A stretch of DNA of 64,000 nt from Tetradesmus obliquus. Lineage: Eukaryota; Chlorophyta; Chlorophyceae; Sphaeropleales; Scenedesmaceae. Positions 1 to 64,000 of the stretch are shown in pieces (the first letter of the stretch is position 1; each line of letters opens with the position of its first letter). The notes beneath the pieces are model-generated. The model searched no databases. It had not been told where the DNA came from and worked only from the letters and a program-made list of their open reading frames with translations. The translations under genes and the position numbers were made by a program. The stretch is from positions 1,975,501-2,039,500 of the forward strand of contig CP126194.1 in the NCBI GenBank assembly GCA_030272155.1, in the 5' to 3' direction.

Positions 1-164
1 ACTGGCCTTCCCTGCATCTCGCAAGGTATCTGCAACCAACAAACAGCCGAATGCAGCCAGCGTTTTCCCACCCATCACAATTATGTGCACCATTAAGGGC
101 GAGCAGCGCAAGGCCTGGGAGTGCCTCAGCAGCTGCGACTCACTAGCAGCGCTTGCTCACTTCC

Positions 165-712
165 CTAGAGCCTTATACCCACGCGGATCATAGCCAGCAG
201 CAGCCGTATTTGACTATATGTCTTGTTCACGCCGCCCGTGCTGCTCTCCTGCTGCTGCACCTCCTGCGACAGCTGGCACTGCGGAGACAGCAGGAAGGCC
301 CGCACAACCTTCATGCGCACGTGCCCTGCCTTCGTCAGCGACTCTGTGTTCTGCTGCACTGCCTGCGCCACTGCATTGTAGTATGCAACAGCTTTCCCAG
401 GCGCCGCCAGGTCAGCAGCAGCCAGCAGCGGCGCCCATGCCGCGCTGGCCGGCCCCTGCTCTTCTGCAACTTCCACAAGCGCCGCAAACACATCGCTAGA
501 GTTGCTGCCGTTGTTGAGCGACTGTGCTATGTCGTAGATCCTCATCCCCTGCATGAACATCTGCATCACCTGTTGCTTGTTGATGGCAGGCTTCTGACGG
601 CCCTGCTGCTGCTGCTGGCCGCCGCCCCCCTGCTGCCACTGGCCTTGCTGCTGCCCTGCCCTTGCTCTTCCGCTGATCATCTGCAGCACACCATTGTACT
701 CGCCTGGAAGTG

Positions 713-743
<31 letters not shown>

Positions 744-2822
744 GCGCGTTTGTTGAGACTGTCTAGTGTGCAGCCACTCACGACAGTGTCAGCAGGTGCT
801 GTGCACTCACCGCACAGCTGCTGCCTCACATAGCGCACGACAACAATCAGCACACACCCTGCCATCACCTGAGTCACACAATCCTCTGCCTCGCCACAGC
901 CCTTCCCACTCACCCTTGTATGCGCAAGCAGGCCGGTCGGATGGAACAGTCGCGGCCGTCACAAGCTCCCAAGAATCCAGCAGCACCGTGAGCGCTGGCC
1001 CGTGGCTTGGAGTGCTCTCCTGAGGCCGCATATCCAGAGCTAGATGCCCCAGCACACTCAGCAGCGCACCGCCCTGGACCTGCTGCGCCAGCGTGTAAGC
1101 GCGCTCGCCCCACGCCTCCACCTGCAGCAGAAGCAAAGCATATGCGATGTGATGGGTGCGGCATCACGTCAGTGTGAGGAGCAACGTTAATGTGCATTAC
1201 GGTCCGGGATACTGTGTGTGAAGCAACGCAGCAGCTGTGAGTTCAGGGTACCACAAGGCAGGCAGAATGCACTGAAACAACAAAGCTGCAGTGGCAGTTG
1301 AGGAGGTACAGCCGGGCCGCTTCAGTGATGCGGGACACAGCCTGCCGTGGGATCTCCTGTGAATAGTTAGCGGCGGTGAAGGAAAGCGGTGAAGGAAAGG
1401 CGCAAGACACGCCAGGCTGCCTCTAGCTGCATGCATTGCTCAGTGCAGTGCAGGCGCCATCGTGCGTCATGCTGCAGCAGCAGCTTGCAGTCAGCCATAC
1501 ACACTCTGGCCGGTACCCAGCTTGAGCCACTGTACAAGCGCTGATCCACACACACCTCTTGTGCAGCAGAAGGAAGTAGAAGCCAATACACGCACACATA
1601 TATCTCTTATACTATCTGCATCAACGCCCCCAGCACTCACCAGGATGGGCCTGGGTGCATCTGCCATCGCATCACCAGTGGCCCTAGCCAGCACTCCCAG
1701 AACCATACTGACCTTAACCTTCCCTGTGCCAAACTGCTGCAGGAAAGGCCCCTGCAGCACCACGCCAGTCAGGCCCACAATGTTAACCCAATCCTCCTGG
1801 AAATGAGTCACTGTTGGCTCTGACTGCGCCTGTGCAGCAGCTGGTGCTGCTGCTTGCAGGACACCTGCAGGCCCCTGGCCTGCAACCGGCGCCTGTATAG
1901 AGTACCCTTGCATCTGTGCCATGTCATAACCTGGCCCCTGCTGCATGTAGCTCTGCCCAGCAGCAGGCATCTGACCCATCGCAGGAGCCTGCATACCAGG
2001 TGCTAGCGGCTGTCCCATCGAGAACGCTGGAGCTTGCTGCATGTACGTTGGCTGCTGAACTGATGCTGCCTGCGTGTATGGCTGCCCAGGCATGCCCTGC
2101 TGCGGCTGCGGTGCAAACTGCATTGGCATTCCCTGCTGCTGCTGCAAGGGAGCCTGCATCTGCCCCGACGGCATCTGCGCCGGCTGCATTTGCCCTGGCT
2201 GCATATGCCCTGGCTGCATATGCCCTGGCTGCATTTGCCCTGGCTGCGTCTGCCCTGGGTGCATCTGCCCTGGCTGCATCTGCCCTTGCTGCATCTGCTC
2301 CGCCTGCCCAGGCACTACCTGCCCAGGTCCCCCCGCCTGCACCTGTGCAGGAGGCTGCTGCATGCTCTGTGTCTGCTCTGGCTGCTGTCCTGCTGCAGGC
2401 ATCGGCATTGCTGCAGCAGGATTGGTCTCAGATGCATGGCTTGGTGTGTAAGCTGGCATTTGCCCTGGTGGTGTACCATTGCTGCTGGAGGCATCTGGTG
2501 TTGGCTCTATTGATGCATCGCTGCTGTAGGAAGCAGCCAGATGCCTGGGATGGCGCCTGCTCGCACTGCTGCCGATGATGTTTGAATTGCTGATGCTGCT
2601 GCCACTGGCGAATGCTCGCAGGACTGGGGTGGCTGCAGCTGCACCTCGCCGTGCCACAGGAGCAGCAGCTGCTGCAGCAGCTGCCCTGCTGCCGACCGAT
2701 TGTGCGCGGCCGTGAGCAACTGCCAGCTGCCGCACCGCTGAGCAGTAAAGCTTGTTCGCTAGTCGTCCTGTCTGGCCCATGTGCTGCCGTTGCTGTTGCT
2801 GTTGAAGCAGGGAAGAACGCAT
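165..2822 (-). CDS. Organellar-type single-stranded DNA-binding protein (OSB/SSB-like) with Gln-Met-Pro repeats
   Basis: Three exons fit by phase: 2822-1641, 1121-914, 703-165 (1929 nt, 642 residues). The OB-fold spans the first intron. It opens with NIVGLTGVVLQGP and KVKVSMVLGVLAR near residues 342-375, as in the N-x-V-x-L-x-G opening of bacterial SSB, and continues in exon 2 with VEAWGERAYTLAQQVQGGALLSV-type sequence, the usual W-G-x-x-A strand and helix. Known members bind single-stranded DNA in mitochondria or plastids and affect recombination; an organellar location is inferred here. The first ~340 residues are a Q-rich, Ala-rich leader suited to organelle targeting plus a Met-Gln-Pro-Gly-Gln repeat. 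Exon 3 adds a Gln/Gly-rich linker and a helical tail with a short HTH-like stretch (INKQQVMQMF...MRIYDIAQSL). The start is the first Met of the open exon. The function of the tail is unknown. The 164 bases after the stop show no gene. Confidence 0.72.
2165..2315 (-). repeat. Coding 15-base minisatellite (Met-Gln-Pro-Gly-Gln repeat)
   Basis: About ten head-to-tail 15-base units (plus strand tgccctggctgcatc and close variants) code a pentapeptide M-Q-P-G-Q with substitutions (H, T, A, S) inside the N-terminal half of the SSB-like protein. The reading frame is kept through all units, so the tract is translated. Confidence 0.85.
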
Positions 2823-3510
2823 GTCAGGCTGGCTTTCTCCAGGCCAGCTGCCCGCAGGCTGCTTGCTGCTGTTAGCTACCCCTGTGCTTGAGTAGCAAAA
2901 TCAAAAAAATAGATATCGAGGTGTAGATTCGCAGGTGCTGCAGCTGCAGACACAGCCTGCATAGGTGCAAGCAACCAGGGCAGGAGTGTCAATAGCAGAC
3001 AGCAGAGCTTCTGCCAGTAGGCGCTCCGAGGCTGTCTCGGCAAGCCAAAAGGGCAAATAGGTACGCACCAGTAGAGGTTTCGCTTTGCCTCGCAGGACAA
3101 GGGAGCAACAGGAGCTGCTCAGCAGTCTGATGCTGAAGGGACTGTTGACATGCGGTGGGCCAGGTGGGCTAGCACAGCGAGGCCGCACTTAAAAATTCCA
3201 ACAGCAGCATCACGTTTTTCCCTGTTCAATTGCTGTCGTACAGCCACCTCGGCAGTGTAGGGCTTCGACACCCCACTTGGCTCTCACACTGACAGGTTAC
3301 TCCAAGTGGTTGATTTGGTGTGTTGAAGCGGGTTATAAGGGCTTGTTGCAGCCCCTTGCGTCAGTGTTAGAGGCATTATACGTGTACTTGCAGAACGAGT
3401 GTCGTTGACAGGTGCCAGCTGCAAAGTGAAGCATCTTCTCGTTCACCGCTGCTCACAGCTGTAGCACAACGCTGCAGTGCTCGATCTAGCACCCGTATTG
3501 TTCGTCGAAC
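2823..3510. promoter_or_regulatory. Divergent promoter region between the SSB-like and DnaJ genes
   Basis: These 688 bases separate the starts of two genes that point away from each other, so both promoters and both 5' leaders should lie here. I see no clear TATA box or named motif. The stretch from about 3180 to 3480 is less rich in CAG/CTG than the flanking genes. The boundaries are inferred from the two start codons only. Confidence 0.5.
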
Positions 3511-4398
3511 ATGGCTGATGCGGGCTCACCGGCTGAGCCTGTGCCTGAGACAAAGGAGCAGGAAGTAAACAAAGAGGCAGAAGAGGAGGACCCAAGGGAG
3601 GCCCTCAAACGTGAATGGCGTGAAGCAGTGCGCAAGACGCGGCCGAAAGATGCTGCAGGTACGTGTCAGCAACCTCTGAGCTCCATGCAGACTGTTCTGC
3701 AGGCTCTGCACTGTAGTACTGCCTAGCTTCCACATGCGCACACCTGACAGCAGCTGAATGCAGTTGTAGCAGTTGCGACAGGCACCCAGCAGTCCCAGCT
3801 GCCTGGTTTTTATTGCGTTCAGGTGGTTTCAAAAGCGGCCTGGCAACAGCTGCTGCTGGCATCGCCAGTGGCGTGGTTGGCTTAGTGGCTGCGCCAATTG
3901 TTGGAGCCAAGCAGGATGGGGCAGCTGGCTTTGCCAAGGGCATCGCTACTGGTAAGCTGCAGCAGCAGTAACTCACAATAGGTGCAAAGCAGCAGCTGGA
4001 ACTTGGCTCTTGTTACTGGGCAACCGTGGCATTCTGGCAGCTTGCATGCTTCCTGCAACTACACCGGCAGGAACCTGCTGGGAACCTTTTGAGGTCATGT
4101 TGCATATGAACTGGGTGGCGCATGTATATGCACTGCATTAGAGCTAAGAATGTCAGAAGTTGTGTATATCAAAATTCTGCTGTGGAGTCTAGCAGCAGCA
4201 GCACCATCACCATCGCAGTGTGATTGCCTGCACCAGGCGCGTGCGGCAGGTGCTAGCGGTTCTGGCCGGCAACCAGTTCTTGATGCTTGCCTTTGTCATC
4301 AATTCTCGCTGTTGCTGGCAAAACTGAGCCCAGCGCACGCGTACGTGGTGTGTGCTGGACATCACGCCTGCGCATGCAAGCTTACTAAGCCTACCCGT

Positions 4399-4440
<42 letters not shown>

Positions 4441-7400
4441 GCTGCAGGCATTGCTGGCGCTGTGGTGCTGCCGGTGGCTGGCGTGGTGGGAGGCGCAGTG
4501 CAGGTGGGGCGCGGCATCGCCAACCAGAGCGAAGCCACGCAGGAGAAGAAGAAAGGGCGCGTGTGGAACAAGGTATGCTGGTAGGCGCAAGGCACGGCAG
4601 CAGCAGCAACAACAGTGGCAGCATTGGTAGTAGCAGCAACAGCAGCACCAGCAGCAGCGACAGCAGATGTGGCAGCGCAGTATGCCATCGCAGATTGCTG
4701 CCACTTGCAGGCTCGAGCAGTGTTGCACGACCAACCGCAGCCGCAGCCTGCTGACAGTTTCTGACCTCACGCGTGTGCACCGCAGCCACCTTCAGCCACT
4801 GCACCACGCCTGCTGAGGCAATAAGATGTTCCCTCTCACAAGCACTAGCTGTGATGTGCCTTGCAGGAGAGCCGCCAGTGGGAGGACCCACCCGGCACTG
4901 AGCTGCAGGCCTATGATGAGGCAGCAGCGCAGCAGGCGCTGGGCGTGCCTCCAGGCGTTGACTACTATGCGCTGCTGGAGGTGGGCCGGGACGCTGACGC
5001 AGCCACGCTGAAGCGCCAGTACTACATCCTGGCCCGCAAGTGGCACCCAGGTGGGTTTGGGGCTGTGAGGTGGCTGGCAGCAACGGCTGGCAGGGTTGAG
5101 GGGTGCTTGCAGTGCAGCGCTATGTTAGACACGTATGTAATGCATGGCGTGTGTGACAGGATAAGCAGTGCGGAGCCGGCCTTGCGGAGAGCAGTTGGAT
5201 ACGCCAGCAGGAGCAGCAAGGTGCACACATCAGACGCCGAGCCAGCATTGCTGTTGTTGATCGTATCCACTCAACCTTTGTGCCCGCACTTGCTGTATAC
5301 TGCGCCACCTCAACACACTCGCAGACAAAAACCCAGGCAACCCCCGAGGCCTCACACCTGCTGCCGCATGCACTGTGCTGTCACCTGCTGCATGCTACTC
5401 TGCCTCACAGCACCCTGTACTGCCGTTGTTTCTTTTTCCCCCCGCCCGCAGACAAGAACCCAGACAACCCCGAGGCCACGCAGCGCTTCCAGCAGCTGGG
5501 CGAGGCCTACCAGGTGCTGAGCAGCCCTGAGCTGCGCGCCAAGTACGACAAGCACGGCGCAGCAGGCCTGGACGTGCAGTTCGTGGACCCCAGCATGATC
5601 TTCGGTGAGTAGCTTGGTTAGCAGGGGTTGACTACTTGTTTACCTAGAGCTGCATGACCTTTGCTGGGTGCTGTGTGAGCGGCAGCCATCGCTGGACGTG
5701 CAGTTTGTGGACCCCAGCATGATCTTCTGTGAGCTGCGTTACAGGGTGTGCTGCTTGTTGTAGTTCCACACAGCTGCAAGGTATATGTGGTGAGTAGGGG
5801 GCAGGGGGTATGGGCAATTTAAATGTTTGCCTGTACGGCTGCTGGAGCCATCAGGCATGCTTGTGCAGTTTGTGCACCTGGTGTCAGCCTTGAGGCCACA
5901 AAACCTTATAGACTGCTGCCCAAGCTGCGCTGCTTTTTGCTCGCCGCAACTGTGACCGCCTGCCCTGCCCGTGCTTGCGCTGCTGACGAAGAGTTTGCAT
6001 TTTGCTGTGCGCTGTGCTGCTGCCAGGCATGCTGTTTGGCAGTGAGCTCTTTGAGCCCATTGTGGGTGAGTTCCTCATCGCTGCAGCCACCTCCAAGGGC
6101 AGGGAGCTGTCGGAGAAGGAGATGAACCTGATGCAGGTGAGGGAGCACAGCAAGCACAGCTTGTGCTTCAAGCCTTGCTGATAGCCAGCAGCTGGCTGTA
6201 GGCCGTAGGTTTGTGCTGGACTGCTGGCAGCGCGCGGGGCAGTGCCGCATAATAATCCTCGGTGAGATGGCTGTTGTCTTACCTTGTCCCCTTGAGCTCA
6301 GAATACCTGATGCATGCTAAATATTCACAGCACAAGATGCTCATAGCCATGTGCACACATTGATGGTAACAAAACCATGTATGTTGCAACGCTGCTCCTG
6401 GCCTGCAGGAGACGCGCATTGCCAAGCTGCTGGTGAAGCTCAAGGCGCGGCTGGAGCCCTTTGTGGCGGGAGAGGCAGAGGCCTTCAGGGAGGTGCAGGC
6501 CATCAACGCGGAGCAGCTGGCGGCAGCCAGCTTCGGCAGCGTGATGCTACAGGTGCGGCGGCTCGCAGCACAAGCCTTGTGACTTATGCTCAGATTTGCC
6601 TTTGAACAGATGTGTGAATCATCATGTGAGATCGTAGCTGGGCTTGTGAGATTGTCTGTCCTGGCAAAACAGCGGCCCGAGCAGTGTTAGCTGGTGTGGT
6701 GTTTGGTTGCAACTTTCGGGGCAGGCTGTTCTGTTGATGCACGGCAGCCCCAATTTGCCTTTTTGAATCGAGACATGACCTCTCCAGACATGCTTCGTTT
6801 GTGATCCGCACCTGCTCTGCTGCCCTGTCACAGGCGGTTGGCCGTGTATACCAAACAGAAGCAGAGATATTCCAGAGCAATCCGCTGTTTGGAGGGTTCA
6901 GCAAACTTAAGCGCGCTGGAGATAGCATCAAGTGAGCAGCGCCTGCACTCAATGCAGCAACAGCAAGTGCAGTTGCAAAGAAGTAGATACAGCAGATGCG
7001 CGCTGTGTGCTGTGTGCGCTGTGTTGTCTGCGCTTGCGCAGCAGCATTGCCCTTCTATGCTTGCTTGAGCGTAGCAGTCGATTGCAACTTGTCAGCAGCT
7101 CGGGTACGCAGCTCTATGGGGCACGCCTCACACTGCACCCACCGCTGCTTCACATATACCAGCTGTTCTAAAGTTTGATGCTCATGTCCTGCAGGTCTCA
7201 GCTGCAGGCAGCCAAGGCAGCAGTCGACCTGATGCAGCATCAAACGAAGCTGGAGGCAGCAGACGCAGCGCTGAAGCAGCACGCAGCGGCGCTGCAGGAG
7301 CAGCACGGCAGCGCGGCGGAGCTGCCAGAGGTAGCACGCGTGCAGCTGGCAGGCATGATGCTGCAGCGGTGAGTGTGTTGTGTGTGGCTGTGTTGCAGCT

Positions 7401-8536
7401 GCAGTTTGACAACAGCACTGCTTATGCTAGGCTGGGCCAGGTGGCTGCTGCGAGGCTTGCTGTTTGGCATTTTTCTGGTCCTGCACTGAGGCTGGTGGTG
7501 CATGTAGCAGCGGCACAAGCACGCACCTTGCTGATCCCAGCCACAGCTTCAGCAGGCAGGGCCAGTGCTGCTACCTCTTTGCTCATCAAGCCCGCTCATC
7601 TATTGCTTGCCCGTTGTATCCATTAGACTGCGCGTGTCATTCGCCCCCTGCCACTGCCTGCAGGCACCTTGCGCATCCCAGGCACAGCGATTAGCAGGCA
7701 GTCTCAGCAAGGCCAATGCTGCTGGCTGTGTGATCACAAACCCCACCAATTTATCATAAACTGTCATTGCCACTGAACCTCCTGCATTTGCTGCTGCCTC
7801 CTGCAGGCACGAGCTGGAGGTGGCTGGCATGGGCCTGGCGCTGCAGGCCATGTGGGCGGCAAATGTGCTGGACATCCAGCGCACGCTGCACCAGGTGTGC
7901 AAGCGGCTGCTGCGCGAGCCGGGGCTGCCCAAGCCGCAGGCCAAGCTGCGCGCTGCTGCGCTGGCGGAGCTGGGCCGCATCTACCTGGAGGCGCAGGTGG
8001 GGGCTGCGAGAGTTCATTTATTTCATTTTGATGGTGTTACATATGGTTTCAAACAAGAAGTAAGGGTTGAATGACTGAGCCATTGGTGGAAGTCTTGAAG
8101 TACTTTTGGGGAGGGTTTGGGCGGCTCACCGATGATTGCTGGCTCAGTGGAGGCTGCAGCTGGCATGGTTGAGGCATGCTTTGCGTCAAGAGTCGTGACA
8201 GGAGCAGCAGCACAGGCTGCTGTGCCTGTATGCTGCCTGTCTGTTGTTCTTGCAGTGTGTGCATGCTGGCTGGCGCGGGCAAGCCGATTGTGCTCAGCAG
8301 TGTCTGATGTTTGTCATGCCGCGCTGCTGCAGGTGCCTCCTGAGCTGCAGAAGGACACGCAGCAGCAGATGAAGGAGGCCCTAGAAAAGCTTCAGGAGCT
8401 GTACATGGGCCAGACAGCAGCAGAGGAGGCAGAGGCAGAGGCGGCTGAAGCAGCAGCAGCAGCAGCAGCAGCAGCAGGGTCTGGCGCAGCAGGGCGAGCA
8501 GGCGCATCAGCAGGCAGCAGTGCCGGCGCCAGTTGA
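3511..8536 (+). CDS. DnaJ (Hsp40) protein with DnaJ-X domain and a glycine-rich N-terminal region
   Basis: Eleven exons fit by phase: 3511-3658, 3823-3951, 4448-4572, 4867-5050, 5452-5604, 6027-6136, 6409-6552, 6834-6931, 7195-7368, 7807-7996, 8333-8536 (1659 nt, 552 residues). Residues 1-49 are charged. Residues 50-120 are Gly/Ala/Val-rich ([20 protein letters not shown], then [16 protein letters not shown]), suiting membrane contact. The J domain covers about 166-230 (DYYALLEVG, then HPD at 194-196, KYDKHG). HPD is split by an intron inside the Asp codon. Next comes the DnaJ-X region of plant and yeast CAJ1-type proteins ([14 protein letters not shown]..., NPLFGGF). The C-terminus is coiled, then Ala-rich. 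J proteins stimulate the Hsp70 ATPase through HPD, which is intact here. The Gly-rich part resembles amphipathic segments in lipid-transfer proteins such as VPS13; this is a resemblance only. Partial copies of both ends of exon 5 lie in its flanking introns. Confidence 0.88.
4401..4439 (+). repeat. (CTG)13 microsatellite in DnaJ intron 2
   Basis: Thirteen uninterrupted CTG triplets lie directly before the CTTGCTGCAG acceptor of exon 3, and may act as part of its pyrimidine tract. Confidence 0.9.
5321..5351 (+). repeat. Upstream partial copy of the DnaJ exon 5 start with its acceptor
   Basis: The sequence gcagacaaaaacccaggcaa and the following cccccgaggcc repeat, with a few changes, the real acceptor and exon 5 start at 5448-5477 (gcagacaagaacccagacaa, cccgaggcc). 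The offset is about 128 bases. The copy keeps the AG acceptor. Confidence 0.8.
5692..5735 (+). repeat. Downstream partial copy of the DnaJ exon 5 end with its donor
   Basis: The last 37 bases of exon 5 (from 5568, ctggacgtgcagttcgtgga to atgatcttc) recur at 5692 with only a few mismatches, followed by a GTGAG-containing donor-like site. The offset is 124 bases. Confidence 0.85.
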
Positions 8537-9635
8537 CCTTATCCATGGAATTCTTTACAGGGGTGTGGGAGTGCAGTGAGGTGCGGATGCTCAGTTGCGC
8601 GCTGCTGGTGCACCAGGCGGCATATTAAACATTGCAGGGGTCAGCATCCCCCTGCATGTTGTGTTGCTGCATGAAGTCGTGGAAGGGGCTCATGGCTCTT
8701 GCGGCTGTCATATTTTGCATGTTGGGGTGTAGGGCAGAAAAAACACATCAGGGCTGCTGCATTGGGATGCAAGAGTACTAGCTAGTGGGGCTGCTGCAAT
8801 GGCACTTCTCGAGTACACCGGGAAAAGGAGATAGGTTCATACCAGTACTGCCCCTACAGTATCAAGAGATGCGCAATTGCGCCTTGGGTGCTGGCCTGTG
8901 TCTGGCTGTAGTTTTGTTGGGCATGCTTGTTATGCTTGTCGGTGCGTTTGTCAGCATCGTCAGTCTTGTCCTGTTGTTGTGCACTTCTGGTGCCGCCAAC
9001 TTGTGAACTTGGAGTTACGACTTGCGTATCTACTGTTATTGTCAGTGGATTTACAGTGGAATGGCGTGCTGGTCAAGCTCGCAGTGATTCAGCGGCAGCC
9101 CGTGAGTAGGACTACAAGGCGACTGTGAGATGCAGCTGGGTCACTGCATGCATTGTCTGTGCACAGCACAGCAGGTGGTCCAGTGTTCCGCTCTGCATCC
9201 GCACTGTTCCAGCACCGTCACCTTGAGGAACATCGTGTTCAGTAAAAAAAACGGGTGAATTGTATGGCGTGCTTGTGCCGTGGGGATCAGGCCTGTTTTT
9301 CTGCTGGGAACGGGATGCTGCAGACTAGACAGCAAGCACGTTGGGCGCCGATACCGTGGAAACAAGGAAATTGCTGGATCAAATCAGAAAAATTACTGTT
9401 GTGTGCTGCTCTGCTGTTGTCAAGCATGGATGACGAGTGGGGTTACCAAGCCCATGTCACAGTGTGTGCACGCAGCCTGACAGCTTTGTATCAGCTATCA
9501 AAGTGCTTGGCGTGCAGGCAATTAACAGATATTCTACTTTTTTGATTTGTTCTGTCGTGCTCCTCACGTAGCAGCGGAGAAGACTGGTCCGCCAGGTTAA
9601 CCTTAACGTTACGCGCCACTCCCGGGACAAATTGC
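8537..9635. other. Intergenic, 1.1 kb; 3' end of DnaJ gene and promoter of MFS gene
   Basis: No convincing gene. It should hold the DnaJ 3' UTR and the MFS promoter and leader. One short open frame at 8785-9006 codes a hydrophobic stretch but has no other support. Confidence 0.6.
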
Positions 9636-12600
9636 TTGAAGTTCACTTGTTCTTTCGTCATGCAAGCTAGTCAGGATCGTAAAACCGGACGTGAGGATAC
9701 TCTCAGATGGCTGCAGAGTTCTCGACAGGACGAGCAGCCTGGTCTTGAACTACTGCCAGCAGCACCTGCCCTAAGCACCACCAAGAACAGCTTTCTGCTG
9801 CGGCTAGAGTCGTCTGGCGATACAGCAACCGGCAAAGATGGTGCAGAACGTGCAGCTGCACGGTCAAAGCCTTGCAAAGACCCTGATGGTACCGCACACA
9901 GCGCCATCATCATCACAACGCCCAGCGACAGCAGCAGCAATGATGGCAGCAGCCCTGTGTCGATCTATGACGTGCTGTCTCGCAAGCGCAAGTATGCCAT
10001 CATCTACATCAGTGCAGTAGCTGCGATCCTGGCGCCCCTGTCAACTACCAGTGAGTCACCTTTTCCATCGCTTTTGCTGGCACCGTGGTCTGTGTGCCAT
10101 CCAACACATGCTGTTGCAGCTGCTGCTCAAGCAGACCTATGCAAGCAGGCCGACTCAGGACAGTTTGAAATGGAACCCTGCCGCCATGCGGTGCCTAGGG
10201 GTGTGCCTGGGAAGTGTTGAACTTTGGTTGAACTAGTGCTATTGAACCTAACCCATGCATGCTGTTCTTGTCGCTTGCTGCAGTGTACCTGCCTGCGCTG
10301 CGGCCTATTCAAGCAGACCTGCACACCACAATAGAGCTAGTGGTGTCTAGTGTGGTGAGCGCCTGCAGTATTGGCACAATTGGCGCAGCAGCACTGCAGT
10401 CAAACCCCTCCTGAGATTTGCAGGACAGCAGGAGCGTGGCAGAGACAGCGGCACCCGCCGAGACAACTTGCAGGATTGCTCCAGACTTTAAACCAGCAGT
10501 AGGAGCAGCAGCAGGAGCATGCACAGCAGCAGTTTGCGTCGCTCTGCGATGAGCTGACAGCGCAGCTGCTGCATATTGGCATGCTGGTGCTGTAGTTGAG
10601 CTACCCTGTGTGCGCTGTGCTGTCTGCTGACATGCCCACCCCTGCAGGCCATCTACATGTTTGTCATCGGCGCTGGCGCCCTGCTGTGGTGAGGAGACAG
10701 GCAGTAGCAGCAGCTCAGGCCGTCAATGTTTCCTTGATGACTTGCAGGACAGTTCACCTGGATGTAGCTTTGGGCATACCCACAGCGCTGCACACCAGGC
10801 TCCATGCGTGTTTCGTGAGCGAACAACTGCGCAGGCAGACTAACCTGCTGCCTGGTTGACTGCAATACCTTTGTGCATGTTTGTGTCGCAGCTGCAGAGC
10901 CTCAACAGCTCGGTTTGCTGCGATTTCTCCTCATGCTCAAAGTCATGCTCAGTGATGCTCCTTTGCATGCAGGGGCCCGCTGTCTGACTGGCTGGGGCGG
11001 CGCACCGCCTTCCTTGCGGCCACGCTGCTGTTCCTGGCCACTAGCATACCCTGCATCTTCGCGCCCAGCATCTACCTGCTCATCGTGTTCAGGGCGCTGC
11101 AGGGCCTGGCAGTGGCAGCATACGGTGAGGGGGCTGCAGGATAGGCTTGCGTGCATGTTTTGCTGAGCGTTAGCGGCTTGGAAGCTGCCTGGTGTACGAG
11201 ATGCTGGCATACGACGATGCCAGCTGACTCGTGGACCTAATATGACGAGCTGCGGTGCAGCAAGCATGCTACTTGTGTGTTTCCTGCAAGTTGTTTGACT
11301 GCCTACCTGCCTTGTGCTGCCGCCTGCGTTGCTGCAGGCTCTGTCGGCAGTGGTCTTGCTGCTGACATATTTGCACCCTGCGAGCGTGGAACAGCGCTGG
11401 GCATCAGCTCAGTGCCGCCCCTTGTGGGGCCTGTCATGTGAGTCGGCACTGCAACGCAGCCCTTGCAATTGCCAATCCGTGCACGCTATATCCTGCAAGC
11501 CTGCTCGGTCCTGGACACTGTAGTACACTTGCAGAATGCAACTCGCCGGCAGTGCGTACAAAACCTACAGATCACGATGCTACGTGTTGCCAGTGTGCAG
11601 TGTAGCAGACATTTTTGCTGTGCCGGATGGCAACCACAGTCTGTGAACATTATGCTTGCTTCTCACAGCAAGTGCCACACCCAGATTTGTTTGCTGCAGA
11701 TGTTCGACTCATGTTGACCGCTGTGACATCATCCTCTGCCTCTGCTTGCTGTGCTATGCTGTGCTGCAGTGGCCCGCTGCTGGGTGGCGTGCTGTCTGAC
11801 CACTTTGGCTGGCGGTCAACCTTCATCTTCACCACCTGCATGGCCGGTGTGGTCATCCTGCCGCTGCTGCTGTTCTTCCTGCCAGGTGAGCTGCAGCAGG
11901 CAGGGCAGCACTGTGCAGTGCTGCTGAGCTGCATGTCATGCATGCTTGACGCATACAAAGAGAATTCGGACATGGTAAGCGTGGCGTAATGTTGTTCAAA
12001 CGCTGGTGCTGTTGTGCTGCCTCTGCTGCCGTTGCAGAAACAACGCAGTACCGCGCGCTGCGACGCCTGCGCGCGACTGACCCGCAGACAGCAGCCGTCA
12101 TCAAGGAAGCAGACAGCATTGAAGCAAGCCCTCCAAGGTTCAGGGCCCCCTGGTACCCTGTGCTGCTCATCCTGGACCGGCAGCTGATCCTGCATGTAGC
12201 ATTAGGCCTTGTGGCATTTGGCTCTTACTACTGCAGCGTCACTGAGCTTCCAATCAACCTGGGATCGCCAGCATATGGCTTGTCACCTTCCAAAGTCGGT
12301 CTGTGCTACCTGCCGATTGGTGTCGCTGGTATGCTGGCATGTCCGCTTGGCGGAAAGGTATCGGACATCTGTGGGCGCGTGAATCCGTCGCAGCCGCTCC
12401 GTAAGGTGCTGCCTAGCAACGCAATGCTGCTGTTTGTGTTCCCTCCATGCCTGCTGCTGTACGGGTGGAGCCTGCACTTCCATATGCACATAGCTGTGCC
12501 GCTGATTGGCATCTTCCTTGTCACACTTGCCACCTGCTCGTATCTGCCGGGTATCTTCTCATACATGACTGCAGTGAAGCAGCAGACGGCTGGTGCTGCT

Positions 12601-12777
12601 GCAGCAGGCCTGTACGCGCTGCTGTTCCTGGCTAGTGGTGTGCTGATGCTTGTGGCTGCATCTGTGATTGAAGCAGTTGGCATTGGACCTTTCAGCACGA
12701 TTCTGGCAGGGCTGAATGTGATTGTGGCGAGTGTAGCGTGTGTGCAGATCAGGAGAGGGATTGCTACAGGGCCTGTT

Positions 12778-12809
<32 letters not shown>

Positions 12810-12864
12810 GCAGCCGCCGGCAACAGCAGGTGGCGGCTCTCTGTGCAGAATCATGAAGTGTTGA
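9636..12864 (+). CDS. Major facilitator superfamily transporter, drug:H+ antiporter (DHA1) type
   Basis: Seven exons fit by phase: 9636-10050, 10284-10354, 10648-10688, 10973-11124, 11338-11437, 11770-11885, 12038-12864 (1722 nt, 573 residues from the first Met). A second in-frame Met at 9660 is equally possible. Residues 1-110 are a soluble, Ser-rich N-terminus. Membrane helices follow, beginning YAIIYISAVAAILAPLS with the TMYLPALRPIQADL segment typical of DHA1 carriers. Motif A is GPLSDWLGRRTAF (about 177-189), and GPLLGGVLSDHFGWR carries the motif-C-like GP and Arg pattern after helix 5. A charged loop (ETTQYRALRRLRATDP) precedes the second half. The C-terminus is a short Gln run. Such carriers export small molecules by proton antiport at the plasma or vacuolar membrane; the substrate cannot be read from sequence. 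Confidence 0.88.
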
Positions 12865-14358
12865 AGCTGCTTGTGTCATGCACCAGGCAGAGCTGCAGCC
12901 GCAAACTGCATGCTAGATCCTTATCATTGAAAGTGCCAAGCCGTGTGATGGGTGGGGCAGAGCAAGGCTACTGGAGCTCAGCAGTTGGCAAGCTAGATGG
13001 TCTTGCATGGATCGTGTGTGTGGCTTCTTTGTATTGCAGCACCTGGCATGCATAGACATGTCGCATTCGGCATGCGGTCAGAGTATGGGTGAGAATCTAG
13101 CATGCGGTAGGAATATGGGAGTAAGCCTTGTTCAAGTGTGTGCTGAGGTAGCACGCTACGTACTGCACTGCTGGCCAGCTGCACAAATTGTGCAGCTGCT
13201 GGCCATCTGGCCAATGACGCAGGATGGTCCGTTGCTGGTATGCAATGAGCAGGATCAGCTTTTGATTGTCTGCTGTGACATTGCAGCCCTTGAGATCATC
13301 CATTGCATTGAAACTCATCTTTTGCCACTTGTCATTGCATATGAACCCGCAGCTTTCAGGAATGATAGTGTTTGTGCATGGCTGCATCGTCACTGCTGCA
13401 TCGTCACTGCAAGTAGCAGCCCTCCTAGCAGACTAGACTGGTCCTGGTGCTTCTCCGCACAGCTGTCGTGTAGTATCCCCCGTTGGATGGACCCCTGGTA
13501 CCCTTCTTACCCTTCCTTTGTGCTTGGCGTCCAGTGTCGTTGGTGTGCAAGCACACTCTGTGCACTGCACACTGGCTGCACTCAGGGGTCCAGGTGCTGC
13601 TGGCAGTAGTGTTTTCTTCTGCACCCAAAAGCAGTGCAGGTGCAGGTATCGTATGATGATGTGCTCAAAGTCATCTTTACATCAAGCTAGTTCATGGCTT
13701 CCACAGGATTGCTATGCAGGAGGGGTTGTTGCACGGATGTTTCCATCTGCAGATGTATGCATTGGCACTTTGAATCAGCAGAGGTGCCAGCTGTCCCTTC
13801 GACGGGTCGCAATGCAGCTGCCGTGAAAGCTGTCCGCACTTATTTTGCTTGTTGGTTTATGTGGCTAAAAATGCCTGCCGTGCTGCCTCCGTACTGCATT
13901 GGCACCGAAGCTGTGAGCTCAGCTTGCCTGTGCGGGATCGAACTGCGTTGCTCCACTCACCTTCGGCGACAATCGTTCAAGCCACAGCAGTAGTACATCG
14001 CTGATGATAGCACCGTGGTCAGTTCAACAGCAGCGAAGACAGCAGAAGTCCAAAGTTGCCGCCAACAAAACGCACGCACGACAACGTGCAAAGATGCCAT
14101 TACGTACAGAGTAAGAGTCTTACTGAAGATTAACATGCATCATCATCTTACATAGCAGTCCCAAATTTCGCCAGCAGGCCGTGTGCAGTCTTGTGCTTCA
14201 GACAACGTACTCTGTGCCATCCCGAACCACTAGTGGCACTGCAGTGCTTTGTGTGTCTTGGACGAGCTTTAAAGTCATCAAAAGCTGCGCGGGATATGGA
14301 ACATTGTGGAATTGTAAGATGAGCTGTGATTGCACTTCTGCCTCCGTGCAGCAGGTGC
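12865..14358. other. Intergenic, 1.5 kb; no gene seen
   Basis: It contains the MFS 3' end and the GH16 promoter. There are some short imperfect direct repeats near 13070-13125 (gcatgcggt...atatggg), and a short inverted repeat at 13172-13204. The open frames here (for example 13007-13609) are Cys/Trp-rich with no family signature. Confidence 0.6.
13172..13204. repeat. Short near-perfect inverted repeat (hairpin)
   Basis: The arms ggccagctgcacaa and ttgtgcagctgctggcc pair across an A/T-only centre, with two unpaired bases. It lies about 300 bases after the MFS stop, so a role in 3' end structure is possible but unproven. Confidence 0.6.
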
Positions 14359-17300
14359 ATGTGGCTGCTGCTGGCACTGGCGCTACTGTCTAGGCTGACC
14401 AGCAGCAGCGCTCAGGGAATGTCTACCAACAGGATGTCGGCCCCCTTGCTGGATGACTTAGCTCTGGCTGCCACTGCGTCAGGGACAACCACAGCAAGTG
14501 CAGGCATCCAGACAGCAGCAGATGCAGCCAGCCGTCTTGGTGTGGCACCGGCAGGCGCAGCAGCAGCTGCCAACAGCAATGCAAGCAGCATTGGCCTCGG
14601 GTCCTACATTGGCTGCTTCAATGCCAGCAGCGATTGGGGCCTGACTGTTGCAGAGAGCTCTACGCTGGTGAGATCAGGGTGCAGCACATCTTGGCTTCTG
14701 CTGGGCCCAATGCAGTAAATATGTGGTTCATTAGTGCCGTGCTGCGAGCGCGCAGGAGCCGCAAGCATACCCACTTGCTCACAGCCTGCTGTAACCAGAG
14801 GCAGCAAGCTATAAGACGTGCCTGCATGCAGGCACTTCTCAGCAGCACTCTGCACTCTGCACGCCGTTTGCTACTGCTTCTTCAATTCTTTGAATGGGCC
14901 AAGCCTGTCACTTTCATGCTGCCACAGCCAACACACACCGCTGTGAACACACCCATAATTCACATGCTGCATGTGCAGGAGTTGGCCTACGATGCAGCAA
15001 CCATCGGCAACTGCAGCGCCTTTTGTGCAGCCAGCTTTTACAGCTTGGCCATCATCTCGCCTGACTGGCGCTGCCGCTGCAGCATGCAGCTGCCTGATGA
15101 GGCTGACAGGTGGAGGGATGACAACTGCACAGCCGCGGCTGGGGCAGCGGCTGACGGCGTGCCAGCAGCGGTGTACTATCTGCATGCAGGTGCGCACGCA
15201 TCACAATTGAACGAGCACACAGCATGCATGGCTTGCAGCTGGCATCAAAAAAACGTTATAAAAAGGACGAGGAAAAAAAGGACATTATCTCAATGCATTG
15301 AGGCATATGCCTGTCATGCCGCGTTGAGCTTCATCACGGCTAAAGCCCTGCCGTCAGGCAGCCTTCGCCTGCCGGTGCCTGCTCAGCCTGATAGATGCAT
15401 TGCTAGAGAGGCACGTTGCTGCTAGAGACGCACGGCTTATCAGCAACCCCGCTGCAGACAGTTGCATCCAGTAACCAAGTGTGCCTTGCGATGCCATGTG
15501 TGCCTGCAGCCTCCAACAGCAGCGAGTGCCGCCTGGCCAACCTGGACTTCAATAAAAACAACTGGAACATTGCCTACAGCCCAGAGTGAGTTAACAGTGC
15601 AATTTGTGACAAAGCCGCAAGCACTGCAAGCTGCCAGTGTCTCCCATGTCTACATCGTTGCCTCAGGCTCATGTGTGCAGCTGTGGTTGCAGTGCAGTAG
15701 CAGGCTTCTGTTGAAGCAGTGCTGCAAAGAATTCACCGCTGCAGACATGTCGGCGGCCGGCGGCGCCATTTGAAAAGTCATCACAGAGAAACATGTGGCC
15801 AGAACCAAGGGGGGGGGGGCACTTTCTCCACTGACAGCATCATCATCCCTTTTTGGCTGGCGACTGTAGAACATCTTATATACTATATAAATTAACTACT
15901 GCAAGTTTTTACAGGGGTTCTGAGGTGGTTTCGGGGAGGGGGGGTGGGTGGGTGTCTGGGGGCCCACTAACTTTCTTGTCTTGGGGGTCCGAACTTTATT
16001 GCCAGGAGCCCGATGAAGGCAAGAGTGGGCTCATATGAAAGCTTAGGTCATGTACTGTTGTTTGCACACGGTTTGGTATCCTGGCCATAAATACCAGAGG
16101 ATAACAAGGTGGCAGACAGACGCCGAGACGCGCCCGGGGTGGCGGCAGTAGCAGTACAGCAGAGACATCAGATCGTTCGGGTGATGTTGCAACCACGCCA
16201 AAGCACGGCTTTTAGGGTCCAGAAATGATATAATAGCTATAACAATATATATATGTGTAATTCTGGGGCCTGACAGCGCACATTTCTGCAGTGGGGTGGG
16301 GGGGTGGGGGGTGTCTAGAGTCGTCAAGGTTTTTTATGATGATGTCCCACACTTTCTTGCGTGCCCCCCCCCCCCCCTGCCAGAACACCATGTTTTCTGC
16401 GCATTGGGCTGCTGCTGCTCCCAGGAATGTCGTCTTTGACCGCATAAACAGCAGCAGCAACAGCAGCCAGCTGTCTGTGAGGCTCAAGGGCACCACAGGC
16501 TCCCGCCTCAGGAGCAAGGGCGGCGACCAGCTGTATGGTGCGTGGCAGGTGCAGGCCAAAGTGACAGGCGCACCTGGCGCTGTGACTGCTTTCTACCTGA
16601 GGTGAGCCTCCTGGCTGAAGGAGGCGACCTGCTGCCACCGTGCCTGCCTCGTGCGTATGGTGCTGTTTCTGCTGCTTGGCCTTCTTACGTCTGCCTTTAG
16701 AATGCGACACAAGTACATTTGTGGTCTGCTGCACACATGAAGCGTCAAACACATGGTGCGGGGTTATGTTTCAGCAGGTTTCCCAGTCATGTACAGCCCA
16801 CGGCCTGCCATGCATGTGTTGCCCTGCAGGTCCAATGACGTGTATCCGAATGACAAGGCCGGCAACTTCTCAGAAATCGACGTGGAGTGGCTCAATGGCA
16901 ACCCAGCCAGAGAGCCGGGCTCACTCTGGTTCAACGCCTTCACAGAGTGAGTTAGCCTGACGTGGCAGACGGCAGGCGTGTGACGTGACATGTGGGGCGC
17001 TGCATGCACAGGATGACACCCGAATGAAGCATATAATGTAGGCCAGACGGGCTCACATGTGGGTCTTGGCACCACCTGAAGATGCACATTGAGGAAGTGC
17101 TGGTGCCAGCTATGGCATTTCACTGCCAAGTTATGCCTCCTGCAGAGCTGCGCACTCTTTGGGCCGAACCAGCACCAACAGACCCACACATTTTGCTGCA
17201 TGCTGCACGTGCAGCTCCAACAACACGTAACCAACAGACTGGGGTCGAATGTTTCACCTGTCGTTCTTTGATGTGCGTGCAGCTCTAACAGCACAGGGGA

Positions 17301-18678
17301 GCTGCTCATCCCGCCGCCTGTGTACCAGACACTGCTGGGCTGGCCTGCCAACAAGACAGCAATCAAAAGTTTTGTCACATACACAATTAACTGGTGAGAA
17401 GTGCCACGTGATCGGCTATGCAATTCTACTGTACAGCTGTTGGGTGCAGCTCATGCAATGGCCTACGGAGGCAGGAACTTTACAGCGTGCCGTGCACTGC
17501 GTAAGTATTAACTGGTGATCCAGCTACCAGTAACACGTCTAAACAACAGAAGCATGTAGGCTTTGATGTTGAGACGCTGTCGCTGCTCTGCTGCTGCTTT
17601 CCGCTGCTGCTGCTGCTGCTGCTGTTGCAGGCAACCCATGCATGTGACGTGGGCGGTTGATGGCAAGACCCTGCGCACCATGCGCAATGGCGAGTTCAGG
17701 ACCTGGTTCGACATGGGGGGCAAGGAACAAAGGTAGGTGTTTGCCAGACATAGGGTATGGCGTCCAACAGACTTCTGCCAGCCAACCATCAGCTGTTGAC
17801 ATTCGGTACGGCTGATGGCAGCTGCTCAACAGTTGAGTACTGCAGTGCTTGTTCACTTGCAGCTGCCGACATCTGCCAACATACAATGGTCAGACACGCT
17901 GTTGTTGGCAGCATCATGCAGCCTTTTGATGCAGCCCTATGAGCCTCTCGTTGGCTTCCCTATGAGCCTCTCGTTGGCTTCCCTATGAGCCTCTCGTTGG
18001 CTTCCCTATGAGCCTCTCGTTGGCTCCCTATGAGCCTCTCGTTGGCTCCCTATGAGCCTCTCGTTGGCTCCCTATGAGCCTCTCGTTGGCTCCCTATGAG
18101 CCTCTCGTTGGCTCCTGACTGGGGTTCCCACTCACCCTATGAGCCTCTCGTTGGCTCCTGACTGGGGTTCCCACTCCCCCTATGAGCCTCTCGTTGGCTC
18201 CTGACTGGGGTTCCCACTCCTCGTTGAGTGGAGCATGTAATGTAATGTAATGTTGATTCTCAGCGACAAACACTTGCTTGGGTCAAGCATGCTGGCCAGA
18301 ACGCTGCAGGCTGAATTGCCACAGGCTCTGCTTGCTTGCCATTTTAGCCTGACACTGCTGAGCATCGCTTCCGCTTCCGCTTCCGCTGCTGCTGCTGCTG
18401 CTGCTGCTGTGCTTGCCGCATGCACCACCGTTGTCGCTGACAGTGCTGTATTCCAAAGCCCCAACCTGCCCTCCCGCGCTACCATCAGCATGTGGACCGA
18501 CAGCAGCAGAGGCAAGAAGCCTGCAGATATGTTTGGAGGCGTGTTGGATGCAAAGAAGGGTCCTTACTTCAGCTACTTCAAGCAGATGCGGCGCGTGCTG
18601 TGTGATAAGCTGCTGCCAGCTCGAGCGCAGGCTGCAGCAGGGCCTGCCTGGCTGACGGCAGCAGTCAAGGGAGCGTGA
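14359..18678 (+). CDS. Secreted WSC-domain plus GH16 family glycoside hydrolase
   Basis: Eight exons fit by phase: 14359-14667, 14979-15189, 15510-15585, 16425-16601, 16830-16946, 17283-17393, 17631-17732, 18444-18678 (1338 nt, 445 residues). The start was chosen because MWLLLALALLSRLTSSSAQ is a good signal peptide; a Met 11 codons upstream is in frame. A WSC domain spans about 75-172 (GSYIGCF, then CSAFCAASF and WRCRCS, with the Cys pattern of the family). The GH16 beta-jelly roll follows: LYGAWQVQAKV, then the catalytic E-I-D-V-E-W at 273-278 with E273, D275 and E277 as the expected nucleophile, helper and acid/base, and HVTWAVDG. GH16 enzymes cleave or transfer beta-1,3/1,4 glucans or galactans, and WSC domains bind glycans, so a cell-wall role is likely. 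The substrate is unknown. The last acceptor (18444) is less certain than the others. Confidence 0.85.
15809..16377. repeat. G-run-bounded inserted-looking segment in GH16 intron 3
   Basis: This 569-base piece starts with 11 G and ends with 14 C. Just inside both ends are related inverted sequences (catcatcatccctttttgg near 15838, and aaggttttttatgatgatg near 16326). Two G-rich blocks (15935-15962 and 16292-16314) are direct repeats of each other. Base composition differs from the CAG/CTG-rich surroundings. It could be a foldback element, but no target-site duplication was found. Confidence 0.45.
17936..18222 (+). repeat. Two-tier minisatellite in the last GH16 intron
   Basis: Ten copies of tatgagcctctcgttggc begin at 17937, 17961, 17984, 18007, 18029, 18051, 18073, 18095, 18138 and 18181. 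The first spacings are 23-24, then 22 bases. The last copies have a 43-base unit that adds tcctgactggggttcccac. Confidence 0.93.
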
Positions 18679-19598
18679 CTTTCTGTGTGAACATCATAAC
18701 GGATGTTGAGGTGCCAGTACGCCTCAGTAGGCAAAGCATCACCTGAGCTTGGAGCAGCAGCTGTGCCCTGGGAGGTGATGGCAGGGGCTTGCTAAGGGCC
18801 TAGGGGGCTTGCAGCATCATCAGCAGCAGCAGTGGTGCCATTCAGTGCTGATGGTGAGCTGTTTTGCAGCGGCTTGGCAAGCCGTGGCTGTGTGACTGCA
18901 GCAACTTGCTCAGCATAGGCTATGCTGCTGTGACACATTGGTGCCGGCACTGCGATCTGTCAGAGCAGATGGCTAGGGGGACAAATAATGCGTTGTATTT
19001 TCAACGCGGTTCAATTCACATTTCAAGCACAGTTTGTGGCATGTCGGTCTACTGTCTTACTGGCAGCTAAGCTCAAACTGCCTTCTTCTTTGTCAAGCAG
19101 TGCTACACTGTAGCCTTGAGCTGCAGCCATGTAGCCTCTGTGCTTGTCACTTCCCGAATTGTTTTGGAGCGTCGCAATCAACAAGCTGCTGCACCTCCTA
19201 CCTCTGCAGAGCCGGCCTCTGTCAACATGTTGCGCTGTATGTACAGCGCTGCTAATCCATGCAGGCAATAGGGTAGATTGATGGTTGAATGGATTACAGT
19301 TTGCCCAATAGCAACACAGCCAGGAGACGAAATCAATCAAAACCCAGACTACTACTGCTAGTTCTACAGCACAGTTGTCTGCTGGATGCCCACTACAGTA
19401 TCATAACGAACCAGGGTTGCAAACTGCACATAATGAAATTATGTGCTGTCCCCAAGTCCCCACATTGAACAGCACCTGCAATATCTAAATAATAAAAATC
19501 AAACGACCCGCAGCCAGGCAACACACCCAGCTACACCATTGCAAACGCAGGGAGCACAGCACCTGCCACCCTGCCTAAGCTAAAATGGACGGCTGCAA
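18679..19598. other. Convergent 3' region between the GH16 and giant-protein genes
   Basis: About 0.9 kb that should hold both 3' UTRs. No gene seen. The part near 19430-19520 is A/T-richer (aataataaaaatcaaac). A minus-strand TGTAA, the usual green algal poly(A) signal, lies at about 19293-19297, 300 bases after the giant gene stop. Confidence 0.5.
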
Positions 19599-22500
19599 TC
19601 ACCCCCTGCTGCCACTGCTGCTCCTATGCGAGACAACACTGCCGCCAGCTGTGCAGTCGGTTGCCGCTTCACTGCCCTCCCCATACAGCAAGCGCTGCAG
19701 CAAGACAGAAGCTTGCGCCCCTAGCGTCTGCTGGCTAGGCTCCAACGACACCCTGCTGTGCATGCTCTGCTGTGCACTGCCTGTGCTGCCAGCAGCAGCA
19801 CTCGCCCAGCTATTCTCTGCACCAGCTGAGGAGCGCCGCCGGCTAGGCCGCTGCTGCTGCTGCTGCAAGCGCTGAGTAGACAGCTGCCTAGATAGCGGAC
19901 CTTGATCCAGCTGCCGCTGCTGCTGCTGTTGTTGCTGCTGCCGCTCTGCTGCTGCTGGCACACTGCTGCCTTGCCTAGCACCTGCTGCTGCTGCCCTGCT
20001 GCTGCCAGGTGCTGCTGCGGCCCTTGCACCAGCACTTGCCAGCGATTCTCCTACTGTGGAGCCATGGCTAGATCTCAGCATACCTCTCCTATCCGCCCCC
20101 ACACCAGCAGCAGCTGCAGCACCAGCAGCCGGTCCTGCTGCAGGTGCAACAGCCGCAAGCACTGACACAGGGTTGCTGCCGCTGCCAGTGCGGCCAAGCA
20201 AGCCCCGCCTGCTGCAAGCTGCGGAGCCAGCAGCCGCAGTAGCAGGCACATCTGGTGATTCCCCAACTGAGCTGCGCCGCAGCTGCCGCATTGCTGCGAG
20301 TGCTGCCAGGCGGCCAGCGAGCAGCGGACCTAGCTGCGGCTGGGGCCCTGCAGTTGCATGCAGCAGCGAGCGAGCATTTGTCAGTTGAGCTCCAAGGTTT
20401 CATACCAGCACTGGCATACTCCCTGGTCTAAGGTGAGGTGCTTTCTTGTGACGCGTGCACACTTGGAAGTGATGCTTAGGGTGCAGTAAGCTCCAACATT
20501 GAGCAATGCAAGCAGACTGGCTTATCCTCCATGCATTGCACAGCTCACCTGCCGCTGCTTGAGGACCTGCACCCCGCTGCTGCTGCTGCTGCTGCTGCTG
20601 GCTGGAGGCTGCCCGACCGCTGTGCTGCCCCACAGTGCCTGCTGCACTGGTGGTGCGTGCGTGGCGCTGGCTGTCGGGCTGTGCCAGCAGCTGGTTCAGC
20701 AGCAGCTCCTGCGTCAGCTGCAGCGCCTGCGCACACATGCATGTGTTCACAGCGCAGCAGGCGGCCAAACTCATGCCGCGTTGAAGTTATTTGCTCTAGT
20801 CCAGCATTTGTTCAGACATGTATGGCTAATCTGTGAGCTGCGGAAACATAAACATAAAGAAGTCAAAACATGCACTATGGTTCCCAAGCTGCGACAGGCA
20901 CAAGACCGCTACCACCCTGCAGGAAAGCATCACCCCTGCACACAGTCCCTGCGCCTGCATGCCTCGCATCATACCAGCCACGCACCTGTGGCCCTGTGAT
21001 GTCCAGCGATGCAGCCAGATGCTCCACACTCGCAGCCAGCTGGTGTGCCAGCTCCAGCTCAGGCCCCAGGCTGCCAGTGGAGCAGCGCAGCCCTGCTGCC
21101 CCACTGCCCCCACGTGCCCAGGAGACAGCAGCAGCGCCATGTGACACAGCACCAATTGCAGCTGAGCCGGCAGTGCTGTCAACAGATCTGGCATCAGTCG
21201 GCCACAGGCCTTGTGCTAGGCCGGCTAGCAGGTGGAAGGACCGCCTGAAGTCTGCTGCTGCAGCAGGCGGGCGCAGGCCTGCTGCTGCTGCTGCTGCTGC
21301 TCCGGGCTGGGTAGCTCTTACTGCTCTTTCTCCAGCAGCGCTGCTGACCAGTCCGCTGCCATCTGCACTGGACTCGGACTCAGGTGCTGCTGCAGGGTCT
21401 GCAAAGCTATGAAAGCCGGGTCCTGGGCCCAGCAGCGCACCATGCGACTGCATGACTGCATCCTGCTGGCTGTCCAGAGACAGCCGAGAGCTCTCAGGCC
21501 CTCCGAGCACCTCTTGCTGCTGCTGCTGCCAGCTGGCGTGGCTGTTGTCACTGGGCTGAATGTCCAGGGTTTCGGTGCTGGCAGCAAGAAGCGTGGGTGT
21601 CTCCAGCATCTGCTGCACAGAGGCTAGCAATGAGCTGCGGCTGAGGCTGCCCCTGCCACCTGCAAGCGCTTTACTGCCTGCTGAAGCAACAGATGAGGAG
21701 ACAGAAGCAGCCAGGCTGCCTGCTGTCACCTGGTGTTTCTGCTGCTGCTGCTGCTGCTCACCACGGCTGCCGCTGCTGTGGTGTCTGCTGTGGCTGCCAC
21801 TGCTGCTGCCGCTGGCCTCCCGGCTCAGCTGCTGCTGCTGCTGCTGCTGCTGCTGTTCTTCAACAACCAGCAGTTGCGGTTCTTGCCCACTTGCTTCACC
21901 ACCCAGCTGGCTGCGCTGCTGCTGCTGCTTGCGTGTGAGCAGCTGCGCCACAGCCTCCTCACAGGATCCAGCAGACCCTGGCCTGCTGCTGCTGTTGCTG
22001 GCTCGCAGTTTGGCAGCCAGCAGCGCCTCCATGCTTGCCCGCACAGATGCACGGCCAGCCAGGCTCTCCCTACTGGGCTCAGCACTAATGCATTGAACTG
22101 ACTCAACTGCAGCGCCCTGCTGCTGCTGTGGTTGCGGCGAGCACTGATCCCGCTGCTGCAGGTCATGCTGCTGCTGCTGCAGCTCCAGCTCTGTCTGCAG
22201 CGCCTGGTTGTTCAGGTTGAAGCTGTCAACGCCTTCCCCACTCTTCTCAGGAGTGCCGCCTGCATGGCCAGGCGCAGCAGCTAACCCAGCAGCACCAGCT
22301 GCTGCCTTGGCCCGTAAGGCAGCAGGTGACAAGCCAGCCCCTAGATCTACAGAGCTCAAGTTGTATGTTCTGGCATACTCCTGGATCTTGGCTAGCTTGG
22401 TGGGGCTCATGCTACCTTCATATCCGAAGCCTGCCAGGTCTGCTGCAGCATGCACCATGGCCAAGTGCTGCGGCTTCAAGGTCAGCTCATGCTCAGACGG

Positions 22501-23305
22501 CTCAACCCCTGCTGCTGCTGCCGCGCTAGCGTCCACCCCGCTGTGCTGCCGCTGCATGCCAGCTGCTGCCGCGCCAGCTGTGCTAGCCTCACGCTGAATG
22601 ATCTGCTGCTGCTGCTGTAGCCGGTACAGCGCAGCTGGTGATGTCAGGCCGTGCCTTAGTGGGCTACCTAGTGGACTTGTAGGTGGCTCCAGCTGACCTA
22701 CGCCTAGCTGCAGCCCTGAGTGCTGCGCTACCAGCCGGCCTGCTGCTGCTGCTGCTGTGCCAGCTAGCTGCACACCCGCACCCTGCTGCTCTGCTGCTGC
22801 CACTGCTGCAAGCACAGCATCCAAGCCATCGGGATTGTCAGCAGGCATTGCAGTGTGCAGCGGTGACTCAGCAGGTGACATGGGGTAATACTCTGGCATA
22901 TCTGACTTGGCGCGCCTGTGCCGCATCCTGCCGACGCGTGCCGCTGCTGCTGCTGCGCGGGCGCCAGGTGACACCCCGCCCACGCCATCGCCAGCAGCAG
23001 CGCTAGCAACAGCACCGCCGCCGCTGCCTGTGCTGCACACCCGCCGAGCAGCACCCAGCAGTTGGCCTGAAGCGCCAGCAGCAGCAGCCGCGGCGAGCAG
23101 CGGGTCCGCTGCGCCAGATGAGCTGCTGCCAGCCCCTGCTTTTGCTGCTGCTGCTGCTTGTGCAGCTGTGCTGGATGCTGCTGCCCTGGTTGGTGTCCCA
23201 GGTGAGTGCCCTAAGCTTGAGGCAGGCCTTGCAGCTGGCACAGCCATCTGAGGAGAGCAGCCCAGCTGAGGAGACGACGCCTCAAAAGCAGGGCTGGCTG
23301 GCGAG

Positions 23306-23338
<33 letters not shown>

Positions 23339-25177
23339 GATGAGGCTGCCCTGAGGTGCAAGTTGCGCCTGTGGCTCGACAGCGGTGAAGCCGCCACAGG
23401 GCGCTGCTGCTGCTGCTGCTGCTGCACGCTGTGCTCCTCTAGATGCTGCAGGTATGGTGACCCTAGCCGGTTGGCCAGGCCTGCTGCTGCTGCTGGAAGC
23501 AGCTCTGGCTGCTGGTGGTCGCCTGAGGCAGTTGAAGCTTTACTAGGGTCCTGCTGGAGTGGGCCGAGCACACTTGGCTGGGTGCTGTCCTTGCCTGCTG
23601 CTGCTGCTGCTACTGCTGCAGGCCGTGCTGAAGCTCCGCCTACGTGGCTGTGACCTGGCAGCTGCAGCTGCTGCTGCTCGGCCTGTTGAGCTAGGCCCTG
23701 GCCAGCTGCAGCAGCAGCAGCTTGCTCAGCAGGGCTGTGGGGCCGGGCAGCTGCAGCAGTGCCAGCTGCAGCAGCAAACATGCGCGGCAGCGAGCCAGCA
23801 CTGTTGCCCCTGCGCAGCAGGCCAGATGACAGCGGCCCCTGCGCTTTCACCGCTGCAATGGCTGCTGTCAGTGCTGCACCATTCCCTGCAGCAGCTGCCG
23901 CTGCTGGCTTGGGATCTACGAGCTGCTGCTGCTGCAAGCTGCCTGTGCTGCTGCTACGCTGCATTCCATTACTGTCCTCGGCTACTGCTGCTGGCCGTTG
24001 TGACCTGTGGCCAGGGATAGGCGTTGGGGTTGCTGCAGCAGCGCGCAGAGCGCTAGTGTGGCTCATTAGTTGTATGCTGTCAGCTACACATGGCTCCCTC
24101 TGCAGCCTCCAGCTGCTGCTGCTGCTGTGGCCCTGCTCACTTGACTCTGCAGCCGACTGTGCAGCTGCGGCTGAGCGATTTGTGGAGTTGCCAGAGTGCG
24201 CTGCTGCTGCTGCTGCTGCTGCTGCTGTGCTGCCGCTGCTGGTGTCACCCTTGCTGCACTGCTGGCGCTCGCTGGCTGCCGCATTGCTGCTGCCACAGCT
24301 GCCATGGCTCGTGGCTGGCCTCGCTTTAGCAAGCTCTGGAGTCACTCCAAGTACCGGCAGGTGACGCGGCATCTTATCAAGCACAGATCCTGCGGTGTGG
24401 GGCCTTGCAGCATGCTGCTGCTGCTGCTGCTGCTGCTTGGCGCTGCTGCTGCTGCTGGCTGGGCTGCTGGCCTCGGCACCTGCTACTGCCTTGCCTCCTG
24501 ATGCTGCTGCTGTAGCTGCTGCTCTGCCAGTGCCTGCTGTGTGCTGGCTAGAATCCCGCACCTCATGCGTATCTGACTGCTCTGCTCTGACTGCAGCTGC
24601 TGCTGCATTCGCCTCAGCTGCCCTGAGCATATCAGCCATGAGGTTCTTACGCACCCCAAGCACTTCGTCCTCAACGCCAGCTGCTGCTGCTGCGCCCTGT
24701 TTGGTGCGCGGGTGCGTCTTGCTGCTGCGCCTGCCCCCTGAGCCGCCAGAGCCAGGCAGCATGGAATGCAGCGGCGCAAAGGCGCTGTAGGGGCTAGCAG
24801 CGCCTGCAGCAGTACTAGACCTTGCAGCACTCCCTCGCGCTGCTGTCACTGCTGCTGCAGAGTCCGCAACATCTGCTGCAGCAGCACTGCCACGCAGCTC
24901 ACCCCCTGCCTCAGCTCCCGCTGCTGCCCCGGCTGCCGCTGTACTGCCAGACACTGCCGGCTGCGCAACTGCAGCAGCAGCAGCAGTCTGCTGTGGCAGG
25001 GCCGAGCCAGCTGCCAGCAGGCCAGGCACCCCTGGCCCCGCCAGCTTGCCTGGAGTGCCAGCCATACTCAAGGAGCCCCGCGAGCCTGCTGACCTGCCAG
25101 CATGCAGCGGGCTGAAGTTCACTGCGGAACTCCTGCGAGGGGCCACCTGGGGGCTGCCTGGCAGCACCACTGCCAGC

Positions 25178-25213
<36 letters not shown>

Positions 25214-28200
25214 GGGTGAGCATTGACCCCCTTGCGAAGCGGCGAGCCTGCTGCAGAGGCTGCAGCTGCTCTGTGGAGTGGCGCTACACTGCCCCTGCTG
25301 TTGGTGCCACCGTCTGCATCCTCCAGCTGGTGTTGCTGCTGCTGCTGCGCTGCTGCTGCTGCTGCTGGCGGCCTCACACTGCGCACGCCTGCGTAGCTCT
25401 CCTGTGAGCTGGCAGGGCTCCCAGCATCAGCATCTACCCCCGCATGCCGCTGCCTGTCAGCACCTGCTGCTGTTGCTACTGCTGGACCCAGGACGCCTGC
25501 TTTGCTGCTCCGGAAGCGAGCCGGTGACCCCTCCTTTGCAGGGGATTTGTTAGGCGACTGGTCCTTACTGATCCTGGTGCCGCCTGCTTCGCGCTGCTGG
25601 TCCCCGCCCACACCAAGGTCATTCATGGACACCTCAAGTGCCAGCGCTCCACCTGCACCGGCAGGAAGCCCTGCTGCCGAGGCGCAGCTGCTGCGGGCGC
25701 TGCCCACCTCCTCATTTACTGCTGCTGCTGCTGCTGCAGATACGCCTGGCCCTGTTGATGCAGGCATAGCAGCAGCAGCAGCAGACTGGCCAGCGCTGTG
25801 CTCCATGCCGCCTAGCATGCCTGCAGTGCTGGGCGACGGCGAGCGCTGCTTGCTCAGTGCCGCAAATGACAGAGACGAGCCAGTGCGCTGCTGCTGCTGC
25901 TGCTGCTGCTGTGCATCCTGCAGAGCACTTGATGCGTCATCTTCTGCTGCTGCCGTGGCTGCTGCTGCTGCGGTTCCAGCATGCCGCAAAGGCCCCACAC
26001 CTGAGCTGGCGCTAGAAGCCTCCTGCAGGCTCACATCTTCATCTGAAGCAGCATCGTCATGCATAGCTGCAGCTGCTGCTGGCAACTGCTCAGCTTGCTG
26101 CACCCCCAGGATCCCGCCACCTGCCATGCCAGCCCTGCTGCTGCTGTGCTGGCCTGCTGCACTTGAGCTGCGCAGCCGCGCTGATCCCCTGACTCCAGGA
26201 GAGCCCTGGCGAGAGGACCTGACACCTGGCTTCACCCTGTGTGGAGCCTCCTGCTGCTGCTGCGATGATCTAGTGCTGCCAGGCAGGCTACGAGCCCCTG
26301 CTGCTGCTACTGCACTGCTGCTGTGCACAGGAACGACGTCAGCAGAGCTGACTTCAGCAGCAGCAAACGGATCTGTTTCATCCCACAGGGAGTGCTGGCT
26401 GGAGGTTGCTGTAGATGCCCTGCTGCAGTGGCTGCCCACGCTGCTCCGTGTTGCTGCAGCGTCCAGCGCAGCTGCTAACAGCACTCTGCTCTGCTGCCGC
26501 TCTGCTACTGCATGCGGCTGTGAGCAAACCTGTCGCTGTGATTCTGAGTTTGAGCGCTGCTGCTGCCCAGCAGCTGCGGAGCCAGAGGGACGCTGCGCAG
26601 GGTGCCTGTAGAAGTTGCGTGCTAGGTGCACACCTGCTGCTGCTTGCTCCTCTTCATCACTAGGCAGCCGCAGCACCCCCGACGCCCTGGGCCCGTCCAC
26701 AACACCTGGCTCCGCATGAAGAGGGTGTATGGCTGTGTCGCTCACGCTGCTGCTGCTGTTGTTTCGGCTGCCAGAGTTGCTGCCTGCTGCCCCGCCTGCT
26801 GCAGCTGCATGGTGCTGGTGCTCAGCTCCTACATGAGGCCACACAGTGCCCATCTGGCTGCTGGCTGTGCAGAAGGACTCTACAGAGTTGTCATCACCAT
26901 CGCTGCCATTATCATCATCAACGGCTGCCGCCTCTTCTGCTGCTGCAAACTGTGTTTCTGCACCTGCTGCGCCTGCTGCACTGGATGCGTACTCACCACA
27001 CGCCGCGTTGGGTACACTGGAGGACACTGCACCATCCTCTTCTGCTGCCGCAGAAGCAGCAGCTCCCAAGCCAGCCATTGAGAATGAGGTGCATGTGCTG
27101 TCTGCAGGCCCCGGCGCAGCCTCAAGCTGCACCACCTCAGCATAGCACTGCGACTCAAGCTGGTACGTCTGCTGCACCTGCACCGGCTGCTGCTGCCCGC
27201 CACGCGCATGCTTCACAATGCTCACCACAATCGTGCTGCTGCTGCTGCGGCCTCCTGCCCTGCTCCTGCCCCTGACCTCCACAGTGCTGCTGCCCACTCC
27301 TGCAGCAGGTACACCAACTTCTGCTGCTGCTGCTGGCATTGTCCCAGTGTTCTGCAGCAGCCGGTACGATGCTGTCATGGCTGCGCCGTGGCTGCCTTGC
27401 TGGTCCCCGGGCACCTTATGTACAATGAGTGGGCAGCTGCGTGCCTGCGGCTGCGGCTGGCGCTTGCCTGCAGGGCTACAGGAGCTGCCTGCAGCTGCTA
27501 GCACTGGCTCAATGGCTGATGCAGGCACAGCAGCAGCAGCAGCGCTGCCTGCAGCTGTGCCCTGAGTCTGCACATGCTGCATGGCTGCTGCTGGTGCAGC
27601 ATCATCACCGTCCGTGTCTGGAGCGCCTCTTTCAGGTGAGCCAGGCTCTGCTTGGTTGCCAAGCAGCTCCAAAGCATCCAGCGGCTCACCAAAGGCAGGC
27701 AAGCTGACAGCTGACATGAACAGCAGATCCTGATCCGACGGCTCCTGTTGCAGCAGCTGGTGCTGTTGCTGCTGGGTGGGCGCCTGCTGGCGCTGCATGC
27801 TGTCCTGCAGCTGCTCGCGCTGCTCTTGCTGGCTGTGGCGCTGCTCGCGCAGCTGCTGCTTTGTACTGGACTTGGGGGACACCATGCCCAGCCCAGGAGG
27901 CGTGGCAGCAGGTGCAACACTGCTGGCCATGACTCCTCCTGCAAGCCTACTTCCAGCAGCAGCACAGCTGTCACCGCCAGCAGCCCTGCTGCGCGCTGCC
28001 TGCCGCTGCACCGGCTCTGCAGACTGCGGCGTCAGCAGCTGCGACTGCACAAGCTTCGGCAGGAAGAAGTTCCGCTGCACATCAGGAGAAGCCGGCGACT
28101 GTCGTGACCTTCCAGCTGACGTTGGCCGCTGCTGCTGCTGCTGGCGCTGGCTCAGCAGAGATCGGCGCCGCTGCCTGCCAGTGGGCTCCGCCTGCTGCAG

Positions 28201-31200
28201 CATCATGCTGCTGTGCTGCACAAGCGCTTGCACTGCTTCAACTGCCTGCTTCAGCTGCTGCGCCTGCTGCATGCCTTGGCTGCTGCTGCTGCTTGCTTTG
28301 GGCTTGTGAGGCGAGGCCTGGCCTGCCAGCGTGCGAGAGCCATCTGCACTGCAGCTACGTGGCAGCTGGCTTGCAGGAGCAGTACTGCTGGCATGAAGTT
28401 CCACTGCAGACTGGCACTTGCCAGGCGGCACAGGCAGTGCATCGTCGCCGCCAACCGCCATGCCCATTGCTGCTGCACTAGATGCACCACTTGCTGCTGC
28501 TGCTGCTATTGCAGTGCCGCCCAGGGACTGCAGCAGCTGGGCCGCAGGAGCTGCTGCTTCAAACAGCTGCCGCGCAGCAGGCCGAGCATCAAAGGAGTCC
28601 TCTGCTGCCAGGTCAGTCAGCCGCAGTGAGCTCAGCGCTGGCTCGGAGCTGCATTCCGGCAACTGCTGCTGCTGCTGCTGCTGAGGGGCTGCAGCCGATG
28701 CTGATTTGCGCAGCGCCAGCTTGGGCTGTGATGCACGCACAGCAGGAGCACCGCCATACTGCGACTTGAGCAGCTGCGCATACCTGGAGGCACCCCCATT
28801 GCCGCAGATGCTGCTGCCAGGTTTGACTGGTGACCCGCTGGGGATTGCGGCTGCAAAGCTGCCACTCGAGCGCCTGACATTGCTGCTCAAGCTGCTGCGA
28901 GCGCTCACACCCCCAGGGCCACTTGATGGTTTGCCAGCCGCCTGAGCAGCGTCAGCAGCAGTGCCTCCACCTAGTCCTGCAAGGTCTAGCCTGACATGGC
29001 TTGTCCTGACAGCACTGCTTCTGACAGGCAGAGAGCTAGCACGTGCTAAGCTGCCGTTGCTGCTGCTGTCATGCTTCAGTGAGCGCCTGACGGCAGCAGT
29101 ACTGCCTGCTGCGCCTGCTGCAGCAGCAGCTGGTGCTGCCGACTGGCGCGCGGCACCAAGCGCTCGGTTGCCAGCTGCTGCTGGCTGTGCTGCTGCTTTG
29201 GCGGCCGTTGCTCCAGCTGAACCAGGCCTGCCAGGCGCCCTACCAGCAACTATGCTGCTACTGCTGCCGCGCACAAGAGATGCAGCAGAAGATGGGCGGG
29301 CTTGGAATGGGCCTGCATGCTGCTGCTGTTGCTGTTGCTGACGGAGAGGTGACCGTGGGCACGGCTCTGCTGACCTGGCGCCTACCCTACTGGCTGCTGC
29401 TGCCCTCACAGACGCTGCCACATCACCCGCTGCTGCTGCTGCTGCTGCTGCAGGTGCTCTCTTGGGTGTCAGCAGCCCAGAGCCAGGTGCTGGCCTCTTG
29501 GGTGTTGAGGGAGCACTGGCTGCCTTCTTAGGTGTCTGCACAGATGCGGCACCCCTGCTGCCATGCATCATGGCAGCAGCACCTGCTGCTGCCCTGGCAG
29601 CAGCAGGCGAGCAAGGCAGCTGCCTCTGTGGGCTGGCTGCCGGCTGCTTTGTGGGCGTGTTGCTGCTGCTGCCACGGCCGCCGCGCTGGGTGGCTGCAGC
29701 TTTGGATGCTGCAGTGAACGCTTGAAGGTCCAGCAGAGACTGCACTGCTAGCTCCTGCAGCAGCAGGTCCTGCTGCACCTCTGGCAGCTCTGGCGCTGCT
29801 GAGGTGGCAGCTGGCATATGAACATCTGACACTTTTAGCATCCCCGGTGACTGCACATCACCTCCATGCTGCTGCTGCTGCTGCTGCTGCTGGTCAAGCT
29901 CCTGCTGCTGCTGCTGCTGCTGTGCCAGTTGCTGTCCTTGCAGCTCCTGTGCGCCAATGCGCGACAGCGTCTTGCTGGTGCTGCACACAGAAGCTGGCAG
30001 CCCTGCAGCATCGCCAGGGCTAGCAGCGCTGGTGCCCCTGGACAGCTCGGGTGACTCAGCAATCGGCGACAGCGCAGCGACACCAAAGCGCGGCTGTGCC
30101 AGCAGCACCGGTGAGGCGTCTGTCTCTTGTGCTGCCGCGGCAGCTGCCGCTGTGCCCGTCCCTGCTGCAGCCTCATCACCTGCAGCCGCTGCACCATTTG
30201 GATGTGCAGTGGCAGGTGACAGCCGGCTTGGCGTGTGAGGCTCAGCCTGCTGGTCTCTCTCCTGCTGCTGCTGCTGCTGTGCATCCTGCTGCGGGCTGCT
30301 GTCCCATGGCCTATCCCTCACCACAGCAGCAGCCCCTTGTGAGGCTGGGCTCGCCAGCAAGCTTGCCACAAACTCTGCGCCACCTTGCGAAGCTGGCGGA
30401 GGCCCTGCTGAGGGGTCCCCTGGGCTATCCATCAGCCCTGCATACGTCATGCTCCACTCGCCAGCCAGCGGGCCGCCAGCAGCATATGTAACAGGCCGCA
30501 CCGAGGTTGCAGAGTCCTGCAGCGCTTGGCCCAGCAGCTGCCCATCTGATAAGCTGCCGAGGTCGCAGCTGCTGCCAAACAGCAGCGCCTGCAGCACAGA
30601 GTTGTTTGTGCCGCCGGCTGCAGACAGCCCTGACACTGACGGAAGCGACAGCTGCGATGCTGCTGAGAGCCCTGCTGCTGGTGAAGGCGTGTTCCTAGCA
30701 ACTGCTGCTGCTGCAACTGGCTGTTGCTCCTGCTGCTCCTGCTGCTGTGTTGCAGTTGTTGGCTGCTGACACTCGGTTGGTCTTGACGCACTGTGCCTCA
30801 GCAGCTGCGTGTCTGCGCATGTATCCTGTTGCTTGGATACTTCAACAAAAAGCTCTCGCTTGAGACCAGACTCTGCTGCTGTCTTGCTGCTGCTGGCAGG
30901 CGCAACTGCTGCTGGTGCTGCGTCTTGCGCCCCTGCCGCTGCTGCAGTCACTACAGACAGGTCTTCCCAGCTGATCTTTGTCGGCGAATGTGGTGCCGTG
31001 CCATACCTTGGAAAGCTCAGTGTGGGGCAGCTCTGCTTCACCAGCTGGCCTCGCCTCAAAATCTCAGGGGAAAGTGTGACAGCCAGCCGAGCATTGCCAC
31101 CACCTGCTGCTGCTGCCCTGGATGCTGCAGGGCTCATGCTGTGCCAGCGCTGGTGGCCTGCTGCTGCAGCTGCTGCAGCGTCATTGCCCGCACCGCTCGC

Positions 31201-34058
31201 GTGCCGCAGCCTGTGCCGCCTGCTTGGCCCGGCAGCTGCAGCAGCAGTTGCAGCAGAGCCACTGGCCATGCTGCTGCTGCTGCCAGTGCTGCCCCTGATT
31301 GTTGTGTCCATTGCTGGGCAGGACTGCACGCGCCTGTCAGACAGCAGCGCAGCAGCCAGCTGCTGCCCTAAGCCATGCTGCCGCCTGCTGTTCAGTATGC
31401 AAGACCGGCTGTCAACCAAAGAGGGCTCTTCAAGCAGGTCATGCTGCCCTACATCTGCTAGTACACCTCCCTCTTCAGCTACCACTGCTGCTGCTGCCAC
31501 ATCCTCTTCCTGGCATTCCGTGTCTGACTGGGCATCATCAGCTGCCATTGACTGCTGCTTCCCACAACTGACCGGCCCTCTCACGGAGCAGCTGCTGCCG
31601 CTGCGCTCCCCAGCAGCAGCAGCTGCCGCATCTGAAACTGTTGCTGCGGCAGCAGCCGCTGTGCCACTCGCCTGCACTTCCCCAAAGCTGCCATTGCTGC
31701 TGCAGTGCCTACTGTCCACACTGCCCAGCAGCACAGCTGACTCATCAGGGTACAGCCGGCTGTGTGATGGCTCCTGCTGCATACAACCACCAGCAGCTGC
31801 AGCAGCTCCAGACTGATTTGTTCGCTGGGGATGCTGCTGCAGCCTGGCGTTGCTGGCTGTGGCAGCTGCAAGGGAAGATGCCGGCGAGCACAGCTGCTGC
31901 ATCATCAAGCTGTCCATGCTGCAGCTGCTGTTGCCATCCTCGCCATCCTCAGAGCCACTGAGAGCTGAGGAGTGCTGCAGCATGCTCAGCAGTGTAGATG
32001 GCCGGCCAGCAGCAGTCAGCACTCGCGGCATGGCTTGCCGCTGCTGCGGCTGCTCACTCGGCAGGCTGCTGTGTTGCTGCAGCTGGTCCTGCAAGTGCAG
32101 CAGCTGCTGCCTGTTGCAGGCTAGCGTGGCCTCCATCTGCTGCATGCTCTGCTGTAGTGCCTGCTGCAAGTGTGCTTGCTGCTGCTGGTGGGGAGCATTG
32201 CCCGGCGAAACATCCTCGCCTGACCAGGCACTGTTGCCTGCCGCTGCCGCAGACATTTGCTGCTGCTGCAGGCGCTGCTGTTGCTGCACATCGTCTGCCA
32301 CCCCAGCTGCTGCAGGCGCCTTGCCACTGCTGCGCAGGCTTTTTTGCAGCGAGGATCGAGTTTGGTTGAGCCAGCTGCTGAACCTGCCACTGCCTTGCCC
32401 AGCCGCATCAGCTGCATCAGTTGCAGCCGCAGCTCGCTGCAGCCAGGGGGGTGCATCCCTGTCTGCTGCTGTCTCTGCATGCCTTGGCCTGCTGCTGACG
32501 TCCTGCAGGGTGCTGCACGTGTCCTTTTGGTCTTGCTGCCTTCGCCCAGGATGTGCTGCTGCTGCTGCTGCTTGCTGTGGTCCTCCAGGGGTGCAGCTGC
32601 TCGCCTCATCTGCTGCATGCTGCACTGAAGGGCTGCGCATTAGCACGTCTGCTGAAGCGTCGCCATACATGACAGCGCTTGCTACTGCTGCTGTGCTGTG
32701 GCTGTCCTGAGACAGTGCTGGCACTGCTAGCTCTGTGGCTGTGGCAGCTGTTGCTGCCGCCAGTGCTGAGAACTGCACCACATCCAGCTTACACACAGCG
32801 TGAACGGCTCCTGCAGGACAGTGTTTGCAGTATAAGTGTTTGCATGTAGCACAGGTAGCCAATCTAGTTCAAGCACATAGTTGGCTGCTGGTCATTGCTT
32901 TGCACTTCCTTGCATAGGTGCTGCTGTCATGGGTCTTTGAGCAATGCAGACTGCAGCACAGGGTGCACTGCTGCTTGCTCTTGCAGCAGCTGCTGCAATT
33001 GTTACCTGCTGTTGACGGCACTGCCAGGCCCTGCATCTCCAGCTTCAAGTAGCGCTGCACATGCACATGCGGCGCAACCGACAGGCTGTGCTGCAGCCGC
33101 TGTGCATCTCCTGCCATGATCTGCAGCTGCACCGGCAGCGGCTGAAACGCGCAGTTGACCGCAGGAGCGTGCAGCAGCCGCAGCTGCTGCGGCGTGGTGC
33201 CAGGGCTTTGAAACGTGACCTGTGTGAGCAGACGGCAGGAGTGCAGCACGCGGCCTCAAATGACGACTACAGGTGATGCGAAGCAGTGTATGCTTGCAGT
33301 GGGTTGCCACGAAACTGTATGTTGTGTCTGCATCTCAACCCCTGAGTCCAGGTGGTGCTCATTTGAGCATACCTGTACTGTAACATCTCTGTTGGACTTT
33401 CCTTTCAGCTGCAGGATGGCATAGCTCTCCAGTTTGTTGCGCACAGACCTGCAGCAGCATCAGCATTGTCAGCAGTATGCACAACTGTGGCGACGTGCTA
33501 CATAGACAAGCATTGACGAGCTCAGGTTCAACTCGTGCATGAACACACCTCGACCTCCATATTGCTTTGTTGCTGTTGTTGCCCGCCGCATGCAGCAATG
33601 CTGGTGCTCCTTGCCCAGAAGCTGACACCACTGCCTTGAGCAGGCTGCAGTCACCAGCTGGCTGGACAACTGCTGGGCTTGATTGTTCCTGCCGCAGGCC
33701 AGCGACATCTCGCCTAACAGGAGCTGGCGATCCCTGCTTTGCATCCAAGCTGTGCCTGTGATTTGCAGCAAGTTGTGCTCTGGTGTTGGTGACCATGTCA
33801 GCCAGATGGGCTTGCTCGCCCTACAGCCTGCGATGTATTTGAAGCCGTGACGACATTGTAGCAGGTTCCGCAACAAATTGCAGCCTCAACTGCAAGCACT
33901 GCAAAGCTGATCGGTGGTCATATTGGTTGTTGATGGCAGCTGGCAGCGGATGTTGTACACGCAGGTTTTATTATTTTTAAGGCGAGACAGCACTATCATC
34001 TTCTCTCGCGGGGTGCAATGCTGTATGCCCCAGCTGTTGTCTCCGTTTGTATCAGGTC
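19599..34058 (-). CDS. Giant low-complexity protein of unknown function, 3' part of a gene split by a hAT element
   Basis: The phase-consistent exons are 33549-?, 33448-33373, 33219-33006, 32810-20986, 20726-20549 and 20389-19599. The 11,825-base exon is open throughout and codes about 3,940 residues, very rich in Ala, Gln, Ser and Gly with many Q and A runs. Short better-conserved-looking islands occur, such as RAKSDMPEYYPMSPAESPLH and ADLAGFGYEGSMSPTKLAKI. Upstream exons code an ordinary globular sequence (SVRNKLESYAILQLKGKSNR, then VTFQSPG and HVQRYLKLEMQG), which may be a beta-sandwich. At 33890-34058 the frame continues as DNSWGIQHCTPREKMIVLSR. I do not recognise the family. The acceptor of the last exon (TTGGAG) is weak, and the exon between 33.55 and 33.75 kb is tentative. 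The 5' end is lost or displaced: a hAT element sits in the coding sequence at 34059, and the continuation lies beyond it. Confidence 0.6.
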
Positions 34059-34076
34059 CAGGGGTGTGCCGTTTCA
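34059..34076 (+). repeat. hAT left terminal inverted repeat
   Basis: CAGGGGTGTGCCGTTTCA, pairing with the right end except at the thirteenth base. Confidence 0.9.
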
Positions 34077-34564
34077 TATTTCACGTTTCCATTCCTTTCA
34101 TTTCATTTCAAATTTCGTTTCAAATTTCACTCGTCGATACGCCCCACTGCACGGAGTGAAATCATTGCAAAACGTCCGCTTTGAGACGCAGGACAGCAGC
34201 AGCTCACGTCTCAAGCATCTAAAAGTGTATATACTTTCATATAGCAACATTACAATAGGGCTGAACACCAGTAGGAGCCCAGCACACACTCTGCCACGCT
34301 CAGCTTATCCACTGCCAGTGGGTGAAGGCTGTAGCCAGCAGCCTGCAGCATGCAGTGCCCAGGATGGGTCCCTTAAGAAGTCAGAACCTTTCTTCAAATC
34401 TGCAGCTGCAATAACACTAGTGATTATAGTACTAAAATCAAAAATAACACAAAGAAATACAGGCAATCACAAACCCACACAAGCATCAAGATGCACAATG
34501 CAGCCATTGCTGCTGCAGGTGGCATTCGCCCACATGACCTGCTGAAATACAGCTGCTCCTGCTC

Positions 34565-37500
34565 CTACTGCTGCTCCTGCTGCTGCTGCTGCTGCTGCTG
34601 CTTCTCTTGCTCCTCCTCGTCGTTCAAGCTGTCCAGCCACTTCACGTACGCTGCAAAGTCCTCTGCATCACGCACTGCTCCGTCACGTATGAGCGCCTTG
34701 CGGTTGAAGTAGATGAACAGCAGCTTGCGCACACGTGCGCTGGTCATGCGGCTGCGCCCTGTATCCCACACCTGGCTCACAGCGCTGAACACACGCTCGC
34801 TGGTGGCGCTGGTTGGGGGGATGGACAGCAGCATGCGCGCTACCTCGGACAGCTCAGCACAGCTGTGCGAGATGTCAGTCCAGAAGGTCTCAGGCGCCAC
34901 GCCAGCCGTCTGCGTGGCTGCCACTGCTGCAGGCGTTATGCCAATTTCCCGGGGCCTGCTCTTGTAATTCATGAGTTGCCCCTACAGCAGGCGGTGAAAC
35001 AATGCGGTGGGCGGCACTTGACTTGTTGGGATGAATGCAATTCACTGCCAGCAGTGAGTGTTGAGCAGTGGCAAATCCAAGCCAAATTAGCATGCCTTCA
35101 AATCAGGTATGACGTCTGTTAGCTGGGCACTTGCTTGAGTAGTATACAGGCGCTACAGTATACAGGCACTTGCTTGAGTATTATATAGGCGCCACCAAAA
35201 TACGGTATTTCTGCTGTACCTGTTGCTCACCTTTGCCTTGGTCTGAGCCTGCTGCCCCATCATACGGCCTGCAAGCTGCTCAATGAATGCCTCCCCCCGC
35301 ACCAAGTCTGCAGCTGGCATGCTGCTCAGCTTGTCCTTGTACCTGCAGGTGCAGACAACCAGAATCAAGTGTTCAGAGCAGGCAGCAGAACCAGGCTGAC
35401 AGCAAACTGCTGCCATGGCTGCATTCAACATGACAGCAATCTGAATAGCTTGGCAATGCAGGTTAAAGCAGCACCACAACCCTCCACACACACCTGCAAG
35501 CATTACTGAGGTGTGGCTGCATGTGATGTATATGCCGCACGTCACAGCTGCTGCAGTTGCTGACGCGCACCTGGGATCCACAATCGCTGCTGCCACCACC
35601 AGATCTGTGGTCGCCTGCTTAGCGCGCGTGTCCCAGGCCTCAGCAAAGCCGCTGGTAGCAAAGTCAAAGGCCAGGGCCAGCGTCTGCGCAGGCGTGTCAT
35701 CATCCTGCATCATATTTAAGTAGCTGCCCTGCGCAGCGCTAATCTTCTCCACATGCTTTGTCAGCGCCTGCACAGCGTAGTAGCCATCTGACAGCTTTGC
35801 TGTGTCGCCCTCCACCTAAAGGGGCAGCAGCAAAGAGCGCATGACATTAGTACTGAATATATGGTCGTTGATATGCCTAAAGCAGTGATGCAGGAGCAGC
35901 ACTGTAAGTACACAAGCCGTTGATAGAGGCAGTTACTGATGTCATCAGTGGCTGCCAGGCTGGCGTCCCACCTCCTTGATGGCTGACTGGAAGGGTGCCA
36001 GCGTGTCCACGGCCCACTTGATGTCACTGAACAGCACGGAGCTGGTGTCGTTGATGAGACCCTTGAACTTGATTGCTGCTTCCTTGTCTGTCGCCTTGCT
36101 CTGGCTCTGAATGAAGGAGTCAAATTTGTCGCTGCTGACAGTAGCGCGCAGCACCTTCCTGCAAGCCGCAGAAACAGCAGGGAGAGCGGGGCACAGGAAG
36201 TTTAATCAGGCAAGGGCCACAGAACACAGTGAGTGTGCACAATAACTCCATCACCAGGACATCAAGCTACACTGGCAAGAAACCTCCACCAACCAGGCAT
36301 CCTGCTGACGGAGATAATGCAGCTCACTCATTGCGCTCCACTGACTCCATGGAGAGCACGTTGCTGCCAAAGCGCGTTGTGCCAGCTTTGACAAGTGCAG
36401 TGCCACCCAGCTGCTGCTTCTTCTCGTCATAGATGGCACGCGGTATGGTGCGCCCTGTCAGGTACTGCACCACCTCCTTGCCCTTGGCCATGATGCTGGC
36501 CACTGACTCGTTGTTGGCGAAGTCCTTGAGCCCATTGCTGATCAGGTGCTGCAGGCAGTTGACGCTGCCAGCGTAGTGTGGCAGCATCTCCTGCAGGCAC
36601 TCGCCTGCCTTCACCATGTTGCTGCCCCAGTCTGTGACGAACGCCACTGTCTTGTCCAAAATGTTAAACTTGCCCAGCACGCTCTCCACCTGCAGCAGCA
36701 CCACAAGAGCAGCAACAGAGGTGCAGCAGCATGGGTTCTGATTTCATCACCAGACATCAGGCAGCATTTATACACTTACAGCCACCAAACCGCAAGCAAG
36801 TGCTGACGCGTTTCCGTGCACTATATGCCCACCTGTGTGGCGATGTAGTTGCCAGTGTGGCTGTCAGCGCCAGTGAACACCATGTCCAGGAACACACTGG
36901 TGCCGTTGGCGATGGCGTTCAAGTTCAGCACATGCGCACCAGCGTTGTGAGAGCTGGACCAGGCGTCTGTGCTGGTGGCGACATACTTCTGCAAACAGAA
37001 ATTGGCAGCAGCCAAGTCAGCCGTTACGACAGCCATAACACAGGTTGATGCCCAACAAATGGCTAAGCATGGAGACAGTAGGACTGCATACCTGTTGGTA
37101 GCCCTGTGCAATAAACACGACACAACATGTGCTTAACAAGTGGCTGACAACCGCACCTGCTCCTGCAGAAACCCCTCCACTTTGGACTGTGTCTTTCCGT
37201 AAACCTTGTCCAGCATGGTGGTGGCCAGCGCCTTGCGGCCAATCAGCTTGCCCTTCATGTGCGGCGCAAGCGTGAACACCATCTGCTGGAAGTCAGGGTG
37301 CTCCACAAGGCTAAGGGGCTGGTTGCAGCCGTACAGGAAGATGGCGATGGCCTCGTTGTGCTCCTCAATGTCAGCTGCGCTGTATTTAGGGTACACCTTG
37401 ACTGGAAAAGCAGATGCGGACCTGCCAGCACCTGTTGCGCTGCCGCTGCTTGCGTTGCTGCCAGCACCACTGCCGCCAGCGCCAACTGGCAGTCCAGTGA

Positions 37501-37585
37501 GCGTTGTCTGCCCGCCGCGCTTCTCCCTGAAAAAGCGTACAAGGGATTAGTATGCAAGTCACACCATGACTGCTGCTGCAAGTAG

Positions 37586-37665
<80 letters not shown>

Positions 37666-37999
37666 ACTTGAGTGCCTTCAGTTTAGCTGCCACCTCCTGG
37701 TTAGACTCTGCTACCTTCTGAGCGGCTTCACTTGTCAAGAACTTCTGGCACATCAACAGGTGGGTCTTAACGCGTGTAATGTTGCCAGGTACAGACATGT
37801 TGCAGTGGTTGCACCTCTTCTGGCCGTTCACAGTGCTGATCTCGTTGTGCGCAAAGCTGGGCGCTGCACCCCTTGGTTTCTTGCTAATCGATGGATCTTC
37901 GGCGTCCAGCGCATGCCGTGAACGCGCCAAACCGAGGCGGGCAGGGCCAGCATTTTGAACTTGCCCTCCCGCCTGCTGCTGCTGCTGCTGCTCAGACAT
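34565..37999 (-). CDS. hAT transposase with BED zinc finger
   Basis: Nine exons fit by phase: 37999-37668, 37526-37157, 37103-37092, 36988-36833, 36689-36328, 36158-35972, 35815-35571, 35342-35231, 34981-34565 (2193 nt, 730 residues). A BED-type zinc finger near residues 60-90 (CNHCNMS...TRVKTHLLMC) should bind the element ends. The RNase H fold shows YVATSTDAWSS (first Asp) and VAFVTDWGSNMVKAG (second Asp), followed by CLQHLISNGLKDF of the hAT insertion region. The C-terminal dimerisation region reads PPTSATSERVFSAVSQV, the hallmark of hAT enzymes. The protein cuts and pastes the element. No stop or frame break is seen, so it may be active. One proposed exon is only 12 bases (Gly-Tyr-Gln-Gln); leaving it out would also keep the frame. 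Confidence 0.88.
37587..37664 (-). repeat. (CTG)26 microsatellite in transposase intron 1
   Basis: Twenty-six uninterrupted triplets (CAG on the coding strand) begin right after the donor GTGAGC. This is the longest pure triplet tract in the window. Confidence 0.95.
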
Positions 38000-38081
38000 G
38001 TTTCAGTCGTTTCACTTTTCCGTTTCAGATTTCATTAAATTTCATATTTCAGTGAATTTCTTACACCAGGGCTTGAAACCG

Positions 38082-38099
38082 TGAAATGGCACACCCCTG
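38082..38099 (-). repeat. hAT right terminal inverted repeat
   Basis: On the minus strand this reads CAGGGGTGTGCCATTTCA, the partner of the left end. Confidence 0.9.
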
Positions 38100-38105
38100 A
38101 CCTGA

Positions 38106-38268
38106 TTCAGGTCTACCAATGACACGCTGCAGGGCTCTTTCCGAGAGCAGAACGTAGTTTGATAGAACTTCGTTGATCATGCGATACATGCTGTTGCTGT
38201 CGATCGAGACACAAGTCACACCACAACTCCCAGGCACGGGTGCGTACACGGCAAGCTGTACCTGACTT
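38106..38268 (-). pseudogene. 5'-side exon fragment of the giant-protein gene, cut off by the hAT element
   Basis: From a CTTGCAG acceptor at 38269-38275 the frame reads SQVQLAVYAPVPGSCGVTCV and onward to ERALQRVIGRP, then meets the hAT end. Taking the element and one target copy away would restore the frame into DTNGDNSWGIQH at 34050, so both pieces belong to one exon. The acceptor is only about 90 bases from the RH22 start on the other strand. No upstream exon is visible, so the gene may be truncated at its 5' end. The family is not recognised. Confidence 0.6.
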
Positions 38269-38358
38269 CTGCAAGACCTTGCCGCATGCTTTCAACCTAC
38301 CAACTACATTACGTACGTCTGTATCATGCACCTTGTGTTTAGTAGGGGCGTCTGTCAG
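38269..38358. promoter_or_regulatory. Very short divergent space before the RH22-like gene
   Basis: Only about 90 bases lie between the exon fragment on the minus strand and the RH22 start codon. The RH22 promoter must overlap the fragment or the right end of the hAT element, unless transcription starts inside the fragment. No core motif is recognised. Confidence 0.35.
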
Positions 38359-41300
38359 ATGCGGCGCCTGGCAACGTGCAAGACTGCTGCTGCTGCCCTG
38401 CCACGACTGCAGCTGCTGCGCAAGTCACTGACTGTCCCACTAGTACCACCTAGGACCCATCATGTTAGGGGTATAACAGTAGTAGCAGCTGCAGCAGCAG
38501 CCAAGAAGCAGCCGCGGCAGCAGGTGCCTACCCCTAGGCCAGTGCAGGCAGCAGAAGACGCTTTCTATGCAGAGTCAGCAAGCAGCTTTGAGCAGCTAGG
38601 CATCATACCTGCAGTTTCAGAGTCACTCCAAGCAGCAGGCTTCAAGAGGCCGTCACGTGTGCAGGTGCGTGCAGTGCTTGGCAGCTATGGCAGCACCAAG
38701 TTCTAGTCCACGCAGGATGCACACTACCCTGTGCATGCATGAATGCAGTTGCAAGCATAGCACTCCAGGCAGAATACACTTGTTTGATTTACATCAGGAT
38801 GTCGTGTTGATGAGCAACAGAGTGCCGTGCCATGCATGCAAGTTTGGTGCTCCGGCACACAGTGGTTGTACGGCCCACACCATGCAGTGTCGGACACACA
38901 GCCCTGCAAGGTTGCAGCATCACACCATGTAACCCCTCTATTTATCTATCATGCAGCATCACACATGTGACGGTGCTGCCCTACTGCCTTGCAGGAGCTT
39001 GCCTTGCCCCACATCCTATCAGGCAAGGATGTGGTGCTGGCAGCAGAGACAGGCAGCGGCAAGACGCTCGCATACATAGCACCTCTTGCCTCAATGCTGC
39101 TGGAGAGGGCAGCCCAGAAAGCAGCAGCCGCTGCAGCTGCAGCAGCCACCTCTGCAGATGGCAGCAGCAGCAGCAGCAGCACTCGGTAAGGCGCAGCTGG
39201 CTGCTTTGTTGTTGCAACATCATAGGAAGAAGTTGTTTACATACCAGCACATGCAGCTGCAGGCAAAGCAGCGTTCATGGCGCTGCTTGTGCCAGGGAGA
39301 TCAATGTATGCCAGCAGAACAGTTGTCTGCACGGCTTTCCACACGTGAGCGGCATGGTGTTGGCGTGCTTGCAGGAAACACAGCTGTGCAACTCACGCTA
39401 CATGACCAGCCAGCTGGAGGCCAGGCAACTCCATGCTGCACCTTGTGTGATTCTGCTCTGTGCCGCCGCCGCTGCTGCTGCTGCTGCTGCTGCTGCTTGC
39501 AGGGCACCAAACAGGAAGCAGCTAGCGCTGGTGCTGTGCCCAAATGCTGCGTTGTGTCAGCAAGTCATACGCTTGGTCAGCAGCCTGCCAGGTGGGCCGG
39601 CTGACACGCCTGAAGCATGTTCATGAGAGGTCTAGCCAGCAGCACTCGCAAGTGCAGCTGCAATAGTGCTGAGCGGAGTGCTTTGAACCAGGGCTGCAGT
39701 TGCGTGCGCTGCAAGCAGCTCCACCAGAGGATGGCAGCAGCCGTGCAGCAATCTTCGCTGCTGTTTGCACCATGCTGCATGCACAGCTGCAAGACACAAG
39801 CCATCATGCCCCCACTGATATGCACTTGACCTGCCCACCAATCATATCATGCACGCATTGTCCCCACCAACCTGCAGGCCCAGACGGCCGCCCACTGATC
39901 AAGGCCTGCCAAGTGTCCAGCAGCACCCCACCACCCTTCGACCCACCTGACGTTGTCGTCACCACACCAGGCGCCCTTGTGACGCTGTTCAATGACAGAG
40001 GCTCCAGCTACGGCCCCCAGTGGAGTGCCGAAGGCGTGGCTTCGCGCGCAGCGTTTGTGGTTGCAGATGAGGCAGACCTGCTGTGCCAAGGTGGCTATGT
40101 GAAGGACCTCACACGGCTGCTAGATGTGAGTGGCGGCTGGTCCAGCAGCACTGTTAATGATCATTTCAGCAGAGCATTGCAGCTGGCAAGCACCGCGCAC
40201 AGCAGCGTTTTGGGGACAGAGATAGGTAGCTCTATTCGATGTTGAGGAGTGGCGCATTGTGACGGAGAGGATGACGTCAGAATCCTGTTGAATGCCAGGC
40301 ACGCTATGCACGGCAAGATAAAGGTGTCAAGGAGACAGCACACTAAACGTCACTGCATTTCCTCCCCTGTCCTTTGTTGCGACAGCATGCAACACCACTC
40401 CTGCTACGAGTGCCGCCTCAACAGCAGCAGCAGCAACAGCAGCAACACTTAAACCCGCGTGCTCACCCTGAATCCTCGCAGGCATTCAAGGCTGGCGAGC
40501 GGCGCCTGATTGAGGCCCAAGTCATGGCTGAGCTGGACATCAGCGATGAGGAGTGGGACCGGGTGCCCCGCAGCTTCAAGCAGGCCTGCTGGCAGGGAGG
40601 CGCACCAGCCATGCTGAAGGCGGGCTTCAGGCGCAAGTCACAACAGCAGCAGCAACAGCAGCAGCAGCAGCAGCAGGGTGAGGATGGAGCTGCTGATACA
40701 CCTGACAGTAGCAGCAGCAGCAGCAGTAGTGCTGGTCAAGACGCTGCAGAAGAGCGCAGCGCAGCGGCAGCCAGCACTAGCAGCAGCAGCAGCAGCAAGG
40801 CACAGTACGGACCTTACTTGCAGCGGCAGTACCTCTTTGTAGCAGCCACCATGCCATCACTCACCAAGGCAGATGTGGGCATCGAGCTACAGAAGCGCTT
40901 CAAGGATGCCGTGTGGGTGTCAGGTGACATGTTACATCAGATCAAGCCGCATGTGGAGCATGTGTGGCGGCGGCTGAGGGGCCCAGAGGAGGCAGATGCA
41001 GCACTGGTTGAGGCAGTGCAGGGAGATCCGGACTACCAGGCTGGGCAGGCACGCGTGCTGGTGTTTGCACGCGACACTGTGACTGCAGACCAGGTGGGAG
41101 TTTGCTTGACGTTGCTGCTGTATCTTGCAAGCTTGCTTGCATGTATTTTTTTTACCAGGGGGGACGAAATCCTACTGGCCAGTCACACGCAGCAGTCAGG
41201 CGAACCTGACTGCAGGGGACACAAAGGCGATGCCTCCACCAGCAAGACACGTCCAACACCCCTATACAGGAGGTGCCCAGCGCCCTGCTTGCTTGCATGT

Positions 41301-42270
41301 AGGTGTATGTGTGTGCGTCCAGGCTGGCGCGCTGCTGCAGATGGTGCTGGAAGTAGCTGGAGCGGCTGCATGCATGTGTGCTGGTTGAATTTGTAGCGAA
41401 TGCCTCACACTGTGCTTGCAGTGCGGTGGTATGCATAATATGGGTTGCCTGCACACACCCGATGTGTCCGAATGTGGCTATGCACTCAACGCATCTCATC
41501 GTGCGCTGCCGCGGGCGGCGGCTGTCCTTTGCAGCTTGCCGATTTGCTGGCTGACCAGGGCATTCCAAACGTGCTGTACCACAAAAACGTACCCAAGGAG
41601 GACCGCGACGCAGCACTGGCGGCGTTTGCAGACGCAGCAGCGGCAGCAGGCGGCGCTGGCGGCAATGTGGTGATGGTCAGCACAGATGCAGCAGCACGCG
41701 GCATCGACCTGCCAGATGTCACACATGTGGTGCAGGTGGGCGCAAGGCTGAAAATGATGTTTTTGTTTCGGGTGTGTCCTTTGTGGCTGCAAATTCGAAA
41801 AGCACTGTGTTGTGCGGCATACCTGCACCAGCAGCTGGTTGCACAATCGTGGCTGGGCTGGGCTGTGCACAGCAGTGGCAGCGTTCAGCAGCTGCAGCAG
41901 CGCTGCTCGCCTGTACGCTACCTCTGTCTGCACCGGTTCCTGCAAGCAGACACCAACGCTGATATGTTGCTGGCCCCCTGCCTTGGCCTCTGCCCACCTG
42001 TACTACTACTGCATGCTGCAGGCGGACTTTGCCACCACTGCCATCGAGTTCCTGCACAGAGTGGGCCGCACAGCACGCGCAGGCAAGGCTGGCAAGGTGA
42101 CCTCACTGTACGGCAAGGCAGATGCAGTGCTGGCAGAGGCGCTGATGCAGTACGTGCAGGAGGGCAAGCCCATCGAGGAGTGCTTCAGCAGGAACAGGTC
42201 CTTCAGCCGCAAGGTGAAGCGCTACGGCAAGTTTGTGCCGCGCGGGCAGGAAGGCGAGCAGCGCACGTGA
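38359..42270 (+). CDS. RH22: DEAD-box RNA helicase, RH22-like, probably plastid
   Basis: Seven exons fit by phase: 38359-38664, 38995-39185, 39503-39591, 39878-40125, 40482-41093, 41535-41735, 42022-42270 (1896 nt, 631 residues). The first 45 residues are Arg/Leu/Thr-rich without acidic residues, fitting a transit peptide. Motifs: AETGSGKT (119-126), VVVTTPGAL (221-229), VADEADLL with DEAD at 259-262, AAT in place of the usual SAT in motif [27 protein letters not shown] and [13 protein letters not shown]. The AAT motif III, the DAVWVSG block and the C-terminal [16 protein letters not shown] match Arabidopsis RH22, known for plastid 50S ribosome and 23S rRNA maturation; that role is inferred here. 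A Q/S-rich insert (around residues 330-375) lies between the two RecA-like domains. An upstream in-frame Met at 38326 exists but gives a poorer leader. Confidence 0.88.
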
Positions 42271-43864
42271 TGCTGATGTGGAGTGTTGATGGATTAGGTG
42301 GTTGTTCAATCATTGGGCGCGTGATGCGCTTGGCTATGGCTTGGAAACCATGTCCCGGCGGGCTGCAATCGCGCTGCGTAAGACGCAAATCGTGACGGCG
42401 ACATGCCCAGGGCACGGCGTACATGTCTACTGCTTGAAGCAGCGGCTGCAGCAGCCTGTGTGCGCACATTCTATGCCGTGTGCGATGTGTGGCATCATTT
42501 CAGCCGTGGCGTTGATGCTATGGCTTGTTGGGTAACATGATGATGATGTTGTGGCATCATTTCAGCCGTTCCCGGCTGATGAAGAGCAAAGTATCTTTAC
42601 ATGACAGCTGCTCCCCGAACAGCTAGCTCGCACACCCTTGTCTTGCAAGCACACGCCACCTGCCTCATGGAACGCCCAAGACAACGGCGGTGATTGTTAG
42701 CTACTAACGCATACTCTGCACAAACGCCCTCCGAATCAGCACTTACACCTGTTGCTGGCGGTTCGAACTTGAATTCAAGCTGGCATGAAGCACAGCAGCA
42801 ACTGGTCACCCTGCCAAGCCCACGTCGAAACATTGCGTGCACATGGCATTGCTCAGGTTTAACCAGCGTGCCCAGCAGGGTGCCCATCAAACAGTGCCAC
42901 ATAGCAATGCACCTGGCAGCATGGTGCTGGCTGTGACGTACACACAAACATGCACATAGCCTGCTTCAGATTGTAGCTGATCACAATCACGTTCCAACAC
43001 GCTCGCTTCAAGTGTAGCCAAAGCCCATCTGCACGGCCACTTGGCGTGTGTCTGCAGGAACACCGCATACATCCAGTTTGCTGAGCACCCGCTCCTCTTC
43101 TCAGGGCAATGCATTCCACTCAGCAAGCACAAGATTGCCAAAGGGTTCCCAACACAACCTGGTGCAGCAGTCGCCAGACAGGCACGGAACTTTTCCCAGG
43201 AAATCCAGAAGTACACTGCGGAGCAGCACAGCTCATGATACTGGAACGGCAAGCCGTCACACCTCATTTGCCAAAGAACACCAAAGCACAAGCACACCAA
43301 GCGGCTTGGCAGAAGGGTCAATGAAATACAATGCCGTGCGTACCTTGGTGCAAAGATCACCATGAATGTTGTTGATTATACCACAGTGCACAAATGCATC
43401 AGAACAGGCACAGCACTTACCACTCCAACCAGAGCTTTGCACAGCCATGCCCACACGTCCTTGCCTTGTTGGACAAGCCACAAAGCGCAGCACTTCAACA
43501 CCAAAGATGCACGACCATGGCACCGCGCTCTGCCGAAGCAATGTCGTGCTTGCAGCTTATGAGCCTTGCCACTGCAATGTGCACCTTGACTAGCTAACAC
43601 TAACTAACACAACACAGAAAGGCACGATAGTGACTGCACATGACCTTTTCTACCATGCTACACCTGCTCTACCACCATCTGATCACTTCAACCAGCGCCC
43701 TGGCGCGCTCGCAACAACATGCACACGCATGCGTTCACTTGCACACGGCATGTGTACGTGGCGCTGTCTGCTGCCATACGGACACTGCAGCAGTGGGGCA
43801 CCGGCTTCAGCACGATCTCACCACACTTTGTTGCTTCGGAACCTACCCATGATACAATGACAAA
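42271..43864. other. Convergent 3' region between RH22 and kinesin genes
   Basis: About 1.6 kb, probably both 3' UTRs. No gene seen. A 19-base sequence (gtggcatcatttcagccgt) occurs at about 42489 and 42551. Short open frames here lack family signatures. Confidence 0.55.
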
Positions 43865-46800
43865 CTACGTGTCCTGCTCAACATCACAGTCACCGCCAAC
43901 AACAGCCGCCGGCAGCCGCATGTCATGCTGCTCGTGCCCGCTGCTTGCTGACCACTCTGCTGAGACCGACAGCACAACACTTGCGTCACCAGACATCATC
44001 ATGCTGTGCTTCTTGCCTGTGCTGCAGCTAAGGTGCTCAAAGCCCACGCGCAGCGCCCGCCTGGAGGTGTCTCGCCTGCTGCTCCTGCCAGCACTGCCGC
44101 GGCTGCTGCGCTGTGGCGAGTGCAGCTGCCCCAGGCTGTCCTCTGCTGACATGCGCACTGGGCTGCTGGCCTGCTCTGGCACCAGCAGCGCCCTGCAACA
44201 GCAAAATAAGAAGCACCAGCACCAGCAACAGGGGACAAGGCATGTCAGCTGTGTACAGTCACAGCCACAAGGGTGTGATGCATCACATTACGTTGCACCC
44301 TGCCCGCACTCCGACTCACTACACCACAGCTGTTCATAAAGCCGGCAGCTAAGGATTCCACAACTGCTGCAGGAACACCCACAAAGGGTCCGGCAAACAC
44401 AATAATCACACCCACCTGGAGCAGTCGCTGCCGATGTCTGCCCTGCTGCCGTCACTGTACAGCTGCTGTGTGTCCTGGTAGCAGCTGCCTTCCTGCGCCT
44501 CATGCACCCCACTTGCAGACAGGCTCACGTCCACCTCAGGAGGCGCCCACTGCTTTTCTGCCTTGCTGCTGCTGCCCTTGCCGCTGCCGTGTCGCCTGCC
44601 TGCGCGGCTGCCGCCACTGCCCGCTGTCACTGACACCATGCCATCACCATCACCGACGCTGCCCCTGCCACTGCCAGCGCTGTCGCTGCTGCGTCTGCGG
44701 GCAGCAGCTGCGCCCAGCTGGCTTGCTGGAATGCTCAGCTGCACATCTTCAAGCATCAGCGGCAGGCCGTCACTCTGTGGCCCCGGCAGGCCAGCGCCTG
44801 CAGCTGAAGCGCCCTTGCTGCGGCTGCCGCCACTGCTACCGCCAAACAGCGCTGTGCCGTAGCCATCCTCCACAAAGGTGTCCTCTGCTGCAAGTGACAT
44901 CTCGCCTGCTACTGACGGGCTGAACGGCTGCTGCTGCTGGCGCTGGCGTGCTTGGTGACCTGTGGGCGTGTTTGCTGCTGATGTCGCAGGCGGCTGCTGC
45001 GCCCAGTTGATCACCTTCCTGATCTCGTTCATGGCCTGCCTGTTGCGAGCCTGCAAACAGCAAAAAACAGCAGCGATAGTGTAAGCATCAGCACCAGCAT
45101 CAGGCTCACAACTGACAGTGCTGTGTGCCATGCTGTTGCTGACTTCTAAAGCTGCGGCATAGCAATGCAGCAGCGCTCTGTGCTGCCATGACGGACTGTG
45201 CAGCAGAGCACTGGCTGACCCAGCGATGCTTTGGTGTGCCTGTCATGTTGCTGAATGTGCAGTGTACTCCAGACAATGCTTGGCATGCCTTTAATTCGGC
45301 TTGTGCATCGGCCAGCCGCCTCTCCTGTATGCAGCAAGTGAGAGTGCAAGCGTCTACAATGCGTACATGTGCTTATGCGCAAGCACAAGCCTGCAGGAAT
45401 GAAGTACACTAACAGCCGCAGAGCTGCGTCGCAAGGGCAGCTATTGCTGCAGGGTGTCTCGTGGCTGTTTGTGTGCCTTGCGCTGCAGTGCTGCCTGGCA
45501 GCTCCCGCCCAACCATTATCAACATATTTTGCCACTACTCACATTGTAGACAATCTGCTCCTTCAGCTGCAGCTCATGGGCGTTCAGCTTGCAGCGCAGC
45601 TGACCCTCCTTGACCGCCAGTTCCTCCTGGGTCTGCTGCAGCTTAGCGTTCAGTGCCTCGTTGTCAGCCTGGCAATGGCAGCAACAGGGGGACAAGCGCG
45701 AGCAGCAGTGATGGCAGAGATGTGCCTGAGCCTGATGGCAGTTATGGCAATTTTCCAGCAATGACGCGGTAACCATCCCAAAACTATTGGTGCACATTCT
45801 GGCAGAGTGTAAGCTGACAGCTGCAAAAGCGCCTTTCCCCTCACCTGCAGCTGGTCAGCCAGGGCCGTCTTGTCAGCCAGCAGCGCCTCCTTCTGGCGTG
45901 CCATGCTCTCCATCTTGGCGATGGTGGACTTGAGGCCCTTCACCTCCTGCAACAGCAGCAGCAGGCAATTACAGCATTGGCACCAGGCCCAGCGCCAGGT
46001 GTGCTGGTTCCCATGCTACAGCACACATGCCAGGTTACTTGTGCGCTGAGCAACCTAATCTGCGCCAGCACAACATAAAGACAGCCAGCAGTTGCGAGTC
46101 AAGTACCTCTTTGTGTCCGTCAAGGCTGGCGTTCTTCTCTGTAAGGCGGTGCGCCAGCTCCTCCAGGCGGCGCTGCATCTGCACCACCTCAAAGCCGCGC
46201 GATGACAGCAGCTCCTGTGCATCCATCAGCTCACGCTTCAGGCAGTTGAGCTGCAGGCACGCAGCAATTGCATAACACACAACGCGCCGTCGTCTCTCAT
46301 AATGTGCGCAGGTGAGGTTGCAGATACACAAAAGGAAGCATGCTACACGCACACCCAACGACTGCACCAGCTGGCAGGGGATTTCCTTCCGGCTGGTGCC
46401 GACTGTGCACTGCTGCCGATTGTGCAGCTGCTACCCTGTTGATGCTGCAACACCAACGCACAAGACGCCAAGCCAGGCACTAACGCATCTCGTGCTGTTT
46501 GCACAGGAGTGTTCGCACCTCCTCAGCTGCCTTCTCCTGCTCTTCGCTAGCTGCGACCTCTGCATCCTTGACTGCCTGCCGCAGTGCGTCCATCTCTGCG
46601 TCGCGGTCAGCCAGGTCACCCTTGAGTGCAGACACGCCGCTCTCTGCTGCTGACAGCTTCTTGCGCAGCAGGTCACACTCCAGCGCCTTGCTGCTTGCCT
46701 GGGTCTGCAGCCGCAGCAGCAGCCGCAGCAACAACAGGTGAGCAACCAAAGACATGAAACAGTAACCATACCAAAGTGGCGCACATCACCTTCTTGGCAC

Positions 46801-49800
46801 GCACCAGTGCAGCAGGTTCAAGCAGGTGCTGCAAGCTACGCACAGACTTGCTGCTCCAGAGTTTGCTGAGGCATGGCGAGGCCAGTCCAGTGACAAGTGT
46901 CTGCATCCCAGACACAAGTGTGCAGCACAGGACCCACCTGCAGCTTGTCCACCTGGCTGCGTGCATCAGCCAGCTGCCCTTCCAGCAGGCCTTTCTCGCT
47001 GCGTGCAGCGTCCAGGTCATCCTGCAGCCTGTCCTGCTCGCCTTGCGCAGTGCTCAGCTGCAGGTGCACCTCTGTGACTTGCTTCATCAGCTCCTCCTGC
47101 CGGCTCTTGCTGCTCTCACGCACAGCTGCTAGGTCACTAGACAGCTGGTCTGCCTTGGCAGTGGCAGCTGCAGTGCTGGCCTCCAGCTGCTGCTGCAGCT
47201 GCTTGCACTGCTCCTGTGAGCCCTCCAGTGCCTGAGACTTCTCCTTCACAGCCGCATTGAGCTCTGACAGTGCCTCCTCAAGGGCGGCAGCTTGGCTGCC
47301 CTGCTGAGAGACCTGCCCTTGCGCTGCCTCCAGCTGCTGCTGCAGCTGCTGCACTTGCGCATTATGCTCTTCTTTATCTGCGGCGCTTGCTGCTGCAGCG
47401 TCCTGCAGTTGCTGCTGCAGTGCTGCCAGCTGCTGCTGCAGCTCCTCGTTGGTGCTGTTGGTGTTGGTGTTGCGGCTTTCCAGCTCCTGCACCTGCTGTT
47501 TCAAAGTAGCTGCCTTGCTCTCCAGCTCAGCAATCTGCTGCTTGGCCTGCAGGTTGGCAGCAGGGCACATGTCAAGCATAATCATGAAGCAGCATACGAA
47601 ACATACCACAGCTCACTGCACAGGATGATTGTTGGCTTGTGATGCGGCTGCATGCAGCTACACCCATCCACAGAACACCACGGCACAGCAGTCAGCCACA
47701 AGCTTTGCTGGCCTCACCTCCTCATTGCTTGCAGTTGCCTTGCCCAGCTGCTCCTCAGTCTGCTGTAGGTGACCTTGTGTCTGCTGTAGCTGCTCCTGCG
47801 TTTGCTGCAGCTGCTGCTCTGTCTCCTGCAGTAGCTGCTGCAGTTTCTGCCGCTCAGAGCCTGCACTGCTGACTTGTGCTGCTGCCTCCTGCTGCTCAGC
47901 TGTTAGCTGCTGCTGTGCTGCTGCCAGATCAGCCTGGGTGGAGCCCAGTGTCTCCTGGGTCTCTGTCAGGGCTCGGTTGCTGGCTGACAGCTGCTCATCC
48001 TTGTCCTGCAGCTGTGTGGTCATCTGCAGAGTGCGCGCAGCAGCAGAAATTGCAGGCCTGCTTGTGTTTAGCTGGTGGCGGCTGGAAACAGTGAACAACC
48101 AATGAAACGGACCAATAAAATTCCCTCATGCTGCAGCACCATATGGACAAGCAGGCATCAGAACGCGTGCTTAAAGACGGGCACAGCAAGCATTTGGCTG
48201 GTTACAACCACATGGAAAGGGCCCCACTGCACTCCGCACCTGCTCTATCCGCTCCATCAGCTGCCTGATCTGGTCGTCCAGGCCTGCGTTGACGTTCTTG
48301 AACACCTCCAGAGCCTCCTGTGCCTCATCCCTCGCCTCGCACGCAGCGTCCAGCTGCTGCTGCAGCTTACTGGCACCGGCTGTCGTCTCCTGCAGCTGCT
48401 GCCGCAGGCTGGCACCCTCAGCAGTTGCAGCCTCCAGCTGTTGCTGCAGGCCGCTGCCATGCGCAAGCGCCTCATCCAGCTGTTGCTGCAGGACATCCCT
48501 ATGCTCTGCCGCTGCTTGAAGCTGCTGCTGCATGGCTGCCTGTGCTTCTGCTGCCTCTGCTGCACGCTGCTGTGCTGCTTGCCCGTCCTGGTCCCTGCCC
48601 TGCTGGCTCTCAGCCACCTGCTGCCTGAGCCTCTCGTTCTCAACCTTGAGCTCCTCCACTGTCGCGTGCACATTCTGCAGCTCTTTCTGCATCAGATGCA
48701 CCTGCTCAGCTGCTGCTGCCACGCTGTCGTGCAACTCTTCCTGCAGGCGCACCTCTGCCTCTTTGCGCCCGGAGCGCTCCTGCAATGTTCACAGCAGCAA
48801 CAGCGGACCGGACGAATAAACGATTTCATGTCCAGGCAGGCAGAATTGAACCATACACACAGTTTGTAGGCGCGCACATGCGCTGCACGCATCGGTGAAG
48901 GCACATATGTTTGGCATCGCCTCCTTTCAACAGCTGGAACCCTGGCACAGCAGACTGACGTCTCACCTGCTCCAACTCTTCCTGCAGCGCTTCCACCTGC
49001 TGTTCCTGCTGCTGCATCTGCGTCTGCATCTCCAGCAGCTGAACCTCGTGCTCCACCTTGGCTGCTGCAAGGCTCTTCTCTGTTGCTGCTGCTGCCAGCG
49101 ACTCGTGGTGCAGCACCTTGGTTGTGAGGCTGAAGATCGCCTGGTCCAGCTGTCCAGCGCCCCTGCAGCAGGAAACGGCCACAGCAAAGCAAGGCACTTG
49201 CGTCAGACCGGCTCACCATGACAATAAAGGCAAGTCTAACAGCATAGCCTCTGTTGGGCAGGGTGAAGCATGCAGCTGATGCGGTTGACCTTGGTTGCTT
49301 GCTTGCTTGCCTGCTTGCATGCGGCAGTCAATCGGTAGCTGAAGCAGGGTACAAGGTCGCTTGCGCGCTACAGCAGTAGCGCTTGAAGCACTTACTTCTG
49401 GATCTGTGACATCTTGTGGTCCAGGCGGCGGCGCTCTGATTTGAGGTTCTGGTTCTCCTTTTCCAGGTTCAGCATCACCGTGTCCATCTTGTTCTTGTCA
49501 CAGCACATCCTGCAGGGGGCACAATAATACGCCTGTCAGACGACACTGCACAGGGCGCACGTGTGGGTGAAACAGCGAAGCACAAGCCACAAACGCACAC
49601 GACCGTCAGGTTGTGAGCGGCTGACCAGCGCTATTGCACTGCTAACAAGCAGCAACTGTGTTGCGGAGCACTACCACTGCTGCAGCTGGTACTCACTCGT
49701 CCAGCTTGATGCGCAGCTCCTTTGCCTCCTGGATTGCAGGCTCAGTGTAGCCCTTGCGCAGGTTGTCCAGCTCACTGTTGAGCCGCACAATCTCGCGCTG

Positions 49801-52800
49801 CAGCAGCACCACGTCACCGCGCGCGTCCATGTTAATGGTGGCGCGGTTGCGGATGCACTTGGCGCGCGACATGAACTGCAGCGTGCTAAGTGTCTCCTGC
49901 GCAGACACGCTGCTGGGGCTGATGTTGGCAATCATGAGCGTCTTGGCATTGCCACCAAGTGAGTCCTGCAGCAGGAATGTGAGACGGCTGTCGCGGTAGG
50001 GCACGTGGCGCGTCTTGCCGCTGCCGAAGCCCTTGCCGCCGCCCGCTGATGAGCCCCTGCCCCCACTGCTGCTGCGCTGTGCCTCCACCAGCTCCATGAT
50101 CACCCTGCAGCAACAGCAGCCACAGCAACAGCGAAGGGCAGTCAGCAATTGCGCGCCAGACACAGCACTGGCAAAGCAAGAGACGCCAGGCACAGCTCAA
50201 CACCAGCAACGGCATAAGCTGTCACGCTGGAACTGCGAACCAAAGCAAGCATGCTCTTGCTATAGCACACCTGCCGAGTGTTGTGAGCGACTTGTTGATG
50301 TGGCAGGCCTCCTTGAAGTGCTTGCCTGTGGCCTGGCTGCCACCGTGCTCGCCACCGTGGATGCGCTCACTACCTGCAAGCAGTTGAGGCCGTGCACACC
50401 ACACCTTGAGTGCAGTTCTCACAGAAAGCGAGAGTGGCTGTCTTGTTAAAGCCATGCTAGCATTGTCGATTGTTGGTGACACAACGTTGCTGCTCCTATT
50501 GCTGCTGCCTCAGGCTGTAGCCACCCACCTGCCAGGTCAATGAGGTTCAGCCGTGAGAACAGCACGTTCGTCACGCCCGTGTCTTGACTCTTGCTGTGGC
50601 GCTCCAGGGTGCAGGCAAACACGCTGTGGCTGCGGCTGCTCTCGCGGTTGAGTCGTGTCTCGCCCACATGGCGGTTCTCAGCGCCCGTCCGCATCAGCCG
50701 CATGGCATCAGGAGCTGCAGCAGAGACCCAACAGCACCCCAACTGTCAGCCTACATGCAACATACTATAGATCAGGTGCTGCTGCAGCAATCGTCACAGG
50801 CCAGGTGGGGCGCGCGGCTGTGTATCTTGATGGCAGCACAGTGCTGAGCAAACTGTGTGCACTGCACAGCAAGCTGCTGTCGCTGCTTGTGCTGCCCTGG
50901 CTAGCCAATGCAGGATCCCCACCGTTCTGAATGAGCTGCTCGCTGAGGTCCTCCACGTAGCAGCCGCGCTTGATGTCCTCACGAATCTGCAGGTTGCTGC
51001 CGCTGGGGTTCAACAGGTCTGTAATGACCTCGTTGTAGATCTCCAGCATGCTGACCTTGACACAGAACGTCAAGTTCTCGTGGCACTGCAGGGACAAGAC
51101 CGTGTTGTGTTCATTAGGCAGTACAGGAGCAGATGGTGGGACAACACCATTGCAAGACTGACAGGCAAGAAGGTGTGCTGGTGCAGGTTATACCTGCAGT
51201 TGTGCACACACCATCAATGCGCTGGCAGAAGCAGCATTGTTTGCTGTCGCTGTTCATCCTTACCAGCTCGTCCTGCGCCTTGTCGATCTCAGAGAACAGA
51301 TACTCAAACACTCGCGGTGCCAAGCCCCTCTGCAGACAGGGCAAAGAAGCAAAAGGCAGCATGAGCAGCCGCCAATGTCAATCATGCCGTCTGCAAGTGC
51401 AGTTTGCTTCACAGCACTGCATGCATATGTGGGAAAGAAGCAATGTGTTCAGTGCTGTTGCTTGTCGGATGCTAGCGCACAGGAGCTTCCTGCTGTGTGC
51501 ATGCTAAACATAAAGACGTCTTGATTATCCTGCTGCACACGCTGTCCACACCTCCTCGCAGTCCTCTAGCGCTGCCATGGGGCCCTGCATGGTGTATGTC
51601 TTGCCCGCTCCAGTCTGACCATATGCAAAGATGGTTGAGTTGTAGCCGCCCATGCAGTTGTCCACAATAGGCTTTCCCGCACCTGCAGAAGTGTGCATAA
51701 CAGCTGTCTAAGAACGCCACGCTTGTACAGGTGTGCATGTTTGGTATGGCAGCAGTGCTTGGCAGCTGACTAAGCTTGAATCAGCTGCTGCCCCGACACA
51801 CTAAGCCATGCATGCTGCAACGAGAGCGCTGTTCAGGGAAGTGCCATGTTGCCAGCGCTCCACACACGTGCAGATGCAACTACAGCTGCAAATGCATGTG
51901 CATGTTGGTCAACATGCGATTGCCAACTCACGCTCAAAGATCTCCAGCTGTGATGTGTTCTCAGGCAGCACACAGTCAAACTTGAACTGGTACGGCTCCG
52001 GCCGGTGCTTCAGCTCCACAGACACGGTCCTGTCACCATAGATCCGGGTGCAGTTGTAGTGCTCTCCTGCAAGAAAAATCACCGTTATGTGATACCTTCC
52101 CTGCTGCAGGCACACTGTCTCGTATTGCTGGTGCTCCCAGCCTGGCGCAAGCTACAGAGCAGCAGCCCAGGCACTGCGAGTTGCTGAGTCAGACAGCTGT
52201 CTCACACTGCGTTTAAAACCCTCGTCGCAGGCACCAACCTTCTGAGGACTCGGCGCTGTTGATGGGCCGCACGCGAACAAACACCTGCAGAAAGTCACTG
52301 TGTCAGCAGTCGGTCCAGCGTTGCTGTCACTGTTGCAGGCTGCGCATGCCGCAGTTTGTTTGGTTCATACAGGACACATACCTGCACACTCTCCCCCTCT
52401 GCACCTCCCTCACGGTAGTCATCCTCAGTTGCCACAGACATGTCATCTGACTCAGCTACACTGGCAGCGTCGTCATGATCTACGTTGCTGTTGCCGCGCG
52501 GGATGGGAGGCCTTGCAGCATAGCTCCTGCTGCGTGGCGTTCCCCTCCCTGCAGAGGACAAACTGGCCTGCAAGTGCACAAAAGGGGGTTGCAGTTGCAG
52601 TTGGAGCGACAGCATGTAGTGACACAGCAACAGCTACTGGTGAATGAATGCAGGTGTGCATTATGATGGCATGGAGCTGTAGTCTGCAGATTCATAGCTT
52701 ACCAGATCCTTCCAAGGCCTATCATACATGGCACCTTGGCGGGGTGTGCGCTTCTGCCCTGAATCGGCACTGTCCTGCTCCTCTTCTCCTGGCTTGCTGC

Positions 52801-52891
52801 CATATCTGTTGTTGCTGTAGGACTTGGCCCTGGGCGTGTTGGATGCTGACGGCCCTCCACCACGCAGTGCCTTCGTCCAAATGTCCGACAT
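43865..52891 (-). CDS. Kinesin-12 family motor protein (KIF15/phragmoplast kinesin type)
   Basis: Twenty-two exons fit by phase, from 52891-52703 to 44192-43865 (4938 nt, 1645 residues). The main motor exons are 52284-52239, 52066-51932, 51682-51552, 51329-51264, 51085-50923, 50714-50529, 50373-50271 and 50104-49697. After a Ser/Arg/Asp-rich head of about 124 residues the motor begins [10 protein letters not shown]. It has the P-loop GQTGAGKT (about 206-213), switch [10 protein letters not shown] (328-336), switch II NLIDLAGSE (362-370) and [20 protein letters not shown]. This last block with [17 protein letters not shown] is closest to kinesin-12. The neck and stalk (about residues 500-1330) form a long Gln/Glu/Leu heptad coiled coil over exons 11-20, including a 13-codon exon at 46828-46790. 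The tail is Ser/Gly/Arg-rich. Kinesin-12 proteins are plus-end motors of spindles and plant phragmoplasts. A Met 7 codons upstream of the chosen start is also in frame. Confidence 0.9.
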
Positions 52892-52912
52892 GCTGCACCC
52901 GCGGCTGTGCAC

Positions 52913-55900
52913 TACGCGTTCGCCGAGTTCAACTGTGCAAGATGGTCATGGCAGTTTGCCCTCTGCCCGGCGCTCAAGAGCTGGATGACCCAAAGCTTAG
53001 CCGAAAGCTATACGTAGAAGCAGTTTGTGAGTGTAGGTCGAGGCGACAGTGCAACGAAGTGCAAGTCAATAATGAAGTGCCTGTCTCTGGTGTCTGTTTG
53101 TAAGCGAACAGCTAACAAAGCCAAACACTTCTTCCAAGCGTTGTAAGTTTCCAGGGGGTGGAGCAATGGGCATGGACTGGCTGTCGGTGAATCAAACTGT
53201 AACGCGTTACTGTCTGGCTAACTCGCCAGAGGCAACCAAAACATTCAGGACTGCTAGTAAAACAGTTATGTGTTGTTTTTGACGATTATTAAGCAGCTGC
53301 AGGTTCTTTGATATGAATGGTGAGGGCACTCGCTTCCGATCCGACCCCATACAGTACCTGACCGACTCTACGCGGCCCATGCCACTATTTGTTCAAAGTC
53401 AGGCAATCTCAGTACCCAAACCATCAAACATAACATGCACTGCATATCAGGAGGTCGTTTGCTGCAGCAGCAGTAGATCAGAACCTGCTGAGGTGGTGCA
53501 AACTGCCAGGTTAAGCCAACCGGTGCTTCACTGCAATGATATCCACTCAATTTATATACAATGCCGGGATCGTCACACCTTTGCGGATACCAGCAACACC
53601 ACACAGCAGATACCACAGACAGCAGCATGAACACCTAGACATATCACAACTGCGCCTTCAACCCTGAACAAGCCAGCATTCAACCGCCGCGCTATGCAGC
53701 AACAAGCTCCTGTGCAAGCGAGGGTGAGCTAGCCAGTGACCCTGCATGCATGCCGCATTCCTCAGCAGTTGCTCCTCAATCAAGTGCAGCACTGTCAGCA
53801 AAGCAGCCAAAGGCAACAGCGATTGTGCTGGCCAAGGGCTGCTAGCCATCAAAATTTCTGGCAAAGCATGCAGCAGCGGAACAGGGCAACCAGGTTGATG
53901 GTGCACATACGACAGCACCAGCCAGAGGCCAGACAGTGGTTCAGCCATGCCATGCTGCAGCACGCAGCAACATATCCTGGTGAACACCACCACCAAACGA
54001 TGCGCAGAGCAAACACATCACAAAACATGTGTGTGCAGCCCGCGGCAAGGATGCCTGCCTTGGCCTTACAGCACGAGGGGCATGTGAGCACCCAGCAACC
54101 AGTGCAACCGCTGCAGCCGCTCACAGCTCCGCCCAAATGACAAATCTCAACAGACTATGTACATGCAGAAGGCGGTCCCCACATCTCAGCTGTCCGGCTC
54201 CTCTCACCCAATTGATGCAGCAGCAGGGCAACACCACGGTGCGGAAATGCGGCCAGTACACACATATACACCGATAGTGTCAAGTTCACCCTGCTCAGCT
54301 GATATCCTCCAGCCAGGCATGCAGACACAGAGTACTGCTGCACTCCCCTGCCAGAGGCCTGCGCCTGCATCCAGGCATGCACAGCAAGCGTGCAACACAC
54401 CCCACTTCCATACTGACACCAATGGCACCACACCAAGCAGACAACCGGCATGCGCAGGACGTGGCAAGGCAAGCCCAGCAGTGCGCACTGCACATTGCAT
54501 GCAATGTTCAGCATGCCCCAAAGCTGACCACAGCGGCTGCAGCACGTATCCGCTGCAGCCTATTTATCCGCACACTGCACAGCAGTTCCTGCAACCGCTT
54601 GCAGGAACTAGCTGACGCATCTGGCTGGACCCCACTGCTGCACTGGAATGTTGGGCAGCAGGGGCAGCCCTTCACAAATGCTGCAAGCGTGGGTGACCAT
54701 ATAAGGCCACAATCTGCTACAACGCTGCTGCGTCGGCATGTGCCATATGGCGCCTGCCCTCTTGCAAAAATGTCACCGCCAGCTGCTGCAGTATTCGCTG
54801 GCATGCACAACAACGTCGAGGCCAGCGGTGCACAAAAAACTTGCCGTGCTGTCAATCAACTAGGTGTGCAAATGCAGACGAAGTCAGGAGCGGGCCACCA
54901 AGTAAAGCCCAGAAGCGATTGGAGTCATGCATTGATTATTTGCTGCACCAAGCAACTGCAGACATCGGACACCGTACCCAAACACCCTCACCCACCATCC
55001 CCTCCCGTTCCACCTTCAAAACCAACACCCCGGCAAATGCCTGCACGCTCAAGCATAAGGAAACATACATGCCAGTGCAGCATGGAAAAAGCACAGGCAT
55101 CGGCAGTCAACAGCATGTCAGCAGTTGCATTGTATGTACTGCACAGAGAACCGAGCAGGTGCCGCATGGATGACAGCCATTGCCTTGGCCAGCAGGCGTG
55201 TACGCCGACATTTGAAGCCCCCACCCAGCTGCACCTGCGCAACCAGCCAGAACAATCAACCGCCAAGCACAAAGACTGAAAGCCATGCAAGTTATGCCAC
55301 TATCAACCATCAAGGCTGGTAATCAGCACATAAATTGCCAATGTGGATGAAATGCTGCAGGCAACCGGCAGCAGGCCTCCGCCACAGCAGCTGCAACTGC
55401 CTGGCATGCATTCCGGATGATGATGCCTATGCAGCAGCCACGCAGCGCACATGGGAATACCACAAGCCATTAGCAGCTGCAGCAAGCCTCTTCGGCAGCA
55501 CCATGCTGTCCTCAGAAGCCACCCCAAATACGCTAGATGTAAGCCGATGCAGTGCACATGTACAGAGAGCTCCCGGTGAAATAAGCCTGGTAACCGCCAT
55601 CTGCCCTGCACATGCAGCAGCACACGTTCTCGCATGCACAGCAGCGTCTACGACAAACCATCCTTCGCCTCAGACAGCACCACCAACTTGATCCAAACAA
55701 CCAGTCATTCACATCACCACCTTGGGCCATCAGCAGCCTGCAGCAATTGCAGCCGCCCAATCCCAACTGCAGCAACTGCATCCTGCAACAACTTTCACCT
55801 GCTCCTGCAGAGCCCTTGTCCCATACCCAATCACCACACCAGCAGCAACCCATCCAGCTACCAGCTACCAACCACTGCAGCAGCCGCAGCTCCTCCACCT

Positions 55901-55961
55901 GTCACATCCACGTGGCAATGTGTCACTAACACAACACGTAACACCCTTGCAAAACTGCCAC
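52913..55961. other. 3 kb without a supported gene
   Basis: This lies between the kinesin start and the AP2 stop, both on the minus strand. It should hold the kinesin promoter and the AP2 3' UTR. Several plus-strand open frames occur (the longest 54377-55279, 300 codons), but they have no signature and their composition (Cys, His, Thr, Gln) looks like unread sequence. Minus-strand TGTAA occurs near 54064, which would imply a 1.9 kb 3' UTR if it is the poly(A) signal. Confidence 0.5.
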
Positions 55962-56834
55962 TCAGTCGTCCATCTTCATCGCCAGGTCACCTCCCAGCGC
56001 ACCAGCCAGCCCGCTGTCATATAACAGTCCACTGGCGGTGTTACTATGCGTGGGGCTCGCCAGCCGCATCGGCGGTTCTAGCGCCCCCAACCCTAGGCTT
56101 TCAACCAGGTTGTCTGCATCAGTAAAGCGCCGAGGCGGGCTGCCGTCGTTCAAAAACGCCATCGCAACATCCAGATCCTCGCCGCCGATCTGCACATTGC
56201 CCAGCGGTGAGTCCGGGCGGTCGCCCCAGGGCGCCGACGCATCCTGCCACTTGGCTGCTGCTGCTGCCGCTGCTGCAGCAGCCGAGCCCTGCGGCGCCTG
56301 CCCCATCCCTTGCATGCCGAATCCACTGGACATCTGCCCGGCAGCAGCAGGCGCACCTGCAAATCCTGCAGAGCTCATGCCAGCTGGCGCTGCATGCATT
56401 TGCCCGTGGATGTCAGCAGGGCTGCGGTTGTACACAGAGCCAGCTGAAACCGGGCCGCTGCTGCCATGGTGGCTGCCAAGATAGCCGCCTGCTGCTGCTG
56501 CTGCTGCTCCTTGGTGGGAGCCGTAGTAGCCTGCTGCAGCTGCTGCTGGGTCCGGGTGCTGCTGCTGCATGCCACCTGGGTAGCCTGGCATGCCGGATCC
56601 CATCATGCCATGGGGCTGCTGCTGCTGCTGCTGCTGCGGGTGCATGCCATAGCTACTGCCGGGAGCTGCTTGCAGAGTTCCTGGCATCGAATGCGCCCGG
56701 CCGGCATCCACATCTCCAGGCCCCGCAGAATGCGCGTGTGCCATGTGATGATGGCCATACACCGACGTCTCGTCAATGCTGGCCAGCTGCGCACAGCTGT
56801 GCGCTCGCGGCATGCCTGCGCTGTTGCGCCGCGC

Positions 56835-56870
<36 letters not shown>

Positions 56871-58093
56871 AGGTTGCCCTAATGAAGGGGCTAGGCTGCT
56901 CTGCTGCATGCTGCCAGAGTGGCTAGCAGGGCCCCCAGCCATGAACGGACCCCCGCTTTGGTGCTGCTGCTGGTAGTGCTGCTGCTGTTGCGGCTGCTGC
57001 TGGTGCTGGAATGCAGCACCGCCTGCCCCTGGATGGTAGAAGCCGCCATGCTGCTGCTGGTGCGGCTGCTGCTGCTGCTGCTGATACGGCGGCAGCTGCG
57101 ATCCACCCATCTGCATGTGGCTGCTGCTGTGCTGCGGCACAAACCCTGAACCCTCGGCACCCCAGCTTTGGTGCCCCATTAAACCGCACTCCGGACCAGC
57201 CAGGAAACCCCGGTTGCTAGAAGGGCTGATCGGCACCATGTTGCTCAGGTTGCTTTCTGAGGCGATGCGGTTCATGCCAGATTTGAAGCCTGTGGGGTTG
57301 GGGTTGATCAGGTGCTGCTCGCTGCCCACACGCACCATCAGCGGCTTGCTTTCAGCAGCATACTCAGGCGTGGTGGTGGCGCTGCAAAAAAAGCAGGCAG
57401 CACGGGTACACGATATCCAAGTGAGACCGATGTTCAGTGACTTGAACAACAACGGGCCTTCGCCAGCCAGGGCATGAGAATCACAGCATGGCAGCACAGG
57501 AGGCCAGACATGCAAGAGATGCCTGCAGCCGAGTTAAGCGCTGCATTACTCTGGAAGAAGCAGACCCGCTTGCAATCTGCGCGCGACCCATATGCACAAC
57601 ACATGTTGTCCCACCGGCCACATGGCACACTTGAACAGAACATCCCTGCCCATCCAGAAGGAGCACGCAAGTTGCAGAACACCTTCCGCTCACCTGAAGG
57701 TGCCTTGTAGGCTGTTCCTGGGCGAGCTGCCAATGCCTGGGCTGCTGTTGATGCCTGCTGCTGCTGCTGCTGCTGCTGGTGGTGGTGGGGCCAGTGTGGG
57801 AGGGCTGCTGACTCCCCCAGCCATGAATGCCAGGTTGCCGCATGACCTGCTCATGCGCAGGGCTGGGTGCTGCTGGTGCTGCTGGTGCTGGTGGAAGTGG
57901 TCAGGCATCTGCAAAAACACAACACAGCAGGCATGCCAGTCGGTGACGAGCACGCATACGTCAAACTAGCATTGTGACAGTTACATGACAATGCAACATG
58001 AAAATGTAACAGGGCGTACCTGGTAGGACAGCTCTGTGTTCCAGAAGGTCCCTTCCAGCTGCGGCCCTCCTGGGCCATGCCCACCACCCATGA

Positions 58094-58127
<34 letters not shown>

Positions 58128-61100
58128 ATACGGGTACTGCTGCTGCTGCTGCTGCTGCTGGTGCTGTTGCTGCTGCTGCACAGGCACGCTGCCGTAGGCC
58201 TGCAGCCCACCAGAAATGCCGCCCCTGCTGCTGCCACCATACGGCGCTGGCAGCAGGTTGGGCGAGCCGGCATCGCTGCAGCCGTAGCTGCGCAGCTGCG
58301 GCTGCGACTGCACGCGCGTCATGCCGCCCATGCCGCCCATGCTGCTGCCGCCAAACCCATGGTGCTGCTGCTGCATCGCGCCATAGTGCTGCTGCCCCAT
58401 GTGCTGCCCCATGTGCTCCCCCATGTGCTGCTGCTGCTGCTGCTGCTGCCCAAACATGCCTCCATGTGCATGGCTGCCAGACGCATCCAAGCTATGCATA
58501 GCCGGCAGTCCTGGGATGCCTGACTGCCGCATACCATGCATGTTGTGGCTGGCTAGCTCCCCTTGTAAACCTCGCCCTGCAATGCTGCTGAGCGGCACAG
58601 GAGCAGCCGCCGCCGCCGCAGGATCTGGCGGAGACAGCGGCGCATTGCCCATCACCAAGCTGCTCGTCACAGCACCAGACTCCAGCCCAGAAAGCGCCGA
58701 GTAACTCGCAGACTTCACCATGCCGCGCAGGCCGCCGCCGCCTGCTGCTGCTGCTGCTGCTGCTGCCGCGCTGCCGCCACCAAACGTTGCAGCCATGCTG
58801 CCAAGCCCTTCCGGCGCGCCGGCTACTGCCCCCGTCACGCCGCCTGACGCGCCGCCGCCAGAGTGCGCCGGCGCGACTGCGCAGCCGCCGCCGCTGCCGC
58901 TGACGTTGCCGGCACTCGGCTCGGATGCTGACTGGTTGGCTGAGTCGCCGAGTGACACCAGATCGCCGATGCTGACGCTGCGGGTGACGCCGTTGGGGGC
59001 GCGGATGGATTGGCCCTCATCATCGAAGAGCAGGCCGGCATCGATGAGGGGCTTGGCTGTGAGCGGCAGGCCTGTGGGGTGCATCTCCAGCTGGTGGTCC
59101 TGCAGGCAGCAGCACATGCGGCAGCGAGCATACACGGTAATTTGCTGAGATTCTGACACATAGACGTGCAGAGGGGCTTGGCTGTGAGGGGCAGGCCTGT
59201 GGGGTGCATCTCCAGCTGGTGGTCCTGCAGTGAGCAGCACAAGCGGCAGCGAGCATACACGGTAAACTTGCTGAAATTCTGACACATAGACATGCAGAGG
59301 GGCAGGCCTGTGGGGTGCATCTGCTGCTGGTGGTCCTGCAAGAGTGAGCAGCCGGCGCAAGAGTGACAACACATGGTTGGCTGGCCTGTTACAAATCGGC
59401 ATGTTATGCTGGAGCGCTCGATGCTGGTGTACCAATACACGTGCCTTTGCATGTGACAGAGGCGGCGGCTGAAACTGCACTGGTGCACACGCAGCAAGAG
59501 AATTGGCACGACATGTTAGACGTCTTCCACTTCTACAATAAAAGCTGGCCGGCGAAGGAGCCGCTGCAGACCAAAGGGCAAGTTGCTGGTGCCCGCCGCA
59601 CTGCCTTGAAATGCTGCTGACACGCCAGGTGGGCAACCGTCAACTAACAACACCATATGCACAGCCTATGCAGCTTCAACAAACAAGACAAAACTCCACA
59701 TTTAGGCTGGATCAAACACAAAACACAAAACACAAAACAGGTATAATTACACACCTTGGCTGCCGCCTTGGCGCATCCGCCAAGACAACAGACAAGGTGC
59801 GCAAACATGTCTGATTTGTGTGTGGTTGAGCAAGCCAATAAAATATGGAGTTTTGTCTTGTTTGTTGAAGCTGCATAGGCTGTGTATATTAAGTGTTGTT
59901 AGTGTGTATACAAGTGTTGTTAGCCACGTCAGGCGGGCAGGAGTCCTTGAAGTTAGCGCACACACAAACCAGCTCTTGCAGCTACAACACAACACAGCAC
60001 CCAGCCAACCCCTCCACTGTACAAGGGCCATCGCGCCTGCAGCAAGCGCTAGCAGTCGTTGCAGCTGAAGTGACCATGCTCCTACAGTACGTAAAAACTG
60101 CTTGTCAGTATGCAGTGCGATAAGCAAGGGCCTCACACCTTGTCCGGCCTTGAGCGCCTCCACCACGTCAGGCGGGCAGGAGTCCTTGAAGTTGGCGTAC
60201 ACACTCAAACCAGACCATGCAGCTACAGCACGACGCAGCACCCAGCTTGACCCCGCCATGCACCTTGTCGGCTGCCTTGAGCGCCTCTGCCACGTCGGGC
60301 GGGTTTTGCAGCTGAAAATGGTCGAAACCCCAACCACGCTGACCAAAGCACCAGCACATTGTAATGGCTGTGTTATAGCGCGCACCTTGTCAGCCGCCTT
60401 GAGCGCCTCCGCCACGTCAGGCGGGCAGGAGTCCTTGAAGTTGGCGTAGTTGCGCGCCTCACGCGGCTTGAGCCGCCACACCGCGGTGTCGTAGGCGCGC
60501 GCCGCCTCCAGCTCCGTGTCAAACAGCTCCCTGTTAAGCATACGTGGTGAATGAAAGAGATTGTTATGCTGTGCACATCAGCAGTTGCGCCATTGCAACA
60601 ACAAAAGGGTGAAAAGAGTAGGCATGCTGCTGCCAGGGTCGAGGCTGTCAACACGTCTTCAGCCAGTTTCCATAAGACATGCTGTGGCCACCTCCAGCAA
60701 AGAGCTGCTGAGCACCAACCACGCAGCAGCCCCCCTGCCCCTCTACCACTACCCCTAAGCAATAATATTTGCAGGGTGTGGCGACACAAGACAGCCAGTA
60801 AAGGCCCCTCACCTGTAGGCCCACTTCCTGTTGAGCATGACCTTGGCCTCCCAGCGGCCCTTCTTCTTGCTGACCCCCCTGTAGGTGCTGCTCTTGTCCA
60901 TGGGCTTCACACCCAGAGCGCGCTGCAGCTCCTCACGAGTCAGCCCAGACAGCTTCTGCTGCAGGCTGCCCACCTCGTGCTTGTACTGCAGCACATCAAA
61001 GGCAGGCGCAACAAAGGCAAACATGCGGTGAATGAGAGCAGGATGCAATATAGCAGGGGCTTCTGCTGCCCGGAAACTGCGAGTGAGCCCAGACAGCTTC

Positions 61101-63915
61101 TGCTGCAGGCTGCCCACCTCGTGCTTGTACTGCAGCACAACACAGGCAGTGAAAGGCAGGCAGATGAGCAGGAGGTGATATAGCAGGTGAGCAGGCTGCA
61201 ACGTAGCAGGCGCTTCTGCTGCAGGCTGCCCACCTCGTGCTTGTACTGCAGGCGGTGCGAGGCAGGATGGATGCGGCAGGTGAGAGCAGCATGCGATACA
61301 GCAGGCGCTCCTGCTGCACAAAAACCTTCAGCAGGCTTCTAACACTCATCATACAACGCGCAGCATGACTCAGAAGGTTGCACGGTTGCGCGCCAACCCT
61401 AAGCAGCCCACATGCAGCGGTCAAACCCCGGTCAAAGCTGGGTCAACACCGGTCAAACTACTGCTGCGCCCACCTGGTCAATGGGGAAGTTGGTCTGCGC
61501 GCCGGCGCCGTGCAGGCTGATGGACACCTTGTCATACACGCGCGCTGCCTCTTCTTCAGTTCTGTAGTAACCCAGGTGAGTGACCTTGCCATGGTACAGG
61601 ATGCGCGCCTGCCACTGGTTCTTGCGGTTGCTGCTGCCCACACCCAGGTACCTGCTCAAGAAGCAGTAAGGCATAAGTAGTGTCAACACTAGCCTGCTTC
61701 AGACGGAAGGGGATTACACACTGCTCTCTACGTGCTGCAAAGCGGATGCCACAGCCTCGACTGTGCAGCATCGTATCTCCTGCTGCTGCAGCAATGCTTG
61801 ACACATGCGCTGCATTTATAACCTGCTCCCATGCTGCTGCTGCTGCTGCTGCTGCTCCCACCTGCTGGTGCGGCGCCTGTTGGTGAGGCGGCGCCGTGGC
61901 AGCTTGGCCCGCTCAGACTTGAGCGTGGCCTTCACCTCCTCACGTGACTTGCCTGCAGGTGCAGTAGACACGACACACATGCGGCCAGCAGTCAGTACGG
62001 CTTCAAAACAAGCACACAACTGGTCTGCTGAACAACTGCAAGACGGTGCAGCCTTCACCTCCTCGCGCGACTTGCCTGCAGACACAATGACAGCAGCCAG
62101 ACAGCAGCACAGCACACACATCAGATACGTGCAGCCGCCGCACTGCTGCCTTGGGCGTGGCCTTCACCTCCTCACGCGACTTGCCTGCAGCATAAAGAAT
62201 TGCAGGATATCATACTTTGCAATCAACACAATGCAACATGATGCGTACCTTGTGCTCAAAGGGCCCTCCGTCAGTGCAGGCGCAGCGTACTCGGCCAGCA
62301 GCAAAAGCCCACATCAGACACGCACAGCCAACGCACTGCCTTGTGCAAGTTTGTGAACCTGAACCCAGTCTTGCAGACGCATTGCCGGAGTCATGTGCCG
62401 TGGCATTCTGCTGGTCAGATGTTGGTGCCTCTCCCTTTGCAGGCGTGGATGCGGGTGCTTTCTTGGTGACTTAGAAGAAGCCTTCTAAAACCCCAAAAAA
62501 CCACCCGCATCAACACCTGCGAAGGTAGAGGCACCGACACCTGCCAAACAGCGCCACCACCCCGCTTGCCGCCACCACACACTTCCGTGGCGCATGCGCT
62601 AACAACTATCATTTGTTTGACTGTCTTCAACAAAATAAGACCTCCATGATCACAAACATGCTGCTGGCAAGGATACAAATTGAACAGCTGCAGTCAAAAC
62701 AAGTTTCAAAATTTAAAAAGATAACGCACCCACAAGCTCCGGCACGCTGTCATTGTCATACTCCTCAATGGGGAAGTTCAGGATGGCGCGGCAGTTCTGC
62801 CGCCCCAGCAGCCCAATGGCAGCGCGGTCATACGCGCGCGCTGCCGCATCCTCCGTGTCAAAGTAGCCCACCGACACGCCTGCAGACGCGTGCACAACAT
62901 ATCATCACATGCAGTCAGCCTACATGGTTGCAAAGTTGACGACACACAGGCGCCGCCGCATCCTCCGTATCAAAGTAGCCCACCGACACGCCTGCAGTTG
63001 TGTGCACAACATATCATTACATGCGGTCAGCATACATGGTTGCAAAAATTTAGGACACAAAGCGCTGCTGCATCCTCCGTGTCAAAGTAGCCCACCAACA
63101 CGCCTGCAGACGCATGCATAACATACCATCACATGCGGTCAGCATACATGGTTGCAAAAGTTCAGGACACAAAGCGCCGCCGCATCCTCCATGTCGACGT
63201 AGCCCACCGACACGCCTGCAGTTGTGTGCACAACATACCATCACATGACGTCAGCGTAGATGGTTGCAAAAGTTTAGGACACAGCGCCGCCGCAACCTCC
63301 GTGTCGACATTGCCCACCGACACCCCTGCAGACGCGTGCGTACCACATTACATTGTTACGTATGTTACGTTTTAAGCAACAGACAGCGTCAAGAGTGCTG
63401 CTGCACCATCCCCGTCAAAACGGCCAGCCGACGCGCCTGCAGCGGTATGCATGGACGGGTGCACGACACATACATGGTGAAAAGGTGAGATAGGCTGCGC
63501 GGCTGAGGTACATACACGCAGTGCAGCCACAGTTACTCTGCTGCTGCTGCTGTCGCTGCTTGCTCGGCCACCAATGCACTGGCATCACACAATGCACGAT
63601 GCGTGCACCCTGCAACCCTTCCACTGCTTTCAAGGCATCTGTAACACACAAGTTGCCGCATCATGCCGCTCAGCCGCGCACCTGACTTGCCCAGCGCCGC
63701 CACTTTGATCTGCACCCTCCACTTGCGCTTCTTTTTGTCATAACTCACACCCCTGTACTGAGACCTAAACACAGGCTGGCCCTCGCCACCCCCAGCAGCC
63801 GCAGCAGCAGCAGCACCGCTGCTGCGCAGGCTGCTGCCGGCGCCATGCGCTGCTGCTGCTGCAGCCGCCCGCTCTCGCTGGACCTCCCGCTGCTGCGCTG
63901 CAGCGCGCCCGTTCA

Positions 63916-63955
<40 letters not shown>

Positions 63956-64000
63956 GTAGCTGTCGTTGCTGCAGTTGTTTGCTGCGTTGCCAAATGACAG
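55962..64000 (-). CDS. AP2-domain transcription factor with three AP2 domains (5' end beyond the window)
   Basis: The exons fit by phase: from beyond 64000 to 63682, 62879-62730, 61952-61862, 61651-61474, 60985-60813, 60530-60386, 59099-58020, 57908-57694, 57381-55962. AP2 domain 1 (YRGVSYDKKKRKWRVQI, then VGYFDTEDAAARAYDRAAI) is split by one intron. Domain 2 is YLGVGSSNRKNQWQARI with LGYYRTEEEAARVYDKV. Domain 3 is YRGVSKKKGRWEAKVMLNRK with FDTELEAARAYDTAVWRLK, and lacks the usual Leu-Gly before Phe-Asp-Thr. AP2 domains bind GC-rich DNA by a three-stranded sheet, and multi-AP2 proteins are common in green algae. The C-terminal 900 residues are Gln/Gly/Met-rich with polyQ, fitting an activation region; they contain short islands (RSVSIGDLVSLGD, RIASESNLSNMVPISPSSN) with Ser motifs suited to phosphorylation. 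The open frame still runs upstream at the window edge. Five exon edges are copied in tandem into introns. Confidence 0.85.
59045..59338 (-). repeat. Array A: three copies of the acceptor and start of the AP2-gene 1080-base exon
   Basis: The exon start (DHQLEMHPTGLPL) with CTGCAG acceptor is at 59099. Copies start at 59224 and 59335 (offsets 125 and 111). The third lacks about 15 internal bases. The intron part of the unit (for example tgtgtcagaat) is copied too. Confidence 0.92.
59644..59902. repeat. 259-base imperfect hairpin in AP2-gene intron
   Basis: The arms ctaacaacacc...cagcctatgcagcttc and aacaaacaagacaaaactcc pair with their reverse complement at 59847-59902 almost perfectly. The match resumes near the centre around cttggcgcatccgccaag. 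A second gtgttgttag follows at 59914-59923. Confidence 0.88.
59924..60450 (-). repeat. Array B: copies of the end and donor of the AP2-domain-3 exon
   Basis: The true exon end is 60386 (KAADK then GTGCGC). Copies end at 60264 (GTGCAT follows) and 60139 (GTGTGA follows), offsets 122 and 125. A truncated copy starts at 59924. The exon part copied covers ANFKDSCPPDVxEALKA. Confidence 0.92.
60930..61245 (-). repeat. Array C: three copies of the acceptor and start of the exon before AP2 domain 3
   Basis: The exon start YKHEVGSLQQKLSGLT is at 60985, and copies begin at 61129 and 61245 (offsets 144 and 116), each after an intact CTGCAG. Confidence 0.92.
61925..62190 (-). repeat. Array D: three copies of the acceptor and start of the linker exon before AP2 domain 2
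   Basis: The exon start (GKSREEVKAT) is at 61952, with copies at 62075 and 62184 (offsets 123 and 109), each after CTGCAG. A further intron-only relic is seen near 62290-62345 (cacatcagacacgcacag). Confidence 0.9.
62838..63443 (-). repeat. Array E: six copies of the acceptor and start of the second AP2-domain-1 exon
   Basis: The true exon start is 62879. Copies begin at 62991, 63103, 63215, 63325 and 63436, a period of 110-112. Each keeps the CTGCAG acceptor and about 45 bases coding GVSVGYFDTEDAA or a decayed form. Odd and even copies differ after the acceptor (acgcgtgc against ttgtgtgc). Confidence 0.95.

Follow-up and report, generated by a model that had tools for sequence, protein, structure and literature searches.

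Why should the introns of an algal gene hold repeated copies of that gene's own exon edges, and is such copying confined to one gene or general in the genome? The question is raised by the window examined here, a 64,000-nucleotide stretch of Tetradesmus obliquus contig CP126194.1. A preliminary description had seen in it five arrays of exon-edge copies in one gene, and had proposed a general mode of amplification, distinct from introners and whole-exon duplication, that may be a mechanism of intron growth and of splice-site redundancy.

The gene, at 55962..64000 on the minus strand, is an AP2-type transcription factor gene of nine exons:

63682-64693, 62730-62879 and 61862-61952, minus strand: exons 1-3 of the AP2 gene, closed open frame
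61474-61651, 60813-60985 and 60386-60530, minus strand: exons 4-6 of the AP2 gene, closed open frame
58020-59099, 57694-57908 and 55962-57381, minus strand: exons 7-9 of the AP2 gene, closed open frame

A single open frame runs from the ATG at 64693 to the stop at 55962 and all introns are GT-AG; exon 1 extends beyond the window end to 64693, in the continuation of the contig. The predicted protein has an AP2 domain (PF00847, E 8.4e-16, 58.5 bits). Its closest named orthologue, P0002, comes from Scenedesmus sp. NREL 46B-D3 and is 89% identical across 95% of the AP2 region.

Each of the 16 exon edges (eight introns) was compared with its own intron, up to 894 bp, with 300 shuffles per edge that kept base composition only, not dinucleotides. 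Five edges, the acceptors of exons 2, 3, 5 and 7 and the donor of exon 6, have two to five copies in the adjoining intron, as had been described. They score 41 (array A), 36 (B), 46 (C) and 43.5 (E) for the acceptors and 34 for the donor (D), whereas no shuffle of any edge exceeded 13.5; the other 11 edges of this gene score 5-10, within their own shuffle ranges. There are five copies in A, two in B, two in C, three in D and two in E. The spacing of 109-144 given in the preliminary description holds for most copies and fails for one spacing of 239 in array D. TRF at its usual threshold reported array A alone.

62838..62885, minus strand: array A, real acceptor edge of exon 2 (exon part 62838-62879, plus ctgcag)
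62950..63459, minus strand: array A, five intronic copies (offsets 112, 224, 336, 446 and 557; 112-bp unit)
61918..61958, minus strand: array B, real acceptor edge of exon 3 (edge-versus-intron alignment)
62041..62190, minus strand: array B, two intronic copies (offsets 123 and 232)
60936..60991, minus strand: array C, real acceptor edge of exon 5 (boundary 60985)
61080..61251, minus strand: array C, two intronic copies (offsets 144 and 260; exon part 0-2% diverged)
60380..60448, minus strand: array D, real donor edge of exon 6 (boundary 60386)
59923..60326, minus strand: array D, three intronic donor-edge copies (offsets 122, 249 and 488)
59046..59105, minus strand: array E, real acceptor edge of exon 7 (boundary 59099)
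59171..59341, minus strand: array E, two intronic copies (offsets 125 and 236)

The outermost copy of array A is strongly diverged and that of array D is without the exon end and splice site. Because the copies are 0 to about 37% diverged from the real edge and several have distinct spacers, misassembly of the locus is unlikely. The predicted frame skips the intronic copies and uses the original edges, with no new intron created. Introns with arrays measure 802, 777, 488 and 1286 bp, and the four without arrays 210, 282, 111 and 312 bp. No copied segment is present twice in any of the three orthologues examined (P0001-P0003). In P0002 the exon 6 end that array D copies is missing, so either the P0002 model is faulty or splicing there is different. 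Intron 6 also contains, between arrays D and E, an inverted repeat (59655-59889; 49-bp arms, 96% complementary, 137 bp apart), for which a whole-genome DNA search that scored only the best candidates found no second site.

A second gene of the window has two further copies, both beside one exon:

5325..5345, plus strand: intronic copy of the acceptor edge at 5451 (offset 127)
5692..5733, plus strand: intronic copy of the donor edge at 5604 (offset 124)

The first is weak, with an exon part of just 20 nt and spacer homology that is not significant. Elsewhere in the window a 22/43-bp minisatellite lies at 17935-18219, where the gene finder predicts an intron, and CTG/CAG runs are very numerous, both in introns and in polyglutamine and polyalanine coding frames.

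Exon edges across the genome were predicted from sequence alone, with our own two-strand gene finder, which applies a minimum intron length. It was trained on the window, its 6 kb continuation and 24 stretches of 10 kb, on 14 contigs. The stretches lay at chosen round-number positions and were not drawn at random; 26 were fetched, and two satellite-rich ones, L012 and L027, were left out of all gene work (positions 1-10000 of each contain satellite-like arrays whose offsets include some of about 312-375 bp). The analysis covered 337,531 bases of a genome of 104,662,953 bases in 17 contigs, from one strain. The trained signals were CAG/GTGAG for donors and TGCAG/G for acceptors, with a median exon of 144 and a median intron of 240. 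Thirty-three loci were tested, including eight kinase loci, and L024, a proline-repeat gene, was excluded from most later counts. Low-complexity edge queries were dropped, as were 81 of 200 copies that had an exon of <15 nt past the copied part or a copied part of <20 nt. The same mostly coding array, with a 117-bp period, occurs at L028 2316-2768 and 7857-8309, 5541 bp apart and with identical scores, probably a recent local duplication.

Without L024, copies stand on the non-coding side of 62 of 813 sampled edges (7.6%, about 1 in 13) at 18 of 32 loci, counts to which copies that the gene finder predicts as exons also contribute. With L024 the figures are 67 of 840 edges and 19 of 33 loci, made up of 31/407 acceptors, 32/404 donors and 4/29 stop codons (three without L024). 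At a score of at least 24, 9-10% of donor and acceptor edges have a copy; the corresponding rates are 1-2% in the middle of introns, 1-5% in the middle of exons and 0 in shuffles, in a test that used the first gene model and shuffles keeping base composition only. Of the local repeat pairs at offsets of 90-170, 32 of 49 contain an edge, against 17.4 ± 3.2 in 300 rotations (maximum 26; L024 and L028 omitted). When every offset is counted only a weak excess remains (104 edge-containing pairs of 227 vs 86.2 ± 9.1, rotation maximum 110), since coding repeats make up most of the pairs at longer offsets. Copies cluster by gene (statistic 14.3 vs 8.4 ± 0.8, maximum 12.2 in 2000 permutations), and all fall in 21 of 53 genes. 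Hosts include the conserved genes for beta-ketoacyl synthase (L016), glutamate-cysteine ligase (L023), an FMN oxidoreductase (L031) and photolyase (L033), and two kinase loci (L006, L008) from a Pfam Pkinase search. The phenomenon is thus general in the sampled genome, as had been proposed. A restriction to splice sites is not supported, since copies of stop-codon edges exist as well: L026 has a copy of its last exon's end, with the stop codon, in the 3′UTR, so splice sites are not required.

The copies have a regular anatomy. Nearest copies lie 83-179 bp away at 52 of the 62 edges and beyond 200 at 10, and from 80 to 180 the 20-bp bins hold 3/15/13/15/6. The exon part is 20-147 nt (median 48.5) and the spacer is at least 43 where the distance P is at most 185. 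Three array units, those of A and C among them, were searched genome-wide, with best candidates scored and very common words skipped, and each matched only its own locus; in this the arrays differ from introners, as claimed, and the copies of these three units are confined to their gene of origin. The units of arrays A and C match their neighbours head to tail and contiguously, the 144-bp unit of C over most of its length with gaps (81%, 75%). Spacers of copy and original are related (p ≤ 0.05) in 43 of 71 pairs and not detectably so in the other 28. By these comparisons, the birth of at least most copies is by tandem duplication of a contiguous exon-plus-intron unit, and for the remaining 28 pairs this is assumed. 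Because contiguous tandem duplication explains the birth of at least most copies, an origin outside known mechanisms is not supported. In the photolyase array (L033 8240-9800), a copy at offset 590 has a spacer identical to the real one over 70 bp and an exon part 0.92 identical, which looks like block duplication within the array.

Intron growth, also suggested beforehand, is borne out. Introns with copies have a median of 410 (n = 34) and array-free introns 231 (n = 419; p 1e-7); against array-free introns of at least 150 bp (median 269) the difference remains (p 4e-5). With the array span removed the median is 263, like that of array-free introns (p 0.80). The array span accounts for the extra intron length.

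What is unusual about these copies is how much the two parts of the unit differ in identity. Splice-site alignments of real edges with their nearest copies, 29 acceptors and 30 donors, give an identity of 0.86-0.94 for the exon side and 0.87-0.90 for the AG/GT. Identity is 0.44-0.59 at -7 to -20, and the 0.33-0.35 at -40 to -50 compares with 0.26 for unrelated edges. Free decay should affect the exon and spacer parts of an intronic copy equally. Yet two intronic copies of the same edge (65 pairs in 24 arrays) are 0.86-0.90 identical from the third exon base on and 0.78 at the first two exon bases, with 0.44 at -10 to -6 and 0.35 at -30 to -20. Exon-only preservation is sharpest in an acceptor copy at L013 1434-1612, where 46 nt match at 98% and the spacers show no detectable relationship. 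A similar step in identity occurs in copies of three stop-codon edges, and such copies cannot be coding. Third positions take 0.54 of the changes between real edges and copies called non-coding, and 0.48-0.51 of those among copies, against references of 0.33 for free change and 0.75 for real lineages (30 of 40 changes); judged by sequence, the copies are not ordinary coding exons. Derived variants are rarely shared between copies of an array. In a site-pattern test for conversion, seven arrays gave only five informative site pairs, one of them incompatible.

We consider tandem duplication followed by exon-limited conversion or recopying the best explanation, with a probability of about 0.5. 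Short tandem duplications, with a unit mostly of 100-160 bp, would straddle the coding/non-coding border and be frequent in this genome. The initiating lesion would most likely be break repair with complementary overhangs, or polymerase template switching. The original edge would stay in use, as the AP2 model predicts and as we infer for the other genes, so that the protein is unchanged and the extra unit becomes new intron or 3′UTR sequence. Repeated rounds would build arrays and lengthen introns. The intron-derived part of the unit would then drift freely, while the exon-derived part and the core splice signal would be repeatedly overwritten from the real edge, or recopied from there, by short-patch gene conversion or template switching. 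This may hold the exon part near 90% identity, with conversion halting where spacers have diverged too far. Duplications and their length effect can be read from the sequences compared above; the exon-limited maintenance step is the part that we infer. Conversion or recopying at different times fits the third-position values and the scarcity of shared derived variants, although the share of 0.48-0.51 among copies could also reflect weak coding constraint. More tentatively, and at somewhat less than even odds, tandem duplication may seed a genome-wide maintained reserve of exon-edge copies, in which exon-limited conversion or selection keeps the exon side and the splice signal, with introns growing by accretion of splice-competent border copies.

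Selection could act on the copies directly. They might serve as decoy or alternative splice edges that purifying selection maintains because, once the spliceosome binds them, they tune splicing, for example by unproductive splicing or buffering. The kept block, exon sequence plus core signal with identity dropping right past the signal, is what such a role would leave. A splice site scoring at least 4 is kept by 0.68 of the acceptor copies, compared with 0.145 of intronic AG, and by 0.62 of the donor copies, compared with 0.074 of intronic GT. The splice-site redundancy suggested in the preliminary description is partly supported, in that a strong site is often kept. The third-position excess and a deficit of in-frame stops (8 of 95 copies vs 14.8 ± 3.4 by random placement) point the same way, as does an opposite-end acceptor at 0.40 of donor copies (0.19 in the control). 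However, an opposite-end donor occurs at only 0.11 of acceptor copies (0.09 in the control), multiples of three are not favoured among the offsets (P mod 3 = 11/18/23), AG and GT are kept no better than the exon part (40/47, 38/48), and stop-codon copies in 3′UTRs, in the few cases available, are equally conserved. We regard this explanation as rather unlikely.

A simpler account, which adds no further process, is plain neutral duplication and decay: duplications would fall uniformly and those that touch exons would stay recognisable because their real-exon partner is constrained. Full-unit young arrays do exist (L033 1067-1734, array A), spacer homology is found in the 43 pairs, and a real-copy third-position ratio of 2.38 (95% 1.84-3.00) suits free copies beside a constrained exon. 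The equal divergence it expects is at odds with the intronic copy pairs (0.86-0.90 in the exon part vs 0.32-0.47 in the spacer). Because copies had been found by their exon part, flanks of equal length were also searched: exon-flank copies occur at 71 of the 614 usable edges (of 840) and intron-flank copies at 18, a ratio of 0.25. Eight neutral simulations gave 0.63-0.93; the simulations assume one indel model. In a simulation with the same detection step as the search, none of 18 neutral age and indel settings gave an exon identity of 0.906 together with a spacer score of 0.12; with the exon part of copies slowed to 0.3-0.5 of the neutral rate, some of six settings came near to a fit. A uniform origin also predicts non-coding duplications about equal in number to edge ones, or up to twice as many, by the edge classes counted. 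At offsets of 90-170 there are eight wholly non-coding pairs, against the 32 edge pairs and 18.2 by rotation. Among TRF arrays (24 rows merged to 22) one is wholly non-coding vs 5.9 ± 2.0 by random placement (P 0.0055), and 18 are mixed vs 13.9 ± 2.2 (P 0.04). Uniform neutral duplication is thus rejected on counts, flank ratio, simulations and copy-copy identities, and plain neutral duplication and decay is improbable.

Copying might instead be specific to edges, by template switching or reverse transcription from nascent transcripts, such that many copies never held much intron. This would suit the 28 pairs without detectable spacer homology, whose exon part is about 90% identical (L013 being the extreme), and the few shared derived variants, as in a star-like tree. 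It does not suit the spacer homology of the other 43 pairs, the gapped unit matches of array C, or units that are mostly intron, such as L008 1015-1521 (about 17 of 140 nt exonic, by eye), and we think it quite improbable.

Other candidates were rejected: a dispersed element or introner, since all three units searched were found only at their own locus; in-frame exon extension, ruled out by the distribution of P mod 3; cassette exons for acceptor copies, in view of their opposite-donor rate; and de novo introns from exonic AGGT duplication, as copies lie inside long introns and off the opposite splice site (a few, by eye). Copies do not each carry both splice sites, and donor copies with an opposite acceptor are a minority. 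Exon duplication and mutually exclusive exons also place copies of exon sequence inside introns; here, unlike there, a single edge is copied, acceptor copies are without the opposite site and no frame is preferred.

Possible further background is given by Zhuo et al. 2007 and by studies of paired nicks in plants. Internal tandem duplication is known (Rogers 1989, Gao & Lynch 2009 and Hellsten 2011, as cited in PMC4974935), and tandem duplication within genes has been reviewed (PMC3443670). In the potato RdRp gene the end of an intron and the start of an exon were duplicated, according to the passages concerned in PMC4974935; that unit, like ours, is a contiguous part-intron, part-exon segment and also held the 3′ splice site. 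In the cases treated there a new intron or altered transcript results, whereas the AP2 model ignores the copies, and here 7.6% of sampled edges are affected, in a narrow size range and with the exon side selectively kept. Introners, as outlined in PMC9860276, likewise lengthen or multiply intron sequence genome-wide; they are families that insert into many genes, whereas our units are local and derived from the host exon edge. Breaks with complementary overhangs yield small tandem duplications (PMC8355091), a known route to short head-to-tail copies; those were <100 bp, from nuclease breaks in mouse and human cells, whereas ours are mostly 100-160 bp, and the portions of that paper considered here make no link with exon edges. 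No account of exon-edge arrays appeared among the entries listed in the literature searches, which do not cover most subscription papers. Neither a comparative-genomics paper on Sphaeropleales nor the paper on Scenedesmus sp. NREL 46B-D3 uses the word 'intron' in its main text. What is new are the density of the arrays and the exon-side conservation.

Among the five green algae tabulated in PMC5966456, mean intron length is greatest in T. obliquus, at 462 bp vs 230-302. Edge arrays offer a directly countable route of intron growth, in which the array-free remainder has ordinary length. They also call for caution in annotation, because a gene finder trained on T. obliquus itself predicted a number of copies as exons. 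Many natural splice-site competitions are available within this one genome, and the arrays provide a test case for homogenisation among adjacent repeats, namely whether its protection can be limited to a unit's coding half.
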